This document shows, piece by piece, positions 1-64,000 of a stretch of DNA of 64,000 bases. The position numbers were made by a program, and so were the translations under genes. Source of the stretch: Cenococcum geophilum 1.58 (lineage: Eukaryota > Ascomycota > Dothideomycetes > Gloniales > Gloniaceae); assembly GCA_001692895.1 (NCBI GenBank), contig KV748181.1:124001-188000 (forward strand), in the 5' to 3' direction. The notes under the pieces were generated by a model, which searched no databases, was not told the origin of the DNA, and worked only from the letters and a program-made list of their open reading frames with translations. Numbering within the stretch: the first letter of the stretch is position 1; every line of letters starts with the position of its first letter.

Positions 1-769
1 GGGCAGTAGTAGGGCAGCTACTTAGTTTTAAAAGGGTAGAAGCCCCCCGAAGGCGCGAGAAATCTGCTAAATTTCTCGTAAAGGGAGAATTGAACTTGGC
101 GCCACTATATCCACTCCCATCAGTGCCGTTTCCAAAGCAGAGCTTCCTTGGAATAACGGCTTTTTATTACTTGTGCGAATCGCTTTTTTGCCTATGCTGG
201 TCCTTGGGGCGTTAGACTTCTTCATTGGCAGGCTTTTATGCTCCGAGGCGTTGATGGACGTTCTGCAGCGGGCCAAGAGAGCGAAACCCGTTTTTCATGG
301 ATTCCGGGCTGGTCGCGCGGGCGTGGAGATGACGCCGCGCGGTGGATGCTGCGTAAAAGGTATAGGCGGATGGGCCTGGCTGAGGGTTGAGATAGGCGGA
401 TTAGTCATAGTCCTTTCCCCCGCTCTCGTAGTATTGGTGAGTGGTTGGAGGCCAGGCCAATCAATATCCGAGTCGTTTCGACTATCAGAAAATGGGATAT
501 CTTTTGGGCCACACCGAGAAGACTACTTCTGAGCATTCAATGCATATTCCCACATTCCAGGTCAGCCATCATCTCCCATCAAAACCGTATGGTGGTGCCG
601 ATGAAGCTGGAAAATGGTTGAGCATAGACACTATCAAGAGACTAAGATTTTTTACTTAAATTTTATACTACATTAACAAATCCATATAGATGAAATACGC
701 TCTAATCTCCCCACCCTTATTTACCCTTATTTACCCTCAATTCTATCCAAAGAAAAAAACAGCACACAT
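1..769. other. Intergenic / window edge, no gene recognised
   Basis: Only short overlapping open frames are present on both strands and none resembles a family I know. The last ~100 bases are AT-rich and lie just downstream of the H+-ATPase stop codon, so they probably hold its 3' UTR and polyadenylation region. Confidence 0.5.
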
Positions 770-3700
770 CTAATCATCCTCTTCTTCCACCACCGCCTTC
801 GCCGCAAGGATATACCTATCATTCCCATGTCCATCCACCTCATGCTCCAGCGCCAGCTTGCTGAGCGCCGCAATCATGTTCTCGATCGCCGGGTCCTTGT
901 GGCTGCGATCCTTGCGGCCCAAGTTGTTGAGCCAAGTGATGCGGTTGAGCAGGTAGTAGACGATAGCAATAACGATCGTGACGCCGATCGAGTATCCCCA
1001 AACCACGACAACAGTGACGATGTCGGTCCAGCCGTCGCCGCGCTGGTGCACGTGGTCGGCCGGGTGGTCGACAGGCGGGTTGCCGGACAGCCAGCCGAAG
1101 AGACAGAAGATCGTCGCCAGGGCGTCCACACCGAGGATCGCGAGGACGAGCTGCCACGACGGCCAGGTCTTGCCGCCGCGCGTGACGAAGATGAGCCAGT
1201 TTTCGGTCAGCGAGACCTCGAGGAACAGGATCTCTTGCACGGAGCCGAAGTTCTGGATAATGCCGCCGTTCGGGAGGTACAGCGTGCCGCGGATGACCCA
1301 GGTGCCGAGCGCGAGGAGCACGCCGAGGATGATGGAGATGATCCAGATCTTAGGGAGCTGCCATTCGACGGGGCGGGCTTCCGAGTGGGCGTTGTCGTAG
1401 GCGACGGCGACAGTGGCTAAATCGGCGAAGAGGGCGATGAAGACGATGAGTTCTACGCGCATGGTCTCGTTGATGATGAGCATGGAGGTGACGAGGTAGA
1501 TTTCGAGATGCAGGCAGAGCGCGATACGGTATTGGATGTAGGCCTTCATACGCTGGAAGATCTGTCGGGCAGTCTTAATAGCGAGGACGATGGTGCTGAG
1601 ACCAGGGGCCAGGAAGACGATATCAGCAGCTGCCTGGGCGGCTTCTGAGGCGCCCTCGACGGCGATACCGCAATCAGCTTTCTTCAAAGAAGGAGCGTCG
1701 TTGACACCTGGGCAAGTTAGTTTGGCACAGGACAGAAGACGAGTAGGGAGTCGTTACCATCTCCAGTCATAGCCGTAAGATGACCTCTCTGTTGAAGCAT
1801 CTCCACGACTTGATATTTATGTTCAGGGAAAACCTCGGCGAAACCATCCGCACGCTCAACCAAGTCGTGCTGGGTAGTACCAGAAATACCACCGTGGATG
1901 AGTTTCTGAGAGTTGTAAACCTTTGTTCCGAGAGCAAGCATCTTGCAAGTTTCCTTGGCAATAGCAATGGCATCACCAGTAAGCATCTTGACGGGAACAC
2001 CGAGTTGCTGTGCTTCAACAATGGTCTGAGCAGTGTCCTCACGAGGAGGATCGAACATAGACAGTAGACCAAGAAGGATCCAGTCACCATCATTCTTCTG
2101 GTAGGCTACACCGAGAGAACGGAAACCCCTTCTGGCGAATTCGGTGGCCTTGTCCTTGAATAGATCGGAAGTCTCCCTATCGCAGTTTGTTAGGTTGAGA
2201 ATGGCCTTTGGTGCACCCTTTGCGCAGACGTATTTGTCGCCGCCCATATAGCAAACAGAAGTGATGCGCTTTGAGACAGGGTCGAAAGGGGTGAATTTCT
2301 CAGTCTTCCAGCCTTGCCGAAGGATTTCTCGTGCCTTTGGGTAGCGCTTCATTGTTAGAATTGTCACCTTGTCAATTGGGTCGAGTGATTTCAGGTTGTG
2401 AGATGAGGCCAAAGCTGCAATAGCCATCATCCAGTTAACGTCCTGACCTTCAGCGACATATGGCTCGCGAATGCTGAGCTGGTTGGCAGTTAAGGTACCA
2501 GTCTTATCAGAGCAGAGAACGTCGACACCCTAGCATATTGGTCAATCAAGTAGATAGGATTTAGAACAGAAGATATCCATACAGCCAAAGACTCGATAGC
2601 CGTCAACTTCTGTACAATGGCTTTCTGCTTTGCCAAGTACGCGGCACCGACGGCAAGTGTCGTTGTGGTGACAACAGGGAGACTGTAAATGCATGTTAGC
2701 TAACTGCGAGTTTGAAAGTCGTATGACTCAGATTTTCACTTACCCGACGGGAACACCAACAATGAGCAGGATAAGGGCATAATGCAGCAAGTTAACAGAG
2801 CTGTTTTCAGGCGTAGCGATTTTCAAGTGGTGGTAGAAACCGCCAATCCAAGCGATCAGAATCCAGAAGACGACAAGGATCAGCAAAGTCGTACCGATGG
2901 AGTTCATGATAGCTTTGAAATGACCCTGGTCTTTGGCTCCCTGAACGAGACTAGCGGTGCGTCCAACGAAAGAATGCTTTGCCGACGTGATGGTAACAGC
3001 ATATGCTTTACCGCGCTTGCAGCCAGTAGTGTAGTAGACTACGTCTCCCATGAACTTGTCAACGGCAAGGGATTCTCCAGTGATGGCGGACTGATCGCAA
3101 GCAACAATAGTATGGCCTTGAGCGAGATGTTCGTCTTCATCGTGGTCGTCATCCATGTCATTGTCTTTCTTCTCATCATCAGGATCTTCGTCAGAGGAGA
3201 ATTTGTCCTCCTCTTTCATCTTCTTGTATTTCTCAAAATCCTCAGGTGCATAGTAGTCGCAGATGAGTCTGGCATCAGCTGGTACAGTTTGACCTTCTTC
3301 GATAATGATCTAGGTACGTTAATATTGCATGGCCTTCAGAGGAGGCCTTGTACCCACAATGTCACCAGGAACAATCTCACGGGCGAGGATTGTCTCCTCA
3401 CGGCCATCACGAACGACAGTTGCTTTCATGGCAATGTCACCCTTCAAGCTAGCAACGACATCGGCGGCCTGCTTCTCTTGGTACCAACCGACAATGGCGT
3501 TGAGCATAAGAATACCAATGATGACGCCGAAATCGACCCAGTCTCGGAGACCGGCAGCAAGAATTACAGCGAGCTCCATAACTATTCCAGAATTAGCATT
3601 ATACTAACTCCAGATGGGAGGAAAGCTCACCGTAGAGAATAGGGCCGGTGAAGTAGGACAGGAACTTCAAGAACATGTTTTCCTTCTCAGTAGCAAGTTC

Positions 3701-4045
3701 ATTGGGCCCAAAACGCTTGCGTCTCTGGTCGACCTGCGCAGCGCTGATGCCCTGCTTGATGTCGGCATTGAGCCAGTCGTCGGGCACCACTCCCGTGTCT
3801 GAGCCAGCGGCCTCGCTCGAGGTGCCGCGACGCCAGAAAGCCCACCAGTGACCAGGTTTGCGGGCGTCGATAGCATTTTTCAAGTGGTCCTCCTCCTCGA
3901 GCGCGACAGCCTTCGGGTCACGATAGGTGGTGATGTACTTCTGGAGAGCAGCATACTCGTCCAGATTGTCATAACCACCATCGTATGAAAGAGAGCGCTC
4001 CCCATCAACATCACCGTTCTCGAGGTCTTCCGGATGCCTTGCCAT
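770..4045 (-). CDS. Plasma-membrane proton-pumping P-type ATPase (P3A, PMA family)
   Basis: ATP-driven H+ export across the plasma membrane, which energises secondary transport and pH homeostasis. Six exons fit complement(join(770..1707, 1758..2529, 2583..2682, 2744..3309, 3358..3581, 3631..4045)). All five introns (48-61 nt) have GT-AG ends and the phases close to give 1004 aa. Family marks in order: actuator TGES (about residue 290), the PVG turn of a membrane helix (end of exon 3), phosphorylation motif CSDKTGT with the acceptor Asp near residue 443, KGAPK nucleotide-binding loop, TGDGVNDAPS hinge near 690, then the C-terminal membrane helices. An unusual Asp/Glu-rich run lies at about residues 250-275, ahead of TGES, as I recall for PMA2-like fungal paralogues. 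The start MARHPEDL is the first ATG that gives a normal cytosolic N-terminus; the frame stays open upstream but is not protein-like. The C-terminus ends in EEEDD. Whether this is the essential PMA1 or a second isoform cannot be told here, so no symbol is given. Confidence 0.96.
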
Positions 4046-5424
4046 GGTCCAACTTGTCGCCCAACCGAGCCTGATTGATATTATAGGTACAAACGACGAA
4101 CTGACAACCAAGCGAAAAGCAAACCGCTGAAAGAGTAGAGAACCCTCAACTGACGGCGGGGAGGGCAGACATTTTATGCACTCGCAGGCTGTCGGCCAAT
4201 GCCCCGGAGGGGGGTATTGACGTCGTGGAGGAGTGTAATCAATCCAGCCTGGCCCAAATGCCTTAGGCAGCACGATAATCAGTACCAAATGGATCCGCAA
4301 TTTTTCATTTGAGCAGATCCAATTCACGTCGAGGCAAGACATGCAAGTAAGGGTCGGCCGATACTACGTAGAACCGCGCGATTTAGCAGGTTTTGCACGG
4401 GTGGGGTTTCGAGGCAAAGCGCGACAGAAAGGTTGGTAGGGTGGGATAGAGTAGGTCAGGATAGGATAGGTCAAGTGGCCAACTCGCGTTGCCGAAGTTT
4501 ATGCTACCATGGCTGCTAAGATGGAGCAGGCCGGATCATCGGCAGGNGGGAAAAATGGCGCAGAGAAAAATCTGGATGGACTTGGACGTTCTTGGATGCT
4601 CTTGGATGTTCTTGGATGGGTCGGCGCAAAAGTTTGGACGAAAGCGCGAATAACGCGGCGGGCAAAGGCGCTGACACGCCGACCGTGACGTCGGAGGCTC
4701 CAGTGTCTAGACCATTGTAAACGATGTCACCGGGCGGGAGAGTCGGCTCGCAAAAAAAAATGGAAATAAGCGTTTGTCAAGCGTCGTCTCGTCAAGCATT
4801 GTTAGATCGCTTTTGAGTGCTGGGCTAAGCTTTTTGTCGTGCTTGGCAAGGCTGTTTTGTTCCTGGCTTGTCCCCGTCCCTCTTTTCTGAAGGCAGCTAT
4901 GCCATGCGAGAGCTCCACTTTTACTGCGAACAATTTTCCGCAAAAGCGTTTCTTGTACACCTCTCCCGGCTGTTGGTCCCCAAAGAAGAAAATTTCTTTC
5001 TTCTCAACTGCAGCCGTGAGCCTGTAAAGGGATTTCGGCTTCATTCTCGCCCTTCGTGTTATTATTACGCGCTTTCAGCGCTCCAAAATTCCCGCAAAAT
5101 GCCCGTAAGACGGCTCCCCATATCCTTTAGCAGCCACTTACAGCCGGCCTAAGACAGCATATGCAGCCGCACTTTCATCGGTTAAGCATCGTCAACGTTC
5201 CGGACAATAATTATGAACCATGAATTGATCAGCCGTGGGCACTGTGCCTCAGGGGGGCTCCCGTGCAGGTGCAAGTGCCCCACGTAAATCTCGCACGATC
5301 GCCCCCGAGCTCTGTGCTTCAGCAGCGTTTCCTGCGCCTTTCATTCCCGCTTCATCGTCCTGCCAACTATTAATCATTTCGTGAGTGCATCTGCAAATCA
5401 CTATCTTCTCAATTATGCACACTA
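4046..5424. other. ATPase upstream region, no other gene recognised
   Basis: Apart from the 10-bp repeat array and a purine-rich run at 4434-4475 (pyrimidine-rich on the ATPase coding strand, as in many fungal promoters), I see nothing I can name. The open frames at 4707-5152 are short and overlap on both strands. One ambiguous base lies at 4546. Confidence 0.4.
4582..4620. repeat. 10-bp direct repeat upstream of the H+-ATPase
   Basis: Four tandem copies of TTGGAYGYTC (the last partial) lie about 540 bp upstream of the ATPase start. On the coding strand they read GARCRTCCAA. Clustered short repeats in a promoter can be transcription-factor sites, but nothing here proves that. Confidence 0.5.
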
Positions 5425-6344
5425 ATGGAACTAGATGATCACAATGGACTCCACCGCTCCTTACCCCAAATTTGTCGAGAAACTTCAAATTTTATGTACC
5501 TCACGAACTCCGCCTCGACATCTTTCGTTCTGAAAGGGACATTATGGCTTCGACCTCATTGGTGTGAAGAAACTCAATTTAATTTGACCTTTGTTCCCAA
5601 CGAGAATTGCGAACACGACAGGCTCCAGTGGATTCTCCCGTACCTTCGGCCTGGGCATGTAGGATGGAGCATTGCAGCTGAAGCAGCGGAAGCGTTATAC
5701 AGCGGTGAACACAGGTTTCGAATCAACGCAGGGTTGTTGCTGGAGTTTCTATCAAAATGCCCTCTCGCCCAAGGCATTCGACCTGGAAGTTTGATCCGAA
5801 AGATCCCGCTTGGCATTGACGAGGACGCTCATTTAATCGGCGAAGGACGAGACAAGCAAGGCCACGAAGAGCTGATTGGTTATAATGAAGGAGAGTCGGA
5901 ATACCAACGACAGCCAAGAAATCAGCGGAATGCGCTCTTGCGAAAGTGCTAGAAGGCTCTCTTGACCGTGCCTCACCTCCGCTCGTTGGAAGTCCATATC
6001 ATGCCAGTCGAGGATCTATTGCCTGCACGCGAAGTCAAATACTTCGAAGTGAGGGACATAGCGCCATCTGTGTTCTGACTCTGGGCCAAGGGGGTCCTTC
6101 CATCCGTGTACCTTTGCGTATCGAACGAAAACAAGCCTCCGCCAATTGGTACCTGCAAGGAATACATGGATCAGAATCTGTCCAGATTTCGAATACTCGA
6201 CTCACCACATTTCATATTTCTTCCCAATCTTTGCTAGACTCAAAGACCGGGCCGATGAACTGCGTGAAGTTGCGAGGGCAATTGAACCCAGCCCATTCAT
6301 CAGTGAAGAGATTTCGGAAGAGCCGTGGCTTGCCTCGGTGTGAA
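5425..6344 (+). pseudogene. Decayed host gene, possibly of the fungal 2EXR/F-box-like kind
   Basis: Protein-like segments appear in succession but in different frames. One open frame at 5425-5952 holds a segment reading AAEAAEALYSGEHRFR, which resembles the 'EA.E.LYG.N.F.F' core of small fungal 2EXR/F-box-like proteins. Next comes LRSLEVHIMPVEDLLPAREV (about 5970-6060) in a second frame, then ARLKDRADELREVARAIEP (about 6230-6300) in a third. The jumps do not sit at convincing intron borders, so I read this as a pseudogene with at least two frame changes, although an unusual intron set cannot be excluded. The family assignment is weak. It stands alone between the ATPase and a gene-poor stretch. 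Confidence 0.4.
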
Positions 6345-7916
6345 GATCTTACCTACAACCAGAAACGAATAATTCAACAAAGTAAACTTGATGATTGGTT
6401 AAGAGACCTGCTCGTGCGTCTTGAACTTGACAAAAGTGAGTCTTACCGGAGCTGCCACCTTTTATATGAAGACCTTACCCAATTAACCAACCGAGGGTGT
6501 TTAATGGATTGATAACGACTTCAGAAGGGCCCGGACCAAACGACAGCTCTCAACCACATCCGACTAAGATGCTACTCTGCCAACCAAAAAGATGCGATTC
6601 GAGTGATGATTCTTCACGTTAATTCACATCGATCCGAAAACCAGATTTCAACTATCCCATTAAATATCAGATCCTATTTCTTTCTAGTCAATGCAACCTT
6701 TAATCGACGTCTAGGAGAATATGTAACCATTTTCCACCGCGCATACACTCTCCTTTTTTTCACAATACCGTTTCACGTGCCTATATAATTTATCAAACAT
6801 ATGAACCAGGCGGATTTCTTTTAAACCCTGTTTTCGATGTTTAAATATCCTATTGTAGAGGCAATTTAATGTTAATAAAAGGTGAGCTTTCCAGTTAACA
6901 GCGTCGTCTCAGCACGTCTAGGTGTCGTGACAGACGAAGACATCAAAGCCCGTCTTTTCTTCGAATTCGGATCTACCTCGGGTGTACATTCACGCAGGCC
7001 GCCCACTGCTACAAAGTTTCCATCCTTTCGATTCATTTTAGCGATGATGAGAAATGTATCTGCTGGATTGCTCTATTGACCAGTCATCCTCAAAATGGCG
7101 CTCTCAATTCAGCTTCACGACGCACATCTCATGACCTCAACTTCAGCTTCAGCCTTGTTGAATTGGCAACTTCAAAAGTGGCCTGCTCCCGAACTTCAAC
7201 ACTCCGTACGAAAAGTTCGATTTTCAATAGCATTGGCCACGGCACCCGAACAAAACATCACCATCTTATCAAATTCAACTAGCCACTCTCAAGAGGTGTG
7301 ATACTACGTGGAAGATAACATTAGACCGGGAATATTATATTGATGCTTGTACAAATTTGCAGAGCCATGCGCACAGGGGTAAGTGAGGGCACGTGAGGCA
7401 GAGGTGTGAAATACCTCACACCGGCCGGAGGGCTGAATAGCCTCCGAAAAGTCCCAGGGAGGATAAGTATGGCTGTACCTATGTGTCTTCTCGTAAATGT
7501 TGACAGCCGGGATTTTTAAACTCCTTCATTGTTAGAATGTGCGTACACGAGACCCGTTGCTGGATGATATATTTACTCTGGGAGTACTCTTAGTACCCGA
7601 TATAGCCAGGGCAACTGCTTCATGNAATGATTCAATTCCATTATTGCGTATACCGCATACCGTACTGCTCATGCATCTTTCCAATCTCGGCGGTATACCG
7701 TCCATGCTTCCACCAATCGAATTAAAACTCGTAAAATAAAGACAATGCTGCGAGTTTGCGACCTGGAAATTTCGCAAGTGGATGAAAGTAGAGACGGTAA
7801 ATTGCTATTCCCACAAGCCATATAAACCATAGCACCAGCGTCGTGACTATAATCTTGCACGGAGTCAGGTCCGCATAGAACCCCATAATCTGCGCCCCTA
7901 GTCAGTGAAGCCAACA
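6345..7916. other. Gene-poor stretch, no gene recognised
   Basis: Short frames near 6880-7300 and 7530-7910 overlap on both strands and match no family known to me. An ambiguous base sits at 7625. A small hairpin (GGTGTGA/TCACACC) occurs near 7407-7425. Confidence 0.4.
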
Positions 7917-7979
7917 GGCAGCGTCGCTGACAGCTAGCTGCTGATGTAAGCTGTCAGCCAGCGTTAAGATTATAGCAGC

Positions 7980-8003
7980 CAGTCAGCGTAGATACATGCA
8001 GCG
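7980..8003 (+). repeat. Left copy of a 24-bp direct repeat in a GCTGACAG-motif cluster
   Basis: CAGTCAGCGTA followed by ATACATGCAGCG lies in a cluster of GCTGACAG/CTGTCAGC motifs (about 7917-8022). A near-identical copy lies at 8905-8928 in a second such cluster. The ~0.9 kb between them is AT-rich and holds a MITE. This may mark the ends of an older element, but no target duplication was found. Confidence 0.4.
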
Positions 8004-8448
8004 CGCTGTCAGCTCGCTGCATAGGTGGTAAGGAAGGATCAATTGGGTGGTGTTTTAAAGCTTTTTGGTAGACTTTTAGGTAGTTTAAGGATCTTCGGCC
8101 AAAATTCGGTTGGGAGGCCTTGGATATCCCATACTAAATTGTATGGAAATCCTGTCGAAGTAGTTCCGATCACTGCTGTATTAGGGTTAGATCAGGGGTG
8201 TCTATGACTCGTCCATCATGTATATATAGCCTCATTTTCTTCATAGATCAATCTTCACACGAGTTCTTCTTTCCTGACGCCTGCGCACGGACCCTCAATC
8301 GACAAATCCCCAATATCCCTATCGCGTATTTGGACGCGTCTACCCATAATATTAACTATTTTGTTAATACAGCAATATGTAACACGCCCTACACCCTGCC
8401 TTTTAGCCGGGCGGTAGAGCTTCTTCCTCTACTCCTTCCCTATTAAAT

Positions 8449-8708
8449 TTACAATCTATATCTTAAGCTCTTCGCCAGCTAGAGATCTCTTCTTAATAAA
8501 ATCTAACTTTAAAATAGAGCTTAAAGAGCCCGCTTAACTACCTAATCTAAATACTTACTGCTAATATTACCACCCCCCTTAAAGCCTCCGTGGCGCGCTA
8601 ACTGAATCTAACGGTTTTTAAATACTATATAAGGTTAATTAGGATAGATTTAAGATTGGGCACCGTTAATATTTGTATATGCTAAAGCGCTGCCAAAAAT
8701 CTAAAATT
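8449..8708. other. AT-rich decayed repeat remnant
   Basis: A RIP-like AT-rich patch between normal-composition sequence and the MITE. No coding or terminal structure could be named. A TATA-like tatatatag at about 8220 upstream could belong to an old LTR, but no duplication supports one. Confidence 0.35.
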
Positions 8709-8716
8709 TAACTCTA

Positions 8717-8847
8717 TCCCTTCGCACGTTGGTTTGCGTCCTACGGTATCGATAAGGGCCTGGCCAATAAGAGGCGCCCGTTGGGCGCCCGTGTGTACGA
8801 TGTTCCTAGGCTTGGCGCCAAGTGTAGGACTCCAACGTGCGAAGGGA
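8717..8847. mobile_element. 131-bp hAT-like MITE with perfect 8-bp target duplication
   Basis: Perfect 16-bp terminal inverted repeats TCCCTTCGCACGTTGG (8717-8732 and, reversed, 8832-8847), followed on both arms by a second shared block GTCCTAC. The element is flanked by perfect 8-bp direct repeats taactcta (8709-8716 and 8848-8855). An 8-bp duplication is typical of hAT transposons, and the size with no coding capacity makes this a non-autonomous miniature element. The interior holds GGCGCCC-type palindromes. It sits in an AT-rich remnant and has not itself drifted to AT. Confidence 0.88.
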
Positions 8848-8904
8848 TAACTCTACCACGTCTATACAATTTACCTAATTAGGATAAGCGCGCTGACAGC
8901 GGTA

Positions 8905-8928
8905 CAGTCAGCGTATACACATCCAGCG
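8905..8928 (+). repeat. Right copy of the 24-bp direct repeat
   Basis: Partner of 7980-8003, in a second cluster of GCTGACAG-type motifs (about 8887-8960). The two copies differ at a few positions. Confidence 0.4.
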
Positions 8929-8960
8929 TAGCGTTCAGCGAGCGACTTGATTAACGCAGT

Positions 8961-9491
8961 CAGTCATCGGTAGGGATCTAGCTTGGCGGTCCAGGAGGGG
9001 TCCCAGGTGCGCCGTCTGGTGGGAAGGGCCGGACCGAGCTCGATTTGATGTACGCATCCGCTTTCTGTTCGAACTTTATATGAGTTTCTGGTGCCAGTAA
9101 TGCTATTTGCCGAAAGCAGCCAAGAGTTTCTGCGGCGCTATTGTGAAAGGTGGAGGCTGCTTAAACTGTGCGCTGGAGCGTTTCGAGATTTATAGCCGGT
9201 ACGCTTCGCGCCAGTACCTGTGTTTTTGTTTGAGCAGAATTTTCCATTCCGATAAGGCCAGGGCATTTTCGAAGCGAGCGAAGCACGATCTGCCGACGCC
9301 ATCGACATTTCAGATAAGCACCTGAGAACTTCCTGAACATAAGAAGTAAGTTTTAACATTATTTAGGCTTTGCTAAACTCTCCTTACAACCCTTCCAAAA
9401 ATATTTCAAAGCCGCGGTAAAACGCCTGAAGACATTCAGAAGGTCCAACCTCAAGAGCTAACCAACAACTCTTACAACCATAACATCTTTC
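8961..9491. other. Intergenic, no gene recognised
   Basis: Normal base composition with short opposing frames around 9107-9359. Nothing here is recognisable. Confidence 0.35.
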
Positions 9492-9629
9492 TCACTCTAT
9501 AACCATCAACAGATCATTAGTGGTACTACTAGGACCAGTCCCTCTGCTTGAACGGTGCCTTCGATGGTAATTAGCTGAAACAGAGGAGATGACGGCGAGG
9601 CCCCCAAGAATGATGATAGCAAAGCCCAT
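9492..9629 (-). CDS. Possible 45-aa single-span membrane protein, or last exon of a longer gene
   Basis: Reads MGFAIIILGGLAVISSVSA, a clean hydrophobic helix, then a basic patch NYHRRHRSSRG and a polar tail ending LLMVIE. The frame stays open upstream of this Met, so it may be the tail of a larger spliced gene whose upstream exons I could not define. It lies about 200 bp downstream of the F-box-like gene on the same strand. No family is recognised. Confidence 0.25.
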   Translation of the reverse strand: MGFAIIILGGLAVISSVSANYHRRHRSSRGTGPSSTTNDLLMVIE

Positions 9630-9842
9630 CGCTACTAAATGCCTTTGGGTTTGTTGCAAAAGTGAGGTAAGACTTCATAGGCAGCCCTTCCCTTTAATGG
9701 AAGCTTATCATGCCCATGCGGGAAAATGTGATCTTTGTTATCCATCTAATGCCCATACAGCCGTAAAATAAGCACGTAAGCTGTCAGAATGTTTCTTCAT
9801 CTTTTCACCGAAAATTCGCAGTATATCAGATGCTGCGTAAGT

Positions 9843-10615
9843 CTAACCCGAAAATATCCAGCGGTCAGCAGCGTCATCCGGATGCATGCTGAAAGCTGAA
9901 TTCTGCAACCACGGCTTCGCCACCCTCCGCGTCGTGAGCACCTCCCAATAGAATAGCTGACACAGCTTTCGCCAGTCGAAGGAGATCTCTTTGGCATCTG
10001 TGTCGAACGCTAGATCGGGCAAGTGTAAGCTTTTGAGTGTGTTTTGGAGGCGAACAAAGTGCACGTTGCGAGGTAGGACTTCCCGTGCCTGAGCCCACTG
10101 CGTGCAGAAAATATCTAATTTTGGTGGAGATGAGTAAACCGGCTCATGAAACTGATTTCGGTGTTGCAGAGGCGGATTCGCAGATTTTAGAACAAACACG
10201 GCAAGTTGGCTGTTTGGTGAGAATCTGGTGAATTTGAAAAGGAAGAAGCGTTGAGGGTCGCCAAACTCAAAAATCTCAGGCGCATGTCTATAAGATGATT
10301 AGTCTACGAAATCTTCAAGATGTTCGAAAACTCCTTTCCTGAATCTCTCGCAAGGCTGATTTAATTTACTGACGACTTAATGAAATATGAAAAGCGGCTC
10401 TTAGGGAGAAATTGCTCTTACCGGCAGATCTGCGTCTGGCTAACGTGTATCGTAATAGATGCTTGGGCAATCGTAGGTACCGCGAGGATTTTCTCTGCGT
10501 AATACTGGAAGTCACGAGAGACGCGGCGAACAGCGAACCAAAGATGGCACTTGTCGTTGTCTTCGTATGCCAATATATTCAACCACAGCTCTGCCGGGAG
10601 TACTGCTACAGGCAT
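9843..10615 (-). CDS. F-box-like protein, two exons
   Basis: The exons fit complement(join(9843..10287, 10422..10615)). The 134-nt intron has GTAAGA and ATAG ends and the phases close (212 aa from this Met). The N-terminus MPVAVLPAELWLNILAYED is an F-box core (LP.EL...I), followed by VRRVSRDFQYYAEK. Further on, AKEISFDWRKLCQLFY matches a 'EISF(D/N)W..L' segment common in large fungal F-box-like families. Such proteins usually recruit substrates to SCF ubiquitin ligases; the substrate is unknown. An in-frame Met 13 codons upstream (10654) is possible, but the later start puts the F-box at the N-terminus as in relatives. The protein is short for the family. Confidence 0.7.
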
Positions 10616-12790
10616 CCTGGATTCTGGTGGAATGTATACAAGGATTATTACCAAAAATGGGAAGGGATTTGCATGCTCCGACGCGCGGATTGTTGATGCG
10701 GTTCACGGTTTGCGGGGAAGTTTGTTCCCGAAACCGTCCTGCAGCCTGGCATTCTCAAATATACGCAACCGTCACAGTATATGACCACGAAAAGCAAACA
10801 ACATCTCCATCGAGCTCGATCAGCAAGCCTTCTACGAGAATTGGTAGTACCTCACGCACCCTCCACTAGTTCTCATTCTTTTACCCATTCTGTTATCCGG
10901 TAATGTCACGCTGTATTGTCTGGCAGAGTGAATTTTATTACGGAAATTCAAAACAAGCACATATGATACTTGTTTATCGCTTTGTCAAAAAAGTTGATTC
11001 GTAGCAGTTTGATCCCCTCGGATTTTGCAAGTCCCACAATCCTAAATAACCGTGAATTAGCCGTTTTTTCTATTGCATCTATGAGCGTTGTATTTAGCAC
11101 TGGGCCCGTAATGCTGTTGAATGGTGTCGTGATAAAAGAAGTCGAGTTAGTGACTCTTTCAAAATGGTAATTACCCTAACCGAAGGGTGAAACCCGAGCG
11201 TCGCACCTTAGCCGATCTTAGGGGTTTTGTTGCTAGGTGCAAGTAACGGAGTAAGACAGGCCGGCGGTAAAGAGATGGAACCGGGCTGTTCTAGGCGTTA
11301 AAACCATGTCAGAGAAAGTGCTAAACTTATGGTCCAACATCACTTAGGTTTACTTGCATTTTCAAGCTGTGATTTTGGGGTAGAGCCTGTCCACATAATT
11401 CCATTGGCACGTTACGTTTCGCATCGCTGGCACAGCATCCGATCCCGACGCTGGCGCTTGACAAGTGTAAAACTTTCTAGTATGCGATGATCTTTTAGGG
11501 TTTATGGGGCGGTTCCTGACGAGTTTATGAGGTTTGCATGTTAGTTGTGGCTGGGAAGTGTTGCTGCTTTCGAAACATCGACACCTACGAGAGGAAGAAT
11601 AGGTAAAATTGCTCTGAAATCCTACGTGGATTAAATCTCATTACAAAGTTCTATATCGAGTGCGGTGCTGTTTGGGGAGGATCCAAGATCATCGCGAGTT
11701 AATGAATAATCTAATTTCCGGCCGAGCGACCCCCGAAGTTTTTTGCTGGGGCTCGGGTTTTGAGGTGGTCCGTGGTGCTCCACAGCCACGCTCCAGCTGT
11801 CACAGCTGAACTCGACCCCCAGGCAGAATCACAGCCAGTCGTGCACATCTCCGCTCTACATTACCTGGCGTCGACCAGAACCCGGGGACGGCGTGTTTCA
11901 TAACTTCTAGCTGAGCTAGAAAGCAAAACTAGAAGAGACCTGGGCTTAGCGATCGAGCAACGAGCACACTCCACCGAGCCTCTTTCGCTCTGAAGAACTA
12001 AATTCACCACCTTTCGACACATGGCGAGATTAGTATTTGACCTACCACTCGCGGAGAGTCCGTTCCTTTTCGCGATGCCTGCCGGGCAGCCATATGCCGA
12101 ATCTAACGCTCATCACCACCCCCTTCATTTCCTTGTCTATTTTGGGATTTCTCACGGCATCCCGTGCACCAATCCAACACACCCCTGCATTATTAAGGAC
12201 AGCATCGCAAGACCGCCTTTGAATTATTCCCTGGAAGGACTGAACTACCTTTCCTCAGCGATAATACTGGCATTTGATAGGGGAAAATACCATTGTCGTC
12301 ACTCGCCATAACCCTCCAATTCCCCTCTCAAGTACACTAGTCATCGTGCCTGATATTCGGTTATATCCGATATTCCTTTGGCCTGCCCTCCCAGCCCCCG
12401 TTGCCTTTGCACTCTTATGACAAGGATGCCGGGAAGCTTATTTCCATAGCCACTTGGCGTTTAAGCTTGACCATTGCTCTGCTGAGTAGAGGAAGGTCGA
12501 TGCGCATGCCTCAGCCCCAACACCACGCTAAGCATCCCAGGTGGACTCCACAATGCTCGTTTAACAAATTAGATTCAGCACCGTCAGGCGTTCGGCTCAG
12601 CTCACTTTCCAATTCATAAAGATGCCGGGTCATCACCGTTAGATTTCCTCACATTCCTATCTCCTAAGAATTTTCCTGTTTTTAAACTGATTCCTTTCAT
12701 CCTTTTTAAAGTCTCAGATCCTAGAATTTCGGGGCAAATCATCCACGCCTTTATTCTTCAGGCATTTCGGAGTATATTTATAACGCCGCC
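10616..12790. other. Long intergenic region, no gene recognised
   Basis: About 2.2 kb with only short frames on both strands. The final ~150 bases precede the S41 gene and contain the AT-rich stretch tatatttataa right before its ATG. Nothing else can be named. Confidence 0.45.
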
Positions 12791-15085
12791 ATGCGAGCAA
12801 CCAGCTTGTTGCTTGCGGCTGGTGCTGCGAGCGCGTCGGCCATGACTACGGCCACATCTGTCCCTTCATCAACTGTAACTGGCGAGCCCTGCGCCATCGT
12901 GAGCGCTTCTCTCGCTGCCATTGGCCCTTCGGGTCGGCCCTCGGTCCCGGCAGAAGTTGGATACAACTGCCTTAACTCTGTCAAGGTGGATGTTGCGGGA
13001 GATATTCAACAGATCGAGGAGCTCAAGGCCTATCTTCAATGGCAAACCACATTTACCTACCTCAGCAATCCTCCAGCAGGCTACACCGAAAAGCCTGTTG
13101 ATATCCTAGGTGGGCTCGACCTCATCGTGCAAAAGGTTAAGAATGGCAGCTACACCAGCGAGTGGGCTGTACAATCCGATATAAGGTCACTTCTCAATCA
13201 AGCATATGATAATCATCTTGCCTTCATTTCAGATATGGCAGTAGTCATTACATTCGAAAGAAATCACTCATTGGTATCTATATCCAAAGATGGCGTTGCT
13301 CTACCAGAATTATACATCTACGAGGACATTATGAAAACTCAAAACGGAGAAAAGTTTACTCCCTCTTCTATCAAAACAATTAATGGCCAGAATGCAACAA
13401 GCTACGTATCAAACCAAGCACTGCAGGCAACATACCATGATGCAGATACTCGCTTCAACGCGATGTTTCCCAATCAGGCTCTCATGTCCACCGGCGATAA
13501 TTATCTAGGCTCTTTCAAACGTGGCCAATACGATGGACCCAGTACTAGCTATGTCTTTGCCAATGGCTCAACCTTGGATTCTCCTAATCTCGCCATCATA
13601 CAGCAGAGCTTCGATGGTGTTGATAGCGGCGAATCATTCTTCTCAACTTTCTGCCAAGGTCCTACCTCAAGTGCGGCAGCCACCGCCACCCCTAGTGCTG
13701 CCTCATCGACAGCTGCTGCTTCATCCACTGCAGCTGCTTCATCCACACCTAGTGCCACGGGATACCCAGAACCTGTTGTTATCCATTCTGGACTGGCCGT
13801 CGGAGGTTATTTTATCAATGAGACCGGTTTCGAGGACGTTGCTGTCCTTAGTATCCCACTATTCGAGCCTCCTGGTGGTTCTATTCTCGAATTCCAAGAT
13901 GTATTACGAGAGTTTCTTGCCACTGCAACATCTTCGGGCAAAACACGTCTCGTTGTTGACACGCGCGGCAACGGCGGTGGCAATACAATACTTGGCTTTG
14001 AAGTCTTCAAGCAACTTTTCCCTTCCATTGCTCCGTTCGGTGCTAGCCGCTTCCATGCCCATAGCGCATTCGAACTTATTGGAGCCGCACTAACAGACGT
14101 TGTAAACAACGAGACCTTCATACAGCAGGATAGCACTGACTTTTTAGCCGCGGTCGAGTACTTTTCATTCTTCAACTACAAGTTGCTACTTGACGTTAAC
14201 AACCAAGATTTCACGAGTTTTGAAGATTACTTCGGCCCACATGTTGTTCATGGTGACAATTATACATCAGTTTGGCGCTACAACGTAAGTTACACTATTC
14301 CGATATCTTTCGATCACTAGCTAACATTATACTTCATATAGTTCTCGAATCCATTAAGCACATCATACTCATCCTTCTCTTTAACCGGTTATGTCAACAA
14401 TACCAAAGTCACTGCTCAACCGTTCAAAGCTGAAAACATTGTCCTCCTCCAAGACGGCTTTTGCTCATCTACTTGCACAATTTTCTCCGAACTCATGAAA
14501 GAGCAAGGCAAAGTCGAAAGCATTGCCGTCGGCGGTCTACCCACCAATGCTCCCATGCAGGCTATCGGCGGAACCAAGGGCTCAATGACCTTGACGTTTA
14601 CCAGAATTCAAGATTTGGCTCTACAATCCTTTCTACTTGCCGCAGTGCAGAGTGAGAAAGTGGTTGAGATGCTTAACACCACCATCATAAACACCTTAGC
14701 CTATCCCCAACAATTGCTCAACCGGGTTGGCTACTCTAATGGTGGAACTCTTGCCCAGATCAACGCCGCAGATAACCTCCGCAACGGTGATGCATCCGAA
14801 ACACCTCTCGAGTTTGTGTACGAAGCCGCCGACTGCAAGATCTTCTATACGGCTGAAATGGTTGCTAATGTTGAGGAGACTTGGAAGGCTGTCGCGACGG
14901 CTAAGTGGGGCAAAGGAGGCTGCGTTCCTGGATCTACGGGCGCGCCGTCCAGCATTTCGGGCGGTGTTTATAACAAAACTAACTCGACAACTCCGACCCA
15001 ACAATATTCTAACGCAGCGTCTACTTGGGGTGCGCCGGGAGTGTTTTTGGTGGTTGCGGGAGCGGTGATGGCGCTGTTCTTATAG
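12791..15085 (+). CDS. Secreted, probably GPI-anchored, peptidase S41-family protein
   Basis: Two exons, 12791..14284 and 14342..15085, joined across a 57-nt intron with GTAAGT and ATAG ends (phase 0), give 745 aa. A signal peptide (MRATSLLLAAGAASASA) precedes a conserved N-terminal region with CAIVSASLAAIGPSG and a CLNSV segment. The S41 (tail-specific/CPAF-like) core is split around a Ser/Ala/Thr/Pro-rich linker (about residues 292-325). It includes VVDTRGNGGGN (about 390), which shapes the oxyanion/substrate site in this family, and DGFCSSTC (about 537-543), where the catalytic Ser is expected. The C-terminus is a hydrophobic helix after a Ser/Thr-rich stretch, as in GPI-anchored proteins. 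Many Asn-glycosylation sequons are present. Fungal members are annotated as S41/PDZ-like secreted proteins; the substrate is unknown. No peptide-product cluster genes are visible beside it. Confidence 0.88.
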
Positions 15086-15407
15086 AGGGTTGGGTAGAGA
15101 AGAGAACAAGATATTATGATATTATCGTGGTTTCGTAATTTGCATGATGTGTTTGGATATTTTGGGCATTGGTCTGGCGTTCGCATTGGATCGGATTTTG
15201 GCGCATCCTTAAAAGCTTTCGTAGCAAGCTAAACGTATTGCCCGCTATGGTTAGAGCTACCAAATCAAAGTTAGAATGGACTTAATTCTTTCTATCGAAT
15301 GAATTTTCATCAGATCATGGAGCGTTTCTGATGTGCAGCCCGTTAAAAGCGCCGCGGTGTTAATCCACACATTTTCATACCAAATTACTCACAAGCAAGT
15401 GGCGATA
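15086..15407. other. 3' flank of the S41 gene up to the transposon pile
   Basis: Normal-composition sequence that ends abruptly at the TA duplication (15406-15407), where the AT-rich nest begins. No gene seen. Confidence 0.5.
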
Positions 15408-15827
15408 ACGTCTTAGCTACCCGATCGAGCCAACCCCCAGATCGAGCCACCTACTAAAATCTACTAATTTTATTCTTTTATAACTCTACCATCACTATAC
15501 CTATCTAGCTATAATTTTAAATATAAACTTTCTAAAGCATATATGGCCAAAATATATTATAAAATTAATATTAAAATTATAATTAATATTAAAACTAAAA
15601 TTATTGGTTTAAAAACTACTATATTAACTTAAATATATATAATTGATTTTAAAAGATTATATAAATAATAATAATTCATTGCTTAGCGTCCGATTCGGAT
15701 CCCTATTAGGCCCACGCGGACTACTCCTTATTTATATATGGGGAGAAAACTCAACTTAAGAAAGACTTAACTTGAGAAAACCCCGTGATCCATCTCCCCG
15801 CCTTTTAGGACTCGCCTATAAGGCGCC

Positions 15828-16085
15828 TGTGAGGCAGTATTGCCAGGGTGTACGGTAGGGAGCAGGCAAGCCGAGCATGAGTCACATAGGGAGTCGATGG
15901 AAGAGGACGATATGGTAAAGAGTAGGCAATAGCCTCGTACGGAGAGAGACGAACCGATGAGGAGGGAAGGGCTGCAAGCCTGAGGTGCTTATAAGGAGGT
16001 GCAAGGGCTAGCCGAAGGCTAGCCTTGGCGACCCCTAAGAGTCCCTAGGCGATGCAGCCGAGTAAGGGCCAAAATAACCCTTACA
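15828..16085 (-). repeat. LTR 1 of the tandem array
   Basis: Begins TGTGAGGCAG and ends CTTACA on the plus strand. It is the least AT-shifted of the three copies. Confidence 0.8.
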
Positions 16086-16499
16086 TTGCCCCCCCCTTGG
16101 TTAGGGCTGGCCCCCAGCCCGTATCCCAATAGATTGATTCTATGTACAGAAAGGTAAGCAGTGCAGAAGCCCTTGCTGTACAGGGGAATAAAGAAATAGG
16201 GGAAAAGGACCAGCCAAGCAGCCTCAATAAAACTTAACCTATGGCCAAAACCCAGTGGGAAAAAGGGCCTATTTTAGGTAGAAAAGAGCGTCTGCTTAGG
16301 GGGTAAGACTTGATCGTATCAGTCTTGGAGACAATCGCCTGCGATTAAGTCTCGACAGCTCTATGGCTGACAGCCAGATAGTCTCCACTTGGAGCCGGCT
16401 TGATCGCAAGAATATCCCTTATATTCCCCCCCCCCTTCTTGCGGTCAGCCCCCTCCATTACCTTACGGTAGCGGGAGATTATAGAGGGCTCGTCCCGGA

Positions 16500-17400
16500 A
16501 GGTTCGGAGAGATGTTGATAGGGTCTTGTGAGCTTTTGAAGCAAGCTGGAGCTCTTAGAGCAACCAAAGCTTTGCTAAGAGATGATCGCGTAGGATCTTT
16601 GAGCTGTTGCCATTCTCTTGGGCAAGCTATAGCTCTTGATGCAAGCTGGAGCTCTTGGAGCGACCAAAGCCTTGCAGAGAGATCGCGTACGATCTTTGTA
16701 AGACGTAGCTCTTTTTTAGAGACTTTAAACTGACGTCTTAATTGCCTTCCCCCGGCCGCGCAATTAGTTTTTGTAAGGAAGTGATGGCTAAATAGCTATA
16801 CGCGTGTTTCCTTCCTTCTGAATTACACTGTTATTACGGAGTAATATTGGCAATAAAAAGAGATCTCGTGGGATCTAAGAGCTGCTGCCATTCTCTTGGG
16901 CAAGCTGTAGCTCTTGATGCAAGCTGGAGCTCTTGGAGCGACCAAAGCCTTGCAGAAAGATGATCGCGTACGATCTTTGAGCCGTAGCTCTTGAAGCAAG
17001 CAGTAGCTTGCGAGATCACATAGGATCTCTGAGCCGAAGCTCTTGAGGTAAGCCGTAGCTTACGAGGTCTCCTAGATCTCAGAGCCGTAGCTCTTGAACG
17101 AGCCGTAGCTCTTGAAGCTGTAGCTGTAGCTATAGCTTAAGGATGGCATTTAACCGCAATAGGATCTCATAAGCTGAGCTTATAACTTCAGAAGAGACAA
17201 TCGCGTACGATTAAGTCTCGGCAGCCCTTAGGCTGACAACCGGAGAGTCTCCGGGTCGGAGCCGTAGCTCCGTAAGAGATCACATAGGATCTTTAAGCCG
17301 CCGCCATTCTCTTGGGCAAGCTGTAGCTCTTAAGGTAAGCCGTAGCTTAATAGGAGACAACCGCCTACGGTTTAGTCTCGGCAGCTCTATAGCTGATTGA
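16500..17400. repeat. Imperfect internal repeats inside the LTR-array internal
   Basis: A module of about 100-130 bp containing GATCGCGTAGGATCT, CCATTCTCTTGGGCAAGC and GCTGGAGCTCTTGG recurs at about 16578, 16860 and 17270. The same modules recur in AT-shifted form at about 18840, 18960 and 19060 in the second internal. They are non-coding. At about 16740-16855 copy 1 carries extra sequence bounded by ATTGCC/GGCAAT that copy 2 lacks. Confidence 0.6.
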
Positions 17401-18089
17401 GCAGTAGCCCTTAATTGCATTTAATCTGGAAGAGCATGGTAGTAGCTATAGCTTTAAAAACTAGCCGTTAGTTCTTTGGATAGCCATTAAATAGCAATCG
17501 GATAGCCTCCAGGGTAGCTATATCTCTTTAAGGACGTTCAACCTTCCAATCTCTGTTAGTGGGACCTCTGTAGCGAGTGAACCGCGGTTAGCCTATAGAG
17601 TGTTTGCAAGCTTAATCGCGTAGGACCCCCCTTAACGCCTGCCAGAAAGCTTTCGGATAGCAATCGAATCGCCTTCGGGTCGCCGTCGGGGCAGAGCTAT
17701 ACCGCTGCACTGTCGATTGTATGCGTATACCAATCGCGTTAAGAGATGATCGCGTACGATCCGGATAGCACCGACCCTTGGCTAGGTAGCTACCGTCTCC
17801 CTTGTCTCCTGATCCATGTCTACCACCGTAAGCGGATGCGATCTGCCAGACGTCTTGCTAGTATAGCTGCTTTGCAGCATACGCGATTGTCCTAGGTAAA
17901 GGTAGAGGACCTAATCCGTATTCCAACACCGTTATGCGGATACGATCTCCAGGCGTCTGCTGGTGTACCTGCTGTGTCGCAGTGAACGCGATCGTCCTAG
18001 GTAAAAATGGAGGATTGTGAAATTGCTCGAGGGCGCAGCCCTCGGCTTGCTGCAGGCTACCACCCGCAAGGGTGTAGGATTGGTTCGAA

Positions 18090-18350
18090 TGTAAGGCAGT
18101 ATTACTAGGGTATATGGTAGGGAGCAGGCAAGCCGAGCATGAGTCATATAGGGAGTCGATGGAAGAGGACGATATGGTAATAAGGGTAGGCAATAGCCTA
18201 AGTACAGAGAGACGAACCGATAGGGGAGGAAGGAGGCTGTAAGCCCGAGGAGCTTATAAGGGGTGGCTAAGGCCTAGCCGAAGGCTAGCCTTGGCAGCCC
18301 CTAAGAGCTCCCAGGATGTAGCTAAGTAAGAGACCAAAAGTACCCTTATA
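18090..18350 (-). repeat. LTR 2 of the tandem array
   Basis: Collinear with LTR 1. It separates the two internals. Confidence 0.8.
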
Positions 18351-19993
18351 TTGCCCCCCCCTTAGTTAGGGCTAGCCCCCAGCCCGTATCCTAATAGATT
18401 AATTCTATATATAGAAAGGTAAGTAGTGCAGAAGCCTTACTTATATAGGGGAATAAAGAAATAGGGGAAAAGGACTAGCCAAGCAGCCTTAATAAAAACC
18501 TTAACCTATAGCTAAAACCCAGTGGGAAAAAGGGCCTATTTTAGGTAGAAAAAGAGCGTCTACTAGTGGGGTAAGACTTAATCGTATACAATTAGTCTTA
18601 AAGAGACAATCGCCTGCGATTAAGTCTTAACAGCTCTATGGCTAACAGCTAGATAATCTCCACTTAGAGCCGGCTTAATTACAAGAATATCCCTTACATT
18701 CCCCCCCCCTTCTTATAGTTAACCCCCTCTATTACCTTACGGTAGCGGGAGATTATAAAGGGCTCGTTCTAGAAGGGTTTGGAGAGATATTAATAGGGTC
18801 TTATAAGCTTTTAAAGTAAGCTAGAGCTCTTAAAGCAACTAAAGCTTTACTAAGAGATTGCGTAGGATCTTTAAGCTACTGCTATTCTTTTAGGTAAGCT
18901 ATAGCTCTTAATATAAGCTGGAGCTCTTAGAGCAACTAAAGCTTTATAGGGATAATCGCGTAGGATCTTTAAGCTGCTGCCATTCTCTTAGGCAAGCTGT
19001 AGCTCTTAATATAGGCTAGAGCTTCTTAGAGCGACTAAAGCCTTATAAAGAGATAATCGCGTATAATCTTTAAGCTGCTACCATTCTCTTAGGCAAGCTA
19101 TAGCTCTTAATATAAGCTAGAGCTCTTAGAGCGACTAAAGCCTTATAGAGAGATCGCGTATAATCTTTAAGCCGTAGCTCTTAGAGCAAGTAGTAGCTTG
19201 CGAAATCACATAAAATCTCTAAGCCGAAGCTCTTAAGGTAAGCCATAGCTTAATAAGAGACAACCGCCTACGGTTTAGTCTTGGCAGCTCTTTAGCTAAT
19301 TAGGTAGTAGCCCTTAATTACATTTAATCTGGAAGAGAGAGTAGTAGCTATAGCTTTAAAAACTAGCCGTTAGTTCTTTAGATAGCCATTAAATAGCAAT
19401 TGGATAGCCTCTAGGGTAGCTATATCTCTTTAAGGATGTTTAACCTTCTAATCTCTATTAGTGGGACCTCTATAGCGAGTAAACCGCGGTTAGCCTATAG
19501 AGTGTTTACAAGCTTAATCGCGTAGGATCCCCCTTAACTCCTACTAGAAAGCTTTTAAATAGCAATTAAATTACCTTTAGGTCGCCGTTAGGGTAGAGCT
19601 ATACCGCTGTACTATTAATCGTATACGGGTATACCAATCGCGTTAAGAGATAATCGCGTACAATCTAGATAGTACCGACCCTTAGCTAGGTAGCTACCGT
19701 CTCCCTTATCTCCTAATCCGTATCTACTACTATAAGCGGATACGATCTGCTAGACGTCTTGCTAGTGTAGCTGCTTTACAGCATACGCGATCATTCTAGG
19801 TAAAGGTAGAGGACCTAATCTGTATTCCAACACCGTTATGCGGATGCGATCTCTAGGCGTCTGCTAGTGTACCTACTGTGTCGCAGTAAACGCGATCGTC
19901 CTAGGTAAAAATAGAGGATCGTAATTTTACTCAAGGGCGCAGCCCTTAGCTTGCTGTAGGCTACTACCCATAAGGGTATAGGATCGGTTTAAA

Positions 19994-20136
19994 TGTGAGG
20001 CAGTATTGCTAGGGTGTACGGTAGGGAGTAGGCAAGCCGAGCATAAGTCATATAGGGAGTTAATAGAAGAGGACGATATGGTAAAGAGTAGGTAATAGCC
20101 TTATACGGAGAGAGACGAACCGATAAGGAGGGAAGG
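19994..20136 (-). repeat. LTR 3 of the tandem array, left half
   Basis: Collinear with the first ~140 bp of LTR 1. It stops exactly at the TIR of the 15.3-kb DNA transposon. Confidence 0.8.
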
Positions 20137-20152
20137 TTATCTCAGTAAGCAA

Positions 20153-20291
20153 CTTAGACGGCAAACGAGACTAAATCTTACTAGTACTTAACTAGTATAG
20201 CTTTATATAAAACCCCTACTAGCTTTATTAAACCCCTGCTAGCGTTATATAACCCCTATAATTATAAGCGCCGTCTCATTTACCGTCTAAG
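20153..20291. repeat. Left subterminal fold-back of the helicase transposon
   Basis: Arms 20153-20171 (CTTAGACGGCAAACGAGAC) and 20273-20291 pair as an inverted repeat with two transitions across 19 bases, with a loop of about 100 bp. The CTTAGACGGCA core overlaps the inner part of the TIR. Confidence 0.7.
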
Positions 20292-20729
20292 GGCCTTTAG
20301 TGCAAAAACATAGGTGGGTCGACTTATTAATAGAACGCGACACTACTAAAGAGCAATATATCTCCACTAGTTGACTAGTTAACCACTATAAAAGGTAATC
20401 AATTATATTTTAAGGGCCGCTTTATTTATCTATATACTTATTTATACGTTTTAGCTAATATAAAGTTCTAAAATTATAGGTCGAAATTTCTCAACGCGTT
20501 TTTTTACCTTAACTCGTACACAAATTCTCTCTTAATGCCTCAAAGTAAGCGGTATTACTAACAACAACGTAACAACCTGCGCTATAACCCTTTAACTTCT
20601 CTAGCCTCTTCAACTCCTCCTAAGGCCCAGTTATATACTGCCTGAATAAAATATATACCGACCTTAACTATCCTACAGCTCTAGAGGCTCGTATTAGATG
20701 GTTTCAAACCCTAGAATATTAAGCATTAA

Positions 20730-23475
20730 ACAGAAATGCTTACCCGTGCTATATGCCAACTCCTTAGGGGAAAGAATCCCTATACTTAGTAGGTTAGGGC
20801 GCTCCACCAACTAATTTACAGAATAGGGGATACTATACTTATTGCAAAAACTGGCTTTGGTAAAAGTATTATATTCTATACTTTCTTAGTCTTAACTAGC
20901 CAGATTATAATATAGCTTATCCCATTAAGTAAGCTAGGGAAAGAATAGGTTAAGTTAATTCGTTAATACCCTGGTATAAACCTATACTTAATATTAGCGG
21001 ATACAAAATTCCAGAACCCTTAACTGCTTAAGGACATTAAGAATGGTATATATACCCATATACTACTTAGGCTAGAGCAAGCTATATCTCCTAAATTCTA
21101 AAAGATCCTATAGGATCCATTCTTCCAGTATTAAGTTAGACTAATAGCTATTAATAAGTATCATCTGCTCTACCAGTAAAAGAAGTTTTAGAGCAACTTT
21201 ATCTTAATCCACAAGCTACGCCGGTCTCTCCCGTTAAGTATTATTTTCTTTAGCTACTCTACAACTATAGATATTAAGATAGAGTAAGTAGTAAAAAAAT
21301 ATAGTGGGTTTCAGCCAGAGGGAACTAAACCAGGTATATTAGAGATTATCCGCACGTCTATTAACCGGCCGGATATTATAATCTATGTGTTTCCGATACT
21401 AAAAGGAAAGATATACTACTATAAGCAGTTATACTTCTTACTTAACTAAGCAGTCAAGTCTTTAGGCGGTAGCTTAACCCTTTAAAAAATCCCAAAAACG
21501 ATTGTATTTCTTAATAGTAGAAGACGCATTACGGCAGTCTCTTAGTACCTCAAGGAGTCTCTTGTCCAGAAGGGCTACTTAACACATCTTATAAACCAGA
21601 TAGTTGGGATATATACATCTTATATAGCGAAGTATAATCAGGATAGGATATACAATGCCTTTAATAGTAAGCAGTCGGATATTCGGATTATAGTAGCTAT
21701 AACTACTCTCGGAATGGGTATAGATATACCAGATATTAATAGGGTTACCTAATAGGATTTCCTAATTACAGATAACGTTGGAGATCTATAGCAGAGGTTC
21801 AGCCGTACAGCAAGGGCTCGCAATAAAACTAGAGTAGCTATATTCTTTATACCATATTAGGCACTTAATCAGCTAGGATACCAAAAGAAGTTAACTAAAG
21901 AAGAGGTTACTAGTTAAATAACGTCTAAGCCAAAACGTAGACGCAATATACTCTTACGCAATTACCGGGCGAGTTAGTTATAGCAATTATTTTCTTAAGG
22001 GAGCAGTTGCAAGTCCAATTCAGATCATAATAGCAACTTATTAGACTAGTACCCTTATTTAAACCGAGAACTTAACGGCATAGCTACTAACTAGTTAACT
22101 GGTAAGAATAAAGTTTATCCCTAAATAAAGCAGGAGATTAAAAATAGGGACTCTATAAGCGATTATTAGAGGGCTATACTAAATAGCAACTGCTACCGTA
22201 AATACCCACTTAAGTTTCTCTAGAAGGATAAATGTAATCCTAAGACGTAAACTCTAAAGGCACCATAAGAGAGTTATTGCAACAGTATAGGTTATAACCC
22301 TAATTTTCTTATTATAACTACTGCGCCGACTACTCCTGTCTCCCTTTAAAAACCAAACTTAGGCTTAAAGCAAGGTATTGCCCTCTAATAGCTAGTTAAG
22401 TGGTATTAAGTATAAGCGGATAAGTTGGTCCTAATAGAAGAGAGATTTACTCTAATGCCTTCTTCATATTTCTTACCTAGTCACTACTAGTAGGCAATTA
22501 TACGCGCCTTTAATAAGGTTACCTCAGCCGCCGAGTTTCCAATACGAACTATGGAAGATCTCTATAAGTATTTCCTATTAGACAAATAGAAGCATACTAT
22601 AGCTTAAGGAGAGCGGCTAGTTTAGTTCCTTCGCCAGAATATAAACAGTATACTAGCTAAGTGGTTAGAGTCCAGAAAATCTAAGAAACTGGTATCTAGC
22701 ACTAGTAACTCGTCACCTAGGACTAGTAGCGCTAGTAATAGTAAGCTTACGGCTAATAAATAAAGGGCACAGGTTATAGAAAGACAAACTAAGATTAATA
22801 ATAAGACTACTTTACTAGTTATATTATAGCAAAAGAAGCTTATAGAGAACCATACACACTTATTTAGCTCAGCATTAGAATTCCCTTTCTTAACGGTAGT
22901 ACCATCTTCAGCTAGAGGAGTTACTTCATCTCCCCTTAACCAGTATAGTATGCCATCCCCTCCACCACAGTATAACCAGTCGCTAGAACGAGGTTATAGT
23001 AGTTCTTTACACTAGTCACAGCAGCAAGAAATTAAATGCGAGTAGTTGCAGGAACCAAAATTATAGAGTAGTAAGAGCGTAGTACCAGAGACTAAACTAG
23101 TAGTATTAAAGACTTAACTAGTGGTGCCAGAGACTTAACTAGTGGACTTAGAGACTTAACTAGTAGACTCGTAGACTACTTTACTAACCGACAGTATAGA
23201 ACCTAGTTTAGAACCACCTATAACTCCTAGTAGTAGAACTTATAGAGGTAGAAAAAGAAAGGTAATAACTACAGATTCTACTACTAATAAGATATAGCGG
23301 GGTTTAGAGGGTATAGCTTCTATCTTACACAGGCGGTTAATATTAGCACCTATTAGTAAGAATATTAGCGGCCTAGTATTAAAAAACTATAGTAAAGAGA
23401 TAAGAAATAATGGGCGGAATAGGCGTAAGCGGTCATTAATACTAAAAGCTATATATTTAGGAATATGGGAGGTAT
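20730..23475 (+). pseudogene. RecQ-type superfamily 2 DNA helicase of the transposon
   Basis: One frame (with RIP-type stops) shows the helicase motifs in order: GDTILIAKTGFGKS (motif I/Walker A, about 20830), an INKYHLLYQ segment in the DEAH position (about 21150), LSIIFFSYS (motif III, about 21235), IVFLNSRRR (about 21505), then VATTTLGMGIDIPDINR (about 21690-21740) and LQQRFSRTARARN-type motif VI (about 21790). A long C-terminal tail with low-complexity Ser/Gln regions and repeated 'ETQLV' units (about 23085-23180) runs to a stop near 23475. The helicase unwinds DNA using ATP. Similar RecQ-like genes are common in fungal subtelomeric and repeat DNA. The start is not fixed. It is broken by many C-to-T changes. 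Confidence 0.8.
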
Positions 23476-24485
23476 AAATAACAAGGGCTTAGCATTTCTT
23501 TATTACGTGCTAGTAGGGTATAAGTAGTTAATCTCTAAGTAAACTTTTATATTAAATTAAACTAAAAAGCAGTTAAGGAATTAATTGGCCTATTTATTCA
23601 ACCATTCTAAAGGCCATAAGTTACCACTTATTTATCCTAAAAAGAAAACTATAAACCTATTAAACTATAATCTACTAGTTATATACGCGATTCTTAGGCA
23701 GCTTATATAATATACTCCTTATCATTATATATATTTATAAATATGGGTTTAGGCCAACGGACTAATCGGGGAGGAGCCTAAGGAGTCAATAATAGAGAAT
23801 TTTGAGTAGTCTAATTATAAGGAGCAGAGCGCCGGGAAGAAGTCCAAGGGGTTAAAGCTAAAGGAGTAGAGCATCGGGAGGGAGTCTAAGGAGTTAGATA
23901 AGGATTTATAGAGTTATATAAGAGCGGCTAGATTAAGAAGTTAAAAGGAGGTAGTTAGTCTACTAGCGGAGGTACACCATTATGCTGCTTTATCTAGTCT
24001 AGAAACTAAGCTACCTATTTCTTAGAGTTACAAATAAACCGGCTAACTAGTTAACTAAGTCTTAAGATATTACTAAAGGAAATTAATAATATACGTATCG
24101 TATTACCGTATAGTGGTAACTTATTAGAGAACAGGTTAAGTAGTCGCACTTAATAGTTTAGTTAATTATAAGTGTTAAGACTCGCCACCACTATATATTA
24201 AGGTGGAACGAACGCTAAAGAAGTTAACCCGCGCATAATACTAATCACGATAGCACCTAGATAACTCGCCATATTAAGAAGATTAGTCTAACGTTCCTCT
24301 ATCAGATAGACTAGTAGTAGTTAGGTAGATATACTTAAGGCCACGCCATAAGACGCCAGAACACTACGACCAGTTAATATTAGAGTACCTCTACTAGTTA
24401 ACGTACAACCTACGGAGAAGGCATACGGCTATTATTACCTCTCCTTAAGAGGCGTGGGCTCCTTATCATCCGATAGGTTAATAGG
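23476..24485. other. Transposon interior, left of chromovirus A
   Basis: AT-rich sequence after the helicase stop, with a two-copy ~50-bp repeat near 23800-23900 (units containing GGAGCAGAGCGCCGGGA and GGAGTAGAGCATCGGGA). No further gene recognised. Confidence 0.35.
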
Positions 24486-27400
24486 TGTCACAGTGCTGCA
24501 ATAAAGTAGACTAAATAACTACGTTATGGTATAAAGAGGGGAAGAAGGTGGAAAGGGGGTATTATATACAAATAGTAGGGCCGGCCGCCAAGTCGCTAGT
24601 AGTAGGCTAGCTAATAGTAAGGAACAGTACGAGACAGTATAAAACAGTATGCGTTAGGTCAGTGCCATAACAGTACTCCTCTCCCCTAGACGGTTTGGTC
24701 CCCAAACTAAATAGATAACTTAAAAATAGGCAGTGTACGGGGTTGCCTATTTTCTACCGCAAAGATATTAGTTCCGCTTACCGCCCTTAACCGAGCCAAT
24801 GGCAATTTTCCATGCCGGGCATAAAAAATCCTAATTAGTTAGTTTAGTGAGTAAGGTCGGCAGAACTCCACACCGCCACCTAAATCAGTCCGTATGGCGT
24901 TTCTTGGCGAGAATTTAGCTAATTAGACAACTTTAACCGCCGGTTAAAGTTTTATAATATCTTAACCACCACAAATTTTAATGCGGTGGTCGGCCGTGAC
25001 CTTAGCGTGACTTTTCCTTATCTTATACCCAGTCTAGGGGTCTTGGCTTCTTAAGGTGTTGCTTATAAAAGCACTATATAGCTTATTTATAACCCTTTAG
25101 GTCTTCCTCTAGCTACTAGGTTATATCCTTATAATATTTCCATTTAATCTTATAAGTTAGGCCCTGGGGGTCTTCGTTATATACATTAAGGATTTTCTTA
25201 AACTCCCATTTATCTTCTATATTACCGTTATTATCTCTCTCTATCATTTATCCTTATATATTACGGCGCTCTATAGTATTAATATTTGCTTAGCTAAGGA
25301 TCTCTTTAGCAGCCTAGAGGCGGACCTTAGATATATAAAAGGATTTATTTACTTAAATATAGTCCAGGAGGTCTACTACGACTACCCCTTAGTATACTGC
25401 GAGTACGGGGTACGGGCCGTCCTATTTGTCGTCCTATTTCTTCTTAGGTCTATTTATCTTCATATTTTCTAAGCTAACTATAACTATATTACCTTCGTAG
25501 AATAACACGCTCTCGTCCCTACGGGTATTAGTATTATCTTTATAGCGTTACTATAAAATCCAGGCTAGAGCCTTAAGCTGTATTAATATCCGCTTAAAGC
25601 AGTTAGCCACAGAGTTTACGCAGAAGAACTCCTTCTTTGCTTATACTAATAGTGTTAATAGGTGGGGGCCAGCAGGCTTAATTCCGAGGCAAGGGTTAAA
25701 GCTATAGTTTGTAAAAAACGGGGAGATACCTATACTCTTATTAACTTAGTTATTTATAGTAAACTTGGCAAGCGGCAGGTAGTTAACCTAGTCGTCCTAT
25801 ATAAAGCTAATAAAAGCATAAAGGTATTTATTTACGGCGGCGTTAATAATTTCGGTTTAGCCGTCCGTTTCTAGGTACTAGGCTAAGCTTAGTCGCAAGG
25901 TTGTCTTAAGGCGTTTACTTAGTTATCGCTAAAAGTCGCTAATAAATTATATACTGTAATTAGAGATAATTATACTTAGTACACTGTGGAGCTTATATAC
26001 GTTATTAATAAAGCTATTAACTAACTCCTCTATTAAGAGTCCTGTTACTAAAACAAGGTGTTATATTTTAGTTAGGCGGTCTATAATAATAAGGATATAT
26101 TTATATACCTTACCATGGCGTTAGCATACTAGCAGCGTTATAATATAATCAATTAAGATATCGGTCTATAGGCGGGCGGGTAATTCTAATAGCTTTAGGA
26201 AACCGGGCGGGGCAAAATAGGGGGTCTTAGTGCAAAAGTATAGGGCATAGTCTTTAATAAAGGTAGCCGTAAACTAGGAGATTCCTAGCCACCAGTATGT
26301 TCGGTTTAAGAGGTTAAGAGTCTTAACCTAGCTAGGGTAACTAGCGGGGCCGCTACTATAAGAGTAATAGGTAACTTCTAGGCGGAGGTCTAGGGCGTTA
26401 GGGATAAAGAGATATTAGCGGAAGTAGATCTGTCCGTTAACAATACTATATTCTAACTTATCACAATAGAGTAATTTCCTAATTTTCTTTAGCTAACGGC
26501 AAGCTTTCTAATTATATAGGGCTGCCACTATATCTCTTACAAGTTCGTTCTTCTAGTATCCTAGCCAAATTAACTCATCTAGTGACTTTTCGGCTATTTT
26601 AGGGTCTAAAGCGGCTATAAACTCCGCGTTATTAGAGTTACGGGACTTATATAGTAATTCTTCTAAGATTATAGGGTTAACTTTCTGGGGCGGTATAATG
26701 ACTTAGGCTTAGTAGCGGAGGCGTTTATTATTAGCGTCCTTAGGCCTTATTCCTAGTAGCTAGCTTAGGGCGTTAGGGAGCGTAGCTTTACTACCGGGTC
26801 TATATATAATTACAAAGTTAAACTATAAAAGGAACTCTGCCTACCAGACTTAGCGCTAGTTTAGCTACTTAGTAGTTATAAACGTCTATAGGTTCTTATA
26901 GTCGGTAATAATTTTAAACAGCTCCTCAGTCCCTTACAGCTTAGGACGCCATTCCTCTAAAGCCTTAACAATAGCTAGAAGTTCTTTATCGTAAATCTCA
27001 TAGTTACATTCTGGCGCGGAGTGCTTTACGGAGAAGAATGCGACCAGTCTTAATTTTCCGTCGTCGTTATACTAGGAAAGAACTCCACCAGAAGCCCAAT
27101 TTAATACGTCTGTCTCTACCACTGTTTTCTTCATATAGTTATAGTATGCTAGTACTAGTGCTAAAGTAAAGGCTCCCTTAAGGGCCTTAAACAATTTGGC
27201 TTATTCTAGTCCCCATAGCCATCCAATATCCTTCTTTAGAAGTTTTATTATAGGTATAGCGATAGTAAAGTAGCCTTAGATAAATCGTCGGTAGAAGTTC
27301 GCGAAGCTAAGAAATTATTATAGTTCTTTAATTAATATCGGGTCCTTCCATTTCTATAAGGCCTATATCTTCTTAGGGTCCATAGTTATGCTATTAGTCG

Positions 27401-30400
27401 AGATAATTAAGCCAAGGTATTTTGTTTTAGTAGAGTAGAACTTAGACTTATTAATATTAATCTNAAGTCNAGNATTGCNNAGTCTTTAGATNACTTNATT
27501 TANATACTTANTATNCTNNGCGCGTNTTTTAGAAAAGATAAGGACGTTATTAAGGTAGGCAGTGCAGTAGTTATTAAGGGCGTTATATAGAATATAGTTA
27601 ATATAGTTTTAGAATATAGCGGGTGCGTTATAGAGGCCAAATAGTATAACTAGTATCTTATAGAGTCCAAACCGGGTAATAAATGCTATAAGCTACTTAT
27701 GGCCCTCCGTAATCCAGATCTGGTTAAACGCAGTAATTACATTAAGTTTAGTAAAGTACTTAGCGCTATAAAGTGCGTTAAGTGTCTCGCGGATTAGTAG
27801 CAGTAGGTATCAATTCTTAATAGTAACTGTGTTTAGGCCTTAGTAGTTATAGCAAATTCGTACACCACCGCTAGGCTTAACAGCGAGGAGGAGTAATGCG
27901 GCAGCTAGTAAGGTTGATTCGCGGATAAAACCCTTATCTAGCATCTTATTAATCCACTTCTTTACACACCTAAGTTTAGCAGGTAAGAGTGGTCTATTTT
28001 TATAGTACGGGGCCTAGTTTCCGGGGGTAATCTCAATTTTATGGTCCCATAGTTAGTAAGGGGGCAGCTTATCTATATTCTTAAGAAGGAAGTGCTTAAT
28101 ATATTTACTAAACTCCTTTAGTAGGCGTTATAGAATATCTTCGCAGGTTAATCCTGGTTTGCCTTTTAGGAATTTTTTAACATCAGTGTTAACTATCTTC
28201 TAACGTAAAAGCTTGGGTTTAGTTTTTAGATTTATCTTAAGGAAGTTATAGAAATAGGGGGGGAGCGCTTTACAGGCTTCCTTTATTATATAGTCGCCTT
28301 CTACCAGCCAGCAGAAAGATCTTTTTAATAGGTTTAGTACTTCTATTAGGCCTATAGGCAGCTCTTTAAGCAGCTGTCGGTGCTTATCTTATTTAACCAG
28401 TTCTACTAGCTCCGCTATATAGATCCTTATTACCTTTACGTCTTTTTATTTATAGAACTAGGTAAAATTAATAGCATAGGTGCATTTAATATCGTCTAGG
28501 TTAGGGTATATCTAGCTCTCCGGTGCTATAGCTAGGCTAGCACGGCTTAGTTAGCCTAGGGGGGCGGAAACGAGGCGGTGGCCCTATATAGTACGCGCGG
28601 GAGATAGGTATAAGGTTAGGCGTTACAGTGGCGCGGTTTTTATTATCCGGGTCTCGGTAGTTCCATAGCTAGTCCTTACTATAACGCGAGCTATAGTGTA
28701 CGTATATGGCATATGGCTTAGTTTTAGGTGTTAGGCTAGGCGGCTAGGGTTTAAATAGTGCCTAGGTTAGGGTTAGTTTCTTAATAGTGGCGGCACGAAG
28801 CGGACCTTCTTCCTTAGTCTTAGCAGGGCTAGCTAGCCCGTCATTTTAGTCTTAAGTGCTAAGTTAGTTTAGTCTTCCACTATCTCGTTTCTTTACAGCT
28901 ATATAGACTCCCCTTTATTAGGAACGTCTTCTACTATTAGGGCTTTATATATAGTCCTAGGCACTAGGCTTAGTAGTGCTAAGTATCTACATAGGGCGTC
29001 CCTACTAACGTCGGCTATCCCCTACAGGAGGTAGTACCTAAAGTAGTAGTCTAAGTTAAAGTAGATCTTAAGTTTCCTAAAGCTAGGACGGGGCTTATAC
29101 TTCTAAAGCCAGGGCATACCTAGGATAATTGGGGTAGCGGGCGAGAGTTTAGTAATAAAAAAGAGCATAGCTTTAGTATAGAGGCCGATTAATATTTAGG
29201 CGGTGAAGTAGTCTATAATAAGCGAAGTTAGGATACTATCTGCAAGGCGCAGTAGCCTAGGTACCAGCAGCTTCTTAGTTATAACGTTATACTTTCTTAT
29301 AATAGACTCTNCGTNNGTAAATNCNATTATAGTACTACNNGAGTCNACTANGCTTACTATATTAATATAAACTTAGGGGTATAGGTTACGTAATAAGGAG
29401 AGTTAGGTTTAAATAAGGATTAATTTCTTATTACTATTTACTAATCTAAGATTAAGTGGCAGTTTACTAATAGAAAGGACTAATTAATCTAGTAACAGGG
29501 ACCTAATCTTCTCGTCTTCCTCCTTATATAGTTTAGACCCTTAGGCGTAACTTAGTCTAAGGGTTTACCTTTTAACGACTAGGGTATAAGGCTATCTTAG
29601 CGGGGTAGTCTAGTATCTATCTAGCTGGCGGTATCTATCTCTATTTCAGTCAGGGTATAGGAAAATAATACCTCACCAACGACATAGCTGTGTTCGTATT
29701 CGCTAGCGCGAAGTCACCAATACTAGGCGTTATTAACGGGTTAGGCTCCTATATAGGGCATAGTTTAGAGTAACTAAGCCATAGGGTTAAAGGGGGGGGG
29801 TTATCCGCCGCGGCTATAATAGGCTCCGCGGTCGCCGCGTCTATAATAGACTCCACAGTCGCCGCGTCCGCGGTTATTTATTCGCGTCGTTTAACGGGGT
29901 AGCATTAGGACTAGGTTTACTATCTTAGTAGGGTTATAGGCATCCTTCTAGTGGCCAAGCAGGCCACAGGCAAGGCACAGTCTATTATTAACGCGGCGCT
30001 TATGCTCCGTGTCTAAGATTCCATTAAGGTCTATAGGTTCTCTAGTCACTACTAGGGTCGGGGTTAACATAGGGGCAGGGGCTTAGGTAGGTAGGCGGTA
30101 GTTAGCGTTCTTCTTAAGGTTAGCTTGGTGTATATAATTCGCAAGGTTCTTAGCAAATATATTTATCTGCTTACTCCAACCTGTATAGTCGCTATTATTA
30201 ATTTCGTGGGCTAGTCTAAGTACCAGCTCTTCCATCTTCGGAGAGATAAACTTTCAGAGTAGGTCCACCTTCTATTTATCTATCTTTTTGGCGTGGACCA
30301 TTAGCTTATTAAGCTCTTCCTTCTAGAACTAGTAATTACGCTCGCCTTAGGGGAAATGGTTAAGCTTATTCTTTACGACCTGGGTTATATTAAGGACCTC

Positions 30401-31400
30401 ATAGTAAGCAGTAAGGTCTTTAAGCATATCTTCCTTAGTAGGCCATTTCTACGCAGATATATTATTTAGGTTCTCGTATATAAGCTCTAGGCCCTACTTA
30501 ATAAACTTATAGGCCTTATCCTCTAGTATATCCGAGATATAAAGGATCTAGAACTAAACTGTGTTAAAGTAGTCCTAGTCCCAGTTAAAGACTCCCTTAA
30601 TCTTAATATACTAGGTCTTAAAATTAGCTTATCGTTCTAGCGGGGTGCCTTTTCCGCTAAATATTGGCGGGTCTTTAGATCTCCGTTTTTTCTGCTAGGT
30701 TACTACTGTTATTATAGGGGTTAATTATTTTAGAACGGTAATAGTCTCTACCTGGGAGTTAATAGTTCCTATCTAGGAAGCGATAAGGGCACTAAGGTTT
30801 TTGTTAGCTTTTTTGTTGGCGGTATTTGTGTTATATATACACTGTAGTCCTACTTTAATATTATTAAGGAACTCATTGGTATAGTTAATAAGGGTAAGGT
30901 AAGCTTTACTAGGCTTAAAGGTCTTAGGGTATAGTAGGGAGCGGCAGATTATCCACGCGATATTAGGGTATGTCTCTATAAATAGGTCTACAAAAACGTC
31001 GCGGGGGTTTTAGGTTTCGGCCATTTCGGCATTATTAGTGTCGCCTATCTAGGCGCTAAGTAAAAACTAAGGATTATTCTAGGACTGTGCTAGGGATGTA
31101 TCGGTTTTAGCAGAGGCGCGCGTAGGTCGCGATTGCTCTAAGGTAGAGGTTAATTAGCTAGGGTACGGGGAATCAGTAATCGCGATAGGGCGTAAATTAA
31201 AGATACCACAAACTATTACAGTACTATAATAAAGTAGACTAAATAACTACGTTGTGGTATAAAGAGGGGAAGAAGGTAGAAAGGGGGTATTGTATATAAA
31301 TAGTAGGGCCGGCCGCCAAGTCGCTAGTAGTAGGCTAGCTAATAGTAGGGAACAGTACGAGACAGTATAAAATAGTATACGTCAGGTCAGTACCGTAACA
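24486..31400 (-). mobile_element. Chromovirus A (Ty3/Gypsy LTR retrotransposon), fossil
   Basis: LTRs of 187 bp each (24486-24672 and 31214-31400) with a perfect 5-bp duplication atagg (24481-24485 and 31401-31405). On the minus strand the parts lie in the canonical order: gag (about 30.1-31.1 kb), zinc knuckle (about 29.95 kb), protease (about 29.3 kb), reverse transcriptase (about 27.4-28.3 kb), RNase H, integrase (about 25.5-26.7 kb) and an integrase-end chromodomain (about 25.1-25.2 kb). It is complete in architecture but heavily broken by RIP. It is younger than the helicase transposon it interrupts. Clusters of ambiguous bases occur at about 27464-27526 and 29311-29350. Confidence 0.88.
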
Positions 31401-31405
31401 ATAGG

Positions 31406-32429
31406 GTACTAGGAGGCATATAGACGTCATTACCTCTCCCTAAAAAGCAGGGGCTCCTCATCATTTAACTACTCCGACTACTGCGACTACTGCGGCTGCT
31501 ATAACTACCAAGACCGCTATAACTACTCCTAGCCAGCACTATCCTTATACTTAGCACTATTATTCTCATCCTTATTACTACTAATTATAATTAGTTTACC
31601 GGCATCCTTACCACTCTTATTACTGCTAATTTAAGTTAGCCCACTTAAGGAGCCAAAGCGGATAGTATACGACTAGAGAGGCTGGCAGCGGTTAGCTAGG
31701 TCGCGGTTTATATCCCAGGTTAACCGCTAGTCTACTTAACCCCTACAAGCGACTACTGCCCACCTATCTATAGCGACAGTATTAGAGGTACCTATTAACT
31801 AGTCTTTAACATTATTTAGGGTCACCATATCCACGCCCTTAGGTGGGGTCTAGTCGCGGAGCCTATTAGGGTAGAGGTAAAGCAACAGCTATTGGATCTA
31901 TAACTTTAGAAACCTAGCAGTATACATCTTAAACGGGTTAAGATAGAGGACATTAAAAAAGTTAATATTAAGGAGGGAGGAGTCGGGACGGCCGGTAAAG
32001 CTACTAGGATTATAAATACCAACTATAATAAGTGATCTACTACAAGCAGTCAGTAAAATGGTTTTCTTAAGACAATAATATAAGAGATAATAGATACGAA
32101 CCGTGCAGTAACTTAAAGGGGTAGACTATAAGGAGTAAGAAGTTAGTAGGCAGTTATTAATTATAACTTAAGCAGCGGCGCTAAAGGAGCGGCGGGAGCA
32201 GTAGAGCAGCGGCAGTAATCGTTTAACTATAGATAGAAGTAGCTACGGCGGAGGAGTACGGGCAAGAGTAGAGGCGGTAGTTAAAGATTGCTTACTACTA
32301 GGTAGTTATAGAAGAAGTAGTTAACAATAAGCTAAATAAGTAGTTGGGAGGAGGGGTAATAAGTAATAAGCCAAATAGGTAGTTAAGGGGTCAAGGGGGT
32401 AAAGTATAGCAGTTAAGTAAAGTTAAAGT
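31406..32429. other. Transposon interior between chromovirus A and the DUF6589 gene
   Basis: A low-complexity stretch near 31470-31510 (repeated ACTGCG/ACTACTGC) and a short direct repeat AATAAGC-AAATA near 32325 and 32370. No gene recognised. Confidence 0.35.
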
Positions 32430-34880
32430 AAAGCAGTTAATAACCTCCATCCTTAGTATAGAATATATTATTAATTGCCTCTATATAATCTCTAAGTGCT
32501 AATAGCTTAATAATAGTAGTAGATTACTCCTCATCTTTAAACGAAATAGAAATAATCTTATTAGGTATAGTAACATTTTAAAGATTAAACAAGTAAATTT
32601 TTTCTTTAAGAAGCTCTATACTATTAGCAAGAATATTAATAAACTTAAATTAACTACTATAATTCCTATTAACTGCTTAGATATGTATATAACCCTCAGC
32701 CTAGAGATAATATATAAGACTAAATATATCAGCAAGTGCTAACTTTTTACTATATTTAAAATTGGTTCTTTAACTAAATAAAGTCTCTAGTATAGCACGT
32801 AGTTAAGAAATATATAAACTAGTAAGCGCAACCCGTTTAAATGTCTTTTTAACATTATAAGTAGAGTTCTTATATAGTTTCATATTAATAGCATAGCAGC
32901 AGTTAACATACTCTAGGGCAAGATCAATTACCTTAAAGGTATTTAGTTAACCCGCTAGATTTACTAGACTTAACGTAAGAATTAATTATTAAAGCTTAGC
33001 AGTCGCAATCCAATCTATAAGAAGCCATTAAAGATAAAGCATCTCGTATCCGTACTGTAACTATTTAGCCCTATAGAACCAGACAGAGAGTAGATTAACT
33101 AGTTAGCGGATTAGACTAATATCGCCATAACGGATAGCATGCCGTAGGACCATAAAAGCTTTAACCTATTAGAGATACCAACATATACTAAGAAACTCCT
33201 TATTATTATACCCTTAACCAGTCTAAGCGGAGTAGGTAAATGCTTATTATTATATACGCTTAATTAACATAAGAAATTAAGATAGAGTTAGCTGTATAAT
33301 AGCATCGTTATAGAACTCTTTCCTATTATTTTCCTTGCTATTAACCCCTTAGAACCATCCCTTAGTACTAAGTACGTTATACCAGAGTGCGACTACTTAA
33401 GCCGTCTAGCCTTATATAATTAATAGCTTAATAAGATAGAATTTAGCATTCTCTTATAAGATTCCATGCCGGCTCTAGTAGCCAATATTATAAAGGAGTG
33501 TAGCCTTTAAGTAAGTGCCAGGAGGACTCTCCTAGTAAGTACGAACTATAAGGTAGAGAAAACTTTAAAGGATATAAAAGAACGCGGGTAGCCTAAGCAA
33601 CCAATCCTAACGGTTAAAAGCTTAACTGGTAAGAGACTGCTCGGTTTTTACGCTCCTAATATATTAAACAGTCTTTTAATCGCCCTAGGCGAGCCAAAGG
33701 CGCTAGGTAAAATAGCCTAACTTATCGTCCTCTTTAAGGCTAAGTTTGTGGATCTAGATATCCTAATAGACACTATATATACCTTTAATTATACCCTTAT
33801 TATAAAAGATTGCACCTAGCTGTTATAGAACAGTCTTTTAAGGAGGTAGTAGGTTAAGCTTTAGTACTATAGGAAAAAGACCTAGCTTACTGCTAAAAAC
33901 ATATTCAACTGCTTATAAATAAAGCTTACGGATAGCAGTAGCAATAAAGTATATTAACAACTGCTATAAGATATAGTCCCGTCAAAGACCTAGAGATAAG
34001 ATAATATCGTTAAAAAGAAGCGGTTATAACAGGTTAAACATTAACTGCTTAAGGCTAGTAGTTAGAATCTTAGGATAAAGTACAAGAAGCGTAATAGTTA
34101 TATTACGCATTCTTATTCCGGAAGACCTAAGCACTTAATCTCTAACGTCATCCTTAAAATTAAAGTTATTATAGACTAGTAGCGCTTAAGGATTAACTGC
34201 AAGGCTTTTTAGCTTATTCTTTTTATTAGTTAGCTATATAAAATATAGGCTAGGAGGTTAAACCTTCCTTTATATTATCAGCAATATCTATAAGGTATTA
34301 ATTAATATATTTATAACCATCATAGAGACCTAGCCTAGCTAATACCTTAATAACTTAACGCTTAATACTACTCCTAAGTAGGTAGATTTCTAATATTTTT
34401 ATAAAGAAATTGGTAGTAGACCGCGTACGACTTCTATAGATAATAGAAGTAATTAAATATAACTACTGCTGGACTATCTTAGAATTGCCTAACCCTTTAT
34501 AACTGCTCCAGCCCTAGCGTTAATTGCTTATAAGCTTTTTAAGCAGAGCAGTCTATTTAGGAGTAGTCAATTTAATTTTTTCCAACACTTAAGAGAAGTT
34601 AACCTTCTCCATAGAGGTAGAGTGATTAAACTTATTAAAATATGGCTGCCTAAGTAGTGCATCGAGTTCTTAGATAAGTTTTATTAAGGAAATATCCCCT
34701 ACTAACACGTAACTAGTTAATTAAAGGGCTATATAAACTTCCGCTTGTTCTAAAGCAGAATATAATAATAAGACCCGCTAACTAATATAAAGGCCACCCA
34801 ATCCATTATTAACACCCTCTATAACCTATGCCTTAAGGAATTACTTAATATTAAAGTTGTTCTGCTGCTATAGTATTTAT
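32430..34880 (-). pseudogene. DUF6589-family protein, candidate transposase of the element
   Basis: One minus-strand frame (with RIP-type stops) runs through the signature blocks that I recall for the fungal DUF6589 family: LEIYLLRSSIKRQVIKVLAR-like text near 34.4 kb, VYNNFNFKDDVRD (about 34.16 kb), MRNITI (about 34.08 kb), a DWLLRLPAFFYI block followed by SFLYLIVRTY (about 33.55-33.6 kb), and MVLRHAIRYGDISLI (about 33.12 kb), then EMLYL. The family is widespread and expanded in fungi and has no proven function. Its place between intact TIRs makes a transposase-like role the natural inference. The gene is convergent with the helicase. The exact start and end are not resolvable. Confidence 0.7.
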
Positions 34881-35263
34881 ATCGCCCGTAGCTTTTAGCG
34901 CTAGATAAAAGGGCTCTACCGTTTTCTAATTCGCCTTTAGTGACTAGTAAGGGGTATAGTTACTTACCTTTAAGGCGACGGAAATATAGAGGATGGCGTT
35001 AAGGGGGAAATAGAGTTAATATCGGAGAGTGGAGATAAGGACGCGTCGGTATCTACCCAAATACTAAAAGCGCGTAACTTGTAAGGAGGTTATATTCCCA
35101 TTATAAAAAAGTAATCGATTATAGAGGAGACTGGTCTAATTTAACTCGTCAGCTTATTAGGTTAAAAAGGTATTATTAGGGAGTTAAATATACAGGAGGA
35201 AGTGTCTCTTATATAAAATTGCTTAGATTAAAGTTAAGCGCCATAGAGTTCCGCACTATAGGT

Positions 35264-35394
35264 CCTTAGACGGCAGGGTAAACTAAAGGTTAGTAGGTAG
35301 CTGATTAGTTAAAAAAAGTGGCGTTTTTTAGGATGGAGACTAGTGATACTTTAGTATTAGTGAGTGCGCCTTTAGTTTGCCCTTGCCGTCTAAG
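35264..35394. repeat. Right subterminal fold-back of the helicase transposon
   Basis: Arms 35264-35289 and 35369-35394 share CTTAGACGGCA-GG-AAACTAAAGG in inverted orientation with about one indel and one transition, and a loop of about 80 bp. It mirrors the left end. Confidence 0.7.
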
Positions 35395-35410
35395 TCGCTT
35401 ACTAAGATAA

Positions 35411-35533
35411 AGGGAAGGGCTGTAAGCCTAAGGTGCTTATAAGGAGGTGCCAAGGGCTAGCCGAAGGCTAGCCTTGGCGACCCTAAGAGTCCCTAGGCAA
35501 TGCAGCCGAGTAAGGGCCAAAATAACCCTTATA
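35411..35533 (-). repeat. LTR 3 of the tandem array, right half
   Basis: Resumes after the DNA transposon (its first 8 bases are the target duplication) and ends CTTATA beside the gcgcc duplication of the array. Confidence 0.8.
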
Positions 35534-36436
35534 GCGCCTGCGAGGCGCCTACAAGTTACCTATAGTACTTCTACTACCTTACTTTTTAACCTCCTTAGGA
35601 ACCACTACTGCCGTAACAAGCCTACGGACGCGCTAGTATTATATACTTTACTCTACTACTATAGAGTTATTAGGGGGCGCCCGTTGCTCACCCCCTTACC
35701 CTTTATTATTATTTCCTTTATAACCTAGAACTAGTTTAGTACATTTTGGCTAATAAGCTATTAGGTAACCGCCTTAAGGCCTTTTTATATTAAGAGCAGT
35801 GTCTTATAGTTCTCTATACTAGCTACTAAGAGTATTACTTCTTAGTTAGTGCGTAAGGGGCATAATAGTATTATATATTTTAGTGTCTGTTTTAGCCAGC
35901 TATATTTATATCTTAGGCTACCTACTAAGATACCCACCTAGTAAAGCTAGTCTTTTAGTCCTATTATTTCTATTCTTAAGAGTATTACTATTATATTTTC
36001 TACCTTTATTAGGCCTTCTTAGAGCCTTAGGGTATTTACCCCCTATAGCGTTAACTATGCTATAGCTTAGGTTCCTCTTACCTTAGTTAGCCTCTATACC
36101 TTTAACTCCTATACGCCTCTTTAGTGTTGGTTTAGCTAGTATTATATTACGGTAGATAGTTTCTTAGCATTCTTTTATACTCTACTTTAGCTCCTTTCTC
36201 TCTCTTACTGTTGTCCTTACTAGCCTTTTATACGTCTCCCTTCCTCTATATAGGCCTGGGCTCTAAAGTAACACTATTCTTCTTCTACTTTCTTTACCTA
36301 TTTCTTTAATATATCTTCCCTACTTTAGGGTTATTGGTTTGTTCTCCTATAGGGCGCCCTAGGGTCCCTCTATAGTTTATTTAGGCGTATCTTAATATAC
36401 TTTATAATATTAGAGTTACGTTCCTTTTACGCCCTT

Positions 36437-39400
36437 TATTACGGACGCTTTAAGTATAATATTATAACTACTTAGAGAAGAGTCGGAAGAAGCTAGTTAG
36501 TTAATTTAAGCACGGTCTAGAATGGAGCCGATAGAGCTATATAATAAGGAATGATAACTAAGGTCACGTAATGTAATCTGTATAATCTATAAAATTTATA
36601 TAATCCGTAATAGAGTAGATAGAGTATACGTATATTATATACAAGAAGGATTTTATAGGAGTACGGTTGTATATTTAAGGACCCTTAGTCCCTACCTAGA
36701 TAGTTCCTTCCTTATAGTAATTCTTAGAATATAATTAGAGTTAATCTATTAGGCAACCACTCTACCAGTTATTATTACGTTGTTAACTTTAATTTATATT
36801 ACCTATATACCTAGCCTATTAATAAGCCCATTGTAGTTCCTGCTATAAGGTTCCGTTATATAATTACTACCTAGTTACGGTATTAAATACAGAAAGTTAA
36901 ATAATATGCCACTAAAAGCACTAGCTACAACGCTATTAACGGCGGCAACTACTTTAAGGTTAGGTAATAACATTAGTATAGTAAATACTAACTTATAGCA
37001 ACCTATAACGGTTAGATAGCTATAAGAGATAGTTAACTAGCTAATAGAAAATAATGCAATATTAGAAAATAGGATTAATGGGATTAGAGCAGCAAAGATT
37101 AAGTTACTATTAATTAAAAGGTACTTAGGAGAAAGATTAAAGCTTAAAGGATTCCTTATATAAATGCACTTTAAGCTTATATAAGAAGGAGGTAAGCTAC
37201 TAATATCTATAGATCGAATAGCATATGCGGGACTATTCCTATTAGGAAGAGCACTTAAGTAGTTTAAGTCTTATTTTACGGAAATATAGGCAAATAGAAT
37301 AACGACTACTAACCAAGATATGCGATTTATGTTCTTAAGTTAGGAAGGGTTTATAGAGCGACTTACGCAAATATTTGGAGACCCAAAATTAACAACTATA
37401 GTAGAGAGAAAACTTTAAGATATTACGCAATAAACCTTAGTAATTAAGTATATAATGCAGTTCTAGACGTTAGTAATATAAGTAGAGTAGAATAATAAGG
37501 CGCTTATGGTATAGTATAAGTAAGGACTTAAGGCTAAAGTCTAGGATATAATTATCTTAATAGAAGATATAGATACCCTAAGGGAACTAATAGATTAAGC
37601 GATTAAGATTAATAATTAGATCTACTAAAGGAAACAGGCTAAGAGAGGCTAGGATAGAGTTCTATAGTTATATAAGGCGTAGAGTATATAACAACTAAAG
37701 CTAAGTTAAAAACTATAGTATGGCGCAGAGCTAATAGACCTAAGTAGTACTAAAGAAGCCTATAAGAAATAAAGTAAGAAACTATAAAAACCTAGAGGTT
37801 AAGAATCTAGTAATTATAGGACTAAGGAGTAAAGGCTAAACTAGGGATCTTAATAGCAGAAGACGTTTAGGCAGACTCTATAGTAAAGTTAATAGTTTAA
37901 AGACGAAGCTTATATAAATTACGGAAAATAAAGTTATTTTATAAGGGATTATAAAGATGGTTAGAGATACTATATAATAAAGGGAACTAGACTAATAGTA
38001 GAAGATATATATATATAAAGGGATGATAGTATACTATAAGGAACAAAAGAATGTTTAATTAGAAGTTTTGCGTTTTGTTATAATAACGCATGCCAATTTT
38101 ATAAGGACGCTAAGTATAGTGTAAGCTATTAGCTATAAGAGCTAGCACCTATAGGATATAGAGGAACTAATAAACTAGTTCGCAGATTAGATATTAAGGA
38201 CAATAACTTTAATATAGGCGAAATATTTTATAACAATAAGGTAACGGAAGCCGCTTACTAGGAGCGAGTAGACCTTAAAGATATTATATAAGAGGTAGAG
38301 GATAATTCCACTATAGAATAGGGAACATTAGTAGGGATTAAGACCCCACTAGATATAATGTCTATTACTTTATAAGACGTAAGAGAAGTAGGATAGTGAA
38401 CTACTTCGGCACTTAATAAAGGTAAAAGGCCAAAGGCTTAAGATTCTTAAGATAAGATAAGAGATAACTAAGATTCTTAAGACGAGATAAGGTAAGCTTA
38501 AGGACCTATAATAGACGATAACTAATGGAGTAGAGCAGTAGCTTAGTTTAAAGATATACGAATGAGCTTAGGATGGAGTTTCCTATAGGTATAAGACTTT
38601 TAAGATAAAATAAGTAAGATTTAAGACTCTTAAGACGAGATAAGAATACTAAGTAAGCCTAGTTAGACTAAGGCTAGAGTAAAGCTTAAGATAGAAGCGA
38701 GCTTAGGATTAAAGAATCTAAGGGATTAAGAATTTGGAGTATAAATAAGGACACCTATAAATAAGAGGTAAGAAGCTTCTTTATAAATTAGAGAATCTGT
38801 AGTATAAATAGTAGTTAGATTAGGAGACAGATATATAAACCCAGAAGACTTACTAGGAGAATATAGTATTTGGCCTAAAGATTAAAGAGTTAATACTAAG
38901 ATTAAGAAGTAAGAAGACTTTAAGGATTTATTTACAAGACGTAAACCAAAAAAAACTATAAAAGAATTTAGGCAAAGAATTATTGTATAGTAAGAACAGA
39001 AACTAGATAAGAGATCTAGTATATTAGGATATATAAGGGACAGAGTATTAGTATAAAGAATTACTAATAGGCCTAGGGCAGGCACACTAAGAGCTAAGTA
39101 GCTTACTAAACTAGAATAAGAAGAGGATTTAGGGATTCTAACTAAGTTTAAGGAACGATATATAAAGGGCTGTTACAATATAGTAATAAGAAGATACTTT
39201 CTTACGGATAAGCCATATATACTTAAAGGGCTGTATTAAAAGTAGTATAGGCAACAATATAACGATAAGTAGGAAGATTTCTATATATGGTTGGATAAAA
39301 AAGTTATCTAAGACTACTTAATTATAGAAAAGGCTATAAGTCACATTAGAGGAGCCTTAATTATAATATTAAAAGATCTAGAGGAGTAGTTAGAGGACTA

Positions 39401-42400
39401 GAGAAGCGAGAGGTAAATTATAGTACCTGCAGATAAAGTTGTAACGCTTAGATTAATATAAGAGAGGTTTAAACTTAAAGATAAAAATAAGTTAAGAGTT
39501 AACCTAAAACACCTAGTATATTATATATTAGCATAGATTATATATATAGATAATACGTATAATATACATAGAGCACTAAAAGATAAGAATTAAAAGTACC
39601 TAGTAAGGATATATTAGTTATTAGATAAGGTAAAGTATAGAGACGCTAAGTATATACATAGTTAGCATTTAGTAAAAGTTTAAGAGTTAGGAGACTTAAT
39701 ACTTTAACTAAAAAGATTCCTTATAGAAAAATACTTAGACGGATAATAGTAGTAGGAATGCCTAGAGAATACGTATTTATAGTATATTAAAGATAAAAAG
39801 CGAACTAGGCATTGGCTAAAGAGTAAGCTAAGTGCGATAGAATTAAGTAGCTAATAGTTAGGAAAAGTGGAGGCCTATAGAACTAGAGGGAGCCAGTAAT
39901 AGACCCTTAGACCCTTAAAGGAATTTAAGGATAATACCTAAATTTATAAGTTAAATAGCAAGATTAGCAGTTTAAAGCGCTAATAGATAGTAGAGTAACG
40001 CGGAACTATATCTTATTAGTAGCAGTTAAGAGAATAGGACTATATTATAAATAGAAGGAACAACCTTACCTATTAGTTATAATTTTAGGAGATCTAATAG
40101 CCTATAGAGGAGGGATTATTAATCTTAAAATAGGACCTATTTAGCTAACTATTAAAGGAAAATAAATTAAGATGTCTTTTAATATATTACCGTTGGGGAA
40201 TAATAAGGTAGTATTAGGAATGCCTTAGTTATAGGAATACAATCTAAAGATCAATTAGATTACGGGTTAGGTTAATATTAAAGATACTTAATGCCGTAAG
40301 ATATAATAATAAGCTAAGTTAGTATAGTACTAAGTAGGAGCAACCTATAAAGAAACTAAGAAAGGGCTAAGCTATATACTAAAGAGATACCATAAGTATA
40401 GCAAGAAACTATGGTTACTAGAAAGTAAAAAGCTGTTAGAGTATATAGCGTGGAACTATAAGATAGAATTAGAACTAAAAATAAGTTTAAGGTTCTTTCT
40501 AATCTATAAGCTTACTAAAGAAGAAGGTAGAGCATTAAAAGAGTTTGTTTAGGAAAATCTACAAAAAGAATATGTTAGACTATTGTAGTTATTAGTAGGT
40601 TATTTAGTACTGTTTATACTAAAGAAAAATAGCAAACTAAGGTTATATATCAACTATAGATAGTTAAACAGCATTACTTAAAAGGATAGGTATCCTTTAC
40701 CCTTAATTAGTAAGATCTAAGATATAATAGGTAATGCGTAAATCTTTACAAAGATAGATCTAAAATAGGCGTACTATTAAATTAGAATTAAGGAAGGCAA
40801 TAAATAGAAGGCAGCCTTTAGATTAAAGGAAGGACTATATAAGCTATTAGTTATACAATTCGGGCTTATAAACGCACTAGTAACGTTCTAGAAGTGTATT
40901 AACAATATATTAGGAGAACACTTAAATAAATTTGTTATAGTATATCTTAATAATATTATTATCTACTTAATAACTAAAAAAGAATACGGAGAATACGTTA
41001 AATGGGTCTTAAAGAGACTATAAGAAGAATAAATGCTAGTAGTAATTAAGAAATGCGAGTTCTTTACTAGGAAGACTAATTTTATTAGATTTATTATTAA
41101 ATTAGTCTAACTTAGTATAGATCTAAAGAAGATTAAGGCTATAGTAAATTAGTAAGAACTAGAGAATATTATGCAGTTAAGATTATTCTTAGGGTTTTGT
41201 AATTACTATAAAAGGTTTATAGCGCAATAGTTAAAGGATATTAAACTATTTACGTAATTAATAAAGAAAGAAGAACTATAGGTATAGGGAGAGGAGTAAT
41301 AAGAATTGTTTAAAAAGGTTAAAGAGTTATTTACCTAAGAGCCAGTTCTTAAAATCTATTAACTAGAACTAAAGACGGTTATAAAGATAGATATATTAGA
41401 CTATATACTAGGGGCGTACTTTATATAAAAATATTAAAATAGATGGTACCTAGTAGCATATTATAGTTAAAAGATAATACTACTAGAGTTAAACTATAAC
41501 ATTTACAATAAGGAGTTATTAGGTATAGTTATAGCACTAAAGAAATAAAGAGCATTTTTATAAGGTATAGAGAAACTATTTATAGTTAAGATAGACTATA
41601 AAAACCTAATAGGATTCCTAATAATAAAGGAACTTAACTAAAGATAGGTTAGATGGGCAGAGATACTTATAGAATACTATTTTAAGATTTAGTATATTAA
41701 GGGTACAGATAATATAAGGGCAGATACTTTAAGTTAAAAGGCTAAACTGCAAAATAATAAAAAGCTATTAGGGGCTTTATTGCGAAAAGATATAGACGAA
41801 TTAATTAGGTATAATTATCCAAAAATTATAGCAACTTAGAAAGAACTAAAAAGAGTTTATAAGTTACTAAAGAGCTTTTAGGTATAAAGAATTTTAGAAG
41901 TATAACTAGAAGATCTATAGATAGATATATATAAGAGTTAATAAGTAAAGTATATCCTAAGAAGCATAGTAGAATAATTTATAGAAGAATTTTATAAGGG
42001 AATAACTTAAGGATATAATAGAGCTACGGGCTTAGTATTAAGACTTTAAGAGGAGTATATTATTAATGGAATCTAGGGCTTAGCGCGAAAAGTTATAAAG
42101 GAATATTTAGATTACTAGAGAAATAAACTAATAAGGCATAAGCTATATAGAGGGCTATAACCTATTAAAATACTAGAGAAACTATGGGAGGTCATATTAT
42201 AGGACTTTATTATTAAGTTACTAAAGTTAAGAAACTATATTACTAGATAAGATTATAACGCAATCTTAGTAATAGTGGATAAGCTTATAAAGTGGGGATA
42301 CTTTATAGTATATATAGAAGAAATCTTAGCAGAAGATATCGCTAGAATTTATATTAAGGAAGTGTTTATAAGATATAGAGCACTAAGTAAGATTATATTA

Positions 42401-44407
42401 GATAGAGATCTAAGATTTATAGTAGTATTTTAAGAGGTATTCTTAGCGGAATAAAGAGTTAAAGCAGTAACTTTTACTGTATATTATCTATAGATAGACG
42501 GTTAAATAGAGAAACTAAATTAGACACTAAAGCAGTATTTAAGGTATTATATTAATTATATATAGAATAATTAGGTATCGCTATTACTAGTTATATAGTT
42601 TATATATAATATAACACTATAAGAAGGGATAGGCATATTACTATTTAAGGTAAATTATAGATATAAGCTAAGAATATCGTTATTACTACAATAAGCGAAG
42701 AAAATAAGTAGCATAGCTAAAGAAAGAATAAAGATATTAATGAATCTTTATATAGACCTTATAGAATTAGTAAAAAAAGTATAAGAGAGAATAAAAAGGT
42801 ACTATAATACTAAGAGATCTAAGGGACTAGATCTTAAGGAGGGAGATAAAGTATAGCTACTATACAAAATTTTCAAGAGTTAACGACTAAGTAAGAAGTT
42901 AGACTATATTAGACTAGGACCTTTTAAAATTATATAAAGGATTTTATTAGTTATATTTAAGTTAAACCTACTAGCTAAAATAAAGATCTACCCTATATAA
43001 TATATTATAATGCTAGAGCTAGTATAGAGGAATATTAAGCTACCGGTTTATAAAGCAGATATATATAAAGGGTAAGAAGAAGATAAATAGTAAGTATTAA
43101 AGATTATTAGTTATAAAGATATTAATAACAAAATATAGTATAAGGTTAAGTAGATAGGCTATACTAAGACTACCTAGGAACTATTAAAAAATTTAAAGAA
43201 TGCTATAGGAAAGGTATAGAAGTATTAAAAGAAATTAGGTTAGGCAGCATTAATAAAGAAGGATTGCTAAAAAATAAGTTACTTAAGGGGGACCTAAGAA
43301 GAGCAGTTGCCGAACTACTCAGATCTATTTCCTTCTCTATTAGAAGAGAATTTATTCTTTCATTACTAGGTTTCTATAAACCCTATTTTATAAGTTTTTA
43401 CTCCTTAAAACAAACCTTCTTATGGACCTTCTTAAGATAGATTAACTAAGTAGACGCCGTAAGATAAGACTTAAGGGCCCGTTGCTAAGTATTAGTAGCC
43501 TCCCGTTCTATATTATAAGAACGGCGTAACTCTACTAGAGTAATAGACAGTTTATTATCTAGCTGCGTAGTAATAGATTAAATATAAGACCCTAAGACAA
43601 ATTAATTAAGGAACTAGACGACTATTAAGAGTAATAGGTTGTGTATATTTGGCATTAAAGACGGAGCGAACATTATAGGACGAATAAATATTCACTTTAG
43701 TGCACTTTAAATAAGAGGACGGTTATTATAAAGATAGGTTTGCCAACGTAATATAAACTAACCCCTCTTTTAAACAGCAAGAACATGGAGATAGTATAAT
43801 CTCACCTAAAGATAATATCGCAGCGATAGTACGAATGCGACGAGCAGTTAAAGAAGAAGAAATTACTTTAGGTATAATAAGTAACGATATTAACCAAATT
43901 AATTAGACGGATATTATACCTCTAGTAAACAACTTAGAGATATTAGGAATCTTTAAGAATAAAGATAAAGAAGAGGGAGATAGTATTATAGACGCTTTAA
44001 GTACAATATTATAACTACTTAGAGAAGAGTCGGAAAAAGCTAGTTAGTTAATTTAAGCACGGTCTAGAATGGAGCCGATAGAGCTATATAACGAGAAATA
44101 GTAACTAAGGTCATATAATATAATCTATATAATCTATAGAATCTATATAATCTATAATAGAGTAGATAGAGTATATATATATTACGTATAAGAAGGATTT
44201 TATAGAAGTACGGTTATGTATTTAAGGACCCTTAATCCCTACCTAGATAGTTCCTTCCTTATAGTAATTCTTAGAATATAATTAGAGTTAATCTATTAGG
44301 CAACCACTCCACCAGTTATTATTACGTTATTAACTTTAATTTATATTACCTATACACCTAGCCTATTAACGAGCCTATTATAGTTCCTGCTACAAAGTTC
44401 CGTTACA
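36437..44407 (+). mobile_element. Chromovirus B (Ty3/Gypsy LTR retrotransposon), fossil
   Basis: LTRs of 424 bp each (36437-36860 and 43984-44407) that begin TGTTACGG-like and end CCGTTACA-like, with a perfect duplication ccctt (36432-36436 and 44408-44412). Parts on the plus strand: gag (about 36.9-38.2 kb), zinc knuckle near 37.9 kb, protease near 39.98 kb, reverse transcriptase (about 40.5-41.1 kb), RNase H (about 41.35-41.75 kb), integrase (about 41.9-42.65 kb), chromodomain (about 43.1-43.2 kb). It is whole in layout and heavily broken. It is inserted in the LINE. Confidence 0.9.
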
Positions 44408-47400
44408 CCCTTTATATTACAGCGGCTTTAATATATAGTTATAGGGGGGGAATATTAGCTTCCTTTTTAAGTAGAGCTATAGCCGTTCGCTTATATCCGC
44501 CTATTATACTCTAAAGGTAGGTTATTTAGACCTTTTAAAGTAGTTTAAGGAGTAATTTAAAGGGGCCTTTTTTAGATTCTTTAATAGCCTAGATATTAGA
44601 CTTATATATTATAGTTAGCCAGATAACTGCTATATATAGTAGGCGTGACCTTTAAAAGTATAGACCCTATATAGAATTAACAATCCTAGATAATATAATA
44701 TACTATACTTAGCCCTTATAGGCTGCTTATATTATATATACGCTCTACTAGAGCTTACTATCTACCTATACTTCTAATATTCTTAGGCCTTAAACTAGTT
44801 AACCCCTAAAGCCTTAGATGCGAATTATATACTAGAGGTTTATAGATTAGTTACGTTTTTTTATAAAATAGATTAGCTGGTATTTCTCTAGTAAGAATTA
44901 AACTCTATATTATTTTGCCTATTTTATATAGGTGTTATATACTTTCTTTAGTGTTTTATAATTCTCTATGGCTATTAGCCTATATATAATTAGGTTTGTG
45001 TTATTAACGAAGCCTATTTTCTAGGTCGCCCCTTTTTTAAAGGAGTTAAGTAGGTTATTTATAAAGAAAAGAAAGAGTATAGGCGAGAGGGGTAATTTTT
45101 ATGGTATTTCTGTTGCAACTGCGATAGGGGGGCTTTAGTATTCATTAAAGACTAGTAATATTTCTTTTTAACCTATAAACCCTTAAATAAATTATATAAT
45201 TTATTCTAGGAAGCCTTTTGCCCTAAGGATATATAGGAGACGCTTATAGGGTATATTGTTATAGGCGCTACTAATATCTAGGCTAAGTATTAATACTATA
45301 AAGTCCCTTCGCATCACCTATGCAGATTTAATAGTAGTAGTAAGTAGCGTAAGTGCTAATAGTGTTAAGCGGTTCTTTCTTACCCCTATTTAGCTTTATA
45401 GTAGTAAGGCGTATTCCTTAACTATATCTACTATATAGTCCGCTATTACCCTTTCTAAGATCTTGCTAAGGGTATTCTCTAAGGTAATAGGGCGGTAGCT
45501 TCCTAGGAGTAAGTAGTTTACTTTACCTTCTTTACATAGGATAAATGTTATTATTGTAACGGAACCTTATAGCAGTAACTACGATAGGTTCTGTTAATAG
45601 GCTAGGTATATAGGTATTGCAGAAAGTCAATAACGTAATAATAACTAGTAGAGTAGTTGCCTAATAGATTAACTTTAATTATATTCTAAGAATTACTATA
45701 AGGAAGGAACTATCTAGGTAGGGACCAAGGGTTTTTAAATACACAACCGTACTCCTATAAAATCCTTCTTATATATAATATACGTATTATACATAAGGTA
45801 TATAAGTTCCTCCCGTTTCTTATATTTAATATATAGCATATTATATAACCTTAGCTACCATTCCTCGTTATATAATTCTACGGGTTCTATTCTAGACCGT
45901 GCTTATATTAACTAACTAGCTTCTTCTAACTCTTCTCTAAGTAGTCGTAATATTATACTTAAAGCGTCCATAATACTATTTCCCTCCTCTTTATCTTCGT
46001 TCTTAAAGATACCTAGTATCTCTAAGTTATTTACTAGAGGTATAATATCCGTCTAATTAATTTAGTTAATATTATTACTTATAATACCTAAAGCCTCTTC
46101 TTCTTTATACGCGCAACGTTATGCCCACATTATTGCTGTAATATTATCGCTTAGTAAAATAATACTATCTCCATATTCTCGTTATTTAAAAAAGGGGTTA
46201 GTTTATATTACGTTGGCGAATTCTTTACCTTAATAACCCTCTTTTTATTTAGAGTGCACTAAAGCAAACATTTAATTGTCTTACGATATTTACTCTTCTT
46301 CTAATACTAAGTATACGCGTCCTATAACTCTTAATAGTCTTTAAGTTCCCTATGTAATTTATTATAGGGTCTTTTATTTAACTTACTGCTATAAGGCTTA
46401 ATAGTAACCTAGCGCAGGCCCTTATAGAGCTTAAGCGTTCTTAGGATGCGGAATAGAAGGCCCTAGATACTCGCATTGCGGCGTCTACCTATCTACTTTA
46501 TCTTAAGAAAGTTCGCAAAAAGGTTTATTTTAAGAAGTAGAAACTTATAGAATAAGGCCTATAGGAACTTAGTAATAAAAGAACGGGTTCTCTTCTAATA
46601 GAAAAGGAAATAACTCTAAGTAGTTTAGTAGTCGCTCTTTCTAGGTCCCCCTTAGGTAACTCGTTCTTTAGTAATTTTCCTTTATTAATATTGCCTAACC
46701 TTTTCTCTTCTAATACTCCTGTACCTTTTCTATAGCGTTCTTTAGGTTCTTTAGTAGCTCCTAGGTAGTCTTATTATAGCCTATTTACTTTACTTTATAC
46801 TATATTTTATTGTCTATATCCTTATAATTAACGATTTTTAAAACTTGCTATTTATCTTCCTCTTATCCTCTATACGTGTCTACCTTATAGATTAATGGCT
46901 TAACATTCCCGTATATTAGCTCTAGCATTATAATATACTATATAGGGTAGATCTTTATCCTAGCTAGTAGATTTAACTTAAATATAACTAATAAAATTCT
47001 CTATATAATTTTAAAAGGTCCTAGTCTAACGTAGTCCAACTTCTTACTTAGTTATTAACTCTTAAAATTTTTGTATAGTAGCCACACTTTATCTCCCTCC
47101 TTAAGATCTGGTCCCTTAGATCTCTTAGCATTATAGTACTTTTTTATCCTTTATTGTACCACCTTAGCTGTTTCCGTAAGGTCTATATAAAGATTTATTA
47201 ATATCTTTATTCTTTCTTTAGCTATACTACTTATTTTCTTTACTTACTATAGTAATAACAATATTCTTAGCTTATATCTATAATTCGCCTTAAATAGTAA
47301 TATACCTATTCCTTCTTAGGGTGTTATATTATATACAAACTATATAATTAGTAATAGCGATACTTAATTATTCTATATATAATTAATATAATGCCTTAGA

Positions 47401-49308
47401 TACTATTTTAGTATCTAATTTAATCTCTCCGTTTAACCGTCTATCTATAAATAATATGCAATAAAAGTCGCTGCTTAAACCCCTTACTCTACTAAGAATA
47501 CTTCCTAAAATGCTGCTATAAATCTTAAATCTCTATCCGATATAATCTTGCTTAGTGCTCTATATCTTATAAATACTTCTTTAATATAGATTCTAGCAAC
47601 ATCTTCCGCTAATATTTCTTCTATACATGCTATAAAGTATCCCCACTTTATAAGCTTGTCTATTATTACTAAGATTATATTATAATCTTATCCGGTAATA
47701 GAATCTTTTAACTTTAGTAACTTAATAATAAAGTCCTATAATATAACCTCCTATAGTCTCTCTAGTATTTTAATAGGTTATAGCCCTCTATATAGTTTAT
47801 GCCTTATTAGTTTATTTCTTTAGCAATCTAAATATTCTCTTATTACTTTCCTCGCTAGTCCCTAGATTCTATTAATAATATACTCCTCCTAGAGTCTTAA
47901 TACTAAGCCCGTGGCTCTATTATGTCCTTAAGTTATTCCCTTATAGAATTCTTCTATAAAATGCTCTATTATACTTCTTAGGATATACCTTACCTTATAG
48001 TTCTCGTATATATTTATTTATAGATCTTCTAGCTACGCTTTTAGAATTCTTTATACCTAAAAGCTTTCTAGTGTTTTATAGACCTTCTTTAGTTAGTCGT
48101 CTTCTTAAGTTACTATAATCTTTAGATGATTATACCTGATCAATCCGTCTGTATTTTTCCGTAGTAAAGCCCCTAATAGCTTTCCATTATTTTATAGTTT
48201 AGCCTTTTAACTTAAAGCGTCTACTTACGTATTGTCTATACCCTTAATATACTAAATCTTAAAATAGTATTCTATAAGCATCTCTACCCATCTAACCTAT
48301 TATTAGTTAAGTTCCTTTATTATTAGAAATCCTATTAGGTTTTTATAATCCGTTTTAACTATAAATAGTTTCTCTATACCTTATAAGAATGCTCTTTATT
48401 CCTTTAGTGCTGTAACTATACCTAATAACTCCTTATTATAGATGTTATAGTTTAACTCTAGTAGTATTATCTTCCGACTATAATATGCTACTAGGTGCTA
48501 TTTATTTTAATATTTTTATATAAAGTACGCCCCTAGTATATAGTCTAATGTATCCGTTTCTATAACCGTTTTTAGTTCTAGTTAATAAATCCTAAAAACT
48601 AGCTCCTAGGTAAATAATTATTTAACCTTCTTAAATAGCTCCTGTTGTTCCTTTCCCTATACCTATAGTTTTTCTTTTTTTATTAATCGCGTAAGTGGCT
48701 TAATATCCTTTAACTATTAAGCTATAAACCTTCTATAGTAATTACAAAACCCTAAAAATAACCTTAACTATATTACATTTTCTAGTTCCTACTAATTCAC
48801 TATAGCCTTAATCTTCTTTAGATCTATACTAAGTTAGCCTAGTTTAATAATAAATCTAATAAAATTAGTCTTTCTAGTAAAGAACTCGCATTTCTTAATT
48901 GCTACTAGTATTTATTCTTCTTATAGTTTCTTTAAAACCTATTTAATATATTCTCCATGTTCTTCCTTAATTATTAAGTAGATAATAATATTATTAAGGT
49001 ATACTATAATAAATTTATCTAAGTATTCTCCTAATATATTGTTAATACGCTTCTAGAATATTACTAATATATTTATAAGCCCAAATTGTATAACTAATAG
49101 TTTATATCATCAGGAAATTTTTTTTTTAGGCACGTTGTCGCAAGCGAAAATCGGGGTCTGCAAAACCTGCGTAAGTCGCGATTTTAGCGATTTGTGGTAA
49201 CTTGCGGCGATTTGCTACAAATACATAGGCTACCTATGTAAATTGCCGCAAATTACGACTTAAGTAGACCCTAATTTTTGGCTGCAATAAAAACGCAATA
49301 AAAATACT

Positions 49309-50808
49309 ATAAAGCTTTACACGAAGCTCTATATAAAGCTCTGCACGAAGCTCTGCACAAAGCTCTACACGAAGCTCTACACGAAGCTCTACACAAGGCT
49401 CTGCACAAAGCTCTACACAAAGCTCTACACGAAGCTCTGCACAAAGCTCTGCACGAAGCTCTATACGAAGCTCTGCGTATAGAGGCTCTGTATAAGGCTC
49501 TGCACGAAGCTCTACACGAGGCTCTGCACAAAGCTCTACACGAAGCTTTGCACGAAGCTCTACACGAGGCTCTACACGAAGCTCTACACGAAGCTTTGCA
49601 CGAAGCTCTACACAAAGCTTTGCACGAAGCTCTACACGAAGCTTTGCACGAAGCTCTACACAAAGCTTTGCACGAAGCTCTACACGAAGCTTTGCACGAA
49701 GCTCTACACGAGGCTCTACACGAAGCTCTACACGAAGCTCTACATAAAGCTCTACACAAAGCTCTACACGAAGCTCTACACGAAGCCTCTGCATAAAGCT
49801 CTACACGAAGCTCTACACGAGGCTCTGCACGAAGCTCTACACGAAGCTCTGCACGAAGCTTTGCATAAAGCTCTACACGAAGCTCTACACGAAGCTCTAC
49901 ACAAAGCTCTACACAAAGCTCTGTACGAAGCTTTGCGCGAGGCTCTATACGAAGCTCTACACGAAGCTTTGCACAAGGCTCTGCATGAGGCTCTACACAA
50001 AGCTCTGCACGAAGCTCTGCACGAAGCTCTATACGAAGCTCTGCGTATAGAGGCTCTATACGAGGCTCTGCACGAAGCTCTACACGAGGCTCTGCACGAA
50101 GCTCTACACGAAGCTCTACACGAAGCTCTATACGAAGCTCTACACGAAGCTCTACACGAAGCTCTGCACGAAGCTCTACACGAAGCTCTGCACAAAGCTT
50201 TGCACGAGGCTCTACACAAGGCTCTATACGAAGCTCTGCGTACAGAGGCTCTGTACAAGGCTCTGCACGAAGCTCTACACGAAGCTCTACACGAAGCTCT
50301 ACACGAAGCTCTACACGAAGCTCTACACAAAGCTCTGCACGAAGCTCTACACGAAGCTCTGCACAAAGCTTTGCACGAGGCTCTACACAAGGCTCTATAC
50401 GAAGCTCTGCGTACAGAGGCTCTATACGAGGCTCTACACGAAGCTCTACACGAGGCTCTGCACGAAGCTCTACACGAAGCTCTGTATGAAGCTCTATATG
50501 AAGCTCTACACAAAGCTCTGCACGAAGCTTTGCGCAAGGCTCTACACGAAGCTCTACATGAAGCTTTGCACAAGACTCTGCATGAGGCTCTATATGAAGC
50601 TCTGCACGAAGCTCTACACAAGGCTCTATACGAAGCTCTACGTACAGAGGCTCTGCACGAGGCTTTACGCGAAGCTCTATATACGGAGGCTCTACACGAA
50701 GCTCTGCACGAAGCTCTACACGAAGCTCTGCACGAAGCTCTACGTACAGAGGCTCTGCACGAGGCTCTACGCGAAGCTCTGCGTACGGAGGCTCTACGCG
50801 AAGCTCTG
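49309..50808. repeat. 12-bp minisatellite (ACACGAAGCTCT), about 125 units
   Basis: Near-uninterrupted 12-bp units CACGAAGCTCTR. Variant units (GCGTAYAGAGGCTCT) punctuate it at about 49473, 50042, 50229, 50408, 50640, 50742 and 50782, suggesting a higher-order period near 180 bp in the middle part. The period is a multiple of three and free of stops, so long open frames on both strands (up to about 360 codons) are a by-product, not genes. Confidence 0.9.
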
Positions 50809-50950
50809 CATCGGGTCCCCGCTATATTCCCAATAGCCTCTACACATACCTCTGCCAAGTGTACCCCTTATCTATATACCTAGGTAGCCACCTTATTTTT
50901 TACCCTTCCTTCCTTACATCCTTTTTACCTAGGGAGGCACCAGAACGGCA

Positions 50951-51115
50951 GCTAGCTAAGGACCGTCGCCAGAACCAGACGACCGTTAACTATTGCTAGA
51001 ACCAGATGACCGTCAACCGTCACCAGAACTAGACGACCGTCGACCGTCGCTAGAACCAGATAACTATCAACCGTCACCAGAACCAGACGACTGTTAACCG
51101 TCGCCAGAGCTAGAC
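50951..51115. repeat. 27-bp minisatellite, about six copies
   Basis: Units of the form AACCAGACGACCGTYAACCG plus TCGCCAG, with scattered transitions. Confidence 0.75.
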
Positions 51116-51227
51116 AACTACTATTTAAATATACAGCCAGCGAACGGCCGTAGAGAACGATTTAAATTAATACGATTAATTAATTAATTAAATTAGGCGG
51201 AGCCTTTAATCGGGCCGACCTTTCCCC

Positions 51228-51478
51228 TAAATTATAGATAGGTAGGTATAAATAGTAGTATAAATAGGAGGCACAGACGGTAGGTATAGACGGTAAGTAT
51301 AGATAGGTAGGCATAGACAGGTAGCATAGATAGGTAGGTATAGATAGGTAGGTATAGATAGTAGGCACAGACAGGTAGGTATAGATAGTAGGCATAGACA
51401 GTAGGTATAGGTAGGTAGGTATAGGTAGGTACANACAGATAGACAGATAGGTAGGTAGGTAGGTAGGTAGGCAGGCAC
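51228..51478. repeat. Microsatellite-like TAGG/ATAG array
   Basis: Irregular runs of ATAGGTAGGTATAG and AGACAGGTAGG, ending in a pure (TAGG)n tract at about 51450-51470. One ambiguous base lies at 51434. Confidence 0.8.
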
Positions 51479-51689
51479 TAGGCCTAGTTAGGAAATCGGT
51501 ATATAGCTAGTAGATTATTAGGAATACCGCTAATTAATAATTTGGAGCCTTTATAAAGGGTATCCCCCTTATCTTAATTGCTTAATAAATAGCTCTATAT
51601 TTTATATAGTTATATAGGAATATAAAATATGCAAAATATAAAATATATAAAATGTATAAAATATGCAAAATATATAAAACGTGTAAAAT

Positions 51690-51800
51690 ACATAGGCTCT
51701 ATACGTTTGCTGCGAGTTGCTATAAAATGCGTAGGCTCTATGTAGTTTACTGCAAGTTGCTGCAAAATACGTAGGCTCTATGCAGTTTGCCGCAAAATGC
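51690..51800. repeat. About 39-bp tandem repeat, three copies
   Basis: Units containing TAGGCTCTATGCAGTTTGC and TGCAAAATRCG. The motif merges into the subterminal TTGCCGCAAA motifs of the element end. Confidence 0.65.
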
Positions 51801-54800
51801 GTAAACCGCATAAGACTATATACGACTGCCGCGACCGTACAGTTTGCCGCAAATTGCCGCAAACTGCAACAACGAGCCCGAAAAAAAATTTCCTGATAAT
51901 AGTCCTTCTTTTAACCTAAAGGCTGCCTTCTATTTATCGCCTTCCTTAATTCTAATCTAATGGTACGCCCATCTTAGATCTATCTTCGTAAAGATTTACA
52001 CATTACCTATCCTATCTTAGATTTCGCTAATTAAGGGTAAAGGATACCTATCCTTTTAAGTAATGCTGTTTAACTATCTATAGTTAATATACAGCCTTAG
52101 TTTACTATTTTTCTTTAGTATAAATAGTACTAGATAGCCTACTAATAATTGCGATGGTCTAATATATCCCTTTTATAGGTTTTCTTAGATAAACTCTTTT
52201 AGTACTCTACTTTCTTCTTTAGTAAGCTTATAGATTAAAAAAAACCTTAGACTTATTTCTAGTTCTAATTCTATTTTATAGTCCTATACTATATACTCTA
52301 ATAGCTTTTTACTTTCCGGTAACTATAGTTTCTTACTATACTTATAGTATCTTTTTAGTATATAACTTAAGCCCCACTTAATCTCTTTGTATATTGCTCC
52401 GACCTAGTACTATACTAACTTAGCTTATTATTATATTTTACGGCGTTAAGTATCTCTAATATTGACTTAACCTATAATCCAATTAATCCTTAGATTATAT
52501 TTCTATAATTAAGGTATCCCTAATATTGCCTTATCCCTTCCTAATAGTAGGATATTAAAAGACATCTTAATTTGTCTTCCTTTAATAGTTATCTAAATAG
52601 GTCCTATTTTAAGGTTAATAATACCTCCTCTATAGGCTATCGGATCTCCTAAAATTGTTACTAATAGGTAAAGACATTCCTTTTATCTATATAGTAACCC
52701 TATTCTCTTAATTGCTACTAGCAAGATATAGTTCCTTATTGCTCCACTATCTATTAGTACCTTAAACTATTAATCCTACTATCTAACTTATAAATTTAGG
52801 TGTTATCCTTAAATTTCTTTAAGGGTCTAAGGCTCTACTACTGGCTCCCTCTAGTTCTATAGGCCTCTACTTTTCCTAACTATTAGCTACTTAATCCTAT
52901 TATACTTAGCTTATTCTTTAGCCAATACCTTATTCGTTTCTTATCTTTAATATACTATAGACACGTATTTTTTAGGCATTTCCACTACTATTATCCATCT
53001 AAGCATTCTTCTATAAGGAATTTTTCTGGTTAAAGTATTAAGTTCCCTTCCTCTTAAACCTCTACTGGATGCCATCTATACATATATTTGACATTCCTAT
53101 ATTATTGTTTATCTATTATCCAGTATATCCTTATAGGGTATTTCCGATTCTTTTCCTTCGGATTCTTATATATTTTGCATATATTATCCACGCATGCAAT
53201 CTATAATAGCGTATAGTGTACTAGGTGCTTTAGGTTAACTCTTAGCTTATCCTTATCCTTAAGTTTAAACCTTTATTATGCTAATTTAAACGTTATAACT
53301 TTATTTATAGGTACTAAAATACATCTTTCGCTTTTCTAGTCCTCTAATCGTTTCTCTAAATCCTTTAACGTTATAATTAAGGCTCCTTTAATATAAGTTA
53401 TAGCCTTTTCCGTAATTAGGTGGTCCTAAATAACTTTTTTATCTAACTATATATAAAAATCTTCTTACTTATTATTATATTGCTGTCTATACCATTTTTA
53501 GCATAGCTATTAGAGTATATACGGCTTATCCGTAAGGAAGTATCTTCTTATTACTACGTCGTAATAGCCTTTTATATATTATTCTTTAAACCTAGTTAGA
53601 ATTCCTAAATCCTCTTCTTATTCCAGTTCGGTAAGCCACTTAGCTTTTAATATACCTGCTCTTAGCCTATTAGTAATCCTTTATACTAGTACTCTATCTC
53701 TTATATGTCCCAATATACTAAATCTCTTATTTAGTTTCTATTCTTACTATACAATAATTCTTTACCTAAACTCTTCTATAGTTTCTTTTAGTTTGCGTCT
53801 TATAGATTAATCCTTAAAGTCTTCTTACTTCTTAATCTTAATATTAACTTTTCAATCTTTAGGCCGAACACTACGTTCCCCTAGTAAGTCTTCTAAGTCC
53901 ATATACCTATCTCCTAGTTTAATTACTATTTGCGCTATAGATTCTCTAATCTATAAAGAAGCCCTTTACCTCTTACTTATAGGTGTCCTAATTTATACTC
54001 CAAATTCTTAGTCCCTTAGATTCTTTAATCCTAAGCTTGCTTCTAACTTAAGCTTAGCTCCTACCTTAGTCTAACTAGGCTTACTTAGTATTCTTATCTT
54101 ATCTTAAGAGTCTTAAATCTCACTTATCTTATCTTAAGAGTCTTATACCATTAGGAAACTTCATCCTAAGCTTATTTATATATTACTAAACTAAGCTATT
54201 ACTCTACTCTATTAGTTATCGTCTATTATAGGTCCTTAAGCTTGCCTTATCTTATCTTAAGAGTCTTAGTTATCTCTTATCTTATTATAAGAATCTTAAG
54301 CCTTTGGCCTTTTGCCTTTATTAAGTGCCGAAGTGGTTCGCTATTCTATTTCTCTTATATCTCGCAAAGCGATAGATATTATATCTAGTAGGGTCTTAAT
54401 CCCTACTAATATTCCCTATTCTATAGTGGAATTATCCTCTACCCCTAGTATAACATTTCTAATAGCCGCGTGTTTCTAGTAAACCGCCTTTATTACCTTA
54501 TTATTACGAAATACTTCGCCTTTATTAAATTTATCATCCTTAACGTCCGATCTACAAGCTAGTTTATTAGTTCCTTAATATTTTAATAAACTTAGCTCCT
54601 ATAGCTAATAGCTTACGCCATACTTAGCGTCTTTATAAATTTGGTATACGTTATTATAACAAAACGCAAAACTTCTAATTAAATATTCTTTTGTTCCTTA
54701 TAGTACACTATTATCCCTTTATACATATATGTCTTCTACTATTAGCCTAGTTCCCTTTATTATATAGTAACTCTAACTATCTTTATAATCCTTTATAAAG

Positions 54801-57066
54801 TAACCTTATTTTCCGTAATTTATATAAGCTTCTTCTCTAAACTATTAACTTTGCTATAAAGTTCGCCTAAACATCTTCTGCTGCTAAGATCCCTAGTTTA
54901 GCCTCTACTCTTTAGTCCTATAATTACTAGATCCTTAACCTTTAGGTTTCTATAGTTTTTTACTCTATCTCTTATAGGNTTCTTTNNTACNNCTTAGGTN
55001 TATTAGCTCTACGCCATACCATAGTTTCTAACTTAGCTTTAGTTATTATGTGCTCTACGCCTTATATAACTATAAAACTCTATCCTAACCTCTCTTAATC
55101 TGTTCCCTTTAGTAGATCCTATTATTAATCTTTATTACTTAGTCTATTAATTCCCTTAGGGTATCCGCATCTTTTATTAGAATAATTACATCCTAGACTT
55201 TAGCCTTAAGTCCTTACTTATACTATGCTATAAGCGCCCTATTATTCCACTTAACTTATATTACTAGTGTTTAAAACTATATTATATACTTAATTACTAA
55301 GGTTCGCTGTATAATATCTTAGAGTTTTCTTTCCGCTATAGTTGTTACCTCTAGGTCTTTAAATATTTATATAAGTTATTCTATAAATCCTTTCTAGCTT
55401 AAAAATATAAACCATACTTCCTAGTTTATAGTTATTATTCCATTTACTTATATCTCTATAAGGTAAGGCTTAAACTATTTAAGTGCCCTTCCTATTAAGA
55501 ACAGTCCTACATACGCTATTCGATCTATAGGTATTACCAGCTTTACTCCCTCCTATGCTACCTTAAAGTGCATTTACATAAAAAATCCTTTAAGCTTTAA
55601 TCTCTCTCCTAAGAATCTTTTAATTGATAGTAACTTAACCTTTATTACGCCTATCCCAATAATCCTATTTTTAAGTACTATATTATTTTCTATTAACTAG
55701 TTAACTATTTCCTATAATTGTTCTACCGTTATAGGTTATTGCGAGTTAGTGTCTGCCATATTAGTATCACCCCCTAACCTTAAAGTAGTTGCCGCCGTTA
55801 ATGGCGTTATAGTGGCTGCTTTTAGTGGCATGTTATTCGACTTCTTAAAACTATAACTAGGTAGTAATTATATAACGGAACCTTATAGTAGTAACTATAA
55901 TGGGTTCTATTAATAGGCTAGGTGTATAGGTATTATAGGAAGTTAATAACGTAATAACAACTAGTAGAGTAGTTGCCTAATAGATTAACTCTAATTATAT
56001 TCTAAGAATTACTATAAGAAAGGAACTATCTAGGTAGGGACTAAGGGTCCTTAAATACACAACCGTACTCCTATAAAATCCTTCTTATATATAATATACG
56101 TGTTGTATATAAGGTACGTAAGTTCCTCCCATTTCTCGCGTTTAATACGTAGCACATTATATAACCTTAGCTACTATTCCTCGTCACATAGTTCTACGGG
56201 TTCCATCCTGGACCGTACTTGTATTAACTAACTAGCTTCTTCCGACTCTTCTCCAAGTAGTCGTAACATCGTACTTAAAGCGTCCGTAACAATTATAGCT
56301 CTTCTAAGTCTTAGGTAATAGCCTATTATAAAGTATACTCTAGCTATATCCGTAAGCTAAGGTGCTATTAGTGGTCTATAGGTCTTTAGGGCTTTATTTA
56401 AGATCCTATCTAGTCCTAGTATTATATTGTTTAAAAAGCGGCTAATAGTTCTAGCTATTTCTTTAGTTGTTATATTATTATTAACCCTTAGGCGAGTTAC
56501 CGGTGCTTTGCCTATAATATTACTAAGGTCTACTAAAGCTAGTTAAGGGGAAAATCTTTCTATAAGGATCTTTACCTTCTTATTATTATTGCTTATAGCT
56601 AGTGCTTTACCTAGTCTTCGTAGGGGCGGAAGGTGTAGGTCTTCTACTAAACGTCCCGCCTTTCTCCCTACCTATTTTGCTATCCTCTAAAGACCTTTAT
56701 TATAGGGGAGGCTTAAATTAGTAGTATGCTTATTTATAAACCGTCTCCAGCTATTCCTTACTTCTTTTTTTAGGGTATTCTTTAGCTGGTTTCTTATGTC
56801 TTTATATTGTCTCTTGTCTTTAGGATTATAGCTGCTTATATATTTCCTTTTTACTCATCATTAGCTGGCGATAAGAATTGCGCATTATGCGGACTATGCG
56901 TAGATTATATAAATAAAAGGTTTTTATATAGAGATAGCCGTATTTGAAATTTTGTTTAAATATCTTTAATAGGGGTAGAGTTATAAAAGGTTAAAGTTTG
57001 TAAATTTTAGTGTATTTTGGAGTGGCTTAAGTGGTAGGTTAGCCCAATCAGGTGGCTAAGACGTTA

Positions 57067-59432
57067 TATCTTAGACGCCTATGATAATAAACTCTCAATA
57101 AGACTTACCCATTACTATCTTATCTATAATCCTAGTAGGCTTAAACAACTAGGACGAATAGATTAAAGTTATTAAGTTAAAGGCTAATACTAATTAGATT
57201 TAGTAGTATATTAACCTATTAATATCTACTAATACTTTACTAAAGCTTAAAGAACTATATAAGGGGACTTTATAGATAGGGGGCTATAAGGCACGGTTAT
57301 AGAGGAGATAAATCCTAGAGCCTTATAAAATCTCGTTAGAAAATTAAGATCTTATATACAACCATGCTCTACTAAATAACCAATTATAATATTAAGGATA
57401 TATTATTACTTATTTTACGCTTAAAATTAATTAGATTATATATTAATTCTTATTTATAACTATTAACTGCACTATACTTCCTAAGTTGTCACAGCTTAAA
57501 CAAATGCCTCTAAATCGAAGCTTAAACGAATGCTATATTACGAAAATACTAAGCTAAGGAGCAGAGAAGGTCGAGGAAAGGATATATCTATATATAGGCG
57601 CCAAGTCTCCAAGCGAGCCCCTAGCTAGGGTTTGTAACAGTGCCGTAATATAAATCAGCTTATAGAAATAGCTAAAATCTACTAAAAAGCGTTATTAAAA
57701 AGCTTTATATAGCTTTAAAAGTTCGATCTAATATCTAAATATTTTGGAATAAAGCAATTGATCTAGAATAAGGCAGCTCAAAGCGATATACAATTTTGTC
57801 AATCGGAGGTCCGTGCGTAGGCCAAGAATGAGATGTCTGTCTATTGAATGTGGCTTTAGAGCCTCTATAAATACATGAAGGTGACTAAGTCAGTGACCGA
57901 GTTAAGGGGTCAGTGACCGAGTCAAGGTGGCAAAATCCGATTCAGGTCGACAAATTTGTTCTACTTTAAGAATAATCTATTTTAGAATAAGGCAGAAATA
58001 TTCTAGAATGAGCCGTGTACCAGTATTAGGTAGAATAAGCTTTACGTATTTAAAGGACAATTGCTTTCTAACCTCTTCTATTTAGAAACTAATCGCTAGT
58101 TCTTCTCTAAAGGAGAACTAGCTCCCTTTATAATCCTTCTAAAACGCCAATAAAATCTTTTACCCCTTATCTATTAGACTATATATTCTCTAAGATATTA
58201 GTAAAATATTAATAAAACCTTTATTTATTTAACTATTGTCTTATCTAATATACCTTTTAGGGCTCTATAAAAATCGGCCTCTATACCTCTACGCGGTAGA
58301 GCCCGGGAACCTAGCAGTACTATTGGCGTTCTATTAGGATCGTGCTAATAGACTGCTAGAGCAAACGCAGAAACGTACGTACGGCTGCGCAGCGACCGGC
58401 GTTGCGACGTGGTGGTGGTATAAAAAATTTTCGCCGGGAGGGTGAACCCCAGTAAAAAGGCTTAAGGTACAGCTATATACGTCTTTTACGTACGCGTTGG
58501 TTTATTTAAATTAACGGCATCTACCTCCGGCGTCCCCCCTTCCTCCCGTACGGTATATAACTACAGTACACGGCACCTACACGGCACGGCGATTGAACGA
58601 AGGAACCGTATACGCCCCGAGAAGTCTGTAATAAGCCTCTTATTCCCATCCTACCCGACAGCCTGGACTTACTGCGCAGTATTCCGCTCTTCTCTATACC
58701 TTAGGGAATAGGGGACCTAGGTTAGGGCCTTAGGATAAGGCACCTAGATCTTTTTCCTTACATCTCACTATTTCTTTAAGGTGGAATTTATACTGCAAGC
58801 AGGAGGACCGCAGGCGTATACATATATAAATAGGGCAATTAAATAGGAGCAAGGGCAGGATAATATTAATTTTATGGTATTCTTAATTTAAATGGAAGTA
58901 TGGTACGAATAGTAGATAGGGCAAGATAGGTAATTAGGGCACTCCCTTACAGGAGTCCCAAAGCGGCGACCTAACGGTATTTTTCCTCCCGTTGATATAG
59001 TACAGGTGTTACCTAGGAGGGTGCATACTGTATTACCTCTCACGTCTCCCTTAGAGGTTTTTTGTACCTAACTTTAACGGCATCCGTCCGCATAGACCTA
59101 GATAGGGACCGTGTAGCGTGTCCCCCTCACGTCACCATACGGCCAAAAAGACTAAGAGTGCTAGCGAACTTGTCGCAAGCGCGGCGGGATCTAATATATG
59201 TACTCTTACAGACCGTATCAAACATTAATTAAGAACAATATATATAAATATACCTTTTAAAAAAGCCTATTGTAAAGAGTCTATTATAACTATTATAATT
59301 AAGATATAGCTCTTAGAAAAGGATAAAAATTAATTCTTAAAATATTTACTTCTTACTAAAGCGACGCCTATAAGCTCTTAGACCCTTGGTAGAGAATTCG
59401 TCGGGTAATAAGGAGCAGTACAAGGGGGTAAC
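57067..59432. other. AT-rich flank with unnamed repeat remnants
   Basis: No gene. Visible are a tRNA-like stretch near 57345-57395 (minus), a repeated TAGAATAAGGCAG motif (about 57767 and 57975) and a hairpin at 58095-58122. From about 58300 to 59200 the composition is more GC-balanced, with TATA-like tracts, possibly an old LTR or other element. Confidence 0.4.
57889..57928 (+). repeat. 20-bp tandem repeat, two copies
   Basis: GTCAGTGACCGAGTTAAGGG followed at once by GTCAGTGACCGAGTCAAGGT, preceded by a partial, degenerate copy. Confidence 0.7.
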
Positions 59433-59727
59433 GTCAATGCGTCAGACGCCCCCCCTGCTAGTACAGGTCGGGAAACAAGCGAGTCCAAGTGACATAGCGG
59501 GACCAGGCTATTTTGTTTACTGTAAGAGTATGGTACAAAAAGACTGCATATAGGGAACTTTGATTTTCGCGATTTTCGCTAAGTCCTATTATGGCGGTAC
59601 CTTGTGTACGCAGATGTGACCAATACACCTCGCAAAACGACTTAAAATTTCGAAGTTCTCGCCTAGCAAAATTTCCCTATATGTACCATACTCTTACTAG
59701 CAGGGGGGGCGTCTGACCCATTGAGAT
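59433..59727. mobile_element. 295-bp MITE with TA duplication and a second inner inverted repeat
   Basis: Outer inverted ends share TCAATG.GTCAGACG then CCCCCCCTGCTAGTA, flanked by TA (59431-59432 and 59728-59729). Inside lies another inverted pair, GTAAGAGTATGGTAC (59522-59536 and reversed 59683-59697), each followed by ATATAGGGAA. This looks like a Tc1/mariner-type miniature element built from, or hit by, a second one. Confidence 0.65.
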
Positions 59728-59729
59728 TA

Positions 59730-60494
59730 AGTTTTGTTAAGGTTTGTCCCAGAATAGCTGGGGAAGTCACACCCTAAGAAAGCCTTTCTGGAATTTTCCA
59801 TCACCGTCCTCATTACGCCACTTCTCCTTCTTCGCATTACAAAACTGCAAAGTTCTGAGCCTCGCGTTAGCCACCTCGACTGATTAACTCGCGGCATCTT
59901 GTCGGCGCCACTGTCCCCACAATGGGGAGTTCGAGAAATGCCGTTGCACAGCAACCCAGGATTGTTGACCATTGTCGCATTGTTTGAAAGCCGCTCCACG
60001 AGCCCGCCTTATTTTAGAGGTAAGCGCAAACTGATGACGCGTATTAGCAAGGCAATATCACTTCACTCACTGAACCAGGTAGCCGGCAATGCTGTTTCCA
60101 TCACGCCAACCGTGTATGCACCTTGTTCTGAGTCTCTACAGTGAACTGTGCTCCGCATTTGCGCCATGGGAACCAGTCAGAATCGATGCTGAAATTGTAA
60201 AGTTAATGAAATAGGGGTCGAGATCGAACACGCGTAACCCTCGCTTGAAAGGATATTCCATCCTTGTATTTCGGTTTTCTCGAACCTAGGCTTCTACTGT
60301 CAAAGAGGATCCGGCAAATGTTTCTATTCAGCCTAAATCTTCTGAACACGCAGTCAAGGGGCAATCGATGCGCCTGGGGTCGTACAGTATTTGTGGGACT
60401 TTTTTTTCTGGGAGCAAGCCACCGTCATGTGATTGGATCAGGAACTTCTTGGAAAGGAAGGTGGTTGAGTCTGTGCCACCCAACTCTATTACAG
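59730..60494. other. Intergenic, no gene recognised
   Basis: Short opposing frames only. Base composition is back to that of the gene blocks. Confidence 0.4.
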
Positions 60495-60496
60495 TA

Positions 60497-60907
60497 GGGG
60501 GGTTTCGATGAACTGACGGAAGGTATCTGACGGAAGGTAAAGCTAATTTTTAGTGCTTACACCTACATTTAGCGCGACCTTCCGGCAATTGGTCAAGTAG
60601 GGGTTTCGATAGAGAGCAATCCTTGCCTCTCACTAACTCGACGGTTCGATCAACTTGGCGCGCGAGATCAAAAGACATAGTGGCAAGGATTAACTGTGCG
60701 AAATTTGGAGTCGCTGGTTGCTGTTAACAAAACAGGGGGCTGGCTTAAAGTTCTGATGAAAATATTCATCAAAATTTTTTATATTTGCCAAGAATCGAAT
60801 CTGACGGAAGGTCCTACTAACTACATACTGCTAGCACGCGAAGATCGCCTCGATTCGAGTTGCATTACCTTCCGTCAGATGCCTTCCGTCAGTTTATCGA
60901 AACCCCC
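60497..60907. mobile_element. 411-bp MITE with about 45-bp TIRs and TA duplication
   Basis: Inverted ends begin GGGGGTTTCGAT and continue through two copies of CTGACGGAAGG on each arm (60497 onward and, reversed, from 60907). TA flanks both sides (60495-60496 and 60908-60909). CTGACGGAAGG also occurs internally near 60802, and the GGGGTTTCGATA end motif recurs near 60600. A Tc1/mariner-type non-autonomous element with no coding sequence. Confidence 0.82.
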
Positions 60908-60909
60908 TA

Positions 60910-61212
60910 GTGAGGAAGACGGCGAATTCAGCGTCCACTGATTCATGACGCGTTTCGGCATGGTTATCTCGAATTTTTTGAGGTTATTGCAGCGTATGAC
61001 CTTGGAAATATGCCTACGCGAGGCACAAGGAAATCATATTGAGGTTCTTACACGTTGTCGGCTCCCTGAGTAGCATGCATACAGGAAGCTTTAAAATCTA
61101 GAAGTCTCTTACTGTGATATATTAGCCGGAGCAATTTGAGTTTCAGCTTAAAGCTGCCTTTTCGCCCATATCAAACCTCCAGCCGCGGATATCTCCTTGT
61201 GACAACGCGGCC
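60910..61212. promoter_or_regulatory. Upstream region of the tyrosinase gene
   Basis: About 300 bp between the MITE and the tyrosinase ATG. It contains an AT-rich TATATTAG near 61118. No defined operator is seen. Confidence 0.35.
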
Positions 61213-62570
61213 ATGCATTTTCTAACCCTTATTCTTGCCGCGCCTCTCCTGTTTCAAGGCGTCTTTGCTCAGACTTTTGAGACCGATATACTAGCAGCTA
61301 AGGCATTGTTCAACCTTGCAACCTATACGGCCCAACACGGATATCCCTCAGGAAGCTGTACTCTTCAGAATGTAGCTATTCGCAGGGAATGGTACGTTGG
61401 AACTATCATTAAATGCGGATTCCCAGGAAATAGACCTAGTTAACGACGATAGGGGAGCTTTATCTGCTCGGGAAAGGAAAGACTACATCAACGCGGTTAA
61501 ATGCCTGGCCTCTAAGCCCAATAAAACCCCTGCTTCTCAATTCCCCGGAGCCAGAAACAGATATGATGATTTTGTTGCTACACACATGAATCAAACTTTA
61601 AGCATCCACGGCACTGTAAGTCGTACAATGAAGCACATAATTAGGCGCATTCCTCTTGTTTGGGCTTAATCTAAGGATGGTTTTAGGGAAACTTCATTGG
61701 ATGGCACAGATATTTCACCTGGGCATATGAGCAAGCTCTAAGAAACGAATGTGGCTACAAGGGCTACCAGCCGTATTGGAATTGGGCGAAGTCTGCTATG
61801 GACCCACTGAACTCCCCCATGTTCGATGGTAGTAATACGAGTATGAGTGGTAACGGAGAGTACTTCTTCGGAAACCAATCATGGGTGGGCATACCTACGA
61901 ATGACGCTCCTGATATCAAAATCCCAAAAGGAACTGGGGGCGGCTGTGTTAGGACTGGTCCATTCAAAGAGTAACTTTCCCTTTTCTTCCACCTTCAAAA
62001 TTTTTTTGTAGCCTAAAACTGATGATCCTCTCCAGTTGGCAAGTTAACCTTGGTCCTGTAGCCCCGGTGCTCACCTACGTTGAGAAAAATCCTGACCCTA
62101 GCGGGTTGGGCACCTACTACAATCCCCGCTGTATGCGCCGCGACATCTCACAATGGACATCCTCGCGCTGGAGCAAGGACAGTGATATTTCCTCGCTGAT
62201 CAACGCCAATACAGACATTTACCCTTTCTGGTCACTCCTCCAAGGCGTCTCTAGCGGTTATATGGGTGTGCATGCTGCGGGTCACTTCACGATCGGCGGA
62301 GATCCCGGTGGCGATTTCTACACCTCCCCTGGTGATCCAACGTTCTTTCTGCATCATGCGCAGGTCGACCGGACGTGGTGGATGTGGCAAAACCAAGACC
62401 CGGTACACAGGACGTATGCGGTTGCCGGAACGATCACATTCTCGAATACCCCACCAAGCAGGAACGCAACCCTGGACGATCTTATTGATTTGGGTGTGAA
62501 TGGTGACGCAATCAAGTTGAGAGACACAATGAGCACGCTTGCTGGGCCGTTTTGCTATGTGTATGTATAG
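61213..62570 (+). CDS. Short secreted tyrosinase (type-3 copper polyphenol oxidase)
   Basis: Oxidises monophenols and diphenols to quinones (melanin-type chemistry) at a dinuclear copper site. Exons 61213..61391, 61453..61615, 61687..61970 and 62036..62570 join with closing phases to 386 aa; the introns are 61-71 nt with GT-AG ends. The signal peptide is MHFLTLILAAPLLFQGVFA. CuA ligands are His in FVATHMNQTLSIHG and GNFIGWHRYF, followed by YQPYWNW. CuB is VHAAGHFTIGG and FFLHHAQVDRTWWMWQ. The protein ends GPFCYVYV without the C-terminal lid domain of long tyrosinases, matching the short secreted fungal class. A MITE lies 300 bp upstream. No partner melanin genes are visible. Confidence 0.93.
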
Positions 62571-62961
62571 GCGATGTTTGAGATTTGTAATTATATATCT
62601 TCCGCCTTTTACCGCTCGCCAGTGGGCATGTGAAACATTCTTCATTTAACGTGTTTCACCACTCATTTGGACCACCCAGTCATCCGCACGCCCCACCATT
62701 ACCAAGACCCGGCTTTATACATTAATCCACCACAACGTTATAAATTCAATTAAAAATTTATCGAGCTATTCCCTTAAACCCTAAAATATCGACGAATTAT
62801 ATTACCTTGTATATAATAGTTACTACACGTTAGTAGTACTCGTTATATGAGTAGCAGATGCAGGACACTGCAATTGCTAAGAAGAAGCTATGGTGACTCT
62901 AGACAAGTTTGCTGGTCCGGCCTAGAAGGCAATTCTGGTCACGCTTCCCGGACAGCTGTTC
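62571..62961. other. 3' flank of tyrosinase, AT-rich spacer
   Basis: Contains an AT-rich patch (about 62740-62840). No gene seen. Confidence 0.4.
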
Positions 62962-64000
62962 GTGTTCCCCATTGACCACAATCGTCGGGGACCGAACTTT
63001 GGTTCGCAACCTCTAAACCATGCTCGCCCTCCGAGTGACGTAGCAGACATATCAGCTGCTGGGCGTACAGGGTACACAAATTTGGGCATCGAAATTGATG
63101 AAGAGGGTGGTCGTTCTGAGCATACGCCTGCGGAACATCTCCAAGGGTATGTTTGAATTTCATTTGTGAATGATGTACAATAGCAGTATGAGATTATCGT
63201 CTTTTCTATTTTCTCGCCGGGTGATATTCCTAAATTTTAGAACCAAATTTCTGACCATGGTTTAAAAAACGATCAATTCTAGCTATTTATGATGCCGCAT
63301 ATGTCTCAATGGTTTCTCGCCTCTGTGCTTATGAACAAAAATACACGGTGCGTAATTATTCTTATGTGCTAATTACGGCAATCCTCAATATGCTTAAAGA
63401 AATTTTGGGTACTCGCCTATATAATTAAGACACGACATATTAAGGCTAGTTGTTTGAGCTAAGACCTAAGTAAGTTGAAGCTGGTGGTTTTGAAGGTATT
63501 AGGCGTGCGACTGTCCCCGTGCGAGTGGGTAGACTGAGAGACAAAGCCCCTACGACCCTATAACCAAATGCTGCGTGGTTTCTCATGAACATCTGACTCT
63601 TTATTATTGGCTAGATTGGTGCACGAACTGAAAATCTGACTAAGCTCTAAGCCAATTATCGTCATATTTAAGGATTTTGAGTAGGTAATATGGCTCTAAG
63701 TCATCTCCTCGAATATATATGCTCGTATGTTTTCCCAGGACCTTTTATGCATTAGAGCAACACCCCCGCAGCAATCCTCAACAGACAGCAAGAACTTATC
63801 GGAAAAGAAGGCTATCATATTAATCAAGGAGCCGCATACCGGAATATCCAATCTCGTGGGTTATCGGAAGGATCCGTCTTATATCATGTCGTTCCCAGAA
63901 CCAACTCGACCCAATTTCAAATTGAAAATTCGCTCGAACTTCAAGGAAGACTTTGATGCCGCAGCTTCAGTCGCAGACTTTGTTGATGCAGCCGATACTA
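62962..64000 (+). CDS. Possible gene, partial at window edge, unknown function
   Basis: An open exon from MFPIDHNRRGPNFG ends at a consensus donor (GTATGT at 63147). A second open exon starts after ATTAG at 63756 with matching phase (giving LQ-G-ATPPQQSS) and stays open to the window end (including EKKAIILIKEPHTGISNLVG and YIMSFPEPTRPNFKL). The implied intron of about 609 nt is far longer than the others here and AT-rich, so it may hold an insertion, or the two pieces may belong to different genes. The first frame also continues upstream to a stop near 62925 with protein-like text (LPGQLFVFPIDH), so the true start is unsure. No family is recognised. Confidence 0.35.

Follow-up and report, generated by a model that had tools for sequence, protein, structure and literature searches.

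The question raised by this locus of Cenococcum geophilum 1.58 is whether two convergent genes lying between the same terminal inverted repeats (TIRs), one for a RecQ-like helicase and one for a protein of the DUF6589 family, belong to a single mobile element and, in this case, which of the two products moves it. The window, that is the whole stretch of DNA analysed, comprises 64,000 nucleotides of contig KV748181.1 (positions 124,001 to 188,000). We consider it very probable (about 0.87) that the locus is a class II TIR transposon in which DUF6589 is the DDE transposase and the RecQ-like helicase an element-borne accessory, as a preliminary description of the window had proposed in outline.

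An element split by a retrotransposon

The features of the window are collected in Table 1. The two TIRs are complementary at 26 of 28 positions (93%) and are one base longer than the 27 bp of the preliminary description. A degenerate 28-mer of the TIR, with up to 3 mismatches allowed, matched twice in the window and never in 100 shuffles of it, and at 172 places in the genome to which the window belongs (177 Mb, 162 contigs), where the reversed pattern gave 0 matches; shuffles and reversed control together rule out a chance origin of the TIR match. The perfect 8-bp duplication described at the borders was found at both of them, and the empty site said to be preserved in a sister LTR was also confirmed: the two flanks, fused via one AGGGAAGG, align to this LTR with 93.8% identity over 257 columns, which identifies it as the empty site. 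Matching TIRs and a duplication of fixed length, mispaired controls included (see below), are features of a TIR DNA transposon. The region 15828-20136 of the window contains long direct-repeat units, ~2.26 kb and 1.90 kb apart and partly diverged, and the TIR element is inserted within one LTR-like copy of these repeats.

Table 1. Positions of the features described in the window.
Feature	Position	Strand	Remarks
Sister LTR with empty site	15828..16083	+	single AGGGAAGG at 15963-15970
8-bp target-site duplication AGGGAAGG, left copy	20129..20136		perfect
Left TIR TTATCTCAGTAAGCAACTTAGACGGCAA	20137..20164	+	28 nt
RecQ-like SF2 helicase gene, broken	20535..23489	+	56 stops in 985 codons; RIP-type stops
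DEAD region of helicase	20817..21068	+	weak, E=0.02, under the Pfam cut-off in the broken copy
Helicase_C domain PF00271	21483..21818	+	E=2.2e-11
5-bp duplication ATAGG, left copy	24481..24485		letters checked
Nested LTR retrotransposon	24486..31400	-	6,915 bp; separate from the TIR element
5-bp duplication ATAGG, right copy	31401..31405		letters checked
DUF6589 transposase gene (putative), broken	32440..34230	-	45 stops in 597 codons; RIP-type stops
Pfam DUF6589 domain PF20231	32773..33918	-	E=1.7e-32
Codon aligned with first catalytic Asp	34168..34170	-	Asn here (VYNNFNF); VYDNFNF in homologues
Right TIR	35383..35410	-	28 nt
8-bp target-site duplication AGGGAAGG, right copy	35411..35418		perfect

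Between the helicase and DUF6589 genes we observed a direct repeat (24490-24675 and 31218-31403, 92% alike), and the nested interval encodes RVT_1 (reverse transcriptase) and RT_RNaseH domains; the borders of this retrotransposon were set by eye, from TG...CA LTRs flanked by ATAGG. Since it lies inside the 15.3-kb interval, the latter is a split element with 8,354 bp of its own, which is the exact length of a copy found on contig C81. The window element is, without the nested retrotransposon, a class II TIR transposon of 8.35 kb. The earlier statement that only two recognisable genes are present holds for the TIR element itself, with its convergent RecQ-like and DUF6589 genes, but the LTR retrotransposon between them had been overlooked. 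Scattered single N occur in the retrotransposon at ~27463-27528 and 29311-29351, out of 31 N across the window.

The DNA of the element is strongly RIP-like (TpA/ApT 1.85; (CpA+TpG)/(ApC+GpT) 0.47). The start of the helicase gene was set by alignment to residue 1 of the protein P0032, its end being approximate, and tblastn homology to the DUF6589 gene extends to 34696. In Pfam scans of the six frames of each element half, with stops masked as X and E<=1, a second, weak helicase-C model was also matched in the left half and, beyond the helicase models on the left and DUF6589 on the right, nothing was found; in particular, no other transposase domain appeared in either half. A Helitron-like source of the helicase was discarded, no Rep-type domain being detected by Pfam in the two halves and TIRs and duplications being present. 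The PF20231 match is well above the gathering score of 27 bits both in the broken window copy (113.1) and in an open 957-aa relative (230.8), and a search with the same model matched 0 of 14 control genomes.

Three TIR families and their likeness to AcademH

The window element belongs to a family, here called A, of which two further full copies were identified, one of 8,269 bp on C70 (L039, duplication GTTATATA) and that of 8,354 bp on C81 (L040, duplication GGGGAGTG). Both carry RecQ (+) by the left end and DUF6589 (-) by the right end, arranged and oriented as in the window and equally far from the ends; L040 and the two halves of the window element differ by 725 transitions, 0 transversions and 2 gap columns. 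Both genes are present in the copy on C27 and, in total, they were found in convergent arrangement in 10 of 12 long TIR pairs of 6.6-64 kb (the window, C70, C81, C27, C4, C9, C60, C12, C31 and C36) and were both missing from the remaining two (C39 and C84). For the pairs on C4 (32 kb), C9 (61 kb) and C36 (64 kb) nested insertions were assumed and not read; the flanks match as duplications at 7/8 bases on C4 and 8/8 on C9. The two pairs with neither gene inside are L041 (C39, 6,555 bp), in which there is no open frame of 80 aa, and L042-L043 (C84, 11.2 kb). Short family A derivatives of 0.7-1.7 kb keep ~165-400 bp of each end. RIP-like character is mostly weaker in these internally deleted copies (L044-L057) than in the long ones, and many of the former retain CTCAGAC where the long copies read CTTAGAC.

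Pairs of TIRs were hand-picked by orientation and distance from the first ~100 places of 172 for family A, 479 for B and 185 for C, and the duplication counts exclude L042/L043 on C84, the pairs on C12, C31 and C36, and unpaired TIRs. Among 22 family A pairs the 8-bp duplication is perfect in 12, reaches at least 7/8 in 18 and at least 6/8 in 21, L056 being the sole pair without it; 0 of 462 mispaired controls reach 7 of 8, and at the other lengths from 5 to 11 no perfect repeat was found in any of the 22 pairs.

A second family, B, was recognised on C23, where DUF6589 and RecQ genes lie convergently inside 8,654 bp with ends TTATCTCATAAATCAGACGC and TTATCTTATAAATTAGACCC and the duplication TAAAGAAG. 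In the end scan at this site the loose threshold gave a candidate in 18 of 20 shuffles, while the observed score together with a perfect duplication was reached in 0 of 300. The end motif (<=1 mismatch) occurs at 479 places in the genome (control 0), and the 8-bp duplication is perfect in 7 of 11 pairs and at least 7/8 in 9 of them. Among the matches listed, 8 long family B pairs contain both genes in 3 cases (C2, C11, C23), DUF6589 only in 4 and neither in 1.

In the third family, C, represented by L060 and L062, both genes are open, with convergent frames of 883 aa for RecQ and 957 aa for DUF6589 (P0059, in which three X are caused by N); the two loci overlap by 4,184 identical bases. The ends read TTG(T/A)CTCAGCATGCTCAGACCA, RIP variants being also present, and the motifs (<=1 mismatch) gave 185 places against 2 in the control. 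Here the duplication is of 9 bp, perfect in 7 of 9 pairs and at least 8/9 in 8 of 9. In a full-length copy on C72 (L078) both genes are present, and no frame stays open for 200 aa. Contigs C9, C42, C74 and C149 begin inside the family C DUF6589 gene, breaking at the same base, and C43 begins and C41 ends inside the family C RecQ gene; the extended comparison covers C149 and C43 (the 4,184 identical bases). Such breaks suggest that the copies are recent and nearly identical, too similar for the assembler to bridge. The copy on C43 lies just upstream of a frame, from ~5760 of L062, that by eye resembles a serine palmitoyltransferase gene. Finally, on C75 an open 629-aa DUF6589 frame (L061, 3984-5870) is followed 6.1 kb downstream by a convergent open RecQ frame of 1184 aa (G000:C75:763768-765066); no element ends were found around L061, and the pair is possibly a fourth family.

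By published descriptions only, the nearest known system is AcademH of the Academ superfamily (Kojima 2020), which shares with these elements the nature of a DNA transposon with its own helicase. In the accessible parts of the sources, AcademH is described (PMC10799480, PMC10045372) as helicase-coding and as occurring in animals and in fungi including Ascomycota, with duplications of 9 or 10 bp (PMC10045372), and a RecQ helicase is reported within Academ (PMC3627910); the background on AcademH, on RecQ in Academ and on KolobokH draws also on parts of PMC12210899 and PMC10294476. We give even odds to the reading that the elements are ordinary AcademH members, in which case DUF6589 would be no more than a part of the Academ transposase that Pfam has left without a name. 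The length of the duplications speaks on both sides: the 9 bp of family C agree with AcademH, whereas A and B pooled have 19 perfect 8-mers in 33 pairs and 0 perfect 9-mers or 10-mers, family A accounting for 12 of 22 and family B differing likewise with its 8 bp. As the 8-bp duplication misses the AcademH length by one base and family C meets it, we have not filed the window element as AcademH, and the chances of a relationship between DUF6589 elements and Academ are evenly balanced.

Linkage of the two genes in the genome

A single protein of each kind served as query against the genome, and 80 of the 367 DUF6589 candidates and 50 of the 356 RecQ candidates were scored. The matches listed, at least 102 for DUF6589 and at least 85 for RecQ, merged into at least 79 and at least 47 loci. 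Among them, 42 of 79 DUF6589 loci have RecQ within 20 kb (41 convergent, 1 divergent), and DUF6589 lies within the same distance of 40 of the 47 RecQ loci, the other 7 standing alone; under uniform placement 0.84 linked pairs would be expected. A search of the genome with the Pfam model gave at least 102 DUF6589 matches, many at new places. That the helicase travels with DUF6589 was thus borne out in this genome, where DUF6589, RecQ, TIRs and 8-bp duplications occur together in many copies and in more than one family. On the other side, 37 of the 79 DUF6589 loci among the matches listed have no RecQ match within 20 kb, and in 5.5-kb stretches downstream of DUF6589 no RecQ was seen in 5 of 7, one case being explained by a RecQ 11.5 kb off; RecQ may therefore be absent from some copies. 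Among the matches listed in the protein database, no RecQ protein had a longest contig equal in length to that of a DUF6589 protein; as contigs with both genes might have given some equal lengths, this tells mildly against linkage elsewhere, and only weakly, the two lists being short. Viral contigs searched with A2, A4, A5 and the TIR pattern gave no match, and neither did genome contigs searched with A4.

The pairing could be thought to reflect cargo or remnants of different elements whose transposase was lost, as the window copy is broken and hosts a nested element, and RecQ helicase genes are carried by fungal subtelomeric repeats, one family of which is reported as a chimera with DDE motifs (partial text of PMC4522978 and PMC5576322). 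Those repeats sit at telomeres, whereas here RecQ lies within a TIR transposon beside DUF6589. The identical order, orientation and end distances in L039, L040 and the window, the recurrence of the pairing in families with different TIRs, the excess of linked RecQ loci over chance and the absence of a further transposase domain from the six-frame scans of both halves largely refute chance neighbourhood, and we regard this reading as very unlikely.

The DUF6589 protein and the role of the helicase

The structure prediction suggested for a DUF6589 homologue gave an RNase-H transposase fold with D, D and D/E at the catalytic places, these being placed by secondary structure without residue-level superposition. 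The conserved triad consists of the Asp in VYDN, the Asp in GDQ and the Glu in DLxLExxN (D12, D175, E427), the folded alignment comprising 27 of 30 DUF6589 proteins (P0022, P0028 and P0030 omitted). The fold, the triad and the recurrence of the gene with TIRs and 8-bp duplications in this genome all support the assignment of DUF6589 as transposase. The first catalytic Asp lies ahead of the PF20231 match, and this may explain why the fold was overlooked until now. A search of the PDB by sequence gave two chance-level rows, Pfam was run on 8 of 58 database proteins, and in the literature searched neither DUF6589 nor IPR046496 is named, PF20231 matching only titles that, judged from the listing, are unrelated.

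The best structural matches of the model are hAT (Hermes) and the P element, at ~10% identity; in these, as in the model, the RNase-H core carries a long helical insertion ahead of the final catalytic helix. Elements of the hAT group generate 8-bp duplications, and those of families A and B are hAT-like in this respect, while C has 9 bp. Pfam scans of the element halves and of some relatives listed no hAT model at E<=1, and among the 27 DUF6589 proteins, fragments included, C/DxxH has no conserved position, the motif being scattered and in 6 of 27 missing altogether; on these features hAT membership was rejected, and the RecQ partner is a further difference. The same C/DxxH result bears on KolobokH, a lineage of DDE transposons confined to fungi and provided with RecQ, Kolobok duplicating TTAA (accessible part of PMC9587614). 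Kolobok has C/DxxH between the second D and the last E, and the duplications found here are of 8-9 bp without TTAA; moreover, RecQ is here a separate gene convergent with DUF6589, unlike in KolobokH. Membership in KolobokH was rejected on these features, and we regard this reading as very unlikely.

With AcademH and KolobokH in print, RecQ together with a DDE transposase is an already known kind of element, so that the pairing, which the preliminary description did not know as a described superfamily, is not new as such and may even be identical with AcademH. What seems to be new is the assignment of DUF6589, together with the families that make 8-bp duplications. Only tentatively, and at somewhat less than even odds, we propose that DUF6589 defines its own DDE superfamily, distinct from Academ and Kolobok, with ancestral RecQ. 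Such a superfamily would have TTRTCTCA-type ends and duplications of 8 or 9 bp, and would include at least one family (C) whose genes are open and whose copies are nearly identical and apparently recent.

It could also be argued that, as both genes travel together, RecQ is the mobilising enzyme and DUF6589 the accessory; this is highly improbable, given that DUF6589 agrees with a DDE enzyme in its predicted fold and its triad, that the domains of 28 RecQ relatives among the matches listed are those of helicases (PF00270 with PF00271, and in two of them PF04851 as well; 25 of the 28 taken into A5, with P0053, P0057 and P0058 omitted), and that, of the loci listed, DUF6589 is alone within 20 kb at 37 of 79 as against 7 of 47 for RecQ.

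The element structure, the duplications, the empty site, the recurrence of the two genes in three TIR families, the predicted fold and the conserved triad were observed or computed; what we infer is that DUF6589 is catalytic, that movement is by cut-and-paste and not by copying, and what the helicase does. With DUF6589 as the transposase, this protein would bind and synapse the TTATCTCA... ends, and its RNase-H active site (VYDN Asp, GDQ Asp and DLxLExxN Glu) would cut them; the ends would then be joined to the target with a stagger of 8 bp in A and B or 9 bp in C, leaving a duplication of that length. The RecQ-like helicase would probably unwind the ends or help in gap filling, strand repair and repair synthesis. 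At both ends of C and at the right ends of A (1 mismatch) and B (2 mismatches), an inverted repeat of the inner TIR segment stands 70-170 bp inward; the copies scanned (L040 for A) showed none at the left ends of A and B. The ends could thus form hairpins for a RecQ enzyme to resolve. At the left end of family A such a repeat was noticed by eye in the window only; the repeats were located at 20137-20300 and 35220-35410 of the window, 4800-4890 of L060 and 5620-5735 of L062.

A Pfam family without function thus gains a testable one, that of a predicted transposase, and the RecQ genes scattered in fungal repeats may partly belong to such elements, so that their re-annotation would be possible. 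The presence of RecQ partners across three TIR families suggests that transposition of these elements does involve a step of strand unwinding, and the open genes of family C offer a way to ask what the helicase does.
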